DNA from: Acidobacteriota bacterium | GTDB lineage: Bacteria; Acidobacteriota; Terriglobia; Bryobacterales; Bryobacteraceae | Reading direction: 5' to 3' | DNA length: 64,000 nucleotides | NCBI GenBank assembly: GCA_026393985.1 | Contig: JAPKZB010000081.1 | Span: 1-64,000, forward strand | In this document: piece by piece, positions 1 to 64,000 of the stretch | Layout of the letters: each line of letters opens with the position of its first letter | How positions within the stretch are numbered: position 1 is the stretch's first letter | Notes under the pieces: generated by a model | Told to the model about the DNA's origin: nothing | The model's input: only the letters and a program-made list of their open reading frames with translations | Database searches by the model: none | Program-made: the position numbers and the translations under genes

Positions 1-282
1 GGGCGTTGTCGGGGTGGACGGGGGCGTTGTCGGGGTGGACGGGGGCGTTGTCGGGGTGGACGGGGGCGTTGTCGGGGTGGACGGGGGCGTTGTCGGGGTG
101 GACGGAGGCGTCGTCGGGGTGGACGGAGGCGTCGTCGGGGTGGACGGAGGCGTCGTCGGGGTGGACGGAGGCGTCGTCGGGGTGGACGGGGGCGTTGTCG
201 GGGTGGACGGGGGCGTTGTCGGGGTGGACGGGGGCGTTGTCGGGGTGGACGGGGGCGTTGTCGGGGTGGACGGGGGCGTTCC
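1..282. repeat. 21-bp coding minisatellite (about 13 copies)
   Basis: A 21-bp unit repeats about 13 times from the window edge to about 282. Read in the frame of the minus-strand matrixin gene, each unit encodes STPTTPP. The four central copies (about 103-186) carry two changes per unit (ACA to ACG and CCC to CCT in the coding strand), both synonymous, so the peptide repeat is unchanged. Because 21 is a multiple of three, all frames stay open and produce spurious long reading frames on the plus strand. The left boundary lies outside the window. Confidence 0.95.
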
Positions 283-1437
283 TGCCTCGTCGCGAGCCCC
301 ATACAATCGGCGCGCCGCGCCGATATCCTCGGCCGTCAACCGCTCGGCACGCCGGTAGTAAGCATACATCACCGATCCGGGCACATCGCTATGGCCCAAG
401 CCGAGAGCGTGACCGAGTTCATGCAACGCAACACTGTAGACATCAATATCCTGCCCCACCTGCCAGTTCTCATCCTCATCGAAGTGCAGATCCCCGGCCA
501 GCGGCTCGCTGTTGGGAGGAGCAGGATAAAACGTGTGCGCCAGCACTTTGCCGGGGCCGTCAAACGGATATCCATCGCCGTGGCTGCTGCGGCCCCACAG
601 GATGCCGATCGTCCGCGGTGCCGCCGCATCGTTGCCTTCGACAAAATCGACCTGAATCACGCGCGACCATTCGCGGAGGGCGCGAGATACCTCCGCCTGC
701 TGCGCCTGCGAGTTGACCTTCTCACTGAGCGTCCGATAGGCAAACTGCAGCGAAGCCCGCCCCTTACCCGGTCCGTCCCAACCCTCACCGACCGTTTGCA
801 CCAGCGCTCCTACCGGTCCGGACTCAGTGATAGCGCCCGCACACCCGATCAGCGGCGAACCGTCCATCAACTCCTCACTGGCCGGAAACACATAGGCGAC
901 CTCGTCCCAACTCACCAACGCCTCTAGTTGCCCGACCGTGCCCCGCACAAGCATCTGATCCCCAACTAGGTCCGGATGATCGCGCAGTTCAAGACCCACC
1001 TCCTGAATCAGATCCCGCCGCTCCTGCCAGGGAATGTCGGAATGAAACTCCACCACATAGCCCTGCTGTCTCACCCAGCCCGACCGGCTCGCCCTGAACT
1101 CCCGGCTCAGCTTGTCGGCCGGTTCGAGAGGGCCTGCCGTGACGATATCCAGCGTTCCTAGCCGGGGTTCCCCTTCGACGGCCAGGATGAAACCATTCAC
1201 CGGCACATAGGACACCACACGCTGGCCGTGGTCCTCAATACTGCGCAGCAGCTCCGGCCTCGGTGGTTGGCGCAGTTCCACCAGGTAGTGCGCCCGCTGC
1301 GCTTGGCGCGACTTCGGCTTGGCCCAGGAGATCCCCTGCCGTTCGCCGCCGCGCTTCAGCCCCAGGGTCCCCTGTCCCCCGGCCCCGCCAGCAAGCAACA
1401 GACCTGTGACGACCAGGCCAACCACTTGAATTTTCAT
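1..1437 (-). CDS. Secreted matrixin-type (M10) zinc metalloprotease, C-terminus beyond window
   Basis: Reading the minus strand from an ATG at 1437 gives 479 uninterrupted codons that run off the left edge, so the gene is partial at its 3' end. Residues 1-24 form a signal peptide (MKIQVVGLVVTGLLLAGGAG). Residues about 25-210 look like a propeptide. Residues about 212-382 form a matrixin catalytic domain: an AHTFYP segment, then HELGHALGLGH with zinc ligands H339, H343 and H349 and general base E340, then a Met-turn at M357 (SVMYA). From about residue 385 the protein becomes a (STPTTPP)n linker encoded by the tandem repeat at 1-282, presumably leading to a further domain off the window. It is likely an extracellular endopeptidase. 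It is divergent from the NHL-repeat gene at 1511. The catalytic motif makes the family call strong; the substrate is unknown. Confidence 0.9.
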   Translation of the reverse strand, partial: MKIQVVGLVVTGLLLAGGAGGQGTLGLKRGGERQGISWAKPKSRQAQRAHYLVELRQPPRPELLRSIEDHGQRVVSYVPVNGFILAVEGEPRLGTLDIVTAGPLEPADKLSREFRASRSGWVRQQGYVVEFHSDIPWQERRDLIQEVGLELRDHPDLVGDQMLVRGTVGQLEALVSWDEVAYVFPASEELMDGSPLIGCAGAITESGPVGALVQTVGEGWDGPGKGRASLQFAYRTLSEKVNSQAQQAEVSRALREWSRVIQVDFVEGNDAAAPRTIGILWGRSSHGDGYPFDGPGKVLAHTFYPAPPNSEPLAGDLHFDEDENWQVGQDIDVYSVALHELGHALGLGHSDVPGSVMYAYYRRAERLTAEDIGAARRLYGARDEAGTPPSTPTTPPSTPTTPPSTPTTPPSTPTTPPSTPTTPPSTPTTPPSTPTTPPSTPTTPPSTPTTPPSTPTTPPSTPTTPPSTPTTPPSTPTTP

Positions 1438-1510
1438 ATACTGCCCATATCGAACTCCGCTGAGAGCATTACTGACCCGTTCCCACTTACCCTCTGAGGA
1501 AAACACTCGT

Positions 1511-4183
1511 ATGCGGGCAAAGAATTGGGATATAGCTATTTGCGCGGTAGTCTATTCCGGACTGGCCTTCCCCCAGCCAGTCCCGCCGGCGTACCGCATT
1601 CAGAGTATTGCCGGATCCGCCAACGCCGGAGACAACCTGCCGGCGCTTCAGGCGGTGCTCACGCAGGCCGAAGGACTGGCTTTTGACAGCGCCGGCAACC
1701 TCTATATCGCCGACGCGGGCGAACACCGCGTCCGCCGCCTCGCCCCCAACGGTATCCTCACCACGGTCGCCGGCAATGGCACGGCAGGCTACTCTGGCGA
1801 CAACGGCCCCGCCGCCGACGCGCAACTCACCTCGCCCTACGGCCTGACGGTGGACAGCGCCAACAACCTTTACATTGCCGACCTCGGTAACCGTGTCATC
1901 CGCCGCGTCAGCCCGCAGGGCCGCATCACCACCTACGCTGGCGGCGGGTCGAACCCGGCCACCCCGGCCAGCGAAGGATCCCCGGCCACGGCCGTCCGTT
2001 TCACAACCCCGCGCAATGTCGCCGTCGACGCCGAGGGTACCCTCTACATCTCTGATTTCGACGCCCATTACATCTATGCGGTCGCGCGCGACGGCAACTT
2101 CCGTCTCCACGCCGGTACCGGCTACCCCGGCTATGGCGCCAACGACATTACGGCCTTCCGGTCGAGCCTGCGCAACCCGGCCGGCCTATGGATCGACCCG
2201 CAGGGCGGCCTGCTCGTCGCCGAGGCCGGCGCCCAACGCATCCGCCGCATCGTGCGAGGTGTCATTGGCATGTACTCGCCCGCCGCGGCCATCCGCGAGC
2301 CACTGTTCTCCCCCACCGGCGTCGCCGTCGATTCATTTGGCAACCTGTTCGTGGCGGACAATCGCAAGGACGCCGCACTCAAGCGCACCGGGCAGGGCGA
2401 AGTGATTACATTGCCTGCCGGCGGCCCCGCCGTCACCGTCGATAACCGCGGCAACGCTTTCTACGCCAACCGCGCTCTGGTTTACCGCATCGGCATCAAC
2501 AACCAGGCTACCGTCGTCGCCGGAGCGACCGGCGCGGCGCTGACCGGCGACAACGGGCCCGCCGTGGCCGCGCGCTTGAGCAACCCGGCCGCCGTGGCCG
2601 TCGACAGCGCCGGCAACCTTTTCCTCGCCGACGAACGGAACCATCGCGTTCGCCGCGTCTCCGTCGACGGCACCATCACCACCGTTGCCGGAACCGGTGT
2701 CCCCGGCTTCTCCGGCGACGGTGGTCCCGCCGCTGCCGCGCGGCTCAACGGTCCCCGCGGAGTTTCGATTGACCGGGCCGGCAATCTGCTCATCGCCGAT
2801 ACGGCCAACCACGCCATCCGCCGCGTCAGCGCCAATGGCGTCATTACTACGGTTGCCGGAAACAACTTCAATGGCTTCCGCGGCGACGGCAGCCCAGCAC
2901 CATCGGCGATGCTCGATACCCCAACGGCGGTTCTAGCCAGCCCGACTACGGATGAGTACTTCATTGCCGATTCGAAAAACCACCGCGTCCGCCGCGTCTC
3001 CAACACGGGCATCATCACCACCTATGCCGGCACCGTGGCCGGGTCCGGCTTCAGCGGCGACGGCAACGTGGCGGTCTTCGCGCAGCTATCTTTTCCTACG
3101 GCGCTCGCCTTTGACCGCACGGGCCGCCTCTACATCGCCGACGCCGGGAACAACCGCATCCGCCGCATCGACCTGGCGGGCACTATGACCTCACTGCCCG
3201 ACGATTCCCTGGCGAGCCCCATGGGTGTGGCCGTGGCCGCCGATGGCGCCGTACTCGTCGCCGATACGGCCAACCATCGCCTGCGCCGGATCGATCCGCA
3301 GGGTGGCGCCGCCACCATCGCCGGTACCGGTCTACCGGGGTTTGCCGGCGATGGCGGCCCCGCCGCCGACAGCCGTCTGAACTTTCCGTTAGGACTCGCC
3401 TTCGACCCGGCCGGCAATCTGCTGGTGGCCGATTCGGCCAACAACCGGATCCGCCGCCTGATACCCAGCGTCGAGGTCATCGCACCGCCCAGCGTTGAAA
3501 CCCCGCAACTCCGCTTCGTTCACCCCGGCACGAACCAGGAGACGCTGCTCGCCCCCGGCATGCTGTTGACACTTTATGGCGTGAATCTCGGGCCGGCTAC
3601 CCCGGTCCTCGGCAACGTCCAGAACGGCCGGTTGAGCACCCAGGTTGCCGGGGTGGAGGTGACGGTGAACGGCATCGCCGCTCCCTTGCTCTTTGTCTCG
3701 CCCTCGCAGATCAACCTGCAGGTGCCCAATCGCGCCGGCACGAGCGGCCGCGCGGTGATTGAAGTCCGCCAGGGCAATCAATTGCGCGCCACGCAGACAG
3801 GGACGCTGGTGGAAGCGGCGCCGGGCCTGTTCGCCGTGGGTGCGATTCATCCGGATGGTTCGATCAACAGCGACTTGAACCCCGCTCCGCGCGGGGAAGT
3901 GCTGGTGCTCTATGCAACCGGCGTGGGCCGGATGACACCGGAGCCGGTCGACGGGCAGTTGACCGCTGCCGAACCCTTCCCCACCCCGGTGCTGCCGGCG
4001 CAGTTGACCATCGGCGGCTCGGCCGCCCCGATTCTTTGGATCGGCGCCGCGCCGGGCTTTCCCGGCGTGGTACAGATCAACTTCCGGTCCCCGGCCGGCT
4101 TCTTTCCGGCGGGCGCCCACGCGGTGCGGCTGCGCATCGGGCAGGTGACAACAGACGCCACCATGCCATTCTATCTGCGCTAA
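1511..4183 (+). CDS. Secreted NHL-repeat beta-propeller protein with Solibacter-type C-terminal domain
   Basis: 890 aa. An N-terminal hydrophobic segment (ICAVVYSGLAFPQP) looks like a signal peptide. Residues about 35-660 contain about eleven NHL repeats of the form GDNGPAA-LxxPxGLAxDxxGNLYIADxxNHRIRRV-GxITTVAG, expected to build one or two beta-propellers. Residues about 670-890 match the C-terminal domain typical of Acidobacteria/Solibacter secreted proteins (TIGR03437-like; LAPGMLLTLYGVNLGP, SPSQINLQVP, VLYATGVG, VQINFRSP). A GAGGA ribosome-binding site lies 10 bases before the ATG. It is divergent from the matrixin gene and followed after 12 bases by the M23 peptidase, probably co-transcribed. 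The ligand is unknown; such propellers usually mediate binding rather than catalysis. Confidence 0.88.
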   Translation: MRAKNWDIAICAVVYSGLAFPQPVPPAYRIQSIAGSANAGDNLPALQAVLTQAEGLAFDSAGNLYIADAGEHRVRRLAPNGILTTVAGNGTAGYSGDNGPAADAQLTSPYGLTVDSANNLYIADLGNRVIRRVSPQGRITTYAGGGSNPATPASEGSPATAVRFTTPRNVAVDAEGTLYISDFDAHYIYAVARDGNFRLHAGTGYPGYGANDITAFRSSLRNPAGLWIDPQGGLLVAEAGAQRIRRIVRGVIGMYSPAAAIREPLFSPTGVAVDSFGNLFVADNRKDAALKRTGQGEVITLPAGGPAVTVDNRGNAFYANRALVYRIGINNQATVVAGATGAALTGDNGPAVAARLSNPAAVAVDSAGNLFLADERNHRVRRVSVDGTITTVAGTGVPGFSGDGGPAAAARLNGPRGVSIDRAGNLLIADTANHAIRRVSANGVITTVAGNNFNGFRGDGSPAPSAMLDTPTAVLASPTTDEYFIADSKNHRVRRVSNTGIITTYAGTVAGSGFSGDGNVAVFAQLSFPTALAFDRTGRLYIADAGNNRIRRIDLAGTMTSLPDDSLASPMGVAVAADGAVLVADTANHRLRRIDPQGGAATIAGTGLPGFAGDGGPAADSRLNFPLGLAFDPAGNLLVADSANNRIRRLIPSVEVIAPPSVETPQLRFVHPGTNQETLLAPGMLLTLYGVNLGPATPVLGNVQNGRLSTQVAGVEVTVNGIAAPLLFVSPSQINLQVPNRAGTSGRAVIEVRQGNQLRATQTGTLVEAAPGLFAVGAIHPDGSINSDLNPAPRGEVLVLYATGVGRMTPEPVDGQLTAAEPFPTPVLPAQLTIGGSAAPILWIGAAPGFPGVVQINFRSPAGFFPAGAHAVRLRIGQVTTDATMPFYLR

Positions 4184-4195
4184 TCTCGGGAGCAG

Positions 4196-4990
4196 ATGCT
4201 CCGCCGTACGTTGCTTTCCGCGCTTCCGCTCGTGGCCGCGAAACCGGGCCTGGTGTTCTCCCCGGCGGCGCCCTTTCCCGGCTCGCCCATTCTCTTCCAA
4301 CTGCCGGCCGGACCGGCCAGTGCCACCTGGCTCGACCGCCCGCTTACCTTTTCGGCCGAGGGCGTGGCGCTGGCCGCGGTGGGGCTGGAGGTCAAGCCTG
4401 GAACGGTGCCGCTCACGCTGAGCGGGGGCGAACGCCATCCGGTGCCGGTCGCGCCGCATCCCTATCGTACGGGCGTGCTGAAGGTTCCGCCGCAGTTCGT
4501 CTCGCCGCCGCCCGCAGTGCTTGAGCGGATTCAGCGGGAGGCGGCGGTGAAGAAGGCTGTCTTTGCGACGCGTTCGGTCCGCCGTTGGAAGGGTCCGTTT
4601 GCCCCGCCGACGGATACGCCGCATACCTCACCGTTCGGCACGCGCCGCACCTACAATGGCAAGACGCGCAGCATCCATCAGGGTCTCGATTTTCGCGCCG
4701 CCGTCGGTACGCCCGTGGCCGCGACGCACGCCGGCGAGGTTCTGCTGGCTCGCGAGATGTACTACGAAGGCGGCTTCGTGGTGCTCGACCACGGCGAAGG
4801 CCTGTTTTCGTTGTACATGCACCTCTCCGGCTTTGCCGTGAAAGAGGGCGAGACGGTGGAACAGCTTCAGCCGCTCGGGCGCAGCGGGGCGTCCGGGAGA
4901 GTCACCGGGCCGCACCTGCACTTTGGCGTGCAGTGGCAGGGGTTGTACATGGAACCGGCGACGCTGTTGCGTCTCCGGTTCCCGTCGTAA
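4196..4990 (+). CDS. Secreted M23 (LytM-type) peptidase
   Basis: 264 aa with a short N-terminal signal (LRRTLLSALPLVAA). The C-terminal half, about residues 140-255, is a LytM/lysostaphin-like domain: IHQGLDF (zinc ligands H and D), GTPVAATHAGEVLLA, YMHLSGFAVKEGETVEQLQPLG and HLHFGVQWQG (HxH motif). All zinc-binding and catalytic positions are present, so an active peptidoglycan endopeptidase is expected. The N-terminal 120 residues form a beta-rich domain as in other acidobacterial M23 proteins. GGGAG lies four bases before the ATG. It follows the NHL gene closely and converges on the DUF4175 gene, whose stop is 22 bases away. Confidence 0.92.
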   Translation: MLRRTLLSALPLVAAKPGLVFSPAAPFPGSPILFQLPAGPASATWLDRPLTFSAEGVALAAVGLEVKPGTVPLTLSGGERHPVPVAPHPYRTGVLKVPPQFVSPPPAVLERIQREAAVKKAVFATRSVRRWKGPFAPPTDTPHTSPFGTRRTYNGKTRSIHQGLDFRAAVGTPVAATHAGEVLLAREMYYEGGFVVLDHGEGLFSLYMHLSGFAVKEGETVEQLQPLGRSGASGRVTGPHLHFGVQWQGLYMEPATLLRLRFPS

Positions 4991-4993
4991 GCC

Positions 4994-5011
4994 GGCCCGT
5001 TTTCGGGCGGA
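4994..5011. terminator. Possible short hairpin between convergent genes
   Basis: The 22-base gap between the convergent M23 and DUF4175 genes holds GCCCG-TTTT-CGGGC, a five-base stem with a four-base loop and no long T-run. It could act weakly in both directions, but the evidence is thin. Confidence 0.3.
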
Positions 5012-5012
5012 G

Positions 5013-8000
5013 CTATTTCCGGGAGGCTCCCCGGCTGAGACGGCGGAAGTAGTCGGCCACCTGGTCGGCGTAGCCGGCCGGGATGCGCTCCTGCCCGCCG
5101 CTGCGGACATTGCCGGTCTGCTGGCCTTCCAGCTCCCGGCGCAGCTTCAATTCGAGCTGTTCGAGGCCGGGAAGAAACTGCGTCCGCATCTGTTCTAGCA
5201 GCGCGGGGTTGCCTGGGAACTTGTTCGGGTCCAGGCGCTGCATTTCGCGGATCATGGCATCGATTTCGCGCTGCGTCTCGGGCGACTCGCCGGCGAGGCT
5301 GCGGAGTTCGCTCAAGCTTTGCATGCCTTCCCGCCAGACGCGGTTGGCTCCGCCGGCCATCGATTGGAAGGGCCGGTCGCCGCGGTTCATGGCCGAAAAG
5401 CCGCGTTCGTCTCCGCGCTGGCCGCCGGGGGTCTGCTGGCCTTCGCGGTCGCCGGGTTGGGGGCCGAGGCCCCGCTGCCCGCCTTGGCCCTGTTGCCCTT
5501 GCTGGCCCTGTTGCCCTTGCTGCCCTTGCTGCCCTTGCTGACCCTGCTGGCCTTGCTGGCCCTGCTGGCCTTGCTGGCCTTGCTGACCCTGCTGACCCTG
5601 CTGGCCTTGCTGACCCTGCTGGCCTTGCTGACCCTGCTGGCCCTGCTGGCCTTGCTGACCCTGCTGGCCTTGCTGACCCTGCTGGCCCTGCTGGCCCTGC
5701 TGCCCCTGCTGGCCCTGCTGCCCCTGCTGGCCCTGCTGCCCTTGCTGGCCCTGCTGCCCTTGCTGCCCTTGCTGCCCTTGCTGGCCTTGCTGACCCTGCT
5801 GGCGCGAGGTCATCTGCCGCACCTGTTCCCGCAGCCGCTCAACGCCCGCCAAGCCCTGCTCCATCTTCGTACCCTGCTGGCCCGGCCGGTTCATCGCCTC
5901 CTGCGCCGCGCCGATCTTCTCGCGCAACCGCTGCATATCCTTGGCGAGCGACTCCTCCCGCTGTCCCAGGTACGGGGCCAGCCCCTGATTGAAGTACTGC
6001 GCCCCGTATTTCATCCGGATCGCCATCTGATCCTGCTGCATCTGCGCGAGCGCCTCGCGCAGTTTGCGCGCTGCCTCTTTGTTCGAACCCTGCATCTCGC
6101 CGACGGTCTGCTGCATATCCCGCTCGAGCTGAGAGATCGTTTCGCCCATCTGCTGCTTGTTGCGGCCCATCTGCCGCTGGATATCCATCTTCTGACCCTG
6201 CTGCGCCCGTTCTCCGCCCGCTTTTGATCCGAACTCCCGCTGGATCTGGTCCGACAGCGCCTGCTGCTGTTCGGCCAACTGTTTAGTCCGCTCGGCGATG
6301 CTGCTCATTGATCCGGAGGCCTGTTCCTGACGCATGCCGCGCAGTTGGTTGCCGGCCTCGCGCAACTGCTCGGCCGCCCGCTGCTGCTGGTCTTCGCGCT
6401 GCATGTTCCGGGTGGCCTGTTCGAGGCGGTCAATCGCCTCCTTCAGCCGTGGATCCTGCTGGCGCTGCTGGCCCGCCATCTGCCGCAAGCGGGACGAGGG
6501 AGAAGACTGCGCCGATTGCTGGCGCTGCCCGGGCTGACCGCCCTCCTGCCCCTGTTGGCCCTGCTGTCCCTGCTGTCCCTGCTGTCCCTGTTGGCCCTGT
6601 TGGCCCTGCTGCTGCTGCGACTGTTCGCCGCGCGCCAGTTGCTCCATCTGCCGCTTGAGCTCCTCGGCCTCCCGCTTCAACTGCTCCTGCTGCCACTTCT
6701 GCTGGAAGCTCTGCTTTCCCTGCTGCTGTTGCTGCGCCAGCTCCTGCTGCCGCCTGGCCAACTGTTCGAGGCGCTGCATCGCCTCGTCGACCTCGCGGGC
6801 GCGCTGCTCGGCCGACTGTTGGCTTTGGTTCGTCTCGTACTGATTCTTTTCGGTATCCAGCTCGAGGTCGAAGAGGTTCTCGAGGTCGCGCGCTGCGCCT
6901 CCACCGCCTCCTCCTCCGCCGCCGCGCTGGCCCATGGCCACCTGAATCTGTTTGAAGACGCTATCGGCGCGCATCAGATGCTGTAGCGCCTGCTGTTCGT
7001 GCGGCAGGGCGTCCTTAAAACCCTGCGCTTTTAACTTGTCGGCGGCCACGCCCATGGCGGCCACGGCGGCGCTGATATCCTTCTCAAACTTCTTGAACTC
7101 TTCGTTTGATCCCGAGAGCTCGCGCCGATTCATGCGGGTCGCCAGGTTCTTGGCCTGTTCCCGCAGCTTGGCCTGCGTTTCGGCCAGGAAACGCGCGTTT
7201 TCGGCCGTTGCTTTCGGTTCGGCAAAGCGGTTCCGCAACTGGTTCCACGTGGCGGCGATGATTTCTTTCTGCCGCTTGGTGACGTTGTTGTCCTCCTGTT
7301 CGCCACCCCCGCCGCCGCCCCCGCTCTGCTGGCTTTGCGAGTACTCCTTCTCAAAAGGCTGCGCCTCGAGAAAATAGAGATCCGATTGCGTTGTCCGGGT
7401 AGCGTCCCGGGCTACCGCCCAGAGCGTCACCACATCGCCAGGCACCAGTTTGAACTCTTCGAGGGCCAGCATCGCCTTGCCGCTAACACTTTTCGCATTG
7501 GGTTGCGAGAGCAGGTTCATGGACCGCTCCGGACCGCCGTTAACCGAGTAGGTGAGTTTGAATTCACGCAGGCCGAAGTCGTCAGAGGCTTCGACTTCGA
7601 TCGGTACCTCTTCGAGTGGACTGACCTTGGCATCGCGGCCAGGCTTGCGGATCTTCAGAATCGCCTCTTCGTCCTTACGCGCCTCGATGAAGTAATCGTC
7701 GCTGAGACGCACCACCTCGCTTGGCTCCACCGCGGCCACATGATAGACGCCGTCCTTCTCAATCTTTACCTTGGCCGAGGCCCAGTTCCCTTGGCCGGGC
7801 GTCAGCGCCACCTGCTTTTCGGAGTCGAGGAAGAGCAGGCCCTTCGCCATGGGCTTATCAAACTCGACTTCGACATTGGCTTCGGTACCGATCAGGGCCC
7901 GCAGGTCGCCGCCGTTCTCTTCGGTTACGTTAGCCAGGCCGAGCGCGCGCGGATACTGATAGGTCACCCGAATCCGCTTCACCCCGGGCAACTCAAGCGC

Positions 8001-8813
8001 CGTGAGCTTGTAGACCGGGCTCTTCACCGGGCCCGCCGCCACGTAATACTCCACCGAATCGGGCAAGCCAGCAAAGAGAAACTCAAAGCCCGTGCCCTGC
8101 AACTGCGGCTGCATGGTCGACTGCTCCCACTTGGCGGAGGCGCCGAAGCGGGCAAACAGCTGCACCTGCTGCGGGGCGAAGCCCGTGGTCTGGGCCGAAA
8201 TCAGCACATCGGCGCGCTTCCGCACGCTCTTATTGCCCGGCTTGACGAGCACTTCGTAGAAGGCGCCCGCAGTTCCCAATTTGGGTGCGCCCATCCAGAG
8301 CAGATTCGCACCGTGGCCCAGGAAGCCCGGGCCGCCCTGGATGAGCCAGATCAGTCCGCCGGCGCCTATCACCGCCGCCGCGCAGAAGGCCGCCAGACGC
8401 GCTGTGGAAACCAGCGCCGCCGTGCTGGCATACTGCGCGACGGGCAGCGCATCAGCCGCCACTAGTTCAAGGAAGGGATCGTTCTTCTCCCGCCGTTCAA
8501 TGAAGGTGAGCAGGCGCTCGCGGAACTCCGGGAACTTCGATTCGGCCTGCGTGGCCGCGCGCCGCCGATTGATCCGCAGCAGCGGGATCACTACGGCAAA
8601 CGTAAGGGCCAGCGCCAGCGAGACAAACAGCAGGAACCGCGCCACGCCCATCACTGTATCGGCAAAAGCAAACGCGTTCGCCACCAGAACGAGCACCAGC
8701 GTGGCCGCCAGCGCGACGACGGCCGCCACGGCGGCGCCGCGCGTCCAGGCGGCCAACCGAAGGCGGGCCTCCAACTGGCGCAGGTATTGGTCGAGTAGTT
8801 CGAGAGCACTCAT
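5013..8813 (-). CDS. DUF4175-type membrane protein with giant Gln/Gly repeat
   Basis: 1266 aa from the ATG at 8813, which overlaps the upstream TGA as ATGA; a longer open frame starting at 8981 is rejected because it lies within the upstream gene. Two transmembrane segments (about residues 20-75, AVAAVVALAATLVLVLVANA and ARFLLFVSLALALTFAVVIP) and a third near 130 are followed by Ig-like extracytoplasmic segments and a long Gln-rich coiled coil. There are two low-complexity runs: (GQQ)n near residues 735-755 and a very long one at about 1005-1112. The C-terminal 100 residues return to normal composition (LAGESPETQREIDAMIREMQRLD). DUF4175 proteins accompany MoxR/DUF58/BatA operons. Function is unknown; an envelope-tethered scaffold is a guess. 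Confidence 0.88.
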   Translation of the reverse strand: MSALELLDQYLRQLEARLRLAAWTRGAAVAAVVALAATLVLVLVANAFAFADTVMGVARFLLFVSLALALTFAVVIPLLRINRRRAATQAESKFPEFRERLLTFIERREKNDPFLELVAADALPVAQYASTAALVSTARLAAFCAAAVIGAGGLIWLIQGGPGFLGHGANLLWMGAPKLGTAGAFYEVLVKPGNKSVRKRADVLISAQTTGFAPQQVQLFARFGASAKWEQSTMQPQLQGTGFEFLFAGLPDSVEYYVAAGPVKSPVYKLTALELPGVKRIRVTYQYPRALGLANVTEENGGDLRALIGTEANVEVEFDKPMAKGLLFLDSEKQVALTPGQGNWASAKVKIEKDGVYHVAAVEPSEVVRLSDDYFIEARKDEEAILKIRKPGRDAKVSPLEEVPIEVEASDDFGLREFKLTYSVNGGPERSMNLLSQPNAKSVSGKAMLALEEFKLVPGDVVTLWAVARDATRTTQSDLYFLEAQPFEKEYSQSQQSGGGGGGGEQEDNNVTKRQKEIIAATWNQLRNRFAEPKATAENARFLAETQAKLREQAKNLATRMNRRELSGSNEEFKKFEKDISAAVAAMGVAADKLKAQGFKDALPHEQQALQHLMRADSVFKQIQVAMGQRGGGGGGGGGAARDLENLFDLELDTEKNQYETNQSQQSAEQRAREVDEAMQRLEQLARRQQELAQQQQQGKQSFQQKWQQEQLKREAEELKRQMEQLARGEQSQQQQGQQGQQGQQGQQGQQGQQGQEGGQPGQRQQSAQSSPSSRLRQMAGQQRQQDPRLKEAIDRLEQATRNMQREDQQQRAAEQLREAGNQLRGMRQEQASGSMSSIAERTKQLAEQQQALSDQIQREFGSKAGGERAQQGQKMDIQRQMGRNKQQMGETISQLERDMQQTVGEMQGSNKEAARKLREALAQMQQDQMAIRMKYGAQYFNQGLAPYLGQREESLAKDMQRLREKIGAAQEAMNRPGQQGTKMEQGLAGVERLREQVRQMTSRQQGQQGQQGQQGQQGQQGQQGQQGQQGQQGQQGQQGQQGQQGQQGQQGQQGQQGQQGQQGQQGQQGQQGQQGQQGQQGQQGQQGQQGQQGQQGQQGQQGQQGQQGQGGQRGLGPQPGDREGQQTPGGQRGDERGFSAMNRGDRPFQSMAGGANRVWREGMQSLSELRSLAGESPETQREIDAMIREMQRLDPNKFPGNPALLEQMRTQFLPGLEQLELKLRRELEGQQTGNVRSGGQERIPAGYADQVADYFRRLSRGASRK
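5480..5805. repeat. 9-bp coding minisatellite encoding about 34 GQQ units
   Basis: A 9-bp unit, CTGCTGGCC with frequent TTG and GAC/CCC variants, repeats about 34 times. On the minus strand it encodes GQQ repeated inside the DUF4175 protein. Third-position variants scattered along the array are synonymous, so the peptide periodicity is almost perfect. On the plus strand the same DNA gives a spurious leucine-rich frame. Confidence 0.93.
6541..6620. repeat. Short second GQQ-encoding repeat
   Basis: About eight copies of the same 9-bp type of unit (CTGCTGTCC/CTGTTGGCC on the plus strand) encode a GQQ run in the same DUF4175 protein, separated from the long array by about 730 bases of non-repetitive Gln-rich sequence. 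Confidence 0.85.
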
Positions 8814-10798
8814 GCGGCCTCCTCGCGCGTCAGATAGCGCGTTGCATAGATCGATTCCGCAATGGTGATTGCGGCCAGTAAAAACAAAAGATACGGCCAA
8901 AGCGGCCACGGTTCCCGCTTCTGGCCCGCCGGCAGGCCTGCCGTATTTGGGGCGGCCTCGGCGACTCCCGTGGCCTGCCATAGGGCGACGGTCTCGGCGT
9001 CCACGCGGTCAAAATCGGATTCCCGGCGGTCGGCATTAACGGCGACGAGCGTCTGACGTCCGCTGCTGCGGCGGACCTCGTAGAAGCCTTCGTCGGGAGG
9101 CTGATAGCTGGTCGCCTTGGCCGCCTGGTCCAGGCTGAGCGCGCGGTTGCCCTTGGCATCGAGGACCTCGACGGTCACGGCGCGGTCGGCGGCCGCGCGG
9201 AGTTCAATGGTTTCGCCAACGGCTACGGCTTGGGTGGATTCCTCCTGCCGGCTCAGGTACTGCGCGGTGCGCTCCACAAAGGGCAGAAAGGCGGGATGGA
9301 TCGGCAGGTTATTGCCGAGATTGTCGAGGCCCGAAGCCAGCACCAGAATGCGGCCGTCGCCCTCCTGCTGTTCGAGCAGCACCGGTTGGCCGGACGCCGT
9401 CCGGGCCAACACCTTCGCGCTGCCCGGCTCGATTTGCGCCAGTTGGTAGAACTTCACCGTTTCGAGGCCCGTCATCTTCTCAATCACCGGGTGCGTCTGG
9501 TCGCGTTGGGCGACGGTGGCAAAGAGTTCCTTAGCGCGGTCGGCGAGGCGAGAGCCGCTCAGCGCCAGGCCGCTCACCGGCACTTTGTTCCCCACGGCCG
9601 TCCCGGGGCCAACCGCAATCAACAGATTGCCGCCGGTCCGCACAAACTCACGCAAACTGCTCTCGAGCGCCGGGCTGAGCGCACCCGGGTCGGCCAGGAC
9701 GACATAGGCGGCGTTCTGGAGATTGGGCAGCGTTTCCGTGGTGGCCACGTCGGCCCGGAAGGCGCCGCCGGCCGCTGCTTCGAGAGCCGCGGCGTAGTAG
9801 AACTCGCTGCGATTATCGCGGGCGTTGCGCAGGAGCACCACGCGGCGGGGGTCGGAGCGCTCGACGGCAAACCGCGCCGCATCGTCGAGGGCAAAGGCAT
9901 CGCCGCCGTCTATGCGCACCTCGCCGCGCCGCCAGCCGTAGGGGGTTTCCAGGCCGATGAACTCCACCGTGGCCCGCCCCGCGGACGGGATAGCCACATC
10001 GCGAGCGTGAATCTGCCGCCCATCGACCCAAACGGAGACCTTCTTCGTCGCGGCGCCCGTGTGCACGCTGGCCACGGTGGCCTGCAGCCGCACGGTCTTG
10101 GGATCGAAGATCCGTCCGGGCGTGCGCACGCTTTCGACGTAGAAGTTGGCCAGCTCCTTCGGGCCCACCTCATGCACTACCAGCTTGGCGTCGGCCGGCA
10201 ACTGGAGGTCGGCAAAGCGCCCCGGCAGCGAGCTCTTCTGCAGATCGGTGTAGACGTGGAGTTCGACAGGCGTGCGGTTGGCTTCGGCGATGCTGCGCGC
10301 GGTGCGGGCCAACTCGGCAAAGCTCGACCGCTCATCGCCGGGCGCGATGGCCGCGACGGCGGCGCGCAGGGCCGCGGGGTCGTCGCTGAGGGGCCCCATC
10401 TCACGCACGCCGGAACCGAAGCTGAGCACCTGCGCCCGGCCGGTTGCTTCGGTGAGCGCCGCGCGCTTGGCCTCATCGAGAGCCGTGCCGCGCCGCATGG
10501 AAAACGAGTTGTCGATGGCGAGCAGCTTGAGCCGCTTGCCGGAGACGATGGGCACGTTGCGGTCCAGGTAAGGCTGCGCAAAGGCGATAGCCAGCAGCAG
10601 GAGCAGCAGCAGCCGCAGGACGAGAAGTGCTATATAGCGCAAACGGCGCTGGCGGGTCGAGGTCATCGTCCGCTTTTCAAAGAACATGAGCGAGGGGAAC
10701 TGCAGCGGGGTGTTTTTGTGCTGCTGCAGCAGATGCAGCCACACGGGCAGCCCCAACAGAGCTACGCCGCCGAGAAACCAGGGCGCCAGAAAAGCCAT
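8810..10798 (-). CDS. BatA-like membrane protein with VWA domain
   Basis: 662 aa. The N-terminus (MAFLAPWFLGGVALLGLPVWLHLL, with NTPLQFPSLMFF and a second helix LLVLRLLLLLLLAIAFAQPYL) is the BatA/aerotolerance-regulator N-terminal domain. A VWA domain follows: LLAIDNSFSM carries the MIDAS DxSxS motif (D96, S98, S100). The middle has a GATase-like segment (LREFVRTGGNLLIAVGPG), and a C-terminal helix (PLWPYLLFLLAAITIAESIYA) anchors the protein. Its stop overlaps the DUF4175 start and its ATG directly abuts the DUF58 stop, so translation is probably coupled. In MoxR operons such proteins act with the ATPase in metal-dependent assembly or envelope-stress functions; the specific client is unknown. 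Confidence 0.9.
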   Translation of the reverse strand: MAFLAPWFLGGVALLGLPVWLHLLQQHKNTPLQFPSLMFFEKRTMTSTRQRRLRYIALLVLRLLLLLLLAIAFAQPYLDRNVPIVSGKRLKLLAIDNSFSMRRGTALDEAKRAALTEATGRAQVLSFGSGVREMGPLSDDPAALRAAVAAIAPGDERSSFAELARTARSIAEANRTPVELHVYTDLQKSSLPGRFADLQLPADAKLVVHEVGPKELANFYVESVRTPGRIFDPKTVRLQATVASVHTGAATKKVSVWVDGRQIHARDVAIPSAGRATVEFIGLETPYGWRRGEVRIDGGDAFALDDAARFAVERSDPRRVVLLRNARDNRSEFYYAAALEAAAGGAFRADVATTETLPNLQNAAYVVLADPGALSPALESSLREFVRTGGNLLIAVGPGTAVGNKVPVSGLALSGSRLADRAKELFATVAQRDQTHPVIEKMTGLETVKFYQLAQIEPGSAKVLARTASGQPVLLEQQEGDGRILVLASGLDNLGNNLPIHPAFLPFVERTAQYLSRQEESTQAVAVGETIELRAAADRAVTVEVLDAKGNRALSLDQAAKATSYQPPDEGFYEVRRSSGRQTLVAVNADRRESDFDRVDAETVALWQATGVAEAAPNTAGLPAGQKREPWPLWPYLLFLLAAITIAESIYATRYLTREEAA

Positions 10799-11689
10799 CT
10801 AGAGCCTCCCCTGCCGGACAAGCAGAAATTCGCGCAGACACTCATCGAGCGGACGGTCGGTGGGCGCCAGGTGGTAGGTCAGCCCGGCCGAGCGGGCTTT
10901 GGCGGCCAGCGCCGCGGTGTGGGCATCGATCTTCGCCCGGTACTCGTCGCGAGCATATTCCGGGGTTGTTTCGAGGGACGTTTTCGTTTCGCTGTCGATC
11001 AACAGCATGGGCCCGTCAAAACGGGGGCGCAACTCCACCGGGTCGAGCAGATGAAAGAGCACGACATCGTTGCCGCGCCAGCGCAGCGGCTCGATGGCTT
11101 TGACGATGATCTCCGGATCTTCGTAAAAATCGCTGATCACCACCACCATTCCCCGCCGGTTCCGCATCATCTCCTGAAAGTGATAGAAGGGCCGGCCGAA
11201 GTTGGTCCGCTGGCCGGGTTCGGCCTGATCGAGGGCGTGCAGCGTGCGCCGCAGTTGGCCGGACCGGGAGCTGGGGGTGACGAACTCGCGGATATCGTCG
11301 TCGAAGACGAGCACGCCGACGGCGTCGCGCTGCTGGCTGCCGAGATAGGCGAGCGAGGCGGCCAGAAAGCGGGCGTAGTCCATCTTAGTGATCTTGTGGG
11401 AGGTGAAGGCCATGGAGGCCGAGGCATCGAGCAGCACGGTGAGGCGGGAATTGGTTTCGCCCTTGTACTTCTTGAGGTAGGTTCGCTCGGTCCGGGCGAA
11501 CACGTTCCAGTCCACGTGGCGCAGGTCGTCGCCTGGGGTGTACATGCGGTATTCGGCAAACTCCTGCGAGAAGCCGAAGTGCGGCGACCGGTGCAGCCCC
11601 GCGATGAAGCCATCGACGACAGTCCTGGCCACCAGCTCCAGGTTCGAGATGGCTGCGAGAACGGCGGGTTGGAGGAAGCGCTGGTCCAT
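10799..11689 (-). CDS. DUF58 domain protein
   Basis: 296 aa. It contains the DUF58 signature RMYTPGDDLRHVDWNVFARTERTYLKKY followed by a VWA-like core with LTVLLDASASM (DxSxS) and VVISDFYE. There is no membrane segment, so it is probably cytoplasmic. The order MoxR, DUF58, BatA-like VWA matches the classic MoxR gene cluster. The stop codon lies immediately next to the BatA-like start, and 19 bases separate its start from the MoxR stop. The partner is expected to be the adjacent MoxR ATPase. The family assignment is firm; the biochemical role is not established. Confidence 0.9.
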   Translation of the reverse strand: MDQRFLQPAVLAAISNLELVARTVVDGFIAGLHRSPHFGFSQEFAEYRMYTPGDDLRHVDWNVFARTERTYLKKYKGETNSRLTVLLDASASMAFTSHKITKMDYARFLAASLAYLGSQQRDAVGVLVFDDDIREFVTPSSRSGQLRRTLHALDQAEPGQRTNFGRPFYHFQEMMRNRRGMVVVISDFYEDPEIIVKAIEPLRWRGNDVVLFHLLDPVELRPRFDGPMLLIDSETKTSLETTPEYARDEYRAKIDAHTAALAAKARSAGLTYHLAPTDRPLDECLREFLLVRQGRL

Positions 11690-11708
11690 GAGGTTGGGTC
11701 GCGGGGCG

Positions 11709-12731
<1,023 letters not shown>

Positions 12732-14897
12732 TTATTTCGATAGCTCCAGGAGAAGTTTCTGGGCCGGGCGGAAACTGGGCGCGGCTTCTAAAGCGTACAG
12801 GAGGTTGTCGCGGGCGGTATCGAGCTTTCCGGCGGCGCGGTAGGCTCTGGCTAGATTGTAGTAGGAAGTGGCGGCGTCAATCGGGTTCGAGAAGACGGAG
12901 GCCTGAAACTCGCGGATCGCCTTGTCGGTGTTCCCCACCTTCAACCAGAGTTCTCCCTGCAGGCGGTGCAGCTCTTCGTCCTGCACGGGAAAGATGAAAT
13001 TGACCCGTTCGAGGGCGCGGGCGGCCTGTTCGGTCTGTCCGGACTCGTCGAGGAGTTTGGCCAGTTTCTTGAGCGTGGCCGGGTAGCGGCCGCCGGCTTT
13101 GGCGTAAGCGCTGAGCGCGGCGATGGCGCCGGCGGGGTTCTTCTTTTCGAGCTGCGCGTCGGCGAGAATCTCGTACGGGCTGCCGGCCTCGACATAGTCC
13201 GGGTAGATGCGTCCAAGCGCTTCGGCTTCGGGGATCACCTTGTCCCAGTTGGCGGCTTTGACTTCGGCGCTCAGCGCACGCAGGCGTTTGGTCCAATCCT
13301 CAAAACCCTGCACCTGCGAGGTGGTGAGCTTCTCGAGCCAGGCGAGAAACTCCCGGTCGAACTCTTCGGGTTTGATTTTGAGGTGCTTTTCGACGACGGC
13401 CGGGGTGCCCGCGCCCGTGCCGAAGTCGCGCAGCATGGCGAGCAGCGTCTGCCAGCCCCATTTGCCCGCGATGTAGTCGCAAATCTTGCCGGCCTGGAAG
13501 TAGCTGATGATGACTTGATTGGGATAGCTAGGCCGGGTGAAGCCTTTGTCGAGCTTGGCGATCGGCAGCAGTTTCTTATCTTTGATCGCGCGAATGGCGC
13601 CGGGGTCGAGCCGGTCGCCCCACTCGGGGTCGACGGCCGTTTCTTCGTGGACGGCCAAGCCTTCGGTGAACCAGCGCGGCACGCGATGCCGCGTGGCGGC
13701 AAGAGCGTAGACGTGGCTCAGTTCATGCCACAGCGTGCTGGCCCAATGGAAGCTGCCGGGCTTGCGGCCGGAGGGCGAATCCATCGCCACGACGTTGCCG
13801 AAGGTGACGCCGAGCGCGCCTAAGCCCGGCAGGCCCATGGTGCGCACGGCGAAGTCTTCGTGGTCCGGATAGACTTCCAGTTGCACGGGGCGGTCGAGCA
13901 CCAGTTCGTACTTCTTTTCAAAAACCTCGACGGCCCGCTCCAACTCGCGTTCGAAGTAAGGCCGGAGCAGGTCGGCTTCTTTCTTAGCCAGGCGCAGGAT
14001 GATTTTGCCCTTTCTGATGGTGACGAAGTTCTTGTAAGAGTCCATCAGCTTGAGCGTGTTGACGGTGGCCGCATCGCGGAAGCCCGCGGCATAGACGGCT
14101 TCGAGCATAGGCTTGGCTTCGTCTTCCAGGCCGAGGCGCATGAGGTTCACGCCAAGCTCCGAGCGCGCCGGCAGGTAATCCGGATTCAGCTCTACCGCCC
14201 GGCGGTAGAGCTTGATGCCCTCCTCATAGCGGCGGTTGATGACGAAGATGCGCGCGGCCAGCGCATAGCCTTCTGCATAGGCCGGGTTCACCTGATTGAG
14301 CCGGGTAATCCACTCGGTGCCGGGCTTGCCGTCCATCCAATCGATGGTGGCGCGGATCATGAGGGCGTCGAGCGCCTCGGGTGAAATCGCGAGCGCCTTG
14401 TCAGCCTGCACGCCTGCCTCGGCCGGGTTACCGTCTTCAATCGCGAAACGGGCCAGCACCTCGTGCGCCTCATAGGCCCGCGGATCTTTCTTGAGCGCCT
14501 GTTCGGCGAACTCGATGGACTTGGCGTCGAAAGAGCCGGCCGCCACGAGCGCCATCCCAATCAGCGCGGGTGGATAGTCGGCCTGCACGGCCAGCGCTTC
14601 TTCAAACAGCGCCGCGGCGTCTTCGCGTTTGTTGCGCTCAAGATAGAAGCGGCCCCAACGCACGCGCGGCTCGGGGTTCTTCGGCTGGGCTTTCACGGCG
14701 GCGCGGAAGAAGCTGTTGGCGCCTTCGGCATCGTTCTGATACCAGCGTGCTTCGGCCTGCTCGAGCGCCTTGCCGCTCTCGGCGGCGCGGGCATGGCAGG
14801 CCCGCGCTTCGGCCAGTTTCCCTCGCCGGTGCAGAGCCCGGCAATCCTGCGCCCAGGTTGCCGACAGCGCGAGCAAACCGAGCGCCAGGAGCCTCAT
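12732..14897 (-). CDS. Secreted TPR protein with gluzincin (peptidase MA-like) domain
   Basis: 721 aa. A signal peptide (RLLALGLLALSATWAQDC) is followed by TPR repeats over residues about 20-290, a central metallopeptidase domain, and further TPRs over about 560-720. The catalytic motif is HELSH (H391, E392, H395) with the third zinc ligand probably E412 in WFTEGLAVHEE, the arrangement of the peptidase MA/gluzincin group. The active residues look intact. It would act in the periplasm or at the cell surface. It lies between the caspase-like gene (four-base overlap at 14894-14897) and MoxR, so it is probably part of the same complex or stress response. Confidence 0.88.
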   Translation of the reverse strand: MRLLALGLLALSATWAQDCRALHRRGKLAEARACHARAAESGKALEQAEARWYQNDAEGANSFFRAAVKAQPKNPEPRVRWGRFYLERNKREDAAALFEEALAVQADYPPALIGMALVAAGSFDAKSIEFAEQALKKDPRAYEAHEVLARFAIEDGNPAEAGVQADKALAISPEALDALMIRATIDWMDGKPGTEWITRLNQVNPAYAEGYALAARIFVINRRYEEGIKLYRRAVELNPDYLPARSELGVNLMRLGLEDEAKPMLEAVYAAGFRDAATVNTLKLMDSYKNFVTIRKGKIILRLAKKEADLLRPYFERELERAVEVFEKKYELVLDRPVQLEVYPDHEDFAVRTMGLPGLGALGVTFGNVVAMDSPSGRKPGSFHWASTLWHELSHVYALAATRHRVPRWFTEGLAVHEETAVDPEWGDRLDPGAIRAIKDKKLLPIAKLDKGFTRPSYPNQVIISYFQAGKICDYIAGKWGWQTLLAMLRDFGTGAGTPAVVEKHLKIKPEEFDREFLAWLEKLTTSQVQGFEDWTKRLRALSAEVKAANWDKVIPEAEALGRIYPDYVEAGSPYEILADAQLEKKNPAGAIAALSAYAKAGGRYPATLKKLAKLLDESGQTEQAARALERVNFIFPVQDEELHRLQGELWLKVGNTDKAIREFQASVFSNPIDAATSYYNLARAYRAAGKLDTARDNLLYALEAAPSFRPAQKLLLELSK

Positions 14898-15817
14898 CTG
14901 TCGATCTCCTCCTGCACCTGCGCCAATTGCAGCAGCAGTTTGCCGAGCGCCTTCCGGTACTCGTCGGCGGGCATGGCGGCCTTCTCGTACTTCAACTTGT
15001 CGATCTCGGCTTCAAGGCTCTCGCGACGCGCCAGCAGCGCCTGTTTGGCCGGACTCTTGGCCGCCTGCTGCAGCGAGCCGAAGCGGAGCAGCGGCAACTG
15101 CCGGGCGAGAAGGCCCTGCCCGTTGTCCGGCGCCGGAGCGCGAACTCCAGAGCCTTTACCCGTGTCTTCGAGCAAAGGATGCTCGGTGGCCAGGCGCTTC
15201 TGCGTCTCGTAAAAAGCGGTGGTTTTCTTATCGGCGTACAGGAAGGCCTCAAGGGCGCTGACCGATTCGTTCTTGTCGGTATCGGCCAGAGGATCGCGAA
15301 ACGCTTCGACGACGAACCGGCCGAAGACGGTGGCGTTCTTTTCGGTGCCGGTGCGGGTGGCCGTAATCACGGCCCGGAACTCGCGCCGCAGCGGCTCAAT
15401 CGAAGCGCCGCTCGCCGAGGTTGTGTTGATCACCACCTGCCGACGCGAGGGCACGAACTCGAGCTTGGCGGCCAACTCAGCGGCCGTGAGGTCGGGCCCC
15501 GGGATGTTGAACTTATAGTCGGTCCCATCGAAGGTTCCGTGCCCGATGAGCGTCACCACCACAACGTCGTCCGCCTTGGCGCCTTTCACGCACTCATCGA
15601 CGGCGGCCTCGATCCGGGCCTTGGTCGCATCCGGCCCGCTCAGCGTGGTCACCTTGGCATCCGGCGTGGCGCGGACGGACTTGTCCAACTCGGCGGCCAA
15701 GCCCTTAAAGCGCGTCTCATACTCGGGCTCGCCGCCGAGTCCCGCCACCGTGATGTACCACGTAGTCGCCGGCAAGACTCCCGTGCAAAACGAAGCCAAC
15801 AGCACTAGCCTTCTCAC
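14894..15817 (-). CDS. Caspase-like (clan CD, C13/C14-type) protein lacking a recognisable catalytic Cys
   Basis: 307 aa from a GTG at 15817 that overlaps the upstream stop as GTGA; the longer frame to 16159 lies within the upstream gene and is rejected. The signal peptide is VRRLVLLASFCTGVLPA. The core resembles bacterial legumain/caspase-like proteins: DDVVVVTLIGHGTFDG carries the catalytic-type His (H93), and a later segment (DPLADTDKNESVSALEAFLYA) matches that group. Where a DxCxSG motif with the nucleophile would be expected, the sequence is INTTSASGAS, with no Cys nearby. It may be a pseudoprotease, or Ser/Thr may have replaced Cys. A C-terminal coiled coil (residues about 250-305) follows. 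It is part of the MoxR/DUF4175 operon. Confidence 0.7.
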   Translation of the reverse strand: MRRLVLLASFCTGVLPATTWYITVAGLGGEPEYETRFKGLAAELDKSVRATPDAKVTTLSGPDATKARIEAAVDECVKGAKADDVVVVTLIGHGTFDGTDYKFNIPGPDLTAAELAAKLEFVPSRRQVVINTTSASGASIEPLRREFRAVITATRTGTEKNATVFGRFVVEAFRDPLADTDKNESVSALEAFLYADKKTTAFYETQKRLATEHPLLEDTGKGSGVRAPAPDNGQGLLARQLPLLRFGSLQQAAKSPAKQALLARRESLEAEIDKLKYEKAAMPADEYRKALGKLLLQLAQVQEEIDR

Positions 15818-18060
15818 ACCGCCCCCCACTTGCGCCGCAGCAGCCATTCGCCGCCCCGGAGCAGGGCCAGCAGCAGGAAGACCAACGGAATGTTCCACAA
15901 ATCCTTCACCTCGCGCGTCGTAATGCCGGCTTCGGAGTAGGTGATCTCCTCCGGCAGGCGGCTCACGGTTTTGGGTGTCCAGTACCGGCCGCCGGTCTGC
16001 GCGCTCAGCCGTTCGAGCGTCTCGCGGTCCTGTTGGGTGTGGTAGGCCTCGGTCACGCCGTCCTCCCGCCGGAAGCTCATCGTGTCCCGGCCCACCTCTT
16101 CGCCGGCCCGCGTGGCGTACATTTCCACGAGATAAGAGCCCGGCTTTTCCGCGCCCCACTCGCCCACGTAGACGCCGGGCAGCACCGGATCCGGCTGCAG
16201 CGGTACGGTCGCCGCCACCCCGCCCGGACCACTGATCCGCGCTTCGACACTGCCATCGGCCAACGGCAAGAACTGCCGGTTCCGCACCTCGGCGCGCAAA
16301 GGAATCCGCTGCTCATCGCTGAAGACCGTCCGCGGGAGCGCCGCGACGACGCGTCCGGGCGTTGCCCCGACCAGCCACCGCGACAACTGCTGCCAAAAGA
16401 CCTCATGCGACTTGTCTTCAAGCGGCTGCGCCATCTGCCAGCGCCAGGTCCCCGAAGTGGCCAGCACCGCCGTGCGGCCGCGGCCATAGTTCTGCGTGAT
16501 CCACAGAGGCAGCCGTCCTTTGTTGGTCACCGATTCGGCCAAGACTACAGCGCCGGCCTTCAAGCTGCCCGGGTTCTGGTAGTCGGCCAGGTAGGGCATC
16601 TTCTTCCAACGGTCGACGTTGCGCGCCGGATCTTCGTCGAGGCGGGCGTAGATGCTTTCGCGCCCCGCCGCGGTCAACTCTACCGTTGCGCGGTCGCGGA
16701 TGAAAGTCGTGCGCCGTTCCCCCGGATTCACCGGGAGCAGTTCGAGTAAGGGGCTCGCGCCGTAGCCACCTTCGGCCAGCGTGGTCCGCCCACCCAGAAA
16801 CAGCAGCCCGCCGCCCCGCCGGTCGACAAACTGCTGCAGCAGTTCCACCTGCGCGGGGCTGAAGTAGCCCGCCTCGACGTTGCCGAGGATGATGCCTTCA
16901 AAGGCGAACAGCTCGTCGAGCGTTGACGGGAATCCGCCTTCGAGCTCGTTGGGCGTGTTGATGCCCTGCCGGTAGATCTTGTTCTGCGTGGTGCGGAGGA
17001 GGGTTACCAGGTTGATCGAGCGGTCCTCTTCGAGCGCCCGCCGGATGAACTTGAACTCCCAGCGCGGTTCGCCTTCGAGATAGAGAATCCGCGGCTTACG
17101 GCTCTCCACCTGCACGAGCCGCGTCAGTGCGTTGTTGCCCGGGTTAGTTTCCCCGGCCAGCGTCTGCAGAGACACCTGAACGGTCTTGGCCGCGGCGTTG
17201 CCGGCGTTGAACAGCAGGTTCTCGGTCTGCGGCGCGCCATCGGCGGCCAGGGTGACCTCCTTGGCGGTCAGCGTCCGCCCCTCCTCGCTTACGACCAACT
17301 TCGCCCGCTGCCCGGCGTAGCCGCGCTGTTCGAAGCGAACCATCACACTCAGCCGCGAGTCGGCCAGGGCCCGAACCGGCGTTTGCACATCAATCAGCGC
17401 CAGATCCTTTTCGGCCTTCTCCCGGCCGAAGCCGACCGTGTGCACCGGAAAGCGCCGGCTGCGCAGCGTGGCCAGGGTCTGGCGGTCGATGCCGCCCGCC
17501 GTGTCGCCGCCATCGCTCATCACTACCAAGGCGCCGATTGGCAAGCTGCCGGACTCGGCCGCAATCTGCGCCAAACCTTCGCTTAACCGGCTCACCGGGG
17601 CTTCCGCCGTCAAATCCTTCCAATCGCCGGTCCGCGCCAACCGGGCGCCCATCTTGTAATACCGCACCTGAAACTTCTTGGCGAGGCCGTCGGCCAAGCC
17701 GGCTTCGAGCGTCTTTTTCAGCAGGTCGCGGCGAGTGAGGCCGTCTTCGGTCAACGCCATTGACCGAGAATCGTCGAGCAGCACCGCGACGATGTTCTGC
17801 TGCGGCTTCAGCGTGGCGATGCTGATGCCGGGCTGCCAGAGGAGCAACAGCACGAGCGCGATCATGGTGGACTGCAGACCCCACAGCACCAGCGCCCGGG
17901 CCCGCTTGCCATTGTTCCACTGGCGCAACAGGAGCCAGCCGACCACGCCCGCCGCCGCCGCGCTCGCCAGCACCCACCACCACAGGCTCCATCCCGACTG
18001 CAGGACGAGGCTCCCTTTCTCGTAGACGGTGAGCGGGTACTTAAACAGGAGTTCAAACAT
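15814..18060 (-). CDS. VWA and glutamine-amidotransferase-like membrane protein
   Basis: 748 aa from the ATG at 18060, which shares one base with the upstream TAA (TAATG); an upstream extension in the same frame is rejected. Two N-terminal helices (WWWVLASAAAAGVVGWLLL; LVLWGLQSTMIALVLLLLW) precede a VWA domain with LLDDSRSM (DxSxS). A class I GATase-like fold follows (EGIILGNVEAGYFSPAQVELLQ, FVDRRGGGLLFLGG). A C-terminal helix (IPLVFLLLALLRGGEWLL) anchors it. This architecture recurs beside DUF4159 and BatA-like genes. No GATase catalytic Cys is apparent, so it is probably a structural or binding domain. Confidence 0.85.
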   Translation of the reverse strand: MFELLFKYPLTVYEKGSLVLQSGWSLWWWVLASAAAAGVVGWLLLRQWNNGKRARALVLWGLQSTMIALVLLLLWQPGISIATLKPQQNIVAVLLDDSRSMALTEDGLTRRDLLKKTLEAGLADGLAKKFQVRYYKMGARLARTGDWKDLTAEAPVSRLSEGLAQIAAESGSLPIGALVVMSDGGDTAGGIDRQTLATLRSRRFPVHTVGFGREKAEKDLALIDVQTPVRALADSRLSVMVRFEQRGYAGQRAKLVVSEEGRTLTAKEVTLAADGAPQTENLLFNAGNAAAKTVQVSLQTLAGETNPGNNALTRLVQVESRKPRILYLEGEPRWEFKFIRRALEEDRSINLVTLLRTTQNKIYRQGINTPNELEGGFPSTLDELFAFEGIILGNVEAGYFSPAQVELLQQFVDRRGGGLLFLGGRTTLAEGGYGASPLLELLPVNPGERRTTFIRDRATVELTAAGRESIYARLDEDPARNVDRWKKMPYLADYQNPGSLKAGAVVLAESVTNKGRLPLWITQNYGRGRTAVLATSGTWRWQMAQPLEDKSHEVFWQQLSRWLVGATPGRVVAALPRTVFSDEQRIPLRAEVRNRQFLPLADGSVEARISGPGGVAATVPLQPDPVLPGVYVGEWGAEKPGSYLVEMYATRAGEEVGRDTMSFRREDGVTEAYHTQQDRETLERLSAQTGGRYWTPKTVSRLPEEITYSEAGITTREVKDLWNIPLVFLLLALLRGGEWLLRRKWGAV

Positions 18061-18872
18061 TAATGGCTCATCGCGTAAATGATGTAATTGATCCCGATGC
18101 GGTAAGCGAGCGAGGCGTAACGCTCGGGGTATTCGGGCGAATCGGCCCACTCCCAGGCGTCGCCGAGGTCCATGTTGTGGCAAGCTCCCACCATGAGCCG
18201 GCCCTTGTCGTCGTAGATGCCGCGCCAGGTGTCCTTTACGCCATCGTATTCATGGGTCTGCTCAAACGGGTAGTTCACAATGCCGGGAACCTGAAACCGG
18301 GAATCGAGGTCGTAGATGACGTGAAAGATCGGGTCCTTGTCCGGAATGTCCACCATCTCCCGTTCGGGGAATACCCGCTTCATCGAGAGCATGAAGATGT
18401 CCCACTCCATCGAGCCGTGGAAATCGTCGGTCATCAGGAACCCTCCGCGCAGCAGATACTCGCGTAACTTCTTGCACTGGGCATCGGTGAGGTCCCAATG
18501 GCCCGGTTCGACGACGTAGACCCACGGCCAGTTGAAGATCTCATCCGACTCCAGATCGACCACCTGCTCGGTGGAACGGACGTGCAGCCGGCTCAATCGC
18601 CGTACGCCCTGTACAAACTGCCGGTCCGCCTTCGGATAGTCGATCGACCAGGAGCCGCGCATCGACCACATCCGGTCACTGCTCCGCCAGTTGGGGTAAC
18701 GCAGCCGGGCAAAGGCAAACTCGGTTTTCTCATCCCCATCGGCCGGCATAACGTCCTCGGTTTCCTGGAAGGGCCAGTCCATGCCGCGCCGGAAGCGCCG
18801 CTGGGCATAGAGAGCGCTCCAGAGCGTGAGCCCGAGCAGCAGCGCGATCATCAACGGACGATTCATTCGCAT
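18060..18872 (-). CDS. DUF4159 domain protein (first gene of the MoxR/DUF4175 operon)
   Basis: 270 aa. An N-terminal anchor or signal (PLMIALLLGLTLWSALYAQ) is followed by a DUF4159 domain: FAFARLRYPNW, VEPGHWDLTDAQCKKLREYLLRGGFLMTDDFHG and a C-terminal EYPERYASLAYRIGINYIIYAMSH. DUF4159 proteins are typical partners in membrane-VWA/MoxR clusters. The gene overlaps the next by one base, and 87 bases separate it from the upstream isomerase gene, so it is the likely first gene of the eight-gene operon. A ribosome-binding site (AGAGGG) precedes the ATG. Confidence 0.88.
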   Translation of the reverse strand: MRMNRPLMIALLLGLTLWSALYAQRRFRRGMDWPFQETEDVMPADGDEKTEFAFARLRYPNWRSSDRMWSMRGSWSIDYPKADRQFVQGVRRLSRLHVRSTEQVVDLESDEIFNWPWVYVVEPGHWDLTDAQCKKLREYLLRGGFLMTDDFHGSMEWDIFMLSMKRVFPEREMVDIPDKDPIFHVIYDLDSRFQVPGIVNYPFEQTHEYDGVKDTWRGIYDDKGRLMVGACHNMDLGDAWEWADSPEYPERYASLAYRIGINYIIYAMSH

Positions 18873-18899
18873 GGCAGCACCCTCTTTAGACGCCTCCGG

Positions 18900-18964
18900 A
18901 TCAGAGCAGGTATCGAATTTCCTGCCTACAGTTTACAAGGCTTTACAGTAGCCAGAACTTTACA
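18900..18964 (-). promoter_or_regulatory. Putative promoter of the eight-gene operon with TGTAAA repeats
   Basis: On the minus strand, TTGTAA at 18933-18938 (-35-like) is followed after about 18 bases by GATACC (-10-like). Three direct copies of TGTAAA (plus-strand TTTACA at 18932, 18942 and 18959) sit in and just upstream of it, the last one overlapping the end of the isomerase gene. They could be regulator half-sites. Confidence 0.35.
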
Positions 18965-19823
18965 TGGCCGCCAGGCCGCGCAGGTTCCAACCACAGATCG
19001 TGCTGCCGGCAAACTTGTCTCCGCCCGGTCCGGACCAGTGGGTTTCAAGCGACAGCCAGCCGCGGTAGCCATCGTTCCACAATCCGGCCACCTGCCCTTT
19101 CCAATCCACCTGACGCGTACCGACCGGGCCCCAGTTCGGCTTGTGGCCATCCATGTGGCAGTCTTTGGCGTGCACGTGCGCAATGCGCTCTTTCGGCAGC
19201 AGGCCGTAGCCGACGGGAAACGGGACTTCACCAGAAACCAGGGCGTTGGCCGGATCCCACACGAGCATCAGGTTGGGGTGCGGCAGAGCGTTCAGCAACC
19301 GGGCGGATTCCGCGGCCGTGGCGATGTTGCAGGCGTGTTCGTTTTCAAGACCGATGATCAAACCGTGCGCGGCCGCCTGGTCGGCCAGATCTTTGAGCGA
19401 GGTGACAATGGCGTCGAAGCACTGCTCGGGCGCCACGGTGCGCCAGTAGCTGAAGACGCGAATCACTTTGGCGCCGAGAAATTTTGCGATGTGGAATGCG
19501 CGCTGCGCGAGGGCCGCCTGATCGTCAATCGTGTACCTGGCGTTGAACATGTCCTGCTGGAAACGGGTGTCCACGTCCGGCGCCCCGGGCAGCGTGCACT
19601 TGAGAATCGGCGAGGCGATGGCAATGACGGTAAACCCCCGGGCGTCGAGCAGGGCCTTGGCGTGAGTCAACTCTTCGTCGGTCAGGTCCATGATGTTCTT
19701 GCCGAAGACCACCCGGAGTTCGGCGCCGGTCATGCCAATGGCGGCCATGGCATCGAGGGCCACGGCGAGGTCGACCGGGGAAAATTCGTCGGTGATTGCT
19801 GCAATAGGGAGTTTGGGTTCCAT
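18960..19823 (-). CDS. Sugar phosphate isomerase/epimerase-type TIM barrel
   Basis: 287 aa, cytoplasmic (no signal). The AP-endonuclease-2/xylose-isomerase-like barrel shows AITDEFSP, GMTGAELR, VIRVFSYW, IGLENEHAC (metal-binding Glu), LMLVWDPANA, RIAHVHAKDC (metal His) and WLSLETHWSG (metal Glu). Such proteins commonly isomerise or epimerise sugar derivatives or inositol catabolites; the substrate cannot be read from sequence. It is divergent from the M20 peptidase gene, with a symmetrical 59-base intergenic region. It has a TACAAT -10-like box starting 10 bases before the ATG. Confidence 0.85.
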   Translation of the reverse strand: MEPKLPIAAITDEFSPVDLAVALDAMAAIGMTGAELRVVFGKNIMDLTDEELTHAKALLDARGFTVIAIASPILKCTLPGAPDVDTRFQQDMFNARYTIDDQAALAQRAFHIAKFLGAKVIRVFSYWRTVAPEQCFDAIVTSLKDLADQAAAHGLIIGLENEHACNIATAAESARLLNALPHPNLMLVWDPANALVSGEVPFPVGYGLLPKERIAHVHAKDCHMDGHKPNWGPVGTRQVDWKGQVAGLWNDGYRGWLSLETHWSGPGGDKFAGSTICGWNLRGLAAM

Positions 19824-19835
19824 GAAACTTGTTAT

Positions 19836-19873
19836 TGTACCGTCGCCGGCGGGGCATCCGGAGCCACGGTACA
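19836..19873. promoter_or_regulatory. Inverted-repeat divergent promoter/operator
   Basis: Arms TGTACCGT (19836-19843) and ACGGTACA (19866-19873) are perfect complements separated by 22 bases. Each arm contains part of an outward-facing -10-like box: TACAAT for the isomerase gene on the minus strand and TACAGT (19870-19875), ending seven bases before the ATG at 19883, for the M20 gene. A shared regulator or simple promoter symmetry would both explain it. Confidence 0.5.
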
Positions 19874-19882
19874 GTAAGAGCG

Positions 19883-21205
19883 ATGACTCCCCTCGACAAG
19901 CTGGTGCAGTTTCTCCGCATCCCCAGCGTTTCCGCCGACCCCGCCCACGCCGCCGACGTTCGCCGCGCCGCCGAGTGGGTAGCCGCCGAACTCGCCGTGC
20001 TGCCCCATGTCGAACTGATCGAAGCCCCGGGGCGCCATCCGCTTGTCTACGCCGAGTCGGTCGCCGCTCCCGGCAAGCCCACTCTGCTGCTCTACGGCCA
20101 CTACGATGTGCAGCCGCCGGACCCGCTCGAGTTGTGGCATTCCCCGCCCTTTGAACCGGTCATCCGCGACAACAACATTTACGCCCGCGGCGCCTGCGAC
20201 GACAAGGGCCAAACCCTGATTCTGCTGACGGCCGTGCGGCAATTGATCGAACGCGACGGGCGCCTGCCCTGCAACATCAAGATCCTGATCGAAGGCGAAG
20301 AGGAGTCCGGCGGCGAGCACATCACCGCCTACGTTCCCGGCCACGCGGAAAAACTGGCCGCCGATGCGGCCCTGATCTGCGATACGGAGATGTTCGCCCC
20401 GGGTCTGCCGGCGCTCTGCGTGGGCCTCCGCGGCATTGTCTACGGCGAGATCCACGTTCAGGGCCCGGCGCAGGACCTGCACAGCGGGGTGTACGGCGGG
20501 GTGGCGCCGAACCCGGTGATGGCCGTGGCCGAGATCCTGACGGCGCTCAAAAACCGCGATGGACACATCACCATCCCCGGCTTCTACGATGCCGTCCGCG
20601 CGCCGAGCCCGGAGGAGAGCCGCGCCTGGGCCACCCTTCCCTTTGACGAAGAGCACTACCGGCGGACGGAGGTTGGCGCCAGCGCGCTCACCGGCGAGCC
20701 CGGCTACAGCGTCTTCGCGCGCACATGGGCCCGCCCCACGCTCGAAGTCCACGGCATCCGCGGCGGCTTCACCGGAGAGGGCGCCAAGACGGTCATCCCC
20801 GCCACGGCCGTTGCCAAAGTCAGCTTACGCCTGGTGCCCGACCAGGACCCGGCGACCGCCGTCGAACAGATTCAGGCAGCCATCGCCGCCGCCACGCCCC
20901 GCGGCGTTACTGCCGAGTTCCGACTGCTGCACGGGGCGCCGCCGGCCAGCGTCGATCCCTCCCATCCTTTGCTTGCCAAGGCCGCCGCAGCGTTGACCGA
21001 GGCCTTCGGGCGCGAGACGGTTTATATCCGCTCGGGCGGTTCGATCCCCATTGTCGGCCTGTTTCAGGAGGCGCTCGGCATACCCAGTATTCTGATGGGC
21101 TTCGGGCTGCCGGACGATGGCCTGCACTCGCCGAACGAAAAGTTCCATCTGCCCAACTTTCACCAAGGGATCGAAACGGTCGAAAAGTTCCTGCTTTCGC
21201 TGTGA
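19883..21205 (+). CDS. M20 family dipeptidase/peptidase
   Basis: 440 aa starting at MTPLDKLVQFLRIPSVS; an upstream in-frame extension lies in the promoter region and is rejected. The zinc aminoacylase/M20 core is complete: LLYGHYDVQPPDPLELW (H and D ligands), ARGACDDKGQ (bridging Asp), EGEEESGGEH (catalytic and ligand Glu), and a C-terminal HSPNEKFHLPNF with the final His ligand. A dimerisation lid domain lies at about residues 185-350. There is no signal peptide, so it acts in the cytoplasm on dipeptides or other amide substrates. Its stop codon directly abuts the stop of the convergent FG-GAP gene. Confidence 0.93.
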   Translation: MTPLDKLVQFLRIPSVSADPAHAADVRRAAEWVAAELAVLPHVELIEAPGRHPLVYAESVAAPGKPTLLLYGHYDVQPPDPLELWHSPPFEPVIRDNNIYARGACDDKGQTLILLTAVRQLIERDGRLPCNIKILIEGEEESGGEHITAYVPGHAEKLAADAALICDTEMFAPGLPALCVGLRGIVYGEIHVQGPAQDLHSGVYGGVAPNPVMAVAEILTALKNRDGHITIPGFYDAVRAPSPEESRAWATLPFDEEHYRRTEVGASALTGEPGYSVFARTWARPTLEVHGIRGGFTGEGAKTVIPATAVAKVSLRLVPDQDPATAVEQIQAAIAAATPRGVTAEFRLLHGAPPASVDPSHPLLAKAAAALTEAFGRETVYIRSGGSIPIVGLFQEALGIPSILMGFGLPDDGLHSPNEKFHLPNFHQGIETVEKFLLSL

Positions 21206-23449
21206 CTAGCGCCGCTTGAGGCGGTTTTCGTACCAGACGACGTTATTCGAGTTCTGTCCGGCGACGAGCACATCAAGGTCGCCGTCGCCATCCATATCCA
21301 CGAGGCGAATGTCATAAGCCGCCTGGTCGAAATAGATTGGCCGCGTCAGAAAGTTCCCTTTGCCATCGTTCTCAAACCAGGCGCAGACCATCGAATCCTT
21401 GGCGCAGGTGACGGCGTCCACGCTGCCGTCTCCGTCGATATCTCCCACGGCCAAGTCATGCGGCCCGGCCAGGGTGGAGTCAATTTCGTGGGCCTGCCAG
21501 GTCGGGGCCTGGTACCAGACCACGCCCACTCCGTGGCCGCGGGTGGCCAGAAAATCCATCTTCCCGTCCCGGTTGACGTCGACGATGGCGATGTTGGTGG
21601 CCCCCTCCTGGCCCTCGGCGATGAGTTGCTTCTTCCATCCGTTCTGAAAGGGGTCCGCCGGGGCCTCCCACCATGCAAACCAGTTGCCGCCGGCGCCCAC
21701 CTTGGCGCCGGCGGCAATGTCACCGCGGCCGTCGCCGTTCACATCGCCAAAACCCATGTAGTGGCTTAGACCCGGCGCATCGCCGGCGGCAAACACCGTG
21801 CGCCGCCAACGCTGGCGAGGGTTCTTCGGCGCCTTGAACCAGGCGATCGAATCGGCATAAACACCCTTGGGCTGGCCGCTGTTGCCGATTACGTCGAGTT
21901 TGCCGTCGCCGTCCACATCGCCGAGCCACAACCCGTGGACGCCGTTGACCACATCATCGATCACGTGCAGGGGCCACCGATCAGTTAAAGGATTCTTTGG
22001 CCGTTCGAGCCAATAGATGAGTCCGGGGGAATACTGCGCGCCGATCCAATCGAGGTCGCCATCGCCGTCGACATCCAGCACCGCCGAATGGATCGCCCAG
22101 GTCCCCTGCTGCAGTACGGTCGGCTTCCAGTCCGGAGCGCTATAGAGCACCGTGCGCAGATTGGTCTGGTCGTTGACGATCACATCCACCTTGCCGTCCC
22201 CCGTGAAGTCTCCGCCTACGGCCGTATGGTTGGCAAAGCCGCTAGTGATCTCGTGCCGCTTCCAAGCGCTCACCGACTCGTTCCAGTAGATCTTCACATT
22301 GGCCGTCTTCCGGCCCACGGCGATGATCTCCGGCCTCCCATCGCCGTTCAGATCTTCCACCGTCAGGTCCTCGGTCGCCATGCCGCCATCGTCGACCAGC
22401 AGCGACCGGACCCACTTCCCATCGCGGGTCCGATGGTAGACCGCGACGCCGAAGTTCTTTTCGCGCCAGCCCACCACGAGTTCGTCGCCGCCATCGCCGT
22501 CGAGGTCGCCCCAGCCCAGGGCATGGGCCTGCGCCAGGCGCTCTTCGATAAACTGCCGCGGCCACTCCTTGCCGTCCCACGGCCGCGGGCCGCGGGCGGG
22601 GGGCGCGCCCTGCGGCTGCAGCTTCGGCATGGGCTCCTCATAGAGCACGATGCCATTGCCGTGCCAGGGCTCGACGGTGGCGAAGGCGCGCTGCAGGCCG
22701 TTCAGCCGGCCCAGCTTCACTTCGCCCGGAGATCCTTCGCCAATCCTCCGCTTACTCCACTGCGCGTTCTCTTTCTCAATCACGAAGAGCCCCTCCCGGG
22801 CGGCCACGATGATCTCGTCGCGCCCGTCGCCGTCAAAGTCGGTGGCAATCAGGTTATGGGCGATGTGCAGCGACTCATCAGCCACCTCCATGGGCCACTT
22901 GCCGGCGTAGGGGTCGGCGGGCACGCGGAAGACGAGCACGCGAGCTCCGGCGCCTTCCCAGTCCGGTTTCCGTTCATTGCCGCGCCCGTGCAGCGGCATC
23001 ACGATCAGCTCTTTTTTGCCATCGCCGTCCACGTCGCCGAAGCGCATCCGGTGCAGCGTCGGCTCCTCGCCAAGCGGCGTATAGGTCCAGGCGCCATTCC
23101 TGCGGCCGATCCATTGCAGACTGCCGCCGGTCGCCGTGTTGGTCGGCTGCCAGTCGGCGCCGAGCGCCACGTCGACCTGGCCGTCGCCATCGACATCATG
23201 CACGGCTAAAGCGACATTGTCTTTTTTGGACACCCCGTCGAGAATGACGTGTTTAGCCCAGGTCGGGTTCTCATACCAGACGACCTGCGTTGGATTGATC
23301 GCCACCACATCCGGTTTGCCGTCCGCGTTGATGTCGGCCGTCGTGACGGCGTACACCACGCCAAAGTCTTTTTGAATCTCCTGCGCGCGGAACCGCAACT
23401 CCGCCGCGCCGGGAGCCGCCAGCAGCAACAGCAACCAAATGGATTTCAT
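21206..23449 (-). CDS. Secreted FG-GAP/VCBS-repeat protein
   Basis: 747 aa. The signal peptide is MKSIWLLLLLAAPGAA. The whole mature part is built of about a dozen FG-GAP/VCBS repeats with calcium-binding loops of the form DVDGDGKxDV (for example DINADGKPDVVAI, DVDGDGDLDWIGA, DMDGDGDLDVLVA), expected to fold as integrin-alpha-like beta-propellers. These are usually extracellular carbohydrate- or protein-binding modules; no enzymatic motif is visible. A TAGAAT box ends six bases before the ATG. It converges with no spacer on the M20 peptidase. Confidence 0.9.
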   Translation of the reverse strand: MKSIWLLLLLAAPGAAELRFRAQEIQKDFGVVYAVTTADINADGKPDVVAINPTQVVWYENPTWAKHVILDGVSKKDNVALAVHDVDGDGQVDVALGADWQPTNTATGGSLQWIGRRNGAWTYTPLGEEPTLHRMRFGDVDGDGKKELIVMPLHGRGNERKPDWEGAGARVLVFRVPADPYAGKWPMEVADESLHIAHNLIATDFDGDGRDEIIVAAREGLFVIEKENAQWSKRRIGEGSPGEVKLGRLNGLQRAFATVEPWHGNGIVLYEEPMPKLQPQGAPPARGPRPWDGKEWPRQFIEERLAQAHALGWGDLDGDGGDELVVGWREKNFGVAVYHRTRDGKWVRSLLVDDGGMATEDLTVEDLNGDGRPEIIAVGRKTANVKIYWNESVSAWKRHEITSGFANHTAVGGDFTGDGKVDVIVNDQTNLRTVLYSAPDWKPTVLQQGTWAIHSAVLDVDGDGDLDWIGAQYSPGLIYWLERPKNPLTDRWPLHVIDDVVNGVHGLWLGDVDGDGKLDVIGNSGQPKGVYADSIAWFKAPKNPRQRWRRTVFAAGDAPGLSHYMGFGDVNGDGRGDIAAGAKVGAGGNWFAWWEAPADPFQNGWKKQLIAEGQEGATNIAIVDVNRDGKMDFLATRGHGVGVVWYQAPTWQAHEIDSTLAGPHDLAVGDIDGDGSVDAVTCAKDSMVCAWFENDGKGNFLTRPIYFDQAAYDIRLVDMDGDGDLDVLVAGQNSNNVVWYENRLKRR

Positions 23450-23455
23450 GAGCGC

Positions 23456-23461
23456 ATTCTA
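23456..23461 (-). promoter_or_regulatory. TAGAAT -10-like box (candidate leaderless start)
   Basis: TAGAAT on the minus strand ends six bases before the ATG at 23449, and no Shine-Dalgarno sequence fits in between. This is one of a recurring set of TAnnnT boxes very close to start codons in this window. Confidence 0.55.
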
Positions 23462-23466
23462 GCCCA

Positions 23467-24528
23467 TCAGCGCCGGTGGAGAACCGCCCGGTCCATCTGC
23501 TCGCGGCCGTTGCGGAAGCCGAGAGCGACCGGGGCGAATTGGACCACCGGCAATCCGACGGCGCCGCCAAAGACCTTGGCGGCGAAGCGTCCGTCGTTGT
23601 GCAGCAGGCAGCCGCCGGGCCGTAGGGCGCGGGCCATGCCGGCGAGCGCGAGCAACAAACCGCGGTCGTCGAGGTAGACAAACAGGTTGGTGGCTATGGC
23701 CAGATCGTACGCTCCGGTGGCCGGTATCTCATCCGTTATATCAGCTTCGACCGCGCAGCGCTTCCGACCGCGCAGAAAGGCGAGGACCTCCGGCCGCACG
23801 TCCACGGCGTCGATGGCGACGTCGGGCCCGAAGCGCTGGCGCAGCCAGTCCCACTGGGGTTGTTCTAGGGGGGCGGCGTCGTCGAAGCCTTCGCGCCGCG
23901 TCAGGTCCAGGCCGGGTCCGGCGAGCAGAATCCGTTTCGGCTGGCCGAGGTGCGGCGAGGCGGTGGTGAGGACGGCCGTATTGGCGCGGGCGGAGTCGGC
24001 CAGCAGGCCACGGCGCTGGTAGAGCGCGTTGACGGCTTCGGGCGCCTGTTCGCCCAGCAGGCGTTCGCGCAGAAACGCCATCGTGTGGTCGTAACAGCGC
24101 TCCAGAGTCCAATCGGCCGGCAGGGTCCGGGTGAGCCCTGCCACCAATCGGAGTCTTTCGTCAGGGCCGTCCTCGGCTGCCTTGGCCGCGGCGCGCCAGG
24201 CGGCTAACCGCTGCGCCACTTCGGCGGGTAGGTGCTGGTTTGGCAGACGGGCAAGGCCGAGAGGGGCGAGCGGTGGAAGGATGGTAAAGCTGCGCGATTG
24301 GAGCAGGTAGTAGGTGATCTGTTCGGCGCTGCCGGCGACGATGCGCCTGGTCAGGGTCGCGCGCTGGGCGGTGCGGTAGGCTGGGAACGTCTCGGCCGTA
24401 ACGCCAAGGTCCGCGGCCAGAGCGCGGGCCGGGGGCGGCAGATCGGAGTAGAGGAGCGCGACCGGTGATGCCGGGCACGCTCCCAGTAATGTGCCGATCG
24501 TACCGATCCACCCGCGGCGAGTATCCAT
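23467..24528 (-). CDS. Class I SAM-dependent methyltransferase-like protein
   Basis: 353 aa. The C-terminal part (about residues 200-345) looks like a Rossmann-type methyltransferase: ILLAGPGLDLTRREGFDD in the glycine-rich motif I position, AIDAVDVRPEVL (acidic motif II), YDLAIATNLFVYLDDRG, and ARALRPGGCLLHNDG (motif V/VI, typical LRPGG). The N-terminal 180 residues are helical without recognised motifs. Motif I departs from the usual GxGxG, so SAM binding is probable rather than certain. A short stretch at the start may be a weak signal (GWIGTIGTLLGACPASPVALL). The substrate is unknown. A TACCCT box ends eight bases before the ATG. Confidence 0.7.
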   Translation of the reverse strand: MDTRRGWIGTIGTLLGACPASPVALLYSDLPPPARALAADLGVTAETFPAYRTAQRATLTRRIVAGSAEQITYYLLQSRSFTILPPLAPLGLARLPNQHLPAEVAQRLAAWRAAAKAAEDGPDERLRLVAGLTRTLPADWTLERCYDHTMAFLRERLLGEQAPEAVNALYQRRGLLADSARANTAVLTTASPHLGQPKRILLAGPGLDLTRREGFDDAAPLEQPQWDWLRQRFGPDVAIDAVDVRPEVLAFLRGRKRCAVEADITDEIPATGAYDLAIATNLFVYLDDRGLLLALAGMARALRPGGCLLHNDGRFAAKVFGGAVGLPVVQFAPVALGFRNGREQMDRAVLHRR

Positions 24529-24536
24529 TCTTGGTC

Positions 24537-24542
24537 AGGGTA
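24537..24542 (-). promoter_or_regulatory. TACCCT -10-like box upstream of the methyltransferase-like gene
   Basis: TACCCT on the minus strand ends eight bases before the ATG at 24528. The rest of the gap to 24739 (about 200 bases) holds no feature I can name beyond the promoter needed for the plus-strand gene at 24740. Confidence 0.45.
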
Positions 24543-24739
24543 CCAAAGGGATAGGACTGCAATTGGCGGCGTACCAGGGGCGAGAGCGCAACCAACTTGA
24601 CTTATCCGGTTTTCTCGGGTGAACCCCCAGGATTTGTGACAGTAGACCCTTCCTGGATCGGGAGTAGTAAGGGATTTCGCGTCTGGCTGAAAAACTCCTG
24701 AACCATTACGATTAAAATGAGAGGATTAATCCAAAACCA

Positions 24740-26497
24740 ATGCAATGCCTGCAGTGTGGCGTGGCGATGGCGCTATTGCATAAGCTCCGCAACGCCACGA
24801 CCTTCTGCTCGGAAGAGTGTCGCCGCAAGTATCAGGACGAGTCGAACCAACTGGCGATGTCCCGGTTGATGCATCATCGCCGGCCGAAGCTCAGCAGCCA
24901 CCATGCAAAGGCATCTTCGGATACGGCAACCGTTGGTCTTGTTTCTGCTGGAGACCTTCCTCTAGCCTCGTTTCTGCCGCTAGTGGCTTTGGCTTGCATC
25001 GACACGCAGCCTGTTGCCCCGCCTCTAGACTGGGAGCAGCGCAGCCGGAGCGAGGTTTTTCCTACCCGGGGTGACGAGGTTCTGCACTCGCTGCTGGCGC
25101 TGGAGTTTGCGCAGTTGCAGCAGCAGTACCCGCTGCTGGGTACTCCGCTTCCGGTAAGAACGGAGTTGCAGCCGATGGCAGCTCCGGAGGTATTGGCCAA
25201 CCACGCGCCGGCTAGCCCCGTGGCGTCCACCGTCAAATCAGCCGCGGCAGGCAAGAGACCGAAGAAGGCGAAGGCGGCCGAAACGCCGAAGCGGCTTGCC
25301 GATGAGCCGGCCACTCGAAAGATCGCTGCGCCGCGGCGGGAGCGGCGGCGGGCGGAGAACAAGCAGGACAAGGCCAAGGCGGCGCTGGAACCGGTGATCG
25401 AGAAGGTGGCAGAGGTGGTGGTTCCGGCCGCAACGCCTGCCGAAGCGGTTCCGATCGCAGCGGCGGCGCCCGTCAAATGGCCTGAGCCCCTTAGTTCGCC
25501 CGCCTCTGAAACCCCAACCCAGCGCTCACCGATCGGAGAGCTTTGGGGCCGCGCGCCCCGCTGGCAGAGGGTTGCCATGGCGGGGGTCGTTTTGTGTTCT
25601 CTTGGCGCCGGGGTAGGCGCTCTACTCCGGAATTCTAATCAGCAACCGGCGCCTTCGCGCCCCCCCTTCGCACTGGCGAACGCGGGACTTCCGTTCGACA
25701 CGAAGGATTGGTCGGAAGAGCGGGCTACGGACCAAGTTGGCGCGGCGATGGACCGCCGGTTCTCGCTCTACCGGCAGTCGAAAGCGCGGAAGGACTACGC
25801 GATCGACTTTGAAGCGGCGATCGATCAGCGTCCGCTCAACTGGGTTGTCCGCGCGCAGGATGGGGAAAACTACTATTGCATGAAACTGCAATGGGATCCC
25901 TCGGGGACGGCGAAGCTTGTTCGGTTTGCGGTGATCCATGGGAAGCAGGACCGCCAGACGCAGATTGCGTTAGCGAAATTGCCGATGCCTTCGGCGGGTT
26001 GGTACGGGGTTCGAGTGGAAGCTTCGGGCGCCACCATCAAAACGCTCATCAATGGAACGGTGGTGGATGCCTGGGTTGACAGCCGGCTGGCGCAAGGAGC
26101 GGCGGGCTTCACGACGGAGCGGGGAGAGCAGGCGGTGATCCGCTCGGCGCGGGTCTCGTTTCCGGTCGAGAGCAAAACGCCAAGCAAGGGCGAACAGCCG
26201 CAGGCAAAGCTCTTCCCGTTGTCATTGCCGGTCCTGAGCCCGATTCCGGGGCAAAGCGTCCTGCTCCCCATCGAGAGCAGCCACCTCGCCGGGATCGCTG
26301 CTTCGACGGCCTCGAGCGACGAGTCGGAATGTGCCCGGCAAGGCTCGATAATTCTCGCGCACTGGCAGACTCCGGCTGACAAAACCACCACAGGGGAATT
26401 GGGAGTGTGTCAACTTCAGATGAGCGCCTTAGCTGCTTACCAGGCGAGTTTTGCGGAAGCCTTCAGCGGACCGGCTTTGCAGGGCGAAACCAACTAA
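24740..26497 (+). CDS. Zinc-finger, membrane-spanning protein with LamG-like C-terminal domain
   Basis: 585 aa, not a family I can name. The N-terminus has CLQC and FCSEECRRKY (C3, C6, C23, C27), a TRASH/FCS-like treble-clef zinc finger. Residues about 60-275 are Ala/Pro/Lys-rich and probably disordered. One transmembrane helix lies near 275-297 (RVAMAGVVLCSLGAGVGALL). The extracytoplasmic part (about 305-475) resembles a concanavalin-like/LamG domain (DFEAAIDQRPLNWVVRAQDGENYYCMKLQW, GWYGVRVEASGATIKTLINGTVVDAW). The layout, cytoplasmic zinc finger to periplasmic beta-sandwich, suggests a transmembrane sensor, but this is inference. GAGAGGA lies upstream of the ATG. Confidence 0.8.
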   Translation: MQCLQCGVAMALLHKLRNATTFCSEECRRKYQDESNQLAMSRLMHHRRPKLSSHHAKASSDTATVGLVSAGDLPLASFLPLVALACIDTQPVAPPLDWEQRSRSEVFPTRGDEVLHSLLALEFAQLQQQYPLLGTPLPVRTELQPMAAPEVLANHAPASPVASTVKSAAAGKRPKKAKAAETPKRLADEPATRKIAAPRRERRRAENKQDKAKAALEPVIEKVAEVVVPAATPAEAVPIAAAAPVKWPEPLSSPASETPTQRSPIGELWGRAPRWQRVAMAGVVLCSLGAGVGALLRNSNQQPAPSRPPFALANAGLPFDTKDWSEERATDQVGAAMDRRFSLYRQSKARKDYAIDFEAAIDQRPLNWVVRAQDGENYYCMKLQWDPSGTAKLVRFAVIHGKQDRQTQIALAKLPMPSAGWYGVRVEASGATIKTLINGTVVDAWVDSRLAQGAAGFTTERGEQAVIRSARVSFPVESKTPSKGEQPQAKLFPLSLPVLSPIPGQSVLLPIESSHLAGIAASTASSDESECARQGSIILAHWQTPADKTTTGELGVCQLQMSALAAYQASFAEAFSGPALQGETN

Positions 26498-26507
26498 ACC
26501 GGAAAAT

Positions 26508-27206
26508 TTAGACGGCAAAGCGGGGTCGCCCGGCGCGAACCGCGACCGCTTCGGCGTAGTGCAGAATCGGAGGCGCCGGGGGCAGGTCGAGCCCCATCCA
26601 AGCCGTCATGTTCAACTCCGCAATCGAGGCGGCAGCCGGCTGCAGGGGCCAGGGCGGATGGCCAATCTCTCCGTAGACCAGACGCCCGCCCGGGGTTTGC
26701 GAATAGAGCCGGTAGCGCTCGGTGAGCCAGTGGTCATGAGTCCCGGGCTGGGACAGTCGCGGCGGGCCAGTGGGCCCGTACTCGACATCGAGCGAGGCGG
26801 GAGCCGTCCGCCAGTCGGTGCGCCGGGAACGGTAACGGATTCGCTGCCCCTGCCGCTCGGCTGAGATGACGGCATCGAAATAGGGAAGGTAGTAGGTCAA
26901 CCGGGCGCCGCGAACGCTGAGCCAACTCGTGGCGTCCAGGCTGAAGAACCAGACTCCCGGCTGGCCCCGGTAACGGACGTAGGTGCGCACGTTCAACTCG
27001 AGGAAATTGCTTACCCCCGGCAGCACGGGACAGAAGCGGGGCGCCGTACCCGCCATGCGGAAAGGCACCACCCCGAGCCACGCCTGTCCGTCGAAGGTGT
27101 CGAGTTCGAGGTCGGGGTGCAACTGCGCGGCCAGCGGCGCGGCGGGCACGGGCCAATGGGCAAACAACAACTGTTCCCAGCGCATCCGGAGCACCCAAGC
27201 CTGCAT
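26508..27206 (-). CDS. YqjF/DUF2071 family protein
   Basis: 232 aa, no signal. It matches DUF2071 along its length: WEQLLFAHWPVP, LELDTFDGQAWLGVVPFRMAG, FLELNVRTYVRYRGQPGVWFFSLDATS and a C-terminal ILHYAEAVAVRAGRPR. This family has a lipocalin-like or acetoacetate-decarboxylase-like fold and no firmly known function. It is convergent with the 585-aa zinc-finger gene, 10 bases apart. A CATAAT/TAATGA sequence lies directly before the ATG. Confidence 0.88.
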   Translation of the reverse strand: MQAWVLRMRWEQLLFAHWPVPAAPLAAQLHPDLELDTFDGQAWLGVVPFRMAGTAPRFCPVLPGVSNFLELNVRTYVRYRGQPGVWFFSLDATSWLSVRGARLTYYLPYFDAVISAERQGQRIRYRSRRTDWRTAPASLDVEYGPTGPPRLSQPGTHDHWLTERYRLYSQTPGGRLVYGEIGHPPWPLQPAAASIAELNMTAWMGLDLPPAPPILHYAEAVAVRAGRPRFAV

Positions 27207-27298
27207 ATCTCATTATGACGGTGCGGAAGTGTTTTGGAGGCAAAAAGTTGACGTATCGGAAGGGCGCGTGCTGCGTCTATAAGGCAAGGACCGTCTGA

Positions 27299-27304
27299 TA
27301 CACT
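27299..27304 (+). promoter_or_regulatory. TACACT -10-like box upstream of the S41-like gene
   Basis: GATACACT, containing TACACT, lies 26 bases before the TTG start at 27331. Here a normal leader with a strong GGGAGG ribosome-binding site (27319-27324) fits between box and start, in contrast to the leaderless-looking genes. Confidence 0.45.
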
Positions 27305-27330
27305 AAGGTTGAAGTTCCGGGAGGCACATT

Positions 27331-28602
27331 TTGAATCGTAAAATCCAGTTCGCCGTGATCACCTTCTCCGTTTTGCTGGTCGGGATGCTGCTGCTCGGCG
27401 CCTCCACCAAGAAGCAGTCCTCGCCGGAAGAGACTTATCGCCATATCGGAGTCTTCACCGAGGTCCTGTCCAAGATCAAGAGCGATTACGTGGAGGAGCC
27501 GGACATGAAGAATGTCACCCTCGGCGCTTTGAACGGACTGCTAGAATCGCTTGACCCGTACGCCTCCTACCTCGGTCCGGATCAGTACAAGCAGTATACG
27601 AAGATCTCGGCCGGCGCCAAGGCAGACGTGGGTCTGATCCTCGCCAAGCGCTTCGGCTATATCGCCATTGTGGGCGCCATCCCCGGCTCTCCGGCTGAAA
27701 AGGCGGGCTTGGGTACGGGCGATATGCTCGAGACCATCAACAATGTGAACACCCGCGACATGCCGCTGGCCTACGCCGAAATCATGCTGAAGGGCGACGC
27801 GGGCACGACGATTGAGTTCTCCGTGCTGCGGTTTACGCGGCCCGAGCCGCAGAAGGTTACCTTGACGCGCACGGCGATTGTGCTCCCGGCCGTCTCGAAC
27901 AAGATGCTTGCCGACAACATCGGCTACGTTCAGGTGCAGTCGCTGGCCGGCAGCCGTCTGGCCGATGTCGAAGCGGCGGTGAAGTCGCTAGAAAAGCAGG
28001 GCGCCAAGCGCTTCATTCTGGATCTGCGCAACTGTGCGACGGGTGACGCGGAGCAGGGCGTGGCACTCGCCAATCTGTTTGAGGGGCAAGCTCTGCTCAC
28101 CTACATTGAGGGACAGAAGCAGACACGCAAGAACTTCGCCGCCGTGGCGACGAAGGTGGCCAGCCGGCTGCCGCTCACCGTGGTGACCAATCGCGGTACG
28201 GCCGGCGCGGCCGAAGTGGCCGCCGCGGCGCTGCTCGAGGCAAAGCGCGCCCCCGTGGTGGGCGAACGCACATACGGCGATGCGGCCGTGCGGAAGACCA
28301 TCATGATGGACGACGGCGCGGCCGTCATTCTCTCCGTTGCCAAATACTACTCGCCTTCCGGCAAAGCCATTCAGGATACCGGCGTTACGCCTTCGGTGCC
28401 GGTCCTCGATCAGCAGAACGTGCCCACCGGAGACGAGGACGAAGACGCTCCGAAAGCGGAGCCGAAAAAGGCCGCCGAAGACGAAATCCTGAAGAAGGCC
28501 ATTGAGATCGCCATTAAAGGGGTTCCGCCCGAGGCCGCCGCCGCGGCCAAAACCGAGGGCGGCGAGAAGGGACTCGGTCCTCTGAACATCCCGAAACCTT
28601 AA
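27331..28602 (+). CDS. S41 (CtpA-like) protease homologue with replaced catalytic residues
   Basis: 423 aa from a TTG start chosen because GGGAGG precedes it by six bases and the signal anchor (FAVITFSVLLVGMLLLGAS) follows. Residues about 30-95 are the CtpA N-terminal helical part and about 105-185 a PDZ domain (GYIAIVGAIPGSPAEKAGLGTGDMLETI). The C-terminal protease domain is recognisable, but NRGTAGAAE replaces the usual N-x-G-S-A-S-A-S-E: the catalytic Ser position is Gly292, and 25 residues on, where Lys is required (FGKG), there is Asp317 (YGDAAV). The following Gln is Arg. It is therefore probably an inactive, periplasmic, membrane-anchored pseudoprotease. A charged tail (DEDEDAPKAEPKK) follows. 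The FmdB-like gene starts 10 bases downstream. Confidence 0.88.
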   Translation: MNRKIQFAVITFSVLLVGMLLLGASTKKQSSPEETYRHIGVFTEVLSKIKSDYVEEPDMKNVTLGALNGLLESLDPYASYLGPDQYKQYTKISAGAKADVGLILAKRFGYIAIVGAIPGSPAEKAGLGTGDMLETINNVNTRDMPLAYAEIMLKGDAGTTIEFSVLRFTRPEPQKVTLTRTAIVLPAVSNKMLADNIGYVQVQSLAGSRLADVEAAVKSLEKQGAKRFILDLRNCATGDAEQGVALANLFEGQALLTYIEGQKQTRKNFAAVATKVASRLPLTVVTNRGTAGAAEVAAAALLEAKRAPVVGERTYGDAAVRKTIMMDDGAAVILSVAKYYSPSGKAIQDTGVTPSVPVLDQQNVPTGDEDEDAPKAEPKKAAEDEILKKAIEIAIKGVPPEAAAAAKTEGGEKGLGPLNIPKP

Positions 28603-28611
28603 TAGTCAGCC

Positions 28612-28932
28612 ATGCCGATTTACGAGTATCACTGCCCAACCTGCAACACGAACTTTGACAAGATTCAGAAGTTTTCTGACGAGCCGTTGACCGTACACGA
28701 AGTGTGCGGGGGAGCTGTCGAGCGGGTGCTGTCAGCCCCCGCCTTCCAGTTCAAAGGCACCGGGTGGTATGTCACGGACTACAACAAATCCGGATCCAGC
28801 TCGCCCGCCTCGACGGGCGGCAAAGAACCCGCGGCCGCCAAGAGTACCGAAACCAAGGCCAAGACCGACAGCACGCCCGCGCCGGCGGCCTCGTCTTCTA
28901 CCCCTTCGAGCTCAACTACCACGAAAGAGTAA
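28612..28932 (+). CDS. FmdB-family zinc-ribbon protein
   Basis: 106 aa. The N-terminal 45 residues are the FmdB putative regulatory zinc ribbon: MPIYEYHCPTCNTNFDKIQKF with C8 and C11, then HEVCGG, where H29 and C32 would complete a CxxC...HxxC site instead of the usual four cysteines. A (V)ERVLSAPAFQFKGTGWY segment completes the family signature. The tail (residues 60-106) is Ser/Thr/Ala/Lys-rich and probably disordered. It lies between the S41-like gene and the Gfo/Idh/MocA pair and is likely co-transcribed. Function of the family is poorly defined. Confidence 0.88.
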   Translation: MPIYEYHCPTCNTNFDKIQKFSDEPLTVHEVCGGAVERVLSAPAFQFKGTGWYVTDYNKSGSSSPASTGGKEPAAAKSTETKAKTDSTPAPAASSSTPSSSTTTKE

Positions 28933-28937
28933 CGACC

Positions 28938-30262
28938 ATGTCCCTCTCGCGCCGCCATTTGCTGCAGACCGCCGCTCTGAGCCCGGCGGTAGCTTTACCA
29001 CAGGCTACTCCGAACGACCGGATCCGGTTCGCGACGATCGGCATCGGCGGCATGGGCACCGGCGACTCCGAATCGGCTTTGCGGACGGGCCTGACAGAGA
29101 TGGTGGCCGCCTCGGACATTTACCAGGGGCGGCTTGAGCGGGCAAAGGAGCGCTTCGGCAACCACCTTTTTACCACGCGCGACTACCGCGAGGTGCTCGC
29201 GCGGAAAGACATCGACGCGGTGATCATCGCCACGCCCGACCACTGGCACGCCCGCCTTGCCACCGAAGCGCTGGCGGCCGGCAAGGACGTGTATGTCGAA
29301 AAGCCCATGGTGCAGAGGGTCGAAGATGGTGTGCGCCTCGTCGAGGCTGCCCGAACCAGCGGCCGCATTCTGCAGGTCGGCTCGCAGCGCGTCTCGAGCA
29401 TTGTCTACGCCAAGGCTAAGGAGCTGCTCGAAAGCGGCGCTATTGGCGAACTCAATTTGGTGGAGGCGTGGTGGGATCGCAACTCGGCGATCGGCGCCTG
29501 GCAGTACTCGATTCCGCCGGATGCCACGCCGGCCAACATTGACTGGGATCGGTTTTTAGGCTCGGCGCCGAAGCGGCCGTTTGATCCGGTTCGCCCCTTC
29601 CGCTGGCGGAACTATCAGGATTACGGAACCGGTGTGGCGGGCGACCTGTTTGTTCACCTGTTCAGCGGGATGCACTACATCACGGGGGCGGCCGGGCCGA
29701 GCCGCGTCTTCGCCACCGGCGCGCTGCGCTACTGGAAAGACGGGCGCGACGTCCCGGACGTCATGGTAGGGTTGTACGACTACCCGGCCCGCGGCCGGAT
29801 GCCGGCGTTTAACCTGGCGCTGCGTGTGAACTTCGTCAACGGCGCGGGCGAAACAAGCGGGTTCCGGTTTGTCGGCAGTGAAGGCGTCTTGACGGTCGAT
29901 AGCGGGGTAACCGTGCAGCGGGTAACCCGCGAGAGCGAGCCGGGCTACACGATCGGAACCTTTCCGCGGAAGCTGCAGGAGCAGTATCTGGCCGATTACG
30001 GGAAGAAGTATCCCCCGCAGGCGCCCACCATGGACGCCATGCGGCCGCAGGGGCAGGACAGCTACCGCCCCGAGCGCGGCTACAGCGACCATCTCGATCA
30101 CCATCGCAACTTCTTCAGTGCCGTGCGCAGCCGGAAGCCGGTGGTGGAAGACGCGCGGTTCGGGCTGCAGGCAGCGGGTCCGGCGCTGCTATCGAACCGC
30201 AGCGTCGCCGAGCAGAAGGCATTTCGCTGGAACCCGGAAACGTTTACGGCAGAGGCAATCGG

Positions 30263-30266
<4 letters not shown>
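28938..30266 (+). CDS. Tat-exported Gfo/Idh/MocA-type oxidoreductase
   Basis: 442 aa from ATG 28938; an earlier in-frame start lies inside the FmdB gene and is rejected. A twin-arginine signal (SRRHLLQTAALSPAVALPQA) is followed by a Rossmann NAD(P)-binding domain (RFATIGIGGMGTGDSESAL), then VDAVIIATPDHWH-type sequence (DAVIIATPDHWHARLATEAL) and the EKP motif (VYVEKPM). The C-terminal alpha/beta domain holds DLFVHLFSGMHYITG, with a His that is catalytic in the family. It is expected to oxidise or rearrange sugars in the periplasm with a tightly bound cofactor, as known for glucose-fructose oxidoreductase. It is very similar to the next gene and overlaps it by ATGA. Confidence 0.92.
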
Positions 30267-31492
<1,226 letters not shown>

Positions 31493-32744
31493 AGAGCTTC
31501 TCGGGATCGCCATTGGCCTCAATGACCAGTTCGAGGAAGGCGATGTGCATCTCCTCGGTCGTCTGGTCGCCCCAGCGGACGCTGGCGGCGGGGTCGGGGT
31601 TGAAGCGATTGTTGACGGAGTTGTCGAAGCCGGCCGTGGACTCGAGGCGGGTCCCCTTGGGCAGGTCTAGGGGTTTGGCGAGGACGTAGGTGGTCTGCCA
31701 GTTGAAGTCGTATTTGGGGACGGCGAGGACGGTTTCGGCGCGGCCGTCGGGATAGACAATACGGACGTTCATCTGTTTACCGCGGACGTGCATGTGGGGT
31801 TGGACGGAGAGCAGGCGCGCCGGCCGGGCGAGCGTCATCGCGGCTTGCGAAACGAAGCCATTGGCGTGGGGCGGGATGACGAAGTCGAGATCGCGGAGCG
31901 TGTCGATGGCGACGACGCGGTGGCGGGGAGCGGCGGGGGCGAAGTAGAGGGCGAACTCGCTGCGGTCGACGGCGGGCGCACCGCCGGGGTTGTAGTGCAT
32001 CTCAAAGACCAGGTCTGAGCCGGCGGGGATGAGCTTGGCGCCGTCCTCGAGCCAGGGCATGGGTTCGTAGCCGGGTTCGTAGCCGAGGACGAGTTGGCGG
32101 CGGTCGAAGACGCGTTCATGGGCGTGGCGTTTCGAGCGCTGGGCGGGGGTGGGCGTGAAGACTTCGTTGACCGGGAAGCCGGCGAGATAGCTCGAACCGG
32201 GGGGGCGAACAAAAGCATTGATGTGATGGACTACCTGGCGCTGGTCGATGCGGAACTCGGCGGCGCGCAGCCACGTGTCCTGTTTCAGATTGAGGGGGAT
32301 GATCAGGAAGGAGTAGGGCAGTTGGCCGGAGGCCGGGACGACGAAGCCGGGGACCTGAACGATGCGGTCGGGCTGGCCGAGTTTCCAGCGGCGGGGGCCG
32401 GAGGCAGGAGCGGACGAGTCGGGGGCGCTGCCCCGCGGCGCTCCGGCGTCGACCCAGGCGGCGAGGGTGGCGGTTTCGGCGGCAGTGAGGGAGCGGTCGT
32501 TGCGGAAGGAGTGGGCGCCGGGGGCGGCGTGCCAGGGGGGCATGCTCTGGCGGGCGACGGCCTGGCGGATGGCCTTGGCGAAAGGGCGGGTTTCGGCGTA
32601 GGAGGTGAAGGCCATCGGGGCGACCTCGCCCTTCTGATGGCACTGGACGCAACGGCGTTCGAGGATCGGCGCGACCTCCTTCCAGGTGGTTTCGGCCAAT
32701 AGGGGGGTGGCCAGCAGGAGCAGGCGCCAGAATCTCATGGTTCT

Positions 32745-32750
32745 ATTCTA
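32745..32750 (-). promoter_or_regulatory. TAGAAT -10-like box (candidate leaderless start)
   Basis: TAGAAT on the minus strand ends six bases before the ATG at 32738. The box overlaps the stop region of the upstream EamA gene, so it would give the cytochrome gene its own transcript. Confidence 0.5.
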
Positions 32751-33635
32751 CTTGCGCAGGGCCATGAGAACACAGCCGGTGACGACGATGCCGGCGCCGA
32801 GCAGCGTGAGGGGGTCGAGCGGTTCGGGCGCAATGTAGGCCGGCCAAATCCAGGCGGCAAGGCGCGTGAAGACTACAGTAAAGAGCGGCGTAGTGGCGAC
32901 GACGGCGCTGACGCGGGAGGCGGGCCAGACGGCGAGGGCTTCGCTGAACAAGCCATAGCTGATGAGGCTGTTCAGGCAACAGTAAAGGAGGAAGCACCAG
33001 CGGGTAGAGTCGAGGGCGGCCAGATGCGAGGGCGAGGCGCCGGGGATCATGGCGACGGAGCCGGCGGCGTAGATGAGCCACATAATGGCGATGGAGTTCA
33101 TGTCGCGCAGCAGCCGCTTTTGCGCGAGCGCATAGCTGGCCCACAGGAGAGCCGCGCCGAGCAGGACCAGGATACCCGTGGCGAAGGAGTCCGAAATGCC
33201 GGTCAGTTGGCGGTGGAAGAAGACGAGCATGCCGGCGGGAAGGATCCCGACGCCGACCCACTGCCAGCGGCCAAAGCGTTCTCCGAACCAACGTACGGCA
33301 CCGAAGATGACGAGAATGGGGGCGAGTTGAATGACGATTTGGGCGGTGGAGGGCGAGGTGAGGCGGAGCCCGAGCAGGAAGCCGAAGTTGTTGCCGGCAA
33401 AGCCGAGGAAGGCGAGCGCGAGGAACAACCAGCGCCGGTCGCCGAACTGGGCGCGACCGGGGAGATTGCCCTGCCAGCGGAGGAACAGACCAAGGCCGGC
33501 GGTGGCAACGACGTAGCGGACCCAGGTGATGGTCACCGCATCGACCTGTTCAGCAACGGGGCGGAGGGCGATGGGCAGACTGCCCCACAAGGCGGCGGTC
33601 AGGAGAGAGAGCACAAGGCCCACGGGAGGGAACAC
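32748..33635 (-). CDS. EamA (DMT superfamily) permease
   Basis: 295 aa from a GTG at 33635. Ten hydrophobic segments form two EamA repeats, for example LVLSLLTAALWGSLPIALRP, ITWVRYVVATAGLGLFLRW, WLFLALAFLGFAGNNFGFLLGL and a last segment LTLLGAGIVVTGCVLMAL. This is an inner-membrane transporter of the drug/metabolite family; the substrate cannot be predicted. It lies nine bases upstream of the cytochrome gene. A TACACT box ends eight bases before the GTG. Confidence 0.92.
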   Translation of the reverse strand: MFPPVGLVLSLLTAALWGSLPIALRPVAEQVDAVTITWVRYVVATAGLGLFLRWQGNLPGRAQFGDRRWLFLALAFLGFAGNNFGFLLGLRLTSPSTAQIVIQLAPILVIFGAVRWFGERFGRWQWVGVGILPAGMLVFFHRQLTGISDSFATGILVLLGAALLWASYALAQKRLLRDMNSIAIMWLIYAAGSVAMIPGASPSHLAALDSTRWCFLLYCCLNSLISYGLFSEALAVWPASRVSAVVATTPLFTVVFTRLAAWIWPAYIAPEPLDPLTLLGAGIVVTGCVLMALRK

Positions 33636-33643
33636 TACTTTTT

Positions 33644-33649
33644 AGTGTA
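33644..33649 (-). promoter_or_regulatory. TACACT -10-like box upstream of the EamA gene
   Basis: TACACT on the minus strand ends eight bases before the GTG start at 33635, within the 53-base region shared with the divergent M28 gene. Confidence 0.5.
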
Positions 33650-33688
33650 GCTGGCGGGCGGGTTGGTGCATCCGAACACAGGAAAACG

Positions 33689-35266
33689 ATGCGTGTGATT
33701 GGGATAATTCTGGCCGCCGCGGCGGCGCTGTGGGCAGCCGAGCCCGGGAAACTGGCGGCGAGTTGGTGGAAGCACGTCGAGATTCTCGCCGACGACAAGA
33801 TGGAGGGCCGCGACACCGGTTCGCCCGGCCACCGGATGGCGGCGAACTACGTGGCACAGGAGTTCGAGCGCAATGGGTTGAAGGCGGCCGGCACGGATGG
33901 CTATCTGCAGCCGGTTCCGTTTCAGGTGCGCCGGATTGATGAGGCCAACTCGAGCATCGAACTGATTCGGGACGGCCAAGCAGAGAAGATGCAGCTGGGC
34001 CGCGAGGTGACCATCGGGCTGCGCAGCGAACCGGCGGCGCGGGTGCAGGCCGGGCTGGTGTTTGCCGGCTACGGCTTCGCCGTCCCGGAGAAGGACTTTG
34101 ACGACATCGCCGGCATTGATATGAAGGGCAAGATCGTCGTGAGCATCAGCGGCGTGCCGGAGGGCATTCCAGCCGAGCTGTCCGCCCACTACCAGAGCGA
34201 ACGCGTCAAGCGGCTCCGCGAGGCCGGGGCCATCGGGCTGATCCTGATCCAGAACCCGGCGCAGATGGACGTGCCGTGGGCGCGGGCGAGCCGCGCGCGG
34301 CTGCTGCCGTCCATGAGCCTGGACGTACCGCCGAAGCCGGAGGAGGGCAGCCTGCAGATTGGCCTGGCCTGGAACGCCGAACACGGTGACAAGCTGCTGG
34401 CTGGCAGCGGCCACACCATGGCGGAGCTGCTCGCGCTGGCCACGGCCAAGAAGCGGCTGCCGCGGTTTGCGCTGCCAGTGGAGCTTCGCGCCGTGCAGGC
34501 CTACGAAAAAGAGAAGGTGGAGTCGCAGAACGTAGTGGCGCTGCTGCCGGGGACGGATTCGCAGCGTAAGAACGAAATCGTGGTGCTTTCGGCGCATCTG
34601 GACCATGTGGGCAAGAGCCGTGCCTTTGCCGGCGATGCGATCCATAACGGCGCGATGGACAACGCCTCGGGCGTGGCGGCGCTGCTCGAGATTGCGCGGG
34701 CGATCAAGGAGTCCGGCGTGAAGCTGAAGCGGAGCGTGGCGTTTGTGGCCGTGACGGGCGAAGAGAAGGGTCTACTGGGTTCGAAGTTCTACGCCGAGAA
34801 CCCGACGATACAGGGCAAGATGGTCAGCGAGTTAAACATGGACATGTTTTTGCCGATCCATCCGCTGCGGGTGATCAAGCTGCTGGGGGTGGACGAATCG
34901 GATCTCGGGCCGCGGTTTCAGCGCATCGCCGAGAAGCATGGCGTGAAGATTCAGCGCGACCCGCAGCCGGAGCGGAATATCTTCATCCGCAGCGACCAGT
35001 ACAATTTCGTCAAGCAGGGTGTGCCGTCGCTCTATCCGGCCTTTGGCGCCGAGCCGGGCAGCGAGGATGAAAAGACGCAGAAGGCTTGGCTGCAGGAGCG
35101 GTACCACGCGGTGTCGGACGATGTGAATCAGCCCGTGGATAAGGCCGGGGCGGCGAAGTTCATCGAGATTCTGATTGAGTTCACGCGCGAGGTGGCGGAT
35201 GCGCCCGCGGCACCGCAATGGAAGCCCGAGAGCTTTTTCCGCCGTTTTGTGAAGGCTGGGTCATAA
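33689..35266 (+). CDS. Secreted M28 family aminopeptidase with PA domain
   Basis: 525 aa. The signal peptide is MRVIGIILAAAAALWAAEPG. A protease-associated domain is inserted at about residues 110-240 (VFAGYGFAVPEKDFDDIAGIDMKGKIVV). The M28 catalytic core shows all zinc ligands: LSAHLDHVG (H and D), NGAMDNASGVA (bridging Asp), VTGEEKGLLGS (catalytic Glu pair), then a later Asp (NMDMF) and a C-terminal His (YHAVSDD). It is expected to release N-terminal amino acids from peptides outside the cytoplasm. GalT starts 10 bases downstream. The EamA gene is divergent. Confidence 0.93.
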   Translation: MRVIGIILAAAAALWAAEPGKLAASWWKHVEILADDKMEGRDTGSPGHRMAANYVAQEFERNGLKAAGTDGYLQPVPFQVRRIDEANSSIELIRDGQAEKMQLGREVTIGLRSEPAARVQAGLVFAGYGFAVPEKDFDDIAGIDMKGKIVVSISGVPEGIPAELSAHYQSERVKRLREAGAIGLILIQNPAQMDVPWARASRARLLPSMSLDVPPKPEEGSLQIGLAWNAEHGDKLLAGSGHTMAELLALATAKKRLPRFALPVELRAVQAYEKEKVESQNVVALLPGTDSQRKNEIVVLSAHLDHVGKSRAFAGDAIHNGAMDNASGVAALLEIARAIKESGVKLKRSVAFVAVTGEEKGLLGSKFYAENPTIQGKMVSELNMDMFLPIHPLRVIKLLGVDESDLGPRFQRIAEKHGVKIQRDPQPERNIFIRSDQYNFVKQGVPSLYPAFGAEPGSEDEKTQKAWLQERYHAVSDDVNQPVDKAGAAKFIEILIEFTREVADAPAAPQWKPESFFRRFVKAGS

Positions 35267-35276
35267 TAGGGGGTTC

Positions 35277-36278
35277 ATGCCCGAGCTTAGAAAAGACCCC
35301 GTCACCGGCCGTTGGGTGATTATTTCGACCGATCGCGCGAGGCGCCCCTCTGATTTTACCCGCGCCACAGTGGAGCCGACCGGCGCCCGCTTCTGCCCGT
35401 TTTGCTCCGGCAACGAAGATAAGACGCCGCCAGAGGTGTTGGCCTACCGGACCGACGGGCTGACGCACGGCGGGCGCTGGAGCCTGCGCGTGGTGCCGAA
35501 CAAGTTTCCTGCCCTGCGCGTTGAGGGAGACCTCGACCGGCAGGGAGAAGGCCTGTACGACCGCATGAACGGAGTGGGGGCGCACGAGGTGGTGATCGAG
35601 ACTCCGGACCACATGGCGACGCTGGCTTCGATGAGCGAGCGGCAGGTGGCCGAGTTGATCTGGGCGTTCCGCGACCGGGTGCTCGACCTCAAACGCGACA
35701 AGCGGCTGCGCTACATGATGCTGTTCAAGAACCACGGCGAGAGCGCCGGGGCTTCGCTCGAGCATCCGCACTCGCAGATTATCGCGCTGCCGGTGGTGCC
35801 CAAGCGGGTGCAGGAGGAGCTCGACGGCGCACGGAAGTACTTTGACTTCAAAGAGCGCTGCGTCTACTGCGACATGCTGCGGCAGGAGCTGAAAGACAGC
35901 GAACGGTTGATTCTGGCCACCGATGAGTTCGCGGGCATCTCACCGTTTGCCGCGCGCTTCCCGTTTGAAACCTGGATTATGCCGCGGCGGCACGAGTCTC
36001 ATTTCGAGGCGATCCGCGAAGCGGAGGTGCTGAATCTCGCCTGGGTGCTGCGAAACATTCTGCGGAAGATGGACCGGGTGCTCGAAAAGCCCGCCTTCAA
36101 CCTGATTGTGCATTCGGCCCCGGTGCAGGAGGCGGCCGCCGAGCACTATCACTGGCACATCGAAATCATTCCCAAGCTGACCCGCGTGGCGGGGTTTGAG
36201 TGGGGGACGGGTTTCTACATCAACCCGACGCCGCCCGAAGAGTCGGCTCGCTTTCTGCGGGAAGCGGGATTATCATAA
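35277..36278 (+). CDS. galT: Galactose-1-phosphate uridylyltransferase
   Basis: 333 aa, the usual length for the family. It starts with PELRKDPVTGRWVIIS, has zinc-site cysteines CPFC (C40, C43), the catalytic HPHSQ motif (nucleophilic H165) and a C-terminal EHYHWHIEIIP. It transfers UMP from UDP-glucose to galactose-1-phosphate in the Leloir pathway, in the cytoplasm. No other gal gene is next to it; the adjacent M28 peptidase and Tat-signal methyltransferase are unrelated in pathway. A second CxxC (CVYCDML) lies mid-protein. Related nucleotidyltransferases such as ADP-glucose phosphorylases are an alternative, so substrate specificity is not certain. Confidence 0.9.
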   Translation: MPELRKDPVTGRWVIISTDRARRPSDFTRATVEPTGARFCPFCSGNEDKTPPEVLAYRTDGLTHGGRWSLRVVPNKFPALRVEGDLDRQGEGLYDRMNGVGAHEVVIETPDHMATLASMSERQVAELIWAFRDRVLDLKRDKRLRYMMLFKNHGESAGASLEHPHSQIIALPVVPKRVQEELDGARKYFDFKERCVYCDMLRQELKDSERLILATDEFAGISPFAARFPFETWIMPRRHESHFEAIREAEVLNLAWVLRNILRKMDRVLEKPAFNLIVHSAPVQEAAAEHYHWHIEIIPKLTRVAGFEWGTGFYINPTPPEESARFLREAGLS

Positions 36279-36310
36279 CGACACAGGAGAGCCGGACAGG
36301 AGTGAGCCGC

Positions 36311-36874
36311 ATGCAGCGCCGAGTTTTTCTTTCTTCTCTTTCGTTCGCCGCCGGAGCGTGGGCGCAATCGGCGACCAAGCCTAAGCTGGACGTGCCCTAC
36401 GTGCCGACAACGGAGAAGGCGGTACAGGAGATGCTGAAGCTGGCGCAGGTGAAGAAGACCGATGTGCTGTACGACCTCGGCTGCGGCGACGGGCGGATTG
36501 TGATTGCGGCCGCCAAGCAGTACGGGGCGCGGGGCGTGGGCATCGATATCGACCCGCAGCGGATTCAGGAGGCGCGCGCGAACGCGCGGACGGCGGGTGT
36601 GGAATCGCTCGTCCGGTTTGAACAGAAAGACCTGTTTCAATCCGAGTTCGGCGAGGCGACCGTGGTGACGCTGTTTCTGCTGCCGAGCATCAACCTGAAG
36701 CTGCGGCCGCGGCTGCTGGCACAGTTAAAGCCGGGCACGCGTCTTGTTTCAAACACCTTCGACATGGGCGACTGGAAGCCGGAGAAGGTGGTTAACCTCG
36801 AGACCTACGAAGATCCGGAGTTCTACGGGCTGAGCCAGACGCTGTATCTGTGGACGATTCCCGCCCGGGGTTAA
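36311..36874 (+). CDS. Class I SAM-methyltransferase with twin-arginine signal peptide
   Basis: 187 aa from ATG 36311, chosen because AGGAG lies eight bases upstream; a GTG nine bases earlier would sit against that site. The first 20 residues (QRRVFLSSLSFAAGAWAQ) are a convincing Tat-type signal with RRVFL. The rest is a methyltransferase: VLYDLGCGDGRIVIAAA (motif I), GVGIDIDPQRI (motif II), FEQKDLF and VVTLFLLPSI. This resembles DOT1-like/PrmA-type small methyltransferases. Export is odd because SAM is cytoplasmic. The stop codon overlaps that of the convergent TPR gene at a TTAA. Confidence 0.85.
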   Translation: MQRRVFLSSLSFAAGAWAQSATKPKLDVPYVPTTEKAVQEMLKLAQVKKTDVLYDLGCGDGRIVIAAAKQYGARGVGIDIDPQRIQEARANARTAGVESLVRFEQKDLFQSEFGEATVVTLFLLPSINLKLRPRLLAQLKPGTRLVSNTFDMGDWKPEKVVNLETYEDPEFYGLSQTLYLWTIPARG

Positions 36875-38886
36875 GGGCGGGGGCCGAACCGTTCGATCTC
36901 TTTGATCAGAAACGAGTAATCTTCAAACGGCGGCCCACCGAGGCGGGACCAGCGGACGTTGCCTTGCTTGTCGATCAGGATGGTGGCGTGGATTTCCATC
37001 TCTTCAAAGTCGTCGTAGGCGAGGAAGCGGCGGGCGTTGGCGCTGCCTGGATCCGAGAGAAAACGGATGGACTGGTAGGCGGCTTCGGCGCCGAGCGTCT
37101 TGTTGACGGCGGGAGCATTAGGACTGACGGCGAGCACGTCGGTATCGAGGCGCTTCCAATCGGCGGCTTTCGCTTGCAGGCCGCGGAGCTGCTGCAGACA
37201 GTGGGGGCACTCACGACCGAGATAAAAGACGAGAATTGTGTTGCGGCCCTTTTGCGCGGCCATGGTTGCGGGTTTGCTGTCGGGGTCGAGGGCGTCAAGG
37301 GCGGGAGCGGCGAAGGGCGACCAGTGGTCGGGGCCGAACTGGCGCAGCGTTTCGGTTTGGTAGTGGCGCTGGGGTTCGGCCAGGCGCACGGGCGTGGGTT
37401 TGCCTGCGCGGTCTAGTCCCGCGAGGGCGAAACGGTCGTTGCGGGTGAGCGCGAGCGCCTTTTCAAAGGCGCGGACAGCAAGGTCGTTGGCGCCGGCGGC
37501 GAGATAGGCGTGGCCGAGGGCGTTGAAGAGGACTTCGGGATAGGAGGGCGGGTCGTTGTCGGCCAACTGCATGGAGTGCTGCTTTTCGGCTGCCTGGCTG
37601 AGCAGGTTCAGCCCAAGCAGCGTTTCGCCTTTGGCCAGGGCGAGGCGCGCTTTGAGGTCGAGCGCCATGATCGGATAAAGGCGCTCAACGGCCTTTTCCT
37701 TGGCGAGTTGGTCGAGGGCCTCCATGGCCTTTTCGCCCTGTTCGCGCTGGTTGAGGGCAAAGTGGGCGCGAGCTTCGGCATAGGCTTTAAGGAGCTGATC
37801 GGCCGGGATCTTACGCCAGGGGATGCCGCCGGAGGCGAGCAGGTCGTTCCACCGTTCGTACTTGACGAGGGTGCGGACCCAGGAGCGGATGCCCTGCGAG
37901 TGGGGGCTGAAGGGAGCCTCGCCGTTGGACTTGGGATCCTGCGGTGCTTCGACTAACTCGCGGGCACCGGCCAGGGCCAGCTCCGGCAGGCCCAACTGCT
38001 CCTGGATGTAGTTCAGATAGTGGCGATTATGGCCCCAGTTCCAGTAGTTGAAGGGAAAAACCTGCTGGACGTGCATGTTTTTGACCTCCGTGCGGGTGGC
38101 GGCGTCCATGGCGATGGCGGCCTCCTGCCACAGGCCCACCTGCGCGTAGATGTGGCCGGGCATATGCAGGGCGTGGCCGAGGTTCGGGGCGATGGCGCCG
38201 TAGCGTTTACAACTGGCGAGAGCCGCCTCGGGTTCGTGGTAATTCCAGTTATGGATGCGGTAGTGATGGAGGCCGGGGTGGTTGGGCTGGCGCTGTTCGA
38301 CTTCGCGGAGGATGAGTTCGGTGCCATAGCGGGAGTCGCCCATGTTGGCAAGGGCCAGCAGGAGGCGGGCCTCGTCGTCGGCGGGATACTTCAGGCAGAG
38401 CGTTTCGAGGATCTTCTTGTAGCGGACGTTGCGTTCGCGGTCGTCGTCGCTGCGGTCGCGGAGGCGGTCGGTCCGCTCGCGGGCTTCGAGGGCTTCGATG
38501 TAGAGCTGTTCGCGTTCGGTGACGGAGGCCTTGCGTTTAGCGGCTTCCTGGATGAAGGGGACGCTGCGTTCATCGCCGGCGGCGCGGGCCAGGCCCCAGT
38601 AGCACATGGCGTTTTCCGGTTCGAGCTTGAGGCACCAGCGGAAGGCGCGTTCGGCTTCGAAGTCGGAGAAGGAGTGCAGCAGGGTGTTGCCCTGGTTGAA
38701 CCACTGCTGCACCTCGGGGTTTTTGTGCGTGATGGGGAAGTGGACGGTACCGATGCCGGTCATGCGCTGCGGCCGGGTGCGGGGGCCGGTGTCGAAGGCT
38801 TCTCCTTTGTGCGAATGGCCGGCGCGGATCTCAGCCGCCGGGAGGAGGGAGGCGAGGAGCAGCAGGGATACCGTTGTTTTGATCAC
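36871..38886 (-). CDS. Secreted TPR protein with C-terminal thioredoxin-like (AhpC/TSA) domain
   Basis: 671 aa from a GTG start preceded by GGAGGA. The signal peptide is MIKTTVSLLLLASLLPAAE. Residues about 45-480 are helical TPR-like repeats (WFNQGNTLLHSFSDFEAERAFRWCLKLEPENAMCYWGLA is the first). Residues about 530-670 are a peroxiredoxin/thioredoxin-fold domain with TILVFYLGRECPHCLQQLRGL, an intact CxxC, and AHAVSPN-type sequence (VLAVSPNAPAVNKTLG). It is probably a periplasmic redox protein; the TPRs may hold partner proteins. A TACACT box ends six bases before the GTG. It converges with the Tat-signal methyltransferase. Confidence 0.87.
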   Translation of the reverse strand: MIKTTVSLLLLASLLPAAEIRAGHSHKGEAFDTGPRTRPQRMTGIGTVHFPITHKNPEVQQWFNQGNTLLHSFSDFEAERAFRWCLKLEPENAMCYWGLARAAGDERSVPFIQEAAKRKASVTEREQLYIEALEARERTDRLRDRSDDDRERNVRYKKILETLCLKYPADDEARLLLALANMGDSRYGTELILREVEQRQPNHPGLHHYRIHNWNYHEPEAALASCKRYGAIAPNLGHALHMPGHIYAQVGLWQEAAIAMDAATRTEVKNMHVQQVFPFNYWNWGHNRHYLNYIQEQLGLPELALAGARELVEAPQDPKSNGEAPFSPHSQGIRSWVRTLVKYERWNDLLASGGIPWRKIPADQLLKAYAEARAHFALNQREQGEKAMEALDQLAKEKAVERLYPIMALDLKARLALAKGETLLGLNLLSQAAEKQHSMQLADNDPPSYPEVLFNALGHAYLAAGANDLAVRAFEKALALTRNDRFALAGLDRAGKPTPVRLAEPQRHYQTETLRQFGPDHWSPFAAPALDALDPDSKPATMAAQKGRNTILVFYLGRECPHCLQQLRGLQAKAADWKRLDTDVLAVSPNAPAVNKTLGAEAAYQSIRFLSDPGSANARRFLAYDDFEEMEIHATILIDKQGNVRWSRLGGPPFEDYSFLIKEIERFGPRP

Positions 38887-38892
38887 TCCTCC

Positions 38893-38898
38893 AGTGTA
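38893..38898 (-). promoter_or_regulatory. TACACT -10-like box upstream of the TPR/thioredoxin gene
   Basis: TACACT on the minus strand ends six bases before the GTG at 38886; the intervening GGAGGA could serve as a ribosome-binding site only if transcription starts further upstream. Confidence 0.45.
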
Positions 38899-38907
38899 GC
38901 GGAGAGC

Positions 38908-41900
38908 CTAAAACTGGAGGCGCAGGGCGAGTTGGAAGCGCCGGGCGTTAGTGCCATCGGGCGGCCCGCTGTTGTTGTTCGGGGTGAGAAAGCTCACGTC
39001 GGGAGTCAGGAGCACGGGGCTGCTGAGCGGGGTGGTGACGGTGGTGGCGGCGGCTTGATAGATGATGTTCGAGTAGCCGTTGATGTTGGTGGTGTTCCAG
39101 AGATTGAAGGCTTCGCCGATCACTTCGGCGGTGAGGCGTTCGTTGAGCCGGAAGCGGCGGGACAGGCGGAGATCGAAACGGTAGTTCCATTCCCCGTAGA
39201 GCCCGTTGATGGGCTCGGTGGGCAGATAGCTCGTGCCGCCCTGGCCGAGGGTGCCGCCGAAGCCGTTCCACTGAGCGCCGTCGGGGGTTTGGAAGGGAAG
39301 GTTGGGCAGGGAGAGGGTGGAGGAGATGGGGCGCCCGGATTCGATGGTGTAGATGCCGCTCAGCAGGAAGCCTTTGAACTGCCAGATGCCGCTGTGGACG
39401 AGACGGTGGCGCTGGTCGGTGGGCGAGATCTGCCGGTTGCTTTCAACATCGAACTGATTGTAGAGCCGGGAGCCGGAGAAGGGCCCTTCCGAGCCGGCGC
39501 CGCCTCCGTTGCCGGTGCCGGCGACGTTTTCGGCCTTGGCCAGGGTGTAGCTCGTGTTGAACTGGAAGCCCTTGCCGTAGCGCTTCTTGAGTTCGATAAA
39601 CATAGCGTTGTACCAGGTCTGGCCGATCGAACGGTTGACCTGGATGGAGCCGAGGTTGGGGTTGGGCCGGGAGATATTAATGTTGGTAACGGCTCCGGCG
39701 GCGGTGCGGGTTTGACCGGCGACGTAGGGCACGGTGAAGGAGGTGCCGTTGGGCAGGCGGAAGGTCCGTTCAAAGCGGGGAGCGGGCAGATTCTCGTCGG
39801 TCACCAGGGGGAATCGGCTGCCGCCGGTGCGGGCGTAGGAGACGGTGAGGGTGAGGTTCTTGATGATCTCGCGGTCGATGCCGAGGGAGATATCGAAGAT
39901 GCGGGGCCGTTCAAAGTCGCTGGCGATACGGGTGATGGAGACGGCGCCGGCGGCGGCGGGGGGAAGCGCCGGGAGGGTGGCGGGGTAGTTGGGGGCGCCG
40001 GGGTCGCCGGGGCGGAGGGTGAGGCCGATGGTGGCCGCGCGGGGGTCGGTGAGGCCGGTGCGGGTGAGGGCGTCGAGGAGGATGCCGTTGGGGGTGCGGG
40101 CGAAGTAGAGGCCCGCGCCGCCGCGGATGACGGTTTTGTTGCGGCCGCCAAGATTCCAGGCAAAGCCGGCGCGGGGGCCGAAGTTGTTGCGGTCGGCGGG
40201 GAAGGCGTTGGTTTCCGAAACGGCAGGGTTGGGGAACTGCGACTGGGGCAGGTGCTGATAGTCGTAGCGGAGGCCGAGATTCAGGGTGAGGTTTGAGGTG
40301 AGGCGCCACTGATCCTGGACGAATCCGGCGTAGTCGATGGTGGCGAAGGTCGTGCCTGGCAGGCCGAAGCTTTGGGTGAAGGTGGTGTACTGGCGGCCGG
40401 CGGGGTTGAGCAGGTCGCGGCCGAACAGCAGGGCGTTCGTGTAGTTGTAAGTGGCGCCGAAGTTGGCGGGGTTATCGATGCGGTCGGAGGCACGGTTGAA
40501 CTCGCCGCCGAATTTGAAGATGTGGCGGCCCCGAATGAGGGTGACGTTGTTGATGAACTGCAGGCGGCGCTCGTCGGGCAGGGCGGGCCGTTCGAGAAAG
40601 TTGGCGCGGCCGAAGGAGAAGTTGCCGACGAAGACCTGCGGAGGCGGCTGGTCGCCGAACTGGAACTCGTGGTTGCGGCCCCACTGGAAGCGGAACTCGT
40701 TGATGGTGGTGGGGGTGAGGGTAGAGGTGAGCCGAGCGTTGGCGCTCCAGATGCGCACATCGTCGGTACCGTTGCGACCGACGTTGCCGAGGACGAGGGG
40801 GGTTTGGATGGCACCTTCACCGGAGGCCCAGAGCTGGTTGTAGAAGACCGAGAGGGTGTGTTTGGGGCTGAGGAGGTAGTCGACTTTGGTGAGGCCCAGA
40901 TACTGGTTGGCATTGCGCGGCAGGGCGTTGCCGGGGGCGCCGCCGGGGAACTTGGCGCGGAGGAAGTTGACGCCGGCGGTGAAGGCGGCCTGGTCGGCGG
41001 CGGGGGCGTTGGCCGCGGGGGCGCCAACGAGCAGGACGCGGCCGAGGTCTTCGGTGACGAGGGGGAAGTCGCGCAGCTGCTGGTCGTAGTTGACGAAGTA
41101 GAAGAGCTTGTCTTTGCGCAAGGGGCCGGAGATGGAGCCGCCGAACTGGTCACGGCGCTCGTCGGGGCGGAAGGAGGCGAGGGGGTCGCGCGCGGTGAGG
41201 GCTTTATTGCGGAAGTACCAGAAGGCGTCGGTGTGGAAGCGGTTGGCGCCGGAGCGGACGGTAGCGTTGATGGTGCCGCCGGCGGCGCGGCCGAACTCGG
41301 CTAAGAAGGCGCCGCGGCCGACCTGGAATTCGCCGATGGCGTTGGCCGAGATGTTGCCGGCGATGCGGGTACGGCCGCGGGCTTCGGAGAAGTAGGCCTG
41401 GTTGTCGTCGTTGCCTTCGATCATGAAGTTGTTGAAGACGCCGGACTGGCCGCGGTAGGAGAGCAGGCCGAAGCGGCCGTCGCGGGTGACGCCGGGCGAC
41501 AGGAGGGCGAACTGATCGAAGCGGCGTCCGTTGATGGGGAGGTCCTGAATCTCGCGGCGGCCGACGCTGCTCACGTCAGAGGAGTTGGTGGTATCAAGGA
41601 CGACAGACTGTTCGGTGACGGTAACCGTTTCGGTGACGGTGCCGACGGCGAGGCGCGCCTGGACTTGAGCGGTGGTGCCAACCAAAACGTTCACGTTGCT
41701 CTGCTCATAGCGGGAGAAGCCATCTTTGGTGAGGCGGACGGTGTAGGCGCCGGGGGGCAGCACGGGCACCTGGAACGTACCATTCGGCCCGGAAACCGTT
41801 TCCCGCACCTGGCCGGTGGACTGGCTGGTCACGACAACCTTCACGCCGGGCACGACCTGGTTGGCCGGGTCGAGGACGGTGCCGGCCAGGGCCCCGGTGC

Positions 41901-41982
41901 CGAGTTGGCTCTGGGCGAAAGCGACGGGCAGCAGGTGGGCGGCGGCCAGCAGGCCAAACAGCGTGACGAGTTTTTTTATCAA
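38908..41982 (-). CDS. TonB-dependent receptor-like outer membrane protein with carboxypeptidase-regulatory domain
   Basis: 1024 aa from a TTG at 41982, chosen because it immediately precedes the signal peptide (IKKLVTLFGLLAAAHLLPVAFAQ) and follows TAGGAT; longer in-frame ATG starts would run into the divergent gene. Residues about 25-115 form a carboxypeptidase-regulatory-like beta-sandwich (GTVLDPANQVVPGVKVVVTS, PPGAYTVRLTKDGF). A plug-like domain follows (RREIQDLPINGRRFDQFALLSPGV), then a large beta-barrel ending in LALRLQF with a terminal aromatic residue. This is the OmpA/TonB-dependent oar-like architecture that is abundant in Acidobacteria. It would bind and import, or adhere to, polymer fragments. 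The ligand is unknown. Confidence 0.92.
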   Translation of the reverse strand: MIKKLVTLFGLLAAAHLLPVAFAQSQLGTGALAGTVLDPANQVVPGVKVVVTSQSTGQVRETVSGPNGTFQVPVLPPGAYTVRLTKDGFSRYEQSNVNVLVGTTAQVQARLAVGTVTETVTVTEQSVVLDTTNSSDVSSVGRREIQDLPINGRRFDQFALLSPGVTRDGRFGLLSYRGQSGVFNNFMIEGNDDNQAYFSEARGRTRIAGNISANAIGEFQVGRGAFLAEFGRAAGGTINATVRSGANRFHTDAFWYFRNKALTARDPLASFRPDERRDQFGGSISGPLRKDKLFYFVNYDQQLRDFPLVTEDLGRVLLVGAPAANAPAADQAAFTAGVNFLRAKFPGGAPGNALPRNANQYLGLTKVDYLLSPKHTLSVFYNQLWASGEGAIQTPLVLGNVGRNGTDDVRIWSANARLTSTLTPTTINEFRFQWGRNHEFQFGDQPPPQVFVGNFSFGRANFLERPALPDERRLQFINNVTLIRGRHIFKFGGEFNRASDRIDNPANFGATYNYTNALLFGRDLLNPAGRQYTTFTQSFGLPGTTFATIDYAGFVQDQWRLTSNLTLNLGLRYDYQHLPQSQFPNPAVSETNAFPADRNNFGPRAGFAWNLGGRNKTVIRGGAGLYFARTPNGILLDALTRTGLTDPRAATIGLTLRPGDPGAPNYPATLPALPPAAAGAVSITRIASDFERPRIFDISLGIDREIIKNLTLTVSYARTGGSRFPLVTDENLPAPRFERTFRLPNGTSFTVPYVAGQTRTAAGAVTNINISRPNPNLGSIQVNRSIGQTWYNAMFIELKKRYGKGFQFNTSYTLAKAENVAGTGNGGGAGSEGPFSGSRLYNQFDVESNRQISPTDQRHRLVHSGIWQFKGFLLSGIYTIESGRPISSTLSLPNLPFQTPDGAQWNGFGGTLGQGGTSYLPTEPINGLYGEWNYRFDLRLSRRFRLNERLTAEVIGEAFNLWNTTNINGYSNIIYQAAATTVTTPLSSPVLLTPDVSFLTPNNNSGPPDGTNARRFQLALRLQF

Positions 41983-42074
41983 TCCAAATCCTATTCTTGC
42001 CCACGGTAGCAAATCCAGGTTACCGAGCGATGACGATTTCGCCGTCCGCGCCCCGGATCGGCCCGGGAATTGGA

Positions 42075-42080
42075 TAGAAT
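42075..42080 (+). promoter_or_regulatory. TAGAAT -10-like box (candidate leaderless start)
   Basis: TAGAAT ends seven bases before the ATG at 42088, with no Shine-Dalgarno sequence in between. It lies in the 105-base divergent region shared with the TonB-dependent receptor gene. Confidence 0.55.
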
Positions 42081-42087
42081 CACGCCG

Positions 42088-44013
42088 ATGCATCGATTCC
42101 CTGCCCTTGTCGTGCTGGCCGCTGCCGGCCTGTTGGCCCAATCGCCGGCCGTCCACATCAAGACCGCCATGCCGGCGCCGTCCTGGGCGCTGCTTGAACG
42201 CGAGCTACTCAAGTACAATTCGGAAGCCGTCGACCGTTTCGCCGCTAAGTACTACGACAGCCGCGGCTATCTGGCGCATACGCCGCGCTGGGGTACGCTC
42301 GACGGGCCAGACGACGCCGTCGAAACCACCTGGAATTGGACGCTGCTCCATGCGCTGGGCGGCGGCGACTCCGTGCTGCGCCACTACAAGCTCGCGCAGG
42401 AGGGCCACTGGAAGCAGTACGGCGAACTGCGGACCAAGTTGACGGCGCTGGCCGCCAACGGAGCCTACAAGCAGGAGTTCATCACGCAGTCCGACTGGTT
42501 TCACACCGCCGAAGGCCTGCGCGCCTTTCTGCTCGAAGGGTTGTCGAACCCCAACGACGCCACCTACCGGCAGCGCATGATCCGCTTCGCCAACCTGTAT
42601 AACGGCGAAGATCCCGACGCCCCGAATTATGATCCGACCAAGAAGATCATCAAGAGCATCTGGACCGGCAGCCTGGGCCCCATGCTGCGGAAGGCGACCA
42701 CCTATGACTGGGTGGGCGACCCGGTGCCCGGAACTTTCCATCTGCTGCACAATCCGGCCGGCCGCGGCAAACTGCTCGACCTGCAGGCCAACTACAAGAA
42801 GATGCTCGCCCACTGCGACGAGTATCTGGACAGCGTGGGCGACAATAATCTGAACTTGGCCGCCACCATCCTCGGGATGAACGCCTACATGCTGACCGGC
42901 GAAGAAAAGTACCGGCGCTGGACGCTCGACTACGCCGATGCCTGGAAGCAGCGTTCGATCGAGGCCGGGGGCAACATTCCGAGTAACATCGGCCTGGACG
43001 GCAAACTGGGCGGCGAGTACAAGGGCCAGTGGTGGAAGGGGACCTACGGCTGGAACTTCACAATCTTTGACGGCGAACTGGGCCAGATCGCCCACCGCAA
43101 CTACTTCACGGCCGGCACCTGGCCCGGTTTCGGCAACGCGCTTCTGCTGAGCGGCGACCAGTCGTATACGCAGGTGCTGCGCCGGCAGCTCGATAACCTG
43201 TACGCGCAGAAGAAGGTCGAAAACGGCCGCACGCTGCTTCCCCAGATGTACGGCGACCCGCGCGGCTACAAATACGATGGGCCGCCGAGCTGGTATCAGT
43301 TTGGGCCCAACCTGCACTACGACCGGCTGATGGAGATCTACCTGCGTTCGATGGACCGCAAGGACCTCGAACGGATTCCGGTGGCCACGCAGTTCCACCC
43401 GCCCGACCAGCCGGGCCGCAGCTATGGCGATCCGGACCGGACGACTTACTGGCTGGGGTATCTCGAAGGTAAGTTGCCGGACTATCCGGAGAAGGCCCTG
43501 CGGCAGGACCTGGCCCACGTTCGCCATAAGGTGGCCGAGTTCATGGAGGACCAGACGACGGCCGACTCCCGGCTGGCGGACTATCTGCTCGACTACAACC
43601 CGGCGGCCACGGCGGCGCTGCTGAATCTGACGGTCGGCGGTTACTTTGCCAATGGGCGCGTGTGGGTTCTGCACAGCCGGTTCCGCCATTTCGACCCGGT
43701 GAAGCGCCGGGCGGGGCTGCCCGAGGATGTGGCGGCGCTGGTGGAGAAGCTGGACGCGAGCAGCGCGACGATGACGCTGGTAAACACCAATCCGCTCGAC
43801 AGCCGGGAGTTGGTGGTGCAGGCTGGCGGCTACGGGGAACACCGGTTTGAGTCGGTGACGGTGAACGGGCAGACAACGGCAGTAAACGGGCCGGTGCTGA
43901 CGGTGCGTCTCGCGCCGGGGGCGGGGGCGCGGTTGCAGTTTCAGATGACGCGCTACGCCAACAAGCCGACGTTCGCCTTTCCGTGGGACCGGGCGTGGTA
44001 TCCCGCCAAGTAG
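42088..44013 (+). CDS. Large secreted protein of unknown function, possibly alpha/alpha-toroid
   Basis: 641 aa from ATG 42088. The signal peptide is MHRFPALVVLAAAGLLAQS. I do not recognise the family by name. The body is rich in aromatic residues and conserved-looking acidic/aromatic clusters (GTLDGPDDAVETTWNWTLLHALGGG, QSDWFHTAEGLRAFLLEGL, GWNFTIFDGELGQIAHRNYF), with repeated helix pairs that resemble (alpha/alpha) toroid enzymes acting on polysaccharides. The last 100 residues are beta-rich. Its divergence from a TonB-dependent receptor fits a role in polymer degradation, but this is inference. Its stop directly abuts the stop of the convergent TIM-barrel gene. Confidence 0.75.
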   Translation: MHRFPALVVLAAAGLLAQSPAVHIKTAMPAPSWALLERELLKYNSEAVDRFAAKYYDSRGYLAHTPRWGTLDGPDDAVETTWNWTLLHALGGGDSVLRHYKLAQEGHWKQYGELRTKLTALAANGAYKQEFITQSDWFHTAEGLRAFLLEGLSNPNDATYRQRMIRFANLYNGEDPDAPNYDPTKKIIKSIWTGSLGPMLRKATTYDWVGDPVPGTFHLLHNPAGRGKLLDLQANYKKMLAHCDEYLDSVGDNNLNLAATILGMNAYMLTGEEKYRRWTLDYADAWKQRSIEAGGNIPSNIGLDGKLGGEYKGQWWKGTYGWNFTIFDGELGQIAHRNYFTAGTWPGFGNALLLSGDQSYTQVLRRQLDNLYAQKKVENGRTLLPQMYGDPRGYKYDGPPSWYQFGPNLHYDRLMEIYLRSMDRKDLERIPVATQFHPPDQPGRSYGDPDRTTYWLGYLEGKLPDYPEKALRQDLAHVRHKVAEFMEDQTTADSRLADYLLDYNPAATAALLNLTVGGYFANGRVWVLHSRFRHFDPVKRRAGLPEDVAALVEKLDASSATMTLVNTNPLDSRELVVQAGGYGEHRFESVTVNGQTTAVNGPVLTVRLAPGAGARLQFQMTRYANKPTFAFPWDRAWYPAK

Positions 44014-44853
44014 TCAGCGATTGGCGCGGAACCGGTGCGCCAGATCGCGCAGATGCTGGCGGCCGCCCCGGGCCCGTTCGAGGGTCACGGCCGGGTTGGG
44101 GTCGCCGCCGATTTCGAGAATCATGGTGCCGTTGAAGTGCAGTTTGGTCAGGTGCGCTAGCAGCGCTGCCCAGTCGATGTCGCCCGCGCCGGGCGGCAGG
44201 TGGTCGTCACGCTCGCGGCGGTTGTCGCTGGCGTGCACCATCCAGAGATGGCCGGAGAGTTTGTGGACGACCAGCAGGAGGTCTTCGGCAAGGTGGGCGT
44301 GGCCCGTATCGAGGCAGATGCCCACGTCGTCGACATCGAGGGCGCCGAGAATCCACATGAGGTCGCGGGTGCGGCCGGCAAACAGATGCGGCAGCATGTT
44401 TTCGAGTACGAGGCCGATGCCCAATCGGCGGCAGTGGTGGTAGAAGCGGTTGAGGACCTCGACGGCGTTTTGAAGCCGGACGAAGCGCTCGTGCTCGGGC
44501 AGGATGGCCTGTTCCGGGCCGGGATGCAGGACGAGATACCGGACTTCGAGCAGCGCGGCCGCCTCGGCGGCTCCGATCAGTTCGGCCATGGCGAAGTCGC
44601 GAGAGGACTCCTCGAGCGAGGTAATGTCGATGGCCGGCGAAAACGGGGCGTGGAAGGAGTAGGCCTCCAATCCCAACTTATGAATGCGATCCCTCGCCCG
44701 CCGGACGGCGTCCTGGTCGTGGTAGTCAAGATGCGCCGGATGGGAGCAGATTTCGAGGCGGTCGAAGCCGCTGTTCCGGATCGGTTCGAGGCAGTCGAAG
44801 ATGCTGGTCTGCCAGAAGCAGCCGGTGGAAAGTCCAATGGCCCAGTCGCTCAT
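44014..44853 (-). CDS. Endonuclease-IV-like / sugar-isomerase-like TIM barrel
   Basis: 279 aa from the ATG at 44853, overlapping the upstream TGA (ATGA); a longer frame to 45291 is antisense-like extension inside the upstream gene and is rejected. It has no signal. The AP-endonuclease-2 barrel keeps a set of residues that lines up with all nine metal ligands of endonuclease IV: H68, H110, E151, D182 and H185 (LDTGH), H207 (WMVHASDN), D216 and H218 (DDH), E247. The same set with HLPPGxGDIDW also occurs in proteins called sugar phosphate isomerases, so a nuclease role is not proven. It is the last gene of the Hsp20/phosphoribosyltransferase/primase operon, which makes DNA-related activity worth testing. 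Confidence 0.82.
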   Translation of the reverse strand: MSDWAIGLSTGCFWQTSIFDCLEPIRNSGFDRLEICSHPAHLDYHDQDAVRRARDRIHKLGLEAYSFHAPFSPAIDITSLEESSRDFAMAELIGAAEAAALLEVRYLVLHPGPEQAILPEHERFVRLQNAVEVLNRFYHHCRRLGIGLVLENMLPHLFAGRTRDLMWILGALDVDDVGICLDTGHAHLAEDLLLVVHKLSGHLWMVHASDNRRERDDHLPPGAGDIDWAALLAHLTKLHFNGTMILEIGGDPNPAVTLERARGGRQHLRDLAHRFRANR

Positions 44854-46247
44854 ACGGTTCTCCTTGCTTGCAGGCGGTCGCGCAGTTCCGCCAGGTTCGA
44901 ACGGCAGTCGGGCACGCGGCAGTACCCCTTTTCCTGGTGCGAGACGCAGTTGAGATCGACGAGGGTGTCGGCGCCGGTGGCGATCATGCCGGCGAACAGC
45001 CGCGTGTAGAACTCGGCGCGCCAGGCCGGGTCCATGGCAACCCAGGTGCGTCCCCAGGCGTGGTCCTGGCGGTAGGCGGCGTGAATCCGCCGGGCGATGG
45101 CTTCGGGCGGCCAGGCGAGAGCGGTGAGTACGCGGACCACGTGCTGCAGGGCGGCCGGTTTCAGCAGCCAGTCGTTGGGGTGGGCGAAGAGCCAGTCGAG
45201 GCAGGGGGGCGCGCCGGGGATGGGGTCGGCCACCGGGCTGGGTGCGGCGGGCGGGGCCGCGGGCAGACGTTGCGCGAACGCCTGATGCCACTGGCCCAGG
45301 GGGGAGCCCTCGTACTCATCGATCAGCCGGTTCATGGCGCGGGAGAAGACGGGAATGCGCGTCGAGCTGCTTTCGGCCAGCGCCGCCACGCGGGCTGGCG
45401 AGCGGGCCGCCGCGGTGGCCGCAGCCGCCTCCATCGCCCCCCGCGGAATGGCGACAATCGGGAGCAGGCGCCGCAGTTGCGTCTCTTCGAGCCGCCAGCG
45501 GGGCTCGCGCGGTTTCAAATAAAGGCTGAACGGGATGCGGATGTGACGGGTGTGGAACGGGTCGCCGTACTCCGACAGGTCAAGCGAGATGATCTCGCGG
45601 CCCGCGGCTCCGCGGCCGACTTCGATCGCGGTGAGTTGCACGGGGAGGGTACAGTGGGCCATGGCCGCCTGCCGAATGCGGTGCGCCAGGTATTCCACCA
45701 ACCGGCCCTGCGCGGCGAAGGCGCGTCCGAGGGCGGGGTCGACGCGGTCCCCATCGGGTGAGCGTACCGCGGCGTAGCGCTCGGCCAGGGAGGCGGGCAC
45801 CGTGCCCAGTTCCGTCAACCGCCGGAAGGCCACTGAGGCGCGGGCGATGGCCCACACCAGATGGTAACCGCGGCCACTGACCAGCGTCAGCGGGGCGATC
45901 AACCGCTCGCGCAGGAAGCGCAAGGCGGCGGCCAGCACCGGCTCCTGCAGGGCGAAGACGCGTTCGGGCTCGGCCCAGGCCAGGGCAGGCGCGTCAAAAT
46001 TCTGGTATTCGATATCGAGATCGAACAGGAGCAGGTTCCGGTCCCAGAGCGAGCGTTCGATGTCCAAGCCGCCCTCAAGAAAGCCGGAGAGCGCGCGAGC
46101 GGGGGCGGGGGCGGTGAATTCGCCGCGGCCGTCGGCGCCGACGAGGTAGGCTGCCGTAGCGCGGCGGCCGGAGGATCGGCCAAGAAACTCAGCCATGCGC
46201 TGCCGGACGGCCGTTTGCTGATAGTGGCCGGCCGCCACGCTGGTCAT
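44850..46247 (-). CDS. Archaeo-eukaryotic-type primase: PriS-like catalytic domain fused to PriL-like four-Cys domain
   Basis: 465 aa. Archaeo-eukaryotic primase (AEP) motifs occur in order: LLFDLDIEY (motif I, D76 and D78), LVSGRGYHLVW (motif II, S124 to H129), IISLDLSEY (motif III, D223), and HTRHIRIPFSLYLKP, the counterpart of the RLxRLPxSLHxKTG segment of PriS. After a Pro-rich linker (about 328-346) comes a domain with PPCLDWLF (C349), a helical region, then LNCVSHQEKGYCRVPDC (C434, C443, C448), whose cysteine spacing recalls the Fe-S domain of PriL. It is probably a single-chain primase or primase-polymerase. It overlaps both neighbours by ATGA. No helicase or ligase is adjacent. I infer a repair or stress role. 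Confidence 0.8.
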   Translation of the reverse strand: MTSVAAGHYQQTAVRQRMAEFLGRSSGRRATAAYLVGADGRGEFTAPAPARALSGFLEGGLDIERSLWDRNLLLFDLDIEYQNFDAPALAWAEPERVFALQEPVLAAALRFLRERLIAPLTLVSGRGYHLVWAIARASVAFRRLTELGTVPASLAERYAAVRSPDGDRVDPALGRAFAAQGRLVEYLAHRIRQAAMAHCTLPVQLTAIEVGRGAAGREIISLDLSEYGDPFHTRHIRIPFSLYLKPREPRWRLEETQLRRLLPIVAIPRGAMEAAAATAAARSPARVAALAESSSTRIPVFSRAMNRLIDEYEGSPLGQWHQAFAQRLPAAPPAAPSPVADPIPGAPPCLDWLFAHPNDWLLKPAALQHVVRVLTALAWPPEAIARRIHAAYRQDHAWGRTWVAMDPAWRAEFYTRLFAGMIATGADTLVDLNCVSHQEKGYCRVPDCRSNLAELRDRLQARRTV

Positions 46248-46924
46248 CGGAGCTCCTTGCGACGCTTTCCGTTGGCATGCTCCCGGCCGACCACTTCGAG
46301 CGTGCGCATCACGTCGTGGTCGCTGACGGGCCGGAAATCGAGATACCAGTTGCCGATGGAGCCGAATGGCTCCGGCGTGGCGAGGCAGTCGTAGCCGTCG
46401 CTTTCACGCTCGATCCATTGCAGCGCCTTGTGCGAAGCAACCGGCAGAGCCACGCGCAGCGACCGCGGCTTCCGGGCGCGGAGCGAGCGCAGGGCCGCCA
46501 CCATGGATGACCCGGTGGCGGCGCCATCGTCGACCAACAACACCGCGCGGCCGCGGACGTCGAGTTCGCGGTGAGCGGGGCGGTACAGCGCCTCCCGGCG
46601 CCGGAGTTCCGCCCGTTCCCGGGCCATGGCGAAGTCGATCCGCTCCCGCGGCAGGTGGAGCGTTGCGAGCACCTCTTCGTCGAGAACGCCGGCCGAAGCC
46701 GTCACGGCGCCCATGGTCAGCTCCGGCTGCCAGGGAACGCCCAGCCGCTGCACGCACAAGACGTCCAGTTCGGCGTGGAGCGCGCGCGCCAGCTCCCGTC
46801 CGGCGGGCAGGCCGCCCCGGGCCAGCGCGAGCACGACCAGGGGTTCAGGCCCCCCGGCCGGCCGCACGTGGGTGGCCAGCCGCAGGCCTCCTTCGGCCCG
46901 GTCGCGGAAGGGCAGGTCCTCCAT
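46244..46924 (-). CDS. Phosphoribosyltransferase-domain protein (COG1926 type)
   Basis: 226 aa from the ATG at 46924, preferred over a GTG six bases upstream because AAGGAG lies seven bases before it. The type I phosphoribosyltransferase fold is clear: LALARGGLPAGRELA at the N-terminus and the PRPP loop VLLVDDGAATGSS (about residues 128-140). This family (COG1926) is often found near stress genes and lacks a defined base specificity. It lies 29 bases after Hsp20 and overlaps the primase gene by ATGA, so the three are very likely co-transcribed. It could supply or recycle nucleotides for the primase, which is speculation. Confidence 0.9.
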   Translation of the reverse strand: MEDLPFRDRAEGGLRLATHVRPAGGPEPLVVLALARGGLPAGRELARALHAELDVLCVQRLGVPWQPELTMGAVTASAGVLDEEVLATLHLPRERIDFAMARERAELRRREALYRPAHRELDVRGRAVLLVDDGAATGSSMVAALRSLRARKPRSLRVALPVASHKALQWIERESDGYDCLATPEPFGSIGNWYLDFRPVSDHDVMRTLEVVGREHANGKRRKELR

Positions 46925-46953
46925 GATCACGCTCCTTCTCGCGAACGGGTTCG

Positions 46954-47466
46954 CTAGGCGGTCTGTTCAATCGGAATCTGCCGGGTGTTTGGCTTCGTTT
47001 CGCCAATGGGAATCTTCACTTCGAGCAGGCCTTCGTTCATCGAAGCCTTGATGTTGTCGGCTTTGGCGCCTTCGGGCAGCGGGATCTGCCGCCAGAACTT
47101 GCCGTAACTGCGCTCGGAGCGAAAGTAACCCTCTTTCTCTTCCTTGGCTTCGAGTTTGCGCTCGCCCTCGACAATCAGGCACTCGTCGAGGACCTGGACT
47201 TTAATGTCTTCCTTCTTGAGGCCGGGCAGTTCGGCGGTGACGAGCAGTTCGCCGTTCACCCGCCGGCACTCAATAGCCGGGGACCAGACTCCCTGTTTTT
47301 CGTCGGCGGCCAGCCAGGAACGGTCCAGCCCGCGGGTCATCTCTCGCATCAGGTCGAAGGGATTTGCCGCCCATAGGCTCCCCCTGCCCGGGAAGGAACG
47401 GAACCAGGGATTCCAGATCGTCTCATCTGCCGGCGCGGACGCCTTGCTTACTTCTACTTTGGCCAT
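46954..47466 (-). CDS. Hsp20 family small heat-shock protein
   Basis: 170 aa. The alpha-crystallin domain spans about residues 60-155 (VTAELPGLKKEDIKVQVLDECLIVEGER, SYGKFWRQIPLP, NEGLLEVKIPI), with a C-terminal I-x-I motif (I164-P-I166) used for oligomerisation. The N-terminal arm is Trp/Phe-rich. It is an ATP-independent holdase in the cytoplasm. A strong ribosome-binding site, AAGGAGG, precedes the ATG by about nine bases. It is the first gene of the operon, and a sigma-54-type promoter lies about 30 bases upstream of its start codon. Confidence 0.95.
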   Translation of the reverse strand: MAKVEVSKASAPADETIWNPWFRSFPGRGSLWAANPFDLMREMTRGLDRSWLAADEKQGVWSPAIECRRVNGELLVTAELPGLKKEDIKVQVLDECLIVEGERKLEAKEEKEGYFRSERSYGKFWRQIPLPEGAKADNIKASMNEGLLEVKIPIGETKPNTRQIPIEQTA

Positions 47467-47495
47467 GCTGTGGGCCCTCCTTGTCAGAAGACCCG

Positions 47496-47511
47496 TGCAA
47501 TCCCGGTGCCA
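47496..47511 (-). promoter_or_regulatory. Sigma-54 (-24/-12) promoter of the hsp20 operon
   Basis: On the minus strand the sequence is TGGCACCGGGATTGCA, an exact match to TGGCAC-N5-TTGCA with the invariant GG and GC ten bases apart. Transcription would start near 47485, leaving a short leader with AAGGAGG before the hsp20 ATG at 47466. Sigma-54 promoters need an enhancer-binding AAA+ activator; none is encoded in the window. Confidence 0.75.
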
Positions 47512-47564
47512 CAGCCCGGCTGCGGGGTTGTAAGGGCTTAGCGGCGGGGCGGGGTGGCAAAGCG

Positions 47565-47576
47565 CGCAGATCTGCG
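47565..47576. promoter_or_regulatory. Perfect 12-bp palindrome, candidate enhancer site
   Basis: CGCAGATCTGCG is a perfect palindrome centred about 85 bases upstream of the expected sigma-54 start site, the usual place for an activator-binding site. Flanking GGGTGGGGCAAA and TTTGCCACCCC segments form a larger imperfect inverted repeat around it, which could alternatively be a terminator stem for the upstream gene. Confidence 0.4.
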
Positions 47577-47613
47577 TCAGGAGCCCTGCGGGCGAGGGAT
47601 TTGCCCCACCCGG

Positions 47614-48681
47614 CTAGCGCAGCACCACGTCCCAGACCTTGGTCCGGCTATCCTTGCCCGCGGGGCCGCCGACGTCGAGGGTGACGACGTATTCGCCGGG
47701 CTTTTCGTAGCGGTGCAGGGGATGGCGTTCGGTGGAGGTCTGACCGTCGCCGAAGTCCCAGCGCCAGGAGGTGACGGTGCCGTAGGTCGCGTCCTCGAAG
47801 GCGACCAGGCGGCGGTCCATGTCGAGGACGGTGAACTTCCAATCGGCCTCGACGGGGCGGCGCAGGGAGGCTTCAAGCGGCATGAGTCGGAAGGCGACCA
47901 GATCGGAGGCGTTGCCGTACATGGTGGTTTTGTGGGAGAGGTTCCAGAAGCCGCGGTACTTCGTGCCTTTTTCGTCGTCGTAGTCAAGTACGGACCAGGA
48001 CAGGCCGATGACCTTGTTTTCGATTAACTGACTTTCGACGCTGCGGGCGGGCCCTTCATAGGCGGCGTAGTCGAAGGGGGTGATGTAGAACTCGAGGATG
48101 AGCTTGCCGCTTTCACCGGGCTTGAAGTTGTAGTGGTAGGCGGCGTTGGCGTAAGGCAGATTCTTGATCCAGGGCTGGCAGCCCCAGACCATGGTCCAAT
48201 CCTTGTTTAGGGCGGGGGTGAAGATGTGGTAGTTCTGAGCGTGGACGCCGTGGTAGGTGAAGTGGGCATCTTTGGGGTCGTAGCCTTTGTCGGGATGCAT
48301 GGCCTTGATGAAGGGTCCGCCGGAGCGGTCGCCGTCGACGACGACCTCGAAGATATCGTTGTGGAGGTCGCGGTGGCGGAAGTCCCAGTAGTTGTCGGAG
48401 GCTTCGTAGAGGAAGTAGAGGCGATTGAGCCCCTTGACCCAGCCGACTTTGACGCTGATGTCGAGGTCCTTGCGGTCGAGCGGGGTGTTGTTGATGGTGT
48501 CCTTCAGCTGGTCGGTGCCGATGGCATAGCTGGCCGGTACGGCGGCCCAGTCGTCGGTTTTGCCGTCGATGCGGGGGATCTGGTTGGCGGGGAACTGGTA
48601 GATGCGGAACTCGACGCCGGGACGTTCCAAGGCCAGAAGAGGCGAAATTGCGAAACAAACCCAAAGGGCAATCCTTGTCAT
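47614..48681 (-). CDS. Secreted CBM9/DOMON-like sugar-binding protein with PKD domain
   Basis: 355 aa from the ATG at 48681; a longer frame to 48807 lies in the intergenic region and is rejected. The signal peptide is MTRIALWVCFAISPLLALE. Residues about 30-260 form a CBM9-like beta-sandwich (PRIDGKTDDWAAVPASYAIG, LYFLYEASDNYWDFRHRDLHNDIFEVVVDGDRSGG). Residues about 270-355 are a PKD domain (SWRWDFGDGQTS, YEKPGEYVVTLDV). It probably binds carbohydrate at the cell surface; no catalytic motif is visible. A TACACT box ends seven bases before the ATG. It is divergent from RNase J across a 182-base region holding the DnaA-box-like array. Confidence 0.87.
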   Translation of the reverse strand: MTRIALWVCFAISPLLALERPGVEFRIYQFPANQIPRIDGKTDDWAAVPASYAIGTDQLKDTINNTPLDRKDLDISVKVGWVKGLNRLYFLYEASDNYWDFRHRDLHNDIFEVVVDGDRSGGPFIKAMHPDKGYDPKDAHFTYHGVHAQNYHIFTPALNKDWTMVWGCQPWIKNLPYANAAYHYNFKPGESGKLILEFYITPFDYAAYEGPARSVESQLIENKVIGLSWSVLDYDDEKGTKYRGFWNLSHKTTMYGNASDLVAFRLMPLEASLRRPVEADWKFTVLDMDRRLVAFEDATYGTVTSWRWDFGDGQTSTERHPLHRYEKPGEYVVTLDVGGPAGKDSRTKVWDVVLR

Positions 48682-48688
48682 GCCTGAC

Positions 48689-48694
48689 AGTGTA
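48689..48694 (-). promoter_or_regulatory. TACACT -10-like box (candidate leaderless start)
   Basis: TACACT on the minus strand ends seven bases before the ATG at 48681 and no Shine-Dalgarno sequence intervenes. Confidence 0.55.
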
Positions 48695-48740
48695 TGCCGA
48701 ACGGGACCGGCGCACCAGTTGGATCGGCCCGGTGGAGGCA

Positions 48741-48794
48741 CACTCCACATCTTATCCACATATATTCCACAAGGACTTTCACAGCTTTTCCACA
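48741..48794 (+). promoter_or_regulatory. Phased array of five DnaA-box-like nonamers
   Basis: Five nonamers in the same orientation start at 48741, 48752, 48763, 48775 and 48786, that is 11, 11, 12 and 11 bases apart: CACTCCACA, TTATCCACA, TATTCCACA, ACTTTCACA and TTTTCCACA. TTATCCACA is the canonical DnaA box and TTTTCCACA fits TTWTNCACA. The array ends 69 bases before the RNase J start codon. It could regulate rnj or the divergent gene through DnaA, or titrate or load DnaA. The repeat phasing of one helical turn argues for cooperative binding on one face. Confidence 0.6.
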
Positions 48795-48863
48795 AGCGGT
48801 AGGGCACGGCGACGCCCCCTACGCGCCCGGGGTGCTACTCTAGGGCTAGCGATTTCTCCATCT

Positions 48864-50525
48864 ATGTCTGAACGTAAACTGCAAGTTATCCCTCTCGGCG
48901 GCCTCGGCGAGTTTGGCATGAACTCGATGGCCTTCCGTTACGGCGATGACATCATAGTGGTCGATGCGGGGATGATGTTCCCCGACGCCGAACTGCTCGG
49001 GGTGGACATTGTAACGCCCGACTTCTCGTATCTCAAGGAGAACAAGAAGCACGTCCGGGGGCTCGTTCTGACCCACGGGCACGAAGATCACATTGGCGGG
49101 ATTCCGTTCTTTCTGTCTGAGCTCAACGTGCCGGTCTACGGTACGGCCCTGACGCTGGCCTTTGTCGAACGGCGGCTCGAAGAGCACAAGATCGACGCCG
49201 ATCTGCATACGGTGGCGGCTGGGGATACGATCAAGCTGGGACCGTTTTCGATTGAGTTCATTCATGTGACGCACTCGGTGTCGGCCTGCTGCGCGCTGGC
49301 GATTACCACGCCGGCCGGGGTGATCATCCACACGGGCGACTTCAAGATCGACCTTTCGCCGCCCGATAATAAGCCGTTCGATCTGCATAAGTTCGCTGAG
49401 TACGGCAAGCGCGGCGTGCTGCTGCTGCTGTCGGACTCGACGAATGTGGACCGGTCCGGCTTTACGCCTTCCGAGCGCAGCGTGCGCCCGGGTCTTGAAG
49501 AGTTGGTGCGGAACGCCGACCGCCGGGTAGTGGTCTCCTGTTTTTCGTCCTCGACGCACCGGTTGCAGATGGTGCTCGACATTGCCGCCGCCACGGGGCG
49601 GAAAGTGGGTCTGCTCGGCCGCAGTATGCTGTCGACGACGGAAATCGCCCACTCGCTGGGCATTCTGCAAATTCCGGATAGCATCTTGCTGCGTCCGCAG
49701 GACATCATGCTGAACCAACCGGACAAGACGCTGGTGCTGATCTCCGGTACGCAGGGCGAGCCCATGTCGGCGCTCTCGCGCGCCTCCTGTGACGGGCACA
49801 AGAGCCTGCGCATTGAGAAGGGCGATACGGTGGTGCTCTCCTCGCGCATCATCCCGGGCAATGAGAAGCCCATCATGCGGGTGATCAACCATCTGGCCCG
49901 CCGCAACGCCAACGTCTACTTCGGCAACCGGTCACCGCATATTCACGTGTCGGGCCATGGGGCCTCGGAAGAGCTCAAGATTATTCTTAATCTGGTGCGG
50001 CCGAAGTATTTCGTGCCGCTGCATGGCGAATACTGGCAGTTACGCAAGCACATTGAGCTGGCTTCCGGGTTGAAGGATCAGGGCCTGGAGCAGTGCTTCC
50101 TGCTCGAAACCGGCGAGACGCTGGTGTTTGACTCAAAAGGCGGCCGGAAGGGCGACCGCGTCAACGTGGGCCGCGTGTGCATCGACTCGGGTTCGCTCGA
50201 CGACGTTGTCGAAGACCTCGTGATCCGCGACCGGCGACACCTGGCCGAAGATGGGTTCGTTTTGCCGATTATCGCGATTGATAAGCTGACCGGGAAGCTC
50301 GAAGGGCGAGCGGAGGTTATCTCCCGCGGGTTTATCGCGGAAGATAACAAAGAAGTGATTGCCGGGGCGCGGAAGATTTTGGCGAAGACGCTCGAAACGT
50401 CGAGCGCCGAGGAGCGGTCTGACGTCGGCGTCATGCAGGAGAAGATCCGCGCCGATCTGAAGCGGTACCTGGCCAAGGAGACGCAGCGGCGGCCGCTGAT
50501 TATGCCGGTGATTCTGGAGGTTTGA
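48864..50525 (+). CDS. rnj: Ribonuclease J
   Basis: 553 aa from ATG 48864; upstream in-frame sequence crosses the DnaA-box array and is rejected. The N-terminal metallo-beta-lactamase core shows LTHGHEDHIGG (H71, H73, D75, H76), HTGDFKID and SDSTN; the beta-CASP domain includes SCFSSSTHRLQ and SGTQGEPMSALSRAS; then HVSGHGASEELK and a C-terminal domain. This fits a dual 5'-exo/endoribonuclease that processes and degrades mRNA and rRNA in the cytoplasm. The following FAD-oxidase gene begins eight bases after its stop, so they may share a transcript. Confidence 0.95.
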   Translation: MSERKLQVIPLGGLGEFGMNSMAFRYGDDIIVVDAGMMFPDAELLGVDIVTPDFSYLKENKKHVRGLVLTHGHEDHIGGIPFFLSELNVPVYGTALTLAFVERRLEEHKIDADLHTVAAGDTIKLGPFSIEFIHVTHSVSACCALAITTPAGVIIHTGDFKIDLSPPDNKPFDLHKFAEYGKRGVLLLLSDSTNVDRSGFTPSERSVRPGLEELVRNADRRVVVSCFSSSTHRLQMVLDIAAATGRKVGLLGRSMLSTTEIAHSLGILQIPDSILLRPQDIMLNQPDKTLVLISGTQGEPMSALSRASCDGHKSLRIEKGDTVVLSSRIIPGNEKPIMRVINHLARRNANVYFGNRSPHIHVSGHGASEELKIILNLVRPKYFVPLHGEYWQLRKHIELASGLKDQGLEQCFLLETGETLVFDSKGGRKGDRVNVGRVCIDSGSLDDVVEDLVIRDRRHLAEDGFVLPIIAIDKLTGKLEGRAEVISRGFIAEDNKEVIAGARKILAKTLETSSAEERSDVGVMQEKIRADLKRYLAKETQRRPLIMPVILEV

Positions 50526-50532
50526 CGGTTCG

Positions 50533-51888
50533 ATGGCGCCTGGAGGGATGATGCCGAAGCCGGTCGAGGACGCTTCCGGTTACCAGGGTCAGGCGGATCA
50601 GTTCTTCACGCCCGCCTCAGAGGCCGAGTTGGTGGCTTTTCTCGCCGCCAACCGGGAGCCGGTGACCGTGGTGGGTGCGTTATCGGGCGTTACCGGCGGC
50701 GCGGTGCCAACCGCCGGGGTGGCTCTTAGCCTGGCGAAGTTCGACCGCTGTGAGATCGGGCGCGGTTCGGCGCGGGTGGGAGCGGGGCTCTTGCTGGCCG
50801 ATCTGCAGGCCGCGGCGAAGGCATCGAGACAGTTTTATGCGCCGGACCCGACTTACAACGGCGCCTCGATGGGCGGGACCTTTGCCAACAACGCCTCCGG
50901 GTCGCGGTCTTTCCGCTTTGGCTCCACGCGGCGGCATATTCTCGCGCTGCGGGCGGTATTCATGGATGGTACGGTCCGCGAGTTCGTGCGCGGCGAGGCG
51001 ATCGACTTCGACGTGCCGCGGGTGACGGTGCCGGCTACGACCAAGCATCAGGCGGGCTATGCGCTCAAGCCGGGCATGGACTGGATTGACCTGCTGATTG
51101 GCTCCGAAGGCACGCTCGCCATTCTTACCGAGGCTACGGTGCAACTGCTGCCGGCGCCGGCGGAGTTGCTTTCGGGCGTCCTGTTCTTCCCGTCGGAGGC
51201 AGCGGCGCTCGCGGCAGTCGAGGCCTGGCGCACGCTGCCGCAACTGCGGATGCTCGAGTACTTCGACGCCGAATCGCTGAACCTGCTGCGCGAGGTGATT
51301 CCGGAGTCTCCGCGCTGCGCGGCGGCGCTGTTGATTGAGCAGGAGGGCGACGATACGGGCTATCTCGACAGCGCCCCGATCGACGACGCCTCCTGGTTCG
51401 GCACGACCGACGCCGACCGCGAACGGTTTCGTAAGTTCCGCCACGCGCTGCCGGAACGCGTGAACGATACCGTCCGCCGCAACGGCTACATGAAGATGGG
51501 AACCGACTACGCCGTGCCGCCGGGGCGCAACGCGGAGATGATCGCCCGCTACCGGGAGATGCTTGATCCCACCGGCATTCGCTACGTGATCTACGGCCAC
51601 ATTGGCGACGCCCATGTCCACGTGAACATGCTGCCGGCGACGGCCGAACAGGCGCGGCAGTCGCAGCAGTTTTTGCATGATTTCGCGCACGAAGCCGTGC
51701 TGCGCGGGGGCACGGTGGGCGCTGAACACGGCCTGGGGAAGCGCAAGCGCGACCTGCTCTCCCTGCTCTACTCCGGCCCGGAAATCGAGGCCATGAAAGC
51801 TGTGAAGCGCCGACTGGACCCGCGATGGCTCCTCGGCCAAGGAAACCTCTTCCCATGCGAGCCAGCCTTTTCTTCTCTCTCCTGCTGA
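50533..51888 (+). CDS. FAD-linked oxidase (GlcD/D-lactate dehydrogenase type)
   Basis: 451 aa. The N-terminal PCMH-type FAD-binding domain has PVTVVGALSGVTGGAVPTAGVALSL, YAPDPTYNGASMGGTFANNASGSRSFRFG and LLIGSEGTLAILTEATVQLLP. The C-terminal cap domain carries GHIGDAHVHVNMLP and GTVGAEHGLGKRKRDLL. The family oxidises 2-hydroxy acids such as glycolate or D-lactate, passing electrons to quinone or cytochrome; the exact substrate is not readable. The start is uncertain: ATG codons at 50533, 50548 and 50551 are all possible, with GGAGG before the last two. The 3' end overlaps the next gene by 34 bases. Confidence 0.9.
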   Translation: MAPGGMMPKPVEDASGYQGQADQFFTPASEAELVAFLAANREPVTVVGALSGVTGGAVPTAGVALSLAKFDRCEIGRGSARVGAGLLLADLQAAAKASRQFYAPDPTYNGASMGGTFANNASGSRSFRFGSTRRHILALRAVFMDGTVREFVRGEAIDFDVPRVTVPATTKHQAGYALKPGMDWIDLLIGSEGTLAILTEATVQLLPAPAELLSGVLFFPSEAAALAAVEAWRTLPQLRMLEYFDAESLNLLREVIPESPRCAAALLIEQEGDDTGYLDSAPIDDASWFGTTDADRERFRKFRHALPERVNDTVRRNGYMKMGTDYAVPPGRNAEMIARYREMLDPTGIRYVIYGHIGDAHVHVNMLPATAEQARQSQQFLHDFAHEAVLRGGTVGAEHGLGKRKRDLLSLLYSGPEIEAMKAVKRRLDPRWLLGQGNLFPCEPAFSSLSC

Positions 51889-53081
51889 TCCCGTCGGTGG
51901 CCTTTAGCCAGGCGCTGCCGGATCAGGTTCTTGCTTTGATTGCGGCCAATCAGGCCTGGACGCTGGAGCAGCAGCGATCGATTTGCGAGATTCCCGCGCC
52001 GCCGTTCAAGGAGACGGCGCGGGGGGTGGAGTACGCTAAGCGGTTGAAGGCGCTTGGGCTCGTTGATATCCGGACTGATAGCGAGGGCAATGTGATCTCG
52101 CGGTGGCCGGGGTCGGGCGCGCCGAAGCCGGTGACCGTGTTCAGCGCCCATCTCGATACGGTGTTCCCGGAAGGCGTGGACGTGAGGGTAAAGACCAGCG
52201 GGCGACGGTTGACCGGGCCGGGCATCGGCGACGACTGCCGGGGGCTGGCCGCGGTGTTGAGTGTGGCGAAGGCGTTTCAGGAGGCGAAGGTCAAGGTACA
52301 GGGCACGATTCTGTTTGTGGCAACGGTGGGGGAGGAGGGGCAGGGCGACCTGCGCGGGGTGCGGCATCTGTTCACGAAGGAGATGAAGGGGCAGATTGAC
52401 CAGTTCATCTCGCTCGACGGCACGGGCTACGGGGTGACGGCGCGGGGCGTGGGTTCGAACCGCTACCGCGTGACTTATTTTGGCCGGGGCGGGCACTCTT
52501 ACGGCGCGTTCGGTATGCCGAATCCGGCGCACGCGATGGGGCGCGCGATTGCGCGGATCAGCGATATCCAGGTGCCCAAGCAGCCCAAGACCACCTTCAA
52601 CATCGGAACGGTGGAGGGCGGCACGAGCGTGAACTCGATTCCGATTGCGGTGTCGATGGAGGTGGATCTTCGCAGCGAGTCGGCCACGGAGTTGGCGAGT
52701 CTTGACGAGCGTTTCCGGGCGGCGCTCGGGGCGGCGCTTGAGGCGGAGAAGGCGCGCTGGCCGGAGTCGCGGGCCGCACTTGAATTGAAGATCGAAACGA
52801 TGGGGTTGCGGCCGGCGGCGGAGCCGGCGGATTCGCTGCCGATTATCCAGCAGGCGTTGGCGGCGGCCAAGCGGTTGGGGATTCCGGTGTTTGCCACGCG
52901 GAGCGGCAGCACGGATTCGAACGTTCCGATGAGTTTGGGGATTCCGGCCGTGACGTTAGGGGCCGGGGGACAGGCGAGCGGCGCGCATTCGGCCGATGAG
53001 TTTTACGAAGAGACCCCCGATTCGTACAAGGGGCCGCAGATGGCGGCGCTGCTGCTGTTCAGCCTGCATCCGCCGCAATGA
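51855..53081 (+). CDS. Secreted M20 family (peptidase T-like) metallopeptidase
   Basis: 408 aa from ATG 51855, where the signal peptide (MRASLFFSLLLIPSVAFSQA) begins; the start lies 34 bases inside the preceding gene. M20 zinc-site segments: FSAHLDTVFPEG (H and D), GPGIGDDCRGLAA (bridging Asp), ATVGEEGQGDLRG (Glu pair), TRSGSTDSNVPMSLGIP (later ligand region) and SGAHSADEFYEE (final His). A dimerisation domain lies between about residues 200 and 310. It would act in the periplasm, unlike the cytoplasmic M20 enzyme at 19883. It overlaps the following small gene by ATGA. Confidence 0.9.
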   Translation: MRASLFFSLLLIPSVAFSQALPDQVLALIAANQAWTLEQQRSICEIPAPPFKETARGVEYAKRLKALGLVDIRTDSEGNVISRWPGSGAPKPVTVFSAHLDTVFPEGVDVRVKTSGRRLTGPGIGDDCRGLAAVLSVAKAFQEAKVKVQGTILFVATVGEEGQGDLRGVRHLFTKEMKGQIDQFISLDGTGYGVTARGVGSNRYRVTYFGRGGHSYGAFGMPNPAHAMGRAIARISDIQVPKQPKTTFNIGTVEGGTSVNSIPIAVSMEVDLRSESATELASLDERFRAALGAALEAEKARWPESRAALELKIETMGLRPAAEPADSLPIIQQALAAAKRLGIPVFATRSGSTDSNVPMSLGIPAVTLGAGGQASGAHSADEFYEETPDSYKGPQMAALLLFSLHPPQ

Positions 53082-53374
53082 TCTCTGTGCTGCACCGCCA
53101 GATCTGGACCGGCGCACTGCCGGCGATGCGGGAGCCGGTTCCCTTCCCCGATCCGTGGCCGCTTCCGTTTGCGCGGGCCTATCTGTCGATTGATGCCGCC
53201 GGGGGGGTGACGGTGAACCATCGGGGGCCGCGGTATCTGGGGCGGCTGACGCCGTGGCAGCCGATGCGGATTTTGTGCCCGTTGCGCGGTGGCTTGGAAG
53301 ATTATTACGTGCTGCTGCAGCGCGGGGCTCGGCCCGCCGCGCTGCTTCCTACCCTGATGAGAGACCTGACATGA
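53078..53374 (+). CDS. Small protein of unknown function
   Basis: 98 aa. Not recognised. It is supported by ATGA overlaps at both ends (with the M20 gene at 53078 and the GNAT gene at 53371), GC-rich coding-like composition and a folded-looking sequence (RAYLSIDAAGGVTVNHRGPRYLGRLTP, LEDYYVLLQRGARPAALLP). There is no signal or membrane segment. Its position in a compact three-gene string suggests real translation, but no function can be given. Confidence 0.7.
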   Translation: MISVLHRQIWTGALPAMREPVPFPDPWPLPFARAYLSIDAAGGVTVNHRGPRYLGRLTPWQPMRILCPLRGGLEDYYVLLQRGARPAALLPTLMRDLT

Positions 53375-53856
53375 TTCGCCCCGCGACGGTTGCCGATGTT
53401 CCGGTGATCCTGGATTTTATTGAGCAGTTGGCCGAGTACGAGCGGCTTCGCCATGCCTGCCGGGCGACCCGCGAGGCGCTGGCGGCGACGCTGTTCGGCC
53501 CCCGACCGTTTGCGGAGGCGCTGATTGCGGAGGACGAGACGGGGCCGGTGGGCTTTGCGTTGTTTTTCCATAATTACTCGACCTTTCTCGCGCAGCCGGG
53601 GATTTATCTGGAGGATCTGTTCGTGGTGCCGGGGGCGCGGGGAAAGGGACACGGCCGGGCGCTACTGCGGGCGCTGGCGCGGTTGGCGGTAGAGCGGGGC
53701 TGTGGGCGGCTAGATTGGTCGGTGCTCGATTGGAACGCGCCGGCGATTGGTTTTTACCGGTCGCTGGGGGCGGAGCCGCAGAGTGAGTGGACCGTATTCC
53801 GGCTGGAGGGGGAGGCGCTGCGGCGGTGTGGGTTGGAGGCTGGGGAGAGGGGCTGA
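53371..53856 (+). CDS. GNAT family N-acetyltransferase (SAT1/polyamine-type)
   Basis: 161 aa from the ATGA overlap at 53371. The GNAT fold is clear: IRPATVADVPVILDFIEQLAEYE, GFALFFHNYSTFLAQPGIYLEDLFV, then the acetyl-CoA binding motif VVPGARGKGHGRALLRALARLA (Q/R-x-x-G-x-G/A) and GCGRLDWSVLDWNAPAIGFYRSLGA. The closest named type by motif pattern is diamine/thialysine acetyltransferase (SAT1/SAT2-like). It acts in the cytoplasm. A 152-base gap follows before the convergent aldo/keto reductase; I see GC-rich sequence with no clear terminator there. Confidence 0.9.
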   Translation: MIRPATVADVPVILDFIEQLAEYERLRHACRATREALAATLFGPRPFAEALIAEDETGPVGFALFFHNYSTFLAQPGIYLEDLFVVPGARGKGHGRALLRALARLAVERGCGRLDWSVLDWNAPAIGFYRSLGAEPQSEWTVFRLEGEALRRCGLEAGERG

Positions 53857-54008
53857 TCTCGCCGGGCGCTTCGGGGCGCGGTTGATGATGTAGGGTTAGC
53901 TGGATGGGCGGCGGGCGGCGCTACGTGGCGGGCCGCCGCGCCGGGGGTGGAGCGGGACGGGATGGCGGTGTCAGCACGCCCCGGCTTGCAGCCCTGTGGC
54001 TCTCCAGC

Positions 54009-54953
54009 CTACAGATAGAAGCTGATCTCGTCCTCTTCGCCGGGCGTCAGGCGGTACTCCATGGCCTGGATGACGCCTTCCAACTGCGCGGCCGAACGCA
54101 GGCCGGCGATGGCTCCGGTCACTTCGGGCCGGCGCAACACCCACGCCAAGGCAACTTCACCCGGGGCAACGCCGTAGCGCTCACCGATTTCGCGCAGCTT
54201 TTCGACGAGCTCGAGGTTCCTGGTCAGGGCCGGCTCCTGGAATTGCACCCAGCGCTTGCGGTGATCGTCTTCGGGCATGGCGGCGATGCGTTCGCGGGTC
54301 ATGGCGCCGGTCAACAGGCCGCGGCCCATGGGCGAGTAAACAATCGCCCCGATGCCGTTGGCCGCGGCGTGGGGGAGCACTTCGGCTTCCACTTCGCGCG
54401 TCAGGAGCGAGTAGGGCGGCTGCAGCGAGGTGATGGGGGCGATCTTCTGCGCCCGCTCCATTTGCGCTTTCGAGAAGTTGGAGACCCCGATCCAGCGGAC
54501 CTTGCCTTCCGCCTGCAGTTCGGCCATGGCGGTCCAGCCTTCTTCGACGTCCTCGTCCGGTTCGGGCCAGTGCATCTGGTAGAGATCGATCACGTCGACG
54601 CGCAGGCGGCGGAGGCTGGCTTCGCACTCGGCACGGACCGAATCGCGCTTCAGGCGCTTGCCGATGACGCGATTTTCATCCCACACGCGGCCGCACTTGG
54701 TGAAGACATAAGGCCGGTTGGCGAGGCCCTCGAGAGCGCGGGCGACTACCTCTTCCGAGTGGCCGAGCCCATAGACGGCGGCCGTATCGACCCAGTTCAT
54801 GCCGGCATCGAGGGCGGCGCGGATGGCGCCCACCGATTCGGCATCGTCCTGCGGTCCCCAGCCGAAGGCCCAACCGCCGCCGCCGATGGCCCAGGCGCCA
54901 ACGCCGAGGGGGGTAATCATCAAGTCACTGTTGCCAAGTTGCCGTTTCTGCAT
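54009..54953 (-). CDS. Aldo/keto reductase
   Basis: 314 aa. An (alpha/beta)8 barrel with the family tetrad: WVDTAAVYG (Asp and Tyr), FTKCG (Lys) and LYQMHWPE (His). WIGVSNFSKAQM and a C-terminal NADPH-binding part (VTGAIAGLRSAAQLEG) complete it. It reduces aldehydes or ketones in the cytoplasm with NADPH; the substrate is unknown. A TATCCT box ends eight bases before the ATG. It is divergent from the gamma-glutamyltransferase-like gene, 52 bases apart. Confidence 0.93.
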   Translation of the reverse strand: MQKRQLGNSDLMITPLGVGAWAIGGGGWAFGWGPQDDAESVGAIRAALDAGMNWVDTAAVYGLGHSEEVVARALEGLANRPYVFTKCGRVWDENRVIGKRLKRDSVRAECEASLRRLRVDVIDLYQMHWPEPDEDVEEGWTAMAELQAEGKVRWIGVSNFSKAQMERAQKIAPITSLQPPYSLLTREVEAEVLPHAAANGIGAIVYSPMGRGLLTGAMTRERIAAMPEDDHRKRWVQFQEPALTRNLELVEKLREIGERYGVAPGEVALAWVLRRPEVTGAIAGLRSAAQLEGVIQAMEYRLTPGEEDEISFYL

Positions 54954-54961
54954 CGCTTTTC

Positions 54962-54967
54962 AGGATA
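54962..54967 (-). promoter_or_regulatory. TATCCT -10-like box upstream of the aldo/keto reductase
   Basis: TATCCT on the minus strand ends eight bases before the ATG at 54953. It lies in a 52-base divergent promoter region. Confidence 0.5.
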
Positions 54968-54992
54968 ACCGACCCCGGCGCCCAAGGCGCGA

Positions 54993-54998
54993 TAAGCT
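54993..54998 (+). promoter_or_regulatory. TAAGCT -10-like box upstream of the GGT-like gene
   Basis: TAAGCT ends seven bases before the ATG at 55006 in the same divergent region. Confidence 0.45.
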
Positions 54999-55005
54999 AG
55001 AGGCC

Positions 55006-56736
55006 ATGCGCCGTCTTGTTCTCTGGTTTGTTACGGGCTGCCTGAGCGCCCAGCAGATTATGTTCCCTCCCGTGCGGGGCACCAAAGAGATGGTGGCCGC
55101 GGCGAACAACTTCGAGGTGGAGGCCGGCTTCCGCGTGCTGGCGGCCGGGGGCAACGCGGTGGACGCCGGGGTGGCGAGCACGCTGGCCGCGGCGGTGACC
55201 GAACAGGCGCGCTTCGGCCTGGGCGGCGAGATGCCGCTGATTATCACAATGAAAGGCAAGCCGCCGATTGTGATCTCGGGCGTGGGTACGGCGCCGAAGC
55301 TGGCGACCGTTGACTATTACACCAAGCGGAAGGCCGAGTTCTGGGAAGAGGACGACCGTAAGGTGCCGATTCCCGGCGAGGGGATCCGCGCGGCGATTCT
55401 GCCGGGCGTGATGGACGGTCTGCTGCTGGCGCTGCAGAAATACGGATCAAAGTCGTTTGCCGAAGTGGCGCAGCCGGCGATTGAGTACGCCGAAGGGTTT
55501 CCGATTGGCGAGGAGTTTTCGACGTTCATCCGCAACGGGGAGCGGCTGCTGGCGGGCTGGCCGACGTCGAAGAAGTTCTTCCTGCCGAACGGCGAGGTGC
55601 CGGTGGCCGGGACCATGATGCGCATGCCGGATCTGGCCAAGACGCTGCGGGAGCTGGCGACAGCGGAGAAGAAGACGCGGGGGAACCGGGCGAAGAGGAT
55701 TCAGGCCGTGCGGGATTACTTCTACCGCGGGCCGATTGCGCAGAAGATCGCCAAGTTTTCTGAAGAGAACGGCGGACTGATCCGCTTTGAAGACCTGAAG
55801 GGCTTTTCGGCGATCGAAGACACGCCGCGCACGACCACTTACCGCGGCTACACGATCGTGAAGCCGGGCTTCTGGACGCAGGGGCCGGTGATGCTGCAGG
55901 CGTTGAACATCCTCGAAGGCTTTGATCTCAAGGCGATGGGGCACAACTCCCCTGCCCTGCTCCACACTGAGATCGAAGCCGTGAAACTGGCCTTCGCCGA
56001 CCGCGACGCGCACTACGGGGACCCGCTGTTTTCGAAGATCAACGAGAAGCTGCTGCTCTCCAAAGAGTACGCCGCCGAGCGGCGGAAGCTGATCAACCCG
56101 GACAAGGCCGACATGGGATCGCGGCCCGGCAAAGTGGCCGAGGAACACAACAACGTACAGGACACCACCTGCGTGAACGTGGTGGACCGCTTCGGCAACG
56201 CCTTCAACGCGACGCCCTCGGGAGCGTGGCTGCCGAGCGTGATCGCCGGCGATACGGGCATTCCGCTGTCGGGCCGGTTGCAGAGCTTCGTTCTGACCAA
56301 GGGCCACGCCAATGAGCTCGCGCCGGGCAAGCGGCCGCGGGTGACGTTGAGCCCGACGACGGTTTTGAAACCCGATGGGAGCCTGCATTTCGTGATGTCG
56401 ACGCCGGGCGGGGATAACCAGGACCAGGCGATGCTGCAGGTGCTGATCAACCTGATCGACTTCGGCATGGGGCCGCAGCAGGCGGTGGAGGCGCCGCGGT
56501 TTCAGACCGAGCACTTCTATTCGAGCTTTGCGCACCATGAGTTTGTGCCGGGGCGGCTGCGGGTGGAGGGCCGGGTGAGCCGGTCCGTCATCGAGGCGCT
56601 GCGGGCGAAGGGGCACATGGTGACGCCGTCGGGGGATTGGTCGAACGGCAGCGCACCGACGGTGATTCTGGTGAAGGACGGGATTCTTGACGGCGGGGCG
56701 GACCCGCGGCGGCTGCGGTTTATTTTTGGCCGATAG
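55006..56736 (+). CDS. Gamma-glutamyltransferase-family Ntn hydrolase
   Basis: 576 aa from ATG 55006; a longer frame to 54799 runs antisense through the neighbour and is rejected. The leader (RRLVLWFVTGCLS) ends in VTGC, which fits a lipoprotein signal. The large subunit shows AAGGNAVDAGVASTLAAAVTEQARFGLGGE and PGVMDGLLLALQKYG. Autocatalytic cleavage would occur before T387 in VQDTTCVNVVDRFGNAF, the nucleophile position equivalent to Thr391 of E. coli GGT. The small subunit has STPGGDNQDQAMLQVLINLIDFGMGPQQAVEAPRF. It probably hydrolyses gamma-glutamyl or related amide bonds in the periplasm. Its last 17 bases overlap the convergent regulator gene. Confidence 0.92.
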   Translation: MRRLVLWFVTGCLSAQQIMFPPVRGTKEMVAAANNFEVEAGFRVLAAGGNAVDAGVASTLAAAVTEQARFGLGGEMPLIITMKGKPPIVISGVGTAPKLATVDYYTKRKAEFWEEDDRKVPIPGEGIRAAILPGVMDGLLLALQKYGSKSFAEVAQPAIEYAEGFPIGEEFSTFIRNGERLLAGWPTSKKFFLPNGEVPVAGTMMRMPDLAKTLRELATAEKKTRGNRAKRIQAVRDYFYRGPIAQKIAKFSEENGGLIRFEDLKGFSAIEDTPRTTTYRGYTIVKPGFWTQGPVMLQALNILEGFDLKAMGHNSPALLHTEIEAVKLAFADRDAHYGDPLFSKINEKLLLSKEYAAERRKLINPDKADMGSRPGKVAEEHNNVQDTTCVNVVDRFGNAFNATPSGAWLPSVIAGDTGIPLSGRLQSFVLTKGHANELAPGKRPRVTLSPTTVLKPDGSLHFVMSTPGGDNQDQAMLQVLINLIDFGMGPQQAVEAPRFQTEHFYSSFAHHEFVPGRLRVEGRVSRSVIEALRAKGHMVTPSGDWSNGSAPTVILVKDGILDGGADPRRLRFIFGR

Positions 56737-57634
56737 CGAGGAGGGTCTCAAAGTGCGGGGCGGCCTCTTCGCGATGGACGACGCTAAGTTCGGCGTCGCG
56801 GAAACGGGCCTGCTGGAGAAAGCCGAGCAGTTCGACCTCGGTGAAGCCAAGCCAGAGGTCGGCGTAGAGTTCGCGGGCCTCTTCAAGGCCGTGGCGGCGG
56901 AGGTCGAGGATGGCGACGCGGCCGCCGGGCTTGAGAATGCGGGCGGCTTCGCGGATGGCGTCGGGCGGGTGGAGGGCGTGATGGAGGCTTTGGCTGAAGA
57001 GGGCGAGGTCGACGGAGGCGTCGGCGAGGGGTAGCTCTTCGAGGTCGCCGACACGGTATTCGATGTTGGCGACGCCGGCTTTGCGGGCGGCTTCGCGGCC
57101 GTAGGCGACCATCTTCTCGGAGTTGTCGACAGCGATGACGCGTTCGGCGCGCTGGGCGAGAAGTAGTGAGAGCGTGCCTTCGCCGGCGCCGAGGTCGGCG
57201 ATGACCATGGGGGGCAGGAGTTTGAGCAGCATTTCGGCCAAGCCCTTCCAACTGCGGCCGGGAACGTAATGGCGGCCGAAGCGGCCGGCGAGTTCGTCGA
57301 AGTAGGCGCGCATTTTGTCTTTGCGCTTGATGAGGATGAGGCGCAGGGCGTCGTCGTCGGTGGCGGATTCGGGGATCTCGCGGGCGCTTTGGCGGAGGAT
57401 TTCGAGGACCGTGTCGTCGCCGGTGAAACGGTAGAGGCTCTTCTGGCCTACTTTGCGCAGTTCGACGAGTTCGGACTGCCGGAGCTGGGACAGGGCCATG
57501 GAGATGCGGCTTTGTCCCATGCCGAGGATCTCCTGGAGTTCGGCGACGCTGAGTTCTTCGCGGGAGAGGAGGCGGAGCATGCGGAGGCGGGACTCGTCGC
57601 CGAGGAGGCGTAGGGACCGCAGGAGGGGGGGCAT
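56720..57634 (-). CDS. sahR: ArsR-family regulator fused to SAM-methyltransferase domain (SahR type)
   Basis: 304 aa. Residues about 5-75 are an ArsR winged helix (LLGDESRLRMLRLLSREELSVAELQEILGMGQSRISMALSQLRQSELV). Residues about 135-300 form a class I SAM-binding domain (VIADLGAGEGTLSLLLAQ, VIAVDNSEKMV, DLALFSQSLHHALHP, LKPGGRVAILDLRRHG). This two-domain layout and the position divergent from ahcY match SahR, a regulator of the methionine/SAH cycle described in Proteobacteria that responds to S-adenosylhomocysteine. The SAM domain is probably the SAH sensor rather than an enzyme. It very likely binds the palindrome at 57648-57673. The symbol is assigned by context. Confidence 0.87.
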   Translation of the reverse strand: MPPLLRSLRLLGDESRLRMLRLLSREELSVAELQEILGMGQSRISMALSQLRQSELVELRKVGQKSLYRFTGDDTVLEILRQSAREIPESATDDDALRLILIKRKDKMRAYFDELAGRFGRHYVPGRSWKGLAEMLLKLLPPMVIADLGAGEGTLSLLLAQRAERVIAVDNSEKMVAYGREAARKAGVANIEYRVGDLEELPLADASVDLALFSQSLHHALHPPDAIREAARILKPGGRVAILDLRRHGLEEARELYADLWLGFTEVELLGFLQQARFRDAELSVVHREEAAPHFETLLAIGQK

Positions 57635-57643
57635 AAGGTTTTT

Positions 57644-57649
57644 ATTCTA
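57644..57649 (-). promoter_or_regulatory. TAGAAT -10-like box upstream of sahR
   Basis: TAGAAT on the minus strand ends nine bases before the ATG at 57634 and touches the left end of the operator palindrome, so the regulator would repress its own promoter. Confidence 0.5.
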
Positions 57650-57673
57650 TCAACGAATCATGATGCGTTGATA
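57648..57673. promoter_or_regulatory. 26-bp near-perfect palindrome, candidate SahR operator
   Basis: The outer arms TATCAACG and CGTTGATA are perfect complements, the centre ATCATGAT is itself palindromic, and only one base pair breaks the symmetry. It lies in the 56-base gap between the divergent sahR and ahcY genes and overlaps or adjoins the -10-like boxes of both, as expected for a repressor site. The ATCAA/TTGAT type of arm agrees with what is known of ArsR-family sites. Confidence 0.75.
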
Positions 57674-57678
57674 TGTGC

Positions 57679-57684
57679 TATGCT
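57679..57684 (+). promoter_or_regulatory. TATGCT -10-like box upstream of ahcY
   Basis: TATGCT ends six bases before the ATG at 57691, directly downstream of the operator. It supports 57691 rather than the in-frame ATG at 57673 as the start. Confidence 0.5.
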
Positions 57685-57690
57685 TTTTTC

Positions 57691-59109
57691 ATGACCACTA
57701 CGGTAGCCACAGAGTACAAACTTGCTGATATCGGCCTGGCCGATTGGGGCCGGAAAGAGATTATGATCGCCGAGCACGAGATGCCAGGTTTGATGTCGAT
57801 CCGGCGGAAGCACGCGGCGACCAAGCCGCTGGCGGGCGTGCGGATCACCGGATCGTTGCATATGACGATTCAGACCGCCGTGCTGATTGAGACGATGGTG
57901 GACCTGGGCGCGAACGTGCGCTGGGCGAGCTGCAACATCTTCTCGACGCAGGACCATGCCGCGGCCGCAATTGCCGCCGCCGGGGTGCCGGTGTTTGCGT
58001 GGAAGGGCGAGACGCTCGAAGAGTACTGGGATTGCACGCTGAAGGCGGTGATTCACGGCGACGGGCTGGGCCCGCAGTTGGTGATTGACGATGGCGGCGA
58101 CGTGACGCTGCTCATCCACAAGGGCTATGAGCTCGAGAACGGTTCCGATTGGGTGAACACGGCGTCGGGTTCGCACGAAGAGCAGGTGATCAAAGATCTG
58201 TTGAAGCGCGTGGCGGCGGAGATGCCGGGCGTGTGGACGAAGATTGTGGCCGAGTGGAAGGGTGTTTCCGAGGAGACGACCACCGGCGTGCACCGGCTCT
58301 ACAAGATGCAGCAGGAAGGCAAGCTGCTGGTGCCGGCAATTAACGTAAACGACTCGGTGACCAAGTCGAAGTTCGATAACCTGTACGGCTGCCGCGAGTC
58401 GCTGGCCGATGGCATCAAGCGGGCGACCGATGTGATGCTCGCCGGCAAAGTGGCCGTAGTTTGCGGCTACGGCGACGTGGGTAAGGGTTCGGCCGGCTCG
58501 TTGCGCGGCTTAGGCGCTCGCGTGATCATTACTGAGATCGACCCGATTAATGCGCTGCAGGCGGCCATGGAAGGCTATCAGGTGACGACGATCGAGGAGA
58601 CCCTCGGTACGGCCGACATCTATGTGACGACGACGGGCAACGTCGACATCATCACCGTCGAAATGATGGAGAAGATGAAGGACCAGGCGATCGTCTGCAA
58701 CATTGGTCACTTCGACAACGAGATTCAGATCGATAAGCTGAATGCGCGGACCGACGTGAAGAAGCTAAACATCAAGCCGCAAGTGGATCAGTACACCTTC
58801 CCGAGCGGCAGCAGTATCTTCATGCTGGCCGAGGGCCGGCTGGTGAACCTGGGTTGCGCGACGGGCCATCCGAGCTTTGTGATGTCGAATTCGTTTGCCA
58901 ACCAGACGCTGGCGCAGATTGACCTGTGGCGGAATAAGGACGTCTACAAGGTCGGCGTCTACACGCTGCCGAAGAAGCTTGACGAAGAAGTCGCGCGGCT
59001 GCACCTCGAGAAGATCGGCGTGAAGCTGACGACGCTCACCCCGCAGCAGGCCGAGTATATCGGCGTGCCGGTGGAAGGGCCGTACAAGCCGGACCACTAC
59101 CGCTACTAA
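57691..59109 (+). CDS. ahcY: S-adenosylhomocysteine hydrolase
   Basis: 472 aa from ATG 57691, where the conserved start [18 protein letters not shown] begins; an ATG 18 bases earlier lies within the operator. Family signatures are complete: [13 protein letters not shown] (substrate domain), NAD-binding [34 protein letters not shown] and the C-terminal KPDHYRY, which closes on the cofactor. It converts S-adenosylhomocysteine to adenosine and homocysteine in the cytoplasm and so relieves product inhibition of the methyltransferases. It is controlled in all likelihood by the divergent SahR-type regulator. A strong terminator follows 14 bases after the stop. Confidence 0.97.
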
Positions 59110-59123
59110 GCGGCTTTTGGCAG

Positions 59124-59155
59124 GAGGCCGGACCCGCGGGTCCGGCCTCTTTTTT
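59124..59155 (+). terminator. Rho-independent terminator of ahcY
   Basis: A perfect 12-bp stem, GAGGCCGGACCC with GGGTCCGGCCTC, encloses a two-base GC spacer (an effective four-base loop) and is followed by six T. It is the clearest intrinsic terminator in the window. Confidence 0.92.
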
Positions 59156-59175
59156 ATGGTCTAACGGGGTTTCGT

Positions 59176-59181
59176 TAAGAT
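59176..59181 (+). promoter_or_regulatory. TAAGAT -10-like box upstream of the CocE-type gene
   Basis: TAAGAT ends five bases before the ATG at 59187, just after the ahcY terminator. No Shine-Dalgarno sequence fits. Confidence 0.5.
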
Positions 59182-59186
59182 GGGGC

Positions 59187-61061
59187 ATGCGTTTTTTCGT
59201 CGGCCTTGCCTTTGCCTTCTGCCTCGTGGGCGCTCCGCCCAAGCTGCGCCCGGTGCGGGAGCAGTACACCAAGTTTGAGTACCGCGTTCCGATGCGGGAT
59301 GGCGTGAAGCTGTTCACGGCGGTGTATGTGCCGAAGGACGCGGGGCCGGACAAGAAGTACCCGATTCTGTTTCTGCGGACGCCGTACGCGGTGCGCCCGT
59401 ATGGCGCCGATCAGTACCGGGAGACGCTGGGGCCTTCGGAGTGGGCACAGGAGAAGGGCTACATTTTCGTCTATCAGGACGTGCGCGGGCGGTACATGTC
59501 CGAGGGCGAGTTCGAGCAGGTGCGCCCGCACAATCCGGCCAAGACCGGCAAGCAGATTGATGAGTCCTCCGACACCTTCGACTCGATTGCGTGGCTGCTC
59601 GGGAACGTGGGGCATCACAACGGGAACGTGGGGATGTGGGGGATTTCGTATCCGGGCTTTTACGCGACGATGGGCATGGTGGAGGCGCATCCGGCGCTGA
59701 AGGCCGTTTCGCCGCAGGCGCCGGTGGGCGACTGGTTTATCGGCGACGACTGGCGGCATAACGGAGCGTTCTATCTGGCCCACGCGGCGCGCTGGATGTA
59801 TATGAATTCGCGCGAGGGGGCCAACGATCCGAAGGTGCCGCGGAGTAACCCGGAGTACGAGTCGCCGGACGGCTATAGCCTGTTTCTTGGCATGGGGACG
59901 CTCGAGGAGATCAACGAACGGCTGCTCAAGAACAAAGTGCCGTATTGGCGGGAGCTGATGGAGCATTCCACCTACGATGCGTTCTGGCAGGCACGGGATG
60001 TGCGGCCGCACCTGAAGAACGTCCGTCCGGCGGTGCTGACAGTGGGCGGGTGGTTTGACGCCGAGGATCTATTCGGTACGCTGGAAACCTACAAGCGGAA
60101 CGAGAAGCAGAGTCCGAACGGGGTGAACCTGCTGGTGATGGGGCCGTGGTCGCACGGGCAGTGGGCGTCGGGCCGGGGCGACCGGCTGGGGGACGTTGAG
60201 TTTCATCAGCCGACCGGTGAGTATTACCGGGAACAAATTGAGTTTCCATTTTTCGAGCAGTATCTGCGGGGCGGGAGCCCGGCGAAGCCGCTGGCCGAGG
60301 CGCATGTATTTGAGACCGGCGCGAACCAGTGGCGCACCTTCGACAGCTGGCCGCCGCGGCAGACGGTAGAGAAGAGCTATCACCTCTCGCACGACGGGCG
60401 GCTGGCGGGCAATCCGCCGTCGCGGGGCGGCTATGAAGAGTATGTCGCCGACCCGGCGCGGCCGGTGCCGTTTGTAGGGTATGTCGCGAACACGATGACG
60501 GTGGAGCATATGCTGGACGACCAGCGGTTTGCGGCGACGCGGCCGGATGTGTTGGTGTTTCAGACCGATCCGCTCGAGGAGGACGTGACGCTGGCCGGGC
60601 CGCTCGAGGCGACGCTGCATATCTCGTCGACGGGGACGGACGCAGACTTCGTGGTGAAGCTGATCGATGTCTACCCGAACGACTATCCGAACCCGGAGCC
60701 GAATCCGAAGGGGTTGAAGATGGGCGGATTCCAGCAGCTGGTGCGGGGCGAGCCGTTCCGCGCCAAGTTCCGGAAGAGCTTTGAAAAGCCGGAGCCGCTG
60801 GTGCCGGGACAGGTGGAGAAGATCGGCTATGCCCTGCCGGATGTGTTCCATACGTTCCGGCGGGGGCACCGGATGATGGTGCAGGTGCAGAGCAGCTGGT
60901 TTCCGCTGGTGGACCGGAATCCGCAGCGGTTCATGGACATTCCCAAGGCCAAGCGGAGCGATTTTGTGAAGGCGACGCAGCGGGTTTATGTGGGCCCGGT
61001 GGCGGGGAGTTCGCTGAAGGTGCGGGTGCTTTCGGCGCGGCCGGAGGCGATGCTGCGGTAG
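59187..61061 (+). CDS. CocE/NonD-type (S15) alpha/beta-hydrolase
   Basis: 624 aa. The signal peptide is MRFFVGLAFAFCLVGA. The alpha/beta-hydrolase core has KYPILFLRTPYAVRPYGAD, YQDVRGRYMSEGEF and the nucleophile elbow MWGISYPGF (Ser154); a helical cap follows and a C-terminal jelly-roll domain about residues 430-615 (LAGPLEATLHISSTGTDADFVVKLIDVYP). Asp and His of the triad are expected around VGGWFDAEDL and GPWSHGQW. Family members are secreted X-Pro dipeptidyl acylhydrolases, glutaryl acylases or esterases such as cocaine esterase; the substrate is unknown. The last 76 bases overlap the convergent Gfo/Idh/MocA gene. Confidence 0.92.
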   Translation: MRFFVGLAFAFCLVGAPPKLRPVREQYTKFEYRVPMRDGVKLFTAVYVPKDAGPDKKYPILFLRTPYAVRPYGADQYRETLGPSEWAQEKGYIFVYQDVRGRYMSEGEFEQVRPHNPAKTGKQIDESSDTFDSIAWLLGNVGHHNGNVGMWGISYPGFYATMGMVEAHPALKAVSPQAPVGDWFIGDDWRHNGAFYLAHAARWMYMNSREGANDPKVPRSNPEYESPDGYSLFLGMGTLEEINERLLKNKVPYWRELMEHSTYDAFWQARDVRPHLKNVRPAVLTVGGWFDAEDLFGTLETYKRNEKQSPNGVNLLVMGPWSHGQWASGRGDRLGDVEFHQPTGEYYREQIEFPFFEQYLRGGSPAKPLAEAHVFETGANQWRTFDSWPPRQTVEKSYHLSHDGRLAGNPPSRGGYEEYVADPARPVPFVGYVANTMTVEHMLDDQRFAATRPDVLVFQTDPLEEDVTLAGPLEATLHISSTGTDADFVVKLIDVYPNDYPNPEPNPKGLKMGGFQQLVRGEPFRAKFRKSFEKPEPLVPGQVEKIGYALPDVFHTFRRGHRMMVQVQSSWFPLVDRNPQRFMDIPKAKRSDFVKATQRVYVGPVAGSSLKVRVLSARPEAMLR

Positions 61062-61990
61062 CCGGCTTCGACGCAGGCGACGGTGCGGAGGTAGTCGCGG
61101 CCGGTGGACTCCCACTGGCGCGGGCCGCGGAGCTGATCGATGAAGTGGCGGCAGACGGCGCGGACGCTGTCGCCACGGTAGCCCTGGCCGACGGTGTTCT
61201 GCCAGATGGACTTGCGTTCGCGGCCGTTCCACAGCCAGACGTCGCCGGAGGCGTCGACGTGGAGCGAGGCGCCGATGCCGTCGACGGTGAAGTCGCCGAG
61301 GGGGGGCGAATCAGGGCGGAGGTCGAGGAAGCGGTGGCCGTCGAGGAGGCCGTTGAGGCCGTTGCCGTGGTGGGTCAGCAGGAGGACCTGGTCTTCGCCG
61401 GCGATGAGCGGGTTGACGCGGCGGGAGCGGGCGTAGACCTCTTCGATTTCGCCGAACAGGAAGCGGGCGGTGTCGAGGTGGTGGACGAGGGTTTCGTAGA
61501 GCAGCAGGCGGGGGTAGGCGCGGAAGTAGGGCTGGGCGGGATAGGCATCGGGGCCGTCGCCGTCGAGCTTGCGGACACGGAAGGTGTAGGCGACGGGCGG
61601 GCCGATGAGGCCCTTGGCGAGTTCGGCTTGCACGACGCGGTACCAGGGCTGCCAGCGCCAGTTTTCGTGAACGACGAGGGGGACGCGGACGGCTTCGGCG
61701 AGTTCGACGATGGCGATTGCGTCGGGCCAGGTGGGGGCGAGGGGTTTTTGACAGAGGACGGGGATGCGGCGTTCGACGGCGGCGCGGACCATGTCGAGGT
61801 GAAGCTCGGGGCGGGTGGCGATGTCGAGGAAGTCGGGCTGGAGTTCGTCGAGCATGCGGTCGAGATGCTCGTAGGTGGCCCGGGTGGGGTCGGCGTCACA
61901 GGTGCCGACGATGGAAACGTCTTCGATGCGCCGCCAGGCTTCGAGATGGATCTGACCGAAAAAACCGCAACCGACTAAGCATCCGCGCAT
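60986..61990 (-). CDS. Gfo/Idh/MocA-type oxidoreductase
   Basis: 334 aa, no signal peptide. The Rossmann start is RGCLVGCGFFGQIHLEAW; then DFLDIATRPELHLDMV, VLCQKPLAPTW (the CQKP variant of EKP), VVHENWRWQPWY and LVHHLDTARFLFG. It is a more distant relative of the tandem pair at 28938-31492 and resembles the myo-inositol/sugar dehydrogenase branch. It acts in the cytoplasm with NAD(P). A TAACCT box ends seven bases before the ATG. Six bases separate its start from the stop of the upstream thioesterase gene. Its 3' end overlaps the CocE-type gene. Confidence 0.9.
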   Translation of the reverse strand: MRGCLVGCGFFGQIHLEAWRRIEDVSIVGTCDADPTRATYEHLDRMLDELQPDFLDIATRPELHLDMVRAAVERRIPVLCQKPLAPTWPDAIAIVELAEAVRVPLVVHENWRWQPWYRVVQAELAKGLIGPPVAYTFRVRKLDGDGPDAYPAQPYFRAYPRLLLYETLVHHLDTARFLFGEIEEVYARSRRVNPLIAGEDQVLLLTHHGNGLNGLLDGHRFLDLRPDSPPLGDFTVDGIGASLHVDASGDVWLWNGRERKSIWQNTVGQGYRGDSVRAVCRHFIDQLRGPRQWESTGRDYLRTVACVEAGYRSIASGRAESTRTFSELPATGPT

Positions 61991-61995
61991 GGGGG

Positions 61996-62388
61996 TTAGG
62001 TTATCCCAAATACGCCGTGGTATTCCGCCGGGAGGCGGGCGGGGCGGAGATCGCGATTGAGGAACAGGTGCCGAGTGCGGCCTTCGCCGAGCTTTTGGGC
62101 GCCGCGCCAGAAGGTGTAGCCGAAGTCGATGGAGCGGGGGGTGGCTTTGTCGACGCGGGTTTCCACTTCGATCTCGTCGTCGTAGAGGGCGGGGGCGAGA
62201 TAGCGGCAGTTGGCTTCAATGACGGCCATGAAGAAGCCGGCGGCTTCGAGCTCCTTGTAGGGGAGTCCGGCGGCGCGGGCGAATTCTACGCGGCCGACCT
62301 CCATCCAGACGACGTAGTTGGCGTGGTAGACGACGCCCATCTGATCGGTTTCGGCGTAGCGGACGCGGACCTTGGCGCGGTGGGTCAT
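61996..62388 (-). CDS. Acyl-CoA thioesterase of the YbgC/4HBT family
   Basis: 130 aa, a single hot-dog domain. The family signature RVRYAETDQMGVVYHANYVVWMEVGR includes the catalytic Asp (YAETDQMG). NCRYLAPALYDDEIEVET and a short C-terminal strand follow. It hydrolyses acyl-CoA or acyl-ACP thioesters in the cytoplasm; in Proteobacteria YbgC neighbours the Tol-Pal genes, but none are here. It lies six bases upstream of the Gfo/Idh/MocA gene. It is divergent from the MoaD-MoaE gene across 89 bases. Confidence 0.92.
   Translation of the reverse strand: MTHRAKVRVRYAETDQMGVVYHANYVVWMEVGRVEFARAAGLPYKELEAAGFFMAVIEANCRYLAPALYDDEIEVETRVDKATPRSIDFGYTFWRGAQKLGEGRTRHLFLNRDLRPARLPAEYHGVFGIT
61998..62003 (-). 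promoter_or_regulatory. TAACCT -10-like box upstream of the Gfo/Idh/MocA gene
   Basis: TAACCT on the minus strand ends seven bases before the ATG at 61990; it lies within the last codons of the thioesterase gene. Confidence 0.4.
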
Positions 62389-62465
62389 GGGGTGGACCGG
62401 CGGCCTTTAATTTTTGCCATACCGTTAGGATGCCTGGAAACCGGGGCGGGATACAACCCGTCTGT

Positions 62466-62471
62466 TACCAT
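62466..62471 (+). promoter_or_regulatory. TACCAT -10-like box upstream of the moaD-moaE fusion
   Basis: TACCAT ends six bases before the GTG at 62478. Confidence 0.4.
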
Positions 62472-62477
62472 GACAAC

Positions 62478-63200
62478 GTGCGGGTTCAAGTCTTATTTTT
62501 CGGCCTTTTGCGGGATATCGCGGGGCAGGCGCAGACGACGCTGGAGTTGCCGGTGGGGGCGACGGCGGGAGCTGTTTTTGATCATTTCGCGGCGCAGTTT
62601 CCGGCGCTGGGTGAAATGAAGCGGAGCGTGATGCTGGCCCGGAACCAGGAGTTCACGGCGGCGGGAACGCTGTTGAGCGAAGGGGACGAGATCGCGCTGC
62701 TGCCGCCGGTGAGCGGGGGCAGCGGGCCGTGGATTCATCAGTTGGTGACCGAGCCGCAGGGGAACTTCTACGGACTGACGCGGGAGCCGATTGATGCCGC
62801 AGCGCTGGCGCGGCAACTGCTGCAGCCGCGGGACGGGGCGTTTGTGAATTTTGAAGGGGTGGTGCGGGACAACACCAAGGGCCGGGCGACGAAGTACCTC
62901 GACTATGAATGCTACGAGGCGATGGCGATCAAGCTGATGGCGCAGATTGGTGACGCGATTGCGGAGGCGCATCCGATTTCACGGATTGCGCTGGTACACC
63001 GGTTGGGGCGGATGGAGATTGGCGAGACGAGCGTGGCGGTGATTGCGTTTTCGCCGCACCGGAAGCCGGCGTTTGACGCCGCGCTCGAAGGTATCAACAA
63101 GCTGAAGAAACTGGTGCCCATCTGGAAGAAAGAGTACTTCGTCGATGGGGAGGTTTGGGTGGATGGGGAATGGGACGAATCGTTAACCTCAAAAAGTTGA
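62478..63200 (+). CDS. MoaD-MoaE fusion (molybdopterin synthase, MoaX-like)
   Basis: 240 aa from a GTG at 62478 (an ATG at 62430 would add 16 unconserved residues). Residues 1-81 are MoaD (VQVLFFGLLRDIAG, LSEGDEIALLPPVSGG), ending in G80-G81. Residues about 84-240 are MoaE: FVNFEGVVRDNTKGRATKYLDYECYEAMA and KKLVPIWKKEYFVDGEVWVDG, with the active-site Lys residues. Together they form molybdopterin synthase, which adds two sulfurs to precursor Z in Moco synthesis. MoaD works only with a free, thiocarboxylated C-terminal Gly-Gly, so the chain must be cut after G81, as described for MoaX of Mycobacterium tuberculosis. No other moa gene is nearby. Confidence 0.93.
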   Translation: MRVQVLFFGLLRDIAGQAQTTLELPVGATAGAVFDHFAAQFPALGEMKRSVMLARNQEFTAAGTLLSEGDEIALLPPVSGGSGPWIHQLVTEPQGNFYGLTREPIDAAALARQLLQPRDGAFVNFEGVVRDNTKGRATKYLDYECYEAMAIKLMAQIGDAIAEAHPISRIALVHRLGRMEIGETSVAVIAFSPHRKPAFDAALEGINKLKKLVPIWKKEYFVDGEVWVDGEWDESLTSKS

Positions 63201-64000
63201 GCCGGCGGGCGCTGCTGGCGGCGCCGATGGCGGCGGCGGCGCAGGAGGTGGTGTTCAAGACCGACGTGAACCTGGTGCGTTTGCTGGTGACGGTGAAGAA
63301 CGCGGCGGGGGAGATGGTAGGCGGGTTGGAGCCGGGCGATTTTCAGATCACTGACAACGGGGCGCCGCAAAGCATTTCCGTTTTTGAGCGGCGGACGGCG
63401 CAGCCGCTTTCGGTGACGCTGGCGCTCGACATCAGTGGATCGACGGCAAGCAGTCTGAAGTACCAGAGCGATGCGCTGCTGCGCTTTGCCAAGGCGCTGT
63501 TCGCCGACGGCAACCCGGAGGACTCGGCGTCGTTGATTACCTTCAATTGGGAGGTGGTGCGGCGAAGCGATTTTACGCGGCGGCTGAGCCGGCTGGAGGG
63601 GGCGCTGAAGGGGTTTAAGAGCGAGGCGGGGACCTCGCTTTACGATGCCATTCTGCTTTCGGCCGACGAGTTGCGACGGCGCGAGGGACGCCGCGTGCTG
63701 GTGCTGATCACCGATGGCGGCGACACGACGAGTTCAACCGACTTCCACAAGGCGCTCGAGGCGGCGCACCAGGCGGATGCAGTGATCTATAGCATTTTGA
63801 TCGTGCCGATCACCAACGGCGCGGGGCGGAACGTGGGGGGCGAGAACGCGCTGACGCAGTTTTCGCGGGGCACCGGGGGGCGGGTGTTTCTGCCCGCGCT
63901 GGGGCCGGAGTTGGATAGAGCCTTCACCGAGATTCTGCGGGACCTGCGGACGCAGTATCTGATTGGCTACTACCCGAAAGCGGTTCCCCTTACGAAGAAC
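63170..64000 (+). CDS. VWFA-related Acidobacterial domain protein, C-terminus beyond window
   Basis: 277 codons in the window from an ATG at 63170 that overlaps the MoaE end by 31 bases; the frame is open to the edge. A twin-arginine-like signal (KKLSRRALLAAPMAAAAQE) is followed by VVFKTDVNLVRLLVTVKNAAG, LEPGDFQITDNGAPQSISVFERR and a VWA core with LALDISGSTAS (MIDAS DxSxS), VLVLITDGGDT and FSRGTGGRVFLPA, then LRTQYLIGYYP. This matches the VWFA-related family typical of Acidobacteria (TIGR03436-like). It is an exported protein; its partner is unknown. Transcription probably continues from the moaD-moaE gene. Confidence 0.9.
   Translation, partial: MGRIVNLKKLSRRALLAAPMAAAAQEVVFKTDVNLVRLLVTVKNAAGEMVGGLEPGDFQITDNGAPQSISVFERRTAQPLSVTLALDISGSTASSLKYQSDALLRFAKALFADGNPEDSASLITFNWEVVRRSDFTRRLSRLEGALKGFKSEAGTSLYDAILLSADELRRREGRRVLVLITDGGDTTSSTDFHKALEAAHQADAVIYSILIVPITNGAGRNVGGENALTQFSRGTGGRVFLPALGPELDRAFTEILRDLRTQYLIGYYPKAVPLTKN

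Follow-up and report, generated by a model that had tools for sequence, protein, structure and literature searches.

A primase-like protein with a predicted PriL-type cysteine domain and its endonuclease IV-like neighbour in Acidobacteriota: a possible stress-linked repair pair

Why would a bacterium carry a protein that resembles both PriS and PriL in a single chain? According to PMC5862659, PriL accompanies almost only those primases that replicate chromosomes, and PriCT domains occur in the AEPs of mobile elements and nowhere else. Gene P of the window (the whole 64,000-nucleotide stretch analysed here) encodes a candidate bacterial AEP with a probable PriL-type cysteine domain, sits in a unit of stress genes and shows no mobile-element signs, which would place it outside both groups. 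Already known are AEPs that act in NHEJ and BER of bacteria, AEPs of mobile elements that have PriCT, and PriS-PriL fusions from plasmids or viruses. An open-access literature search in which papers were seen in part turned up no AEP-like protein that has both a PriL-like cysteine domain and an operon partner resembling EndoIV. If the most specific reading considered below is true, a PriS-PriL-like enzyme serves repair while the bacterium relies on other enzymes for its replication. The coupling of P to an EndoIV-like gene, called T, makes a role of the PriL-type domain beyond primer synthesis directly testable, and the pair could reveal an excision-repair route without Ku/LigD or a LigC-linked operon.

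The gene cluster and its distribution

P lies in a compact minus-strand cluster in the order Hsp20, phosphoribosyltransferase gene, P and T, with 4-base ATGA overlaps at both junctions of P:

46954..47466, minus strand: Hsp20 small heat-shock gene at the cluster head (PF00011)
46244..46930, minus strand: phosphoribosyltransferase-domain gene (PF00156), its stop overlapping the start of P
44850..46247, minus strand: gene P, AEP-like protein of 465 aa with a C-terminal four-cysteine domain (reading frame, homologues, dN/dS)
44014..44853, minus strand: gene T (P0002, 279 aa), xylose-isomerase-like TIM barrel with endonuclease-IV metal-ligand positions, its start overlapping the stop of P

An earlier note, made from the letters of the window, had read a protein at this place with D76, D78, S124-H129, D223, C349, C434, C443 and C448, and all of these residues are present in the frame that starts with ATG at 46247 and stops at 44850-44852. 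P is a genuine gene and a chance reading frame is excluded, since open homologues in other genomes cover its full length and dN/dS is 0.13–0.31 in seven pairs (dS being saturated in some), as expected under purifying selection. Identity with P goes down to about 30% among the relatives. The same note had spoken of a stress-type operon, which holds for the Hsp20 and phosphoribosyltransferase genes directly upstream; the directly downstream gene T had been overlooked. Its remark that helicase, integrase and Ku/LigD neighbours are lacking was borne out: no integrase, transposase, helicase or ligase model matched among the ten window proteins between 36.9 and 53.9 kb in a Pfam scan (one of them matched no model), and searches of the genome, estimated to be 97.9% complete, turned up no LigD Prim-Pol and no Ku.

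A region was scored as having stress genes nearby if a gene for Hsp20, phosphoribosyltransferase, OsmC or Usp lay within 6 kb. Of the 25 primase regions, averaging 9.6 kb, 19 qualified, compared with 1 of the 34 control regions (mean 12.0 kb); this comparison is biased toward the primase loci because the stress-gene queries were taken from those loci themselves. The controls were those 34 of 40 stretches with at least 11,000 bases, drawn from eight of the same genomes and mostly contig starts. Three of the 25 regions (L036, L044 and L067) are the other half of a contig-split gene and two (L064 and L065) belong to one genome; in a reduced set of regions, stress genes were near 11 of 14. The setting of P looks chromosomal and stress-linked, as judged from these neighbourhoods. 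A gene for RtcB (an RNA ligase) lies close to one locus, L034.

P is patchy within Acidobacteriota. With P as query, matches were found in nine of the 150 genomes of the family, two of them remnants: nine stops interrupt the match in G112, and the match in G040 (E 5.8e-4) has two. Profile searches, all within Acidobacteriota, found relatives in 7 of 399 genomes of the class and in 6 of 396 sampled across the phylum, a number that a second search repeated. The class that holds G607 gave 9 of 193 and the order that holds G686 gave 1 of 18; the samples overlap. Altogether 20 genomes hold an open or contig-split P, while G112 has a broken copy and G040 a remnant. One of the 20, G825, has two copies, and two carriers (G135 and G004) were placed in the window's own genus by a genome search. 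One single-protein contig scan, which covered other phyla and picks up close relatives, gave three loci, in MAGs of Acidobacteriaceae, Bryobacteraceae and Candidatus Sulfopaludibacter, the last two being G135 and G004.

Primase likeness of the two halves of P

Sequence searches with P alone and with 8-row and 16-row profiles gave no match naming P in Pfam, NCBIfam, PHROGs or the PDB; the 16-row profile matched no PDB chain, and the single sequence had no Pfam match. Neither PriCT nor LigD_Prim-Pol (PF21686) matched P, and the whole genome contains no match to PF21686 or to PF04104. The names that did appear, XopAE (E 0.19), Lap (E 0.055), Rpo1N (E 0.55) and five unrelated Pfam families (best E 0.025), are at chance level. 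P was compared with primases at the level of profiles, and its parts are as follows:

45438..46070, minus strand: PriS-like part, about residues 60–270 (profile score 32.8 against two archaeal PriS)
46008..46022, minus strand: motif I region, residues 76–80 (D76, D78, E80), with D78 and E80 conserved
45861..45878, minus strand: motif II SGRGYH, residues 124–129, with H129 kept and aligned with PriS GRGYH
45513..45599, minus strand: motif III region, residues 217–245 (GRE, D223, RxxRxPFSxYxK), with D223 kept and aligned with phage primase motif III
44883..45215, minus strand: predicted PriL-like C-terminal domain, residues 345–455 (C349, C434, C443, C448; cysteine conservation, register with phage primases and signature, with a decoy tie)

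References were reached by bait and included gp40 of Thermus phage P23-45, a halovirus primase that carries a PriS-PriL annotation, and PriS and PriL from a Methanosphaera plasmid. Five phage primases were used to scan viral sequences, which left 80 loci, and 47 non-redundant proteins of the 79 extracted, plus six phage proteins, formed a 53-row phage profile (SHOU24, VP505, Lana, HCTV-16 and HVTV-1 were left out). Conservation in P was counted in 18 aligned members, seven fragments or broken copies (L035, L036, L037, L043, L044, L066 and L067) being set aside.

The PriS-like half that had been suggested for P is upheld. Against two archaeal PriS, residues 1–270 scored 32.8; the highest of 150 shuffles was 22.9, and the best of 26 unrelated decoy families reached about half as much (16.6). 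This alignment spans residues 64–133 and sets SGRGYH on PriS GRGYH and the PriS FDLD on D76-D78, while alignments with the phage primases span P from motif III (D223) onward. Against the phage N-terminal part the same residues scored 26.9, which none of 150 shuffles reached (best decoy 25.9). The profiles thus support a PriS-like N-terminal half, the PriS comparison standing clear of shuffles and decoys, unlike the phage comparisons, which are slightly above or tied with decoys.

The AEP motifs, worded as hhhDhD/E, sxH and hD/E (PMC5862659, in part), fit P through D78 (D in 17 members, E in one) and E80 (E or D in 17 of 18) for motif I, through H129 for motif II and through D223 for motif III. 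H129 is kept in 17 of 18 members and D223, in register with the phage primases, in all 18, as was anticipated for these two motifs. A change of H to Q in motif II, seen in L041, is reported for PolpTN2 too (PMC5862659, in part). The assignment of motif I to D76 and D78 stood for D78 and not for D76, which is D in just 9 of 18 members. D78/E80 is therefore the likelier metal pair, being conserved, although the register of the PriS alignment points to D76/D78. The one member with L at position 80 is L065, a locus that has lost its T neighbour as well.

Evidence for the C-terminal domain comes from the cysteines and from the phage primases. C349 and C443 are invariant across the 18 members, and C434 and C448 are C in 17 of them. 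Both of the latter are absent in L039, where a 270-base stretch at the 3' end of the gene lacks the pattern in all three forward frames. Against the phage C-terminal domain the P C-terminus scored 25.65, a value reached by none of 150 shuffles and tied by the best decoy (25.66). The four cysteines of P are in register with those of the phage primases; where the decoy matches the whole phage profile, the printed alignment is 26 columns long and includes none of the cysteines. For whole profiles, the 18-row P profile scored 31.2 against the 53-row phage profile when trimmed (300 column shuffles, at most 21.9) and 35.6 untrimmed. The best decoy reached 28.4 in this comparison, slightly below P, through short matches, and the P family profile scored at most 22.0 against the 26 decoys themselves. 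Before the deep profile was available, single comparisons were weak (E 0.0093, 0.36 and 0.0031; then 0.02, 0.00031, 0.0015 and 0.021). Global-mode hhalign was unstable (E 1.8e-5 with the full alignment, 0.94 trimmed) and is not counted as support.

The phage C-terminal domain in turn matched PriL of S. solfataricus with E 5.8e-9 and four cysteines aligned (E 0.017 in another comparison). Two of three phage proteins scored above the cut-off of PriCT_1 and all three below that of PF04104. Direct comparison of P with cellular PriL was not significant, 8 of 150 shuffles being as good with a small, badly aligned PriL set and E being 0.1 in another comparison. A cysteine signature composed after both families had been viewed (PxC, 60–100 residues, C-x8-C-x3-5-C) is present in 17 of 18 P members, in S. 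solfataricus PriL and in 22 of 53 phage proteins; it occurs in none of 1784 control frames (six-frame ORFs of at least 150 aa, not proven genes) and in 1 of 20,000 shuffles. Taken from the sequences, a PriL-type Fe-S domain at the C-terminus is likely. The earlier proposal of a PriL Fe-S half is moderately supported: the cysteine pattern and the shuffles speak for it, the decoy tie and the non-significant direct comparisons against it.

P shares features with several known systems. The phage primases of phrog_16345 (Thermus phage P23-45 gp40, Moorella phage MTATph1 and Bacillus phage KLEB27-3) have a collinear motif III followed by PPC, C, GxC and C, and their C-terminus is PriL-like; they differ in being phage genes, some of them adjoining DnaB helicase genes, whereas P has no PHROGs match. 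Like the cellular primases, P has motifs I and II in the PriS register and a PriL-type cysteine spacing, in one chain rather than in the two subunits of archaea and eukaryotes. PolpTN2 of plasmid pTN2 also joins PriS-like and PriL-like parts with four cysteines in one chain, and removal of the PriL-like part alters the properties of the enzyme (PMC3973330, in part). Unlike P, it is an archaeal plasmid replication protein with residue numbers to 923, compared with 465 in P (PMC3973330, in part), and it has an additional PriCT-1 and a winged-helix domain (PMC5862659, in part). The mobile-element-encoded PrimPol-PV1 supergroup, which has a PriCT domain (PMC5862659, in part), is also unlike P, for which no viral, plasmid or phage relative and no PriCT match was found in the searches made.

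The endonuclease IV-like partner

T is directly downstream of P in 20 of the 22 loci in which its place is visible (the window, L002, L003, L030, L031, L033, L034, L035, L038-L043, L060-L064 and L066). Two loci lack it there: L065, which is the second copy in G825, and the broken copy L037. In L036, L044 and L067 the sequence stops short of its place. In the 150-genome family sample T was found in seven genomes (E<=1e-30, a threshold of our own choice), exactly the seven with a non-remnant P, in counts uncorrected for shared ancestry. The trees of P and T, built from 16 loci, have 10 of 13 splits in common, with a distance correlation of 0.89. For T, dN/dS is 0.04–0.09 in six pairs.

All ten members of T that were scanned belong to PF01261. 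T aligns with the canonical Nfo of its own genome at H68, H110, E151, D182, H185, H207, D216, H218 and E247, nine positions that we take to be the three-metal ligands of EndoIV; among 16 sequences only two deviate, L040 having Q in place of H68 and L064 in place of H207. It is not classed as Nfo, since it scores 27.1 bits against the Nfo model (TIGR00587), whose cut-off is 129.65. The best PDB relatives are MJ1311, which is uncharacterised (4e-33), TTHB071, a probable endonuclease 4 (1.4e-12), and ketose epimerases (from 6e-11). In the printed alignments the ligand pattern of T recurs in MJ1311 and TTHB071, and a D-x-H pair is common to T, MJ1311, TTHB071 and EndoIV (5zhz) and absent from the epimerases 3vnk and 3vni. 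A literature search on MJ1311 returned no paper. In sequence terms T is EndoIV-like by site and outside the Nfo family by score: it shares the TIM barrel and the aligned ligand positions with endonuclease IV, yet falls far short of the Nfo cut-off in a genome that also encodes a canonical Nfo.

Possible function of the pair

A primase-like protein among stress genes, nearly always beside a relative of an enzyme that cuts damaged DNA, hints at a repair pair. We consider it evenly poised whether P is an AEP-type bacterial primase-polymerase with a PriL-type four-cysteine domain and T an EndoIV-related enzyme, the two forming a stress-linked pair that repairs abasic sites or short gaps. A working precedent for base excision repair in a stationary-phase or oxidative-stress setting is the mycobacterial set of Prim-PolC, LigC and EndoIV (PMC5663958, in part). 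The likeness would lie in the pairing of an AEP polymerase with EndoIV (PMC5663958, in part). The differences are that the source genome has no LigD Prim-Pol or Ku, that no ligase was recognised in the gene unit of P, that P has a PriL-like four-cysteine domain and that the EndoIV-like gene is its coupled neighbour. On the mycobacterial model, T would make or clean a gap and P would fill it. T would cut abasic or oxidised sites, or clean blocked 3' ends, and would leave a 3'-OH beside a short gap; P might then extend this 3'-OH over the gap while its C-terminal domain grips the template and the downstream 5' phosphate, and a general ligase would close the nick. The data show similarity signals in the sequences, conserved residues, coupled genes that occur together, and a stress setting; from these we infer that P polymerises and binds an Fe-S cluster, that T is a nuclease, that the two interact physically and that the steps follow this order. 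A more specific version, on which we lean somewhat toward doubt and which is put forward tentatively, is a two-protein machine of Acidobacteriota for abasic-site and gap repair, in which a PriL-type 4Fe-4S domain serves the AEP polymerase as an end-recognition element or redox switch and the EndoIV-like nuclease is dedicated to it, both being encoded alongside stress genes.

Several observations count against repair by the pair. No curated model recognises P, its C-terminal score ties a decoy and the direct PriL comparisons are non-significant; L039 is without two cysteines, L041 has Q for H129, and no ligase gene was recognised adjoining the pair. T is far below the Nfo cut-off in a genome that has a canonical Nfo, its nearest relative of known structure is the uncharacterised MJ1311, and ketose epimerases score near EndoIV.

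The main alternative to repair is that P acts as a repriming or translesion primase-polymerase which restarts stalled replication under stress (cf. PrimPol, PolpTN2), with T taking part in a separate clean-up nearby. Phage relatives of the same layout are annotated as primases, the PriS-PriL fusion PolpTN2 both primes and polymerises (PMC3973330, in part), and the PriL-type domain is known from primer synthesis. Excision repair nevertheless fits better than priming, because 20 loci have T, with its EndoIV-like site, immediately after P, and the two genes share one distribution over genomes; we regard repriming as rather unlikely. It is clearly unlikely, in our estimate, that T is a sugar isomerase or epimerase and that the pair belongs to a metabolic or RNA-repair stress response, P acting perhaps on RNA or as a nucleotidyl transferase. 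PF01261 includes many sugar isomerases, the T profile matches ketose epimerases nearly as well as EndoIV (MJ1311 being best), and the RtcB gene near L034 would suit such a role; the epimerases 3vnk and 3vni, however, do not have the D-x-H pair, and the nine ligand positions align with the genome's own Nfo.

We give very little weight to the remaining explanation, in which P and T travel with, or are left over from, a mobile element or a defence island. The patchy distribution (6 of 396 genomes; 9 of 193) and the phage relatives of the same layout would agree with it. Against this, no relative of P was found in the viral contigs, plasmids or phages searched, no defence-system model matched P and one matched T weakly (E 0.0013), and the order of genes around P is common to the window, L002 and L003.

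Phage primases with the domain combination proposed for P

An AEP part and a PriL-like four-cysteine domain, the combination proposed for P, the AEP-like gene of the window, are joined in phage primases (L046, L075, L077, L078 and the viral loci L085-L163). A viral scan found 130 relatives, of which 80 were kept, and the three phage primases scanned against PHROGs belong to phrog_16345.

Neighbours of P and of the adjoining EndoIV-like gene T

Several genes lie near P or the P-T pair:

Window 47614-48807, minus strand: PKD-domain protein gene, upstream of Hsp20
Window 42070-44013, plus strand: 647-aa ORF, adjoining T
L034:9727-11157, minus strand: RtcB RNA-ligase gene (PF01139), just upstream of P
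L041:9451-9882, minus strand: OsmC-like gene, directly preceding P

In L002, L003, L030 and L031, the PKD-domain gene retains its place upstream of Hsp20 and relatives of the 647-aa ORF, which had zero Pfam matches, adjoin the P-T pair. The OsmC-like gene of L041 occupies the slot that the phosphoribosyltransferase gene has in the window, and a sequence search placed OsmC-like genes close to P in further distant lineages (L037, L042, L060-L063). RtcB beside P in L034 is a possible hint of RNA repair.

Altered and decayed copies of P

An otherwise intact P homologue (L039:4741-6198), with T present, lacks C434 and C448, two of the four conserved cysteines, and the cysteine pattern was found in no forward frame at the 3' end of the gene. 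The G825 genome carries two P copies divergent from each other (L064 and L065), both of which have lost the GRE motif of the motif III region; the L065 copy, which has no T beside it, has also lost the motif I acid E80. Another genome, G112, carries a P copy broken by many stops, which T does not adjoin.

L065:8455-9822, minus strand: P copy of G825 without T beside it
G112:C49, about 1.7-2.4 kb (L037 / L011): broken P copy, flanked by Usp and OsmC genes

At this one G112 locus, absence of T accompanies decay of P.
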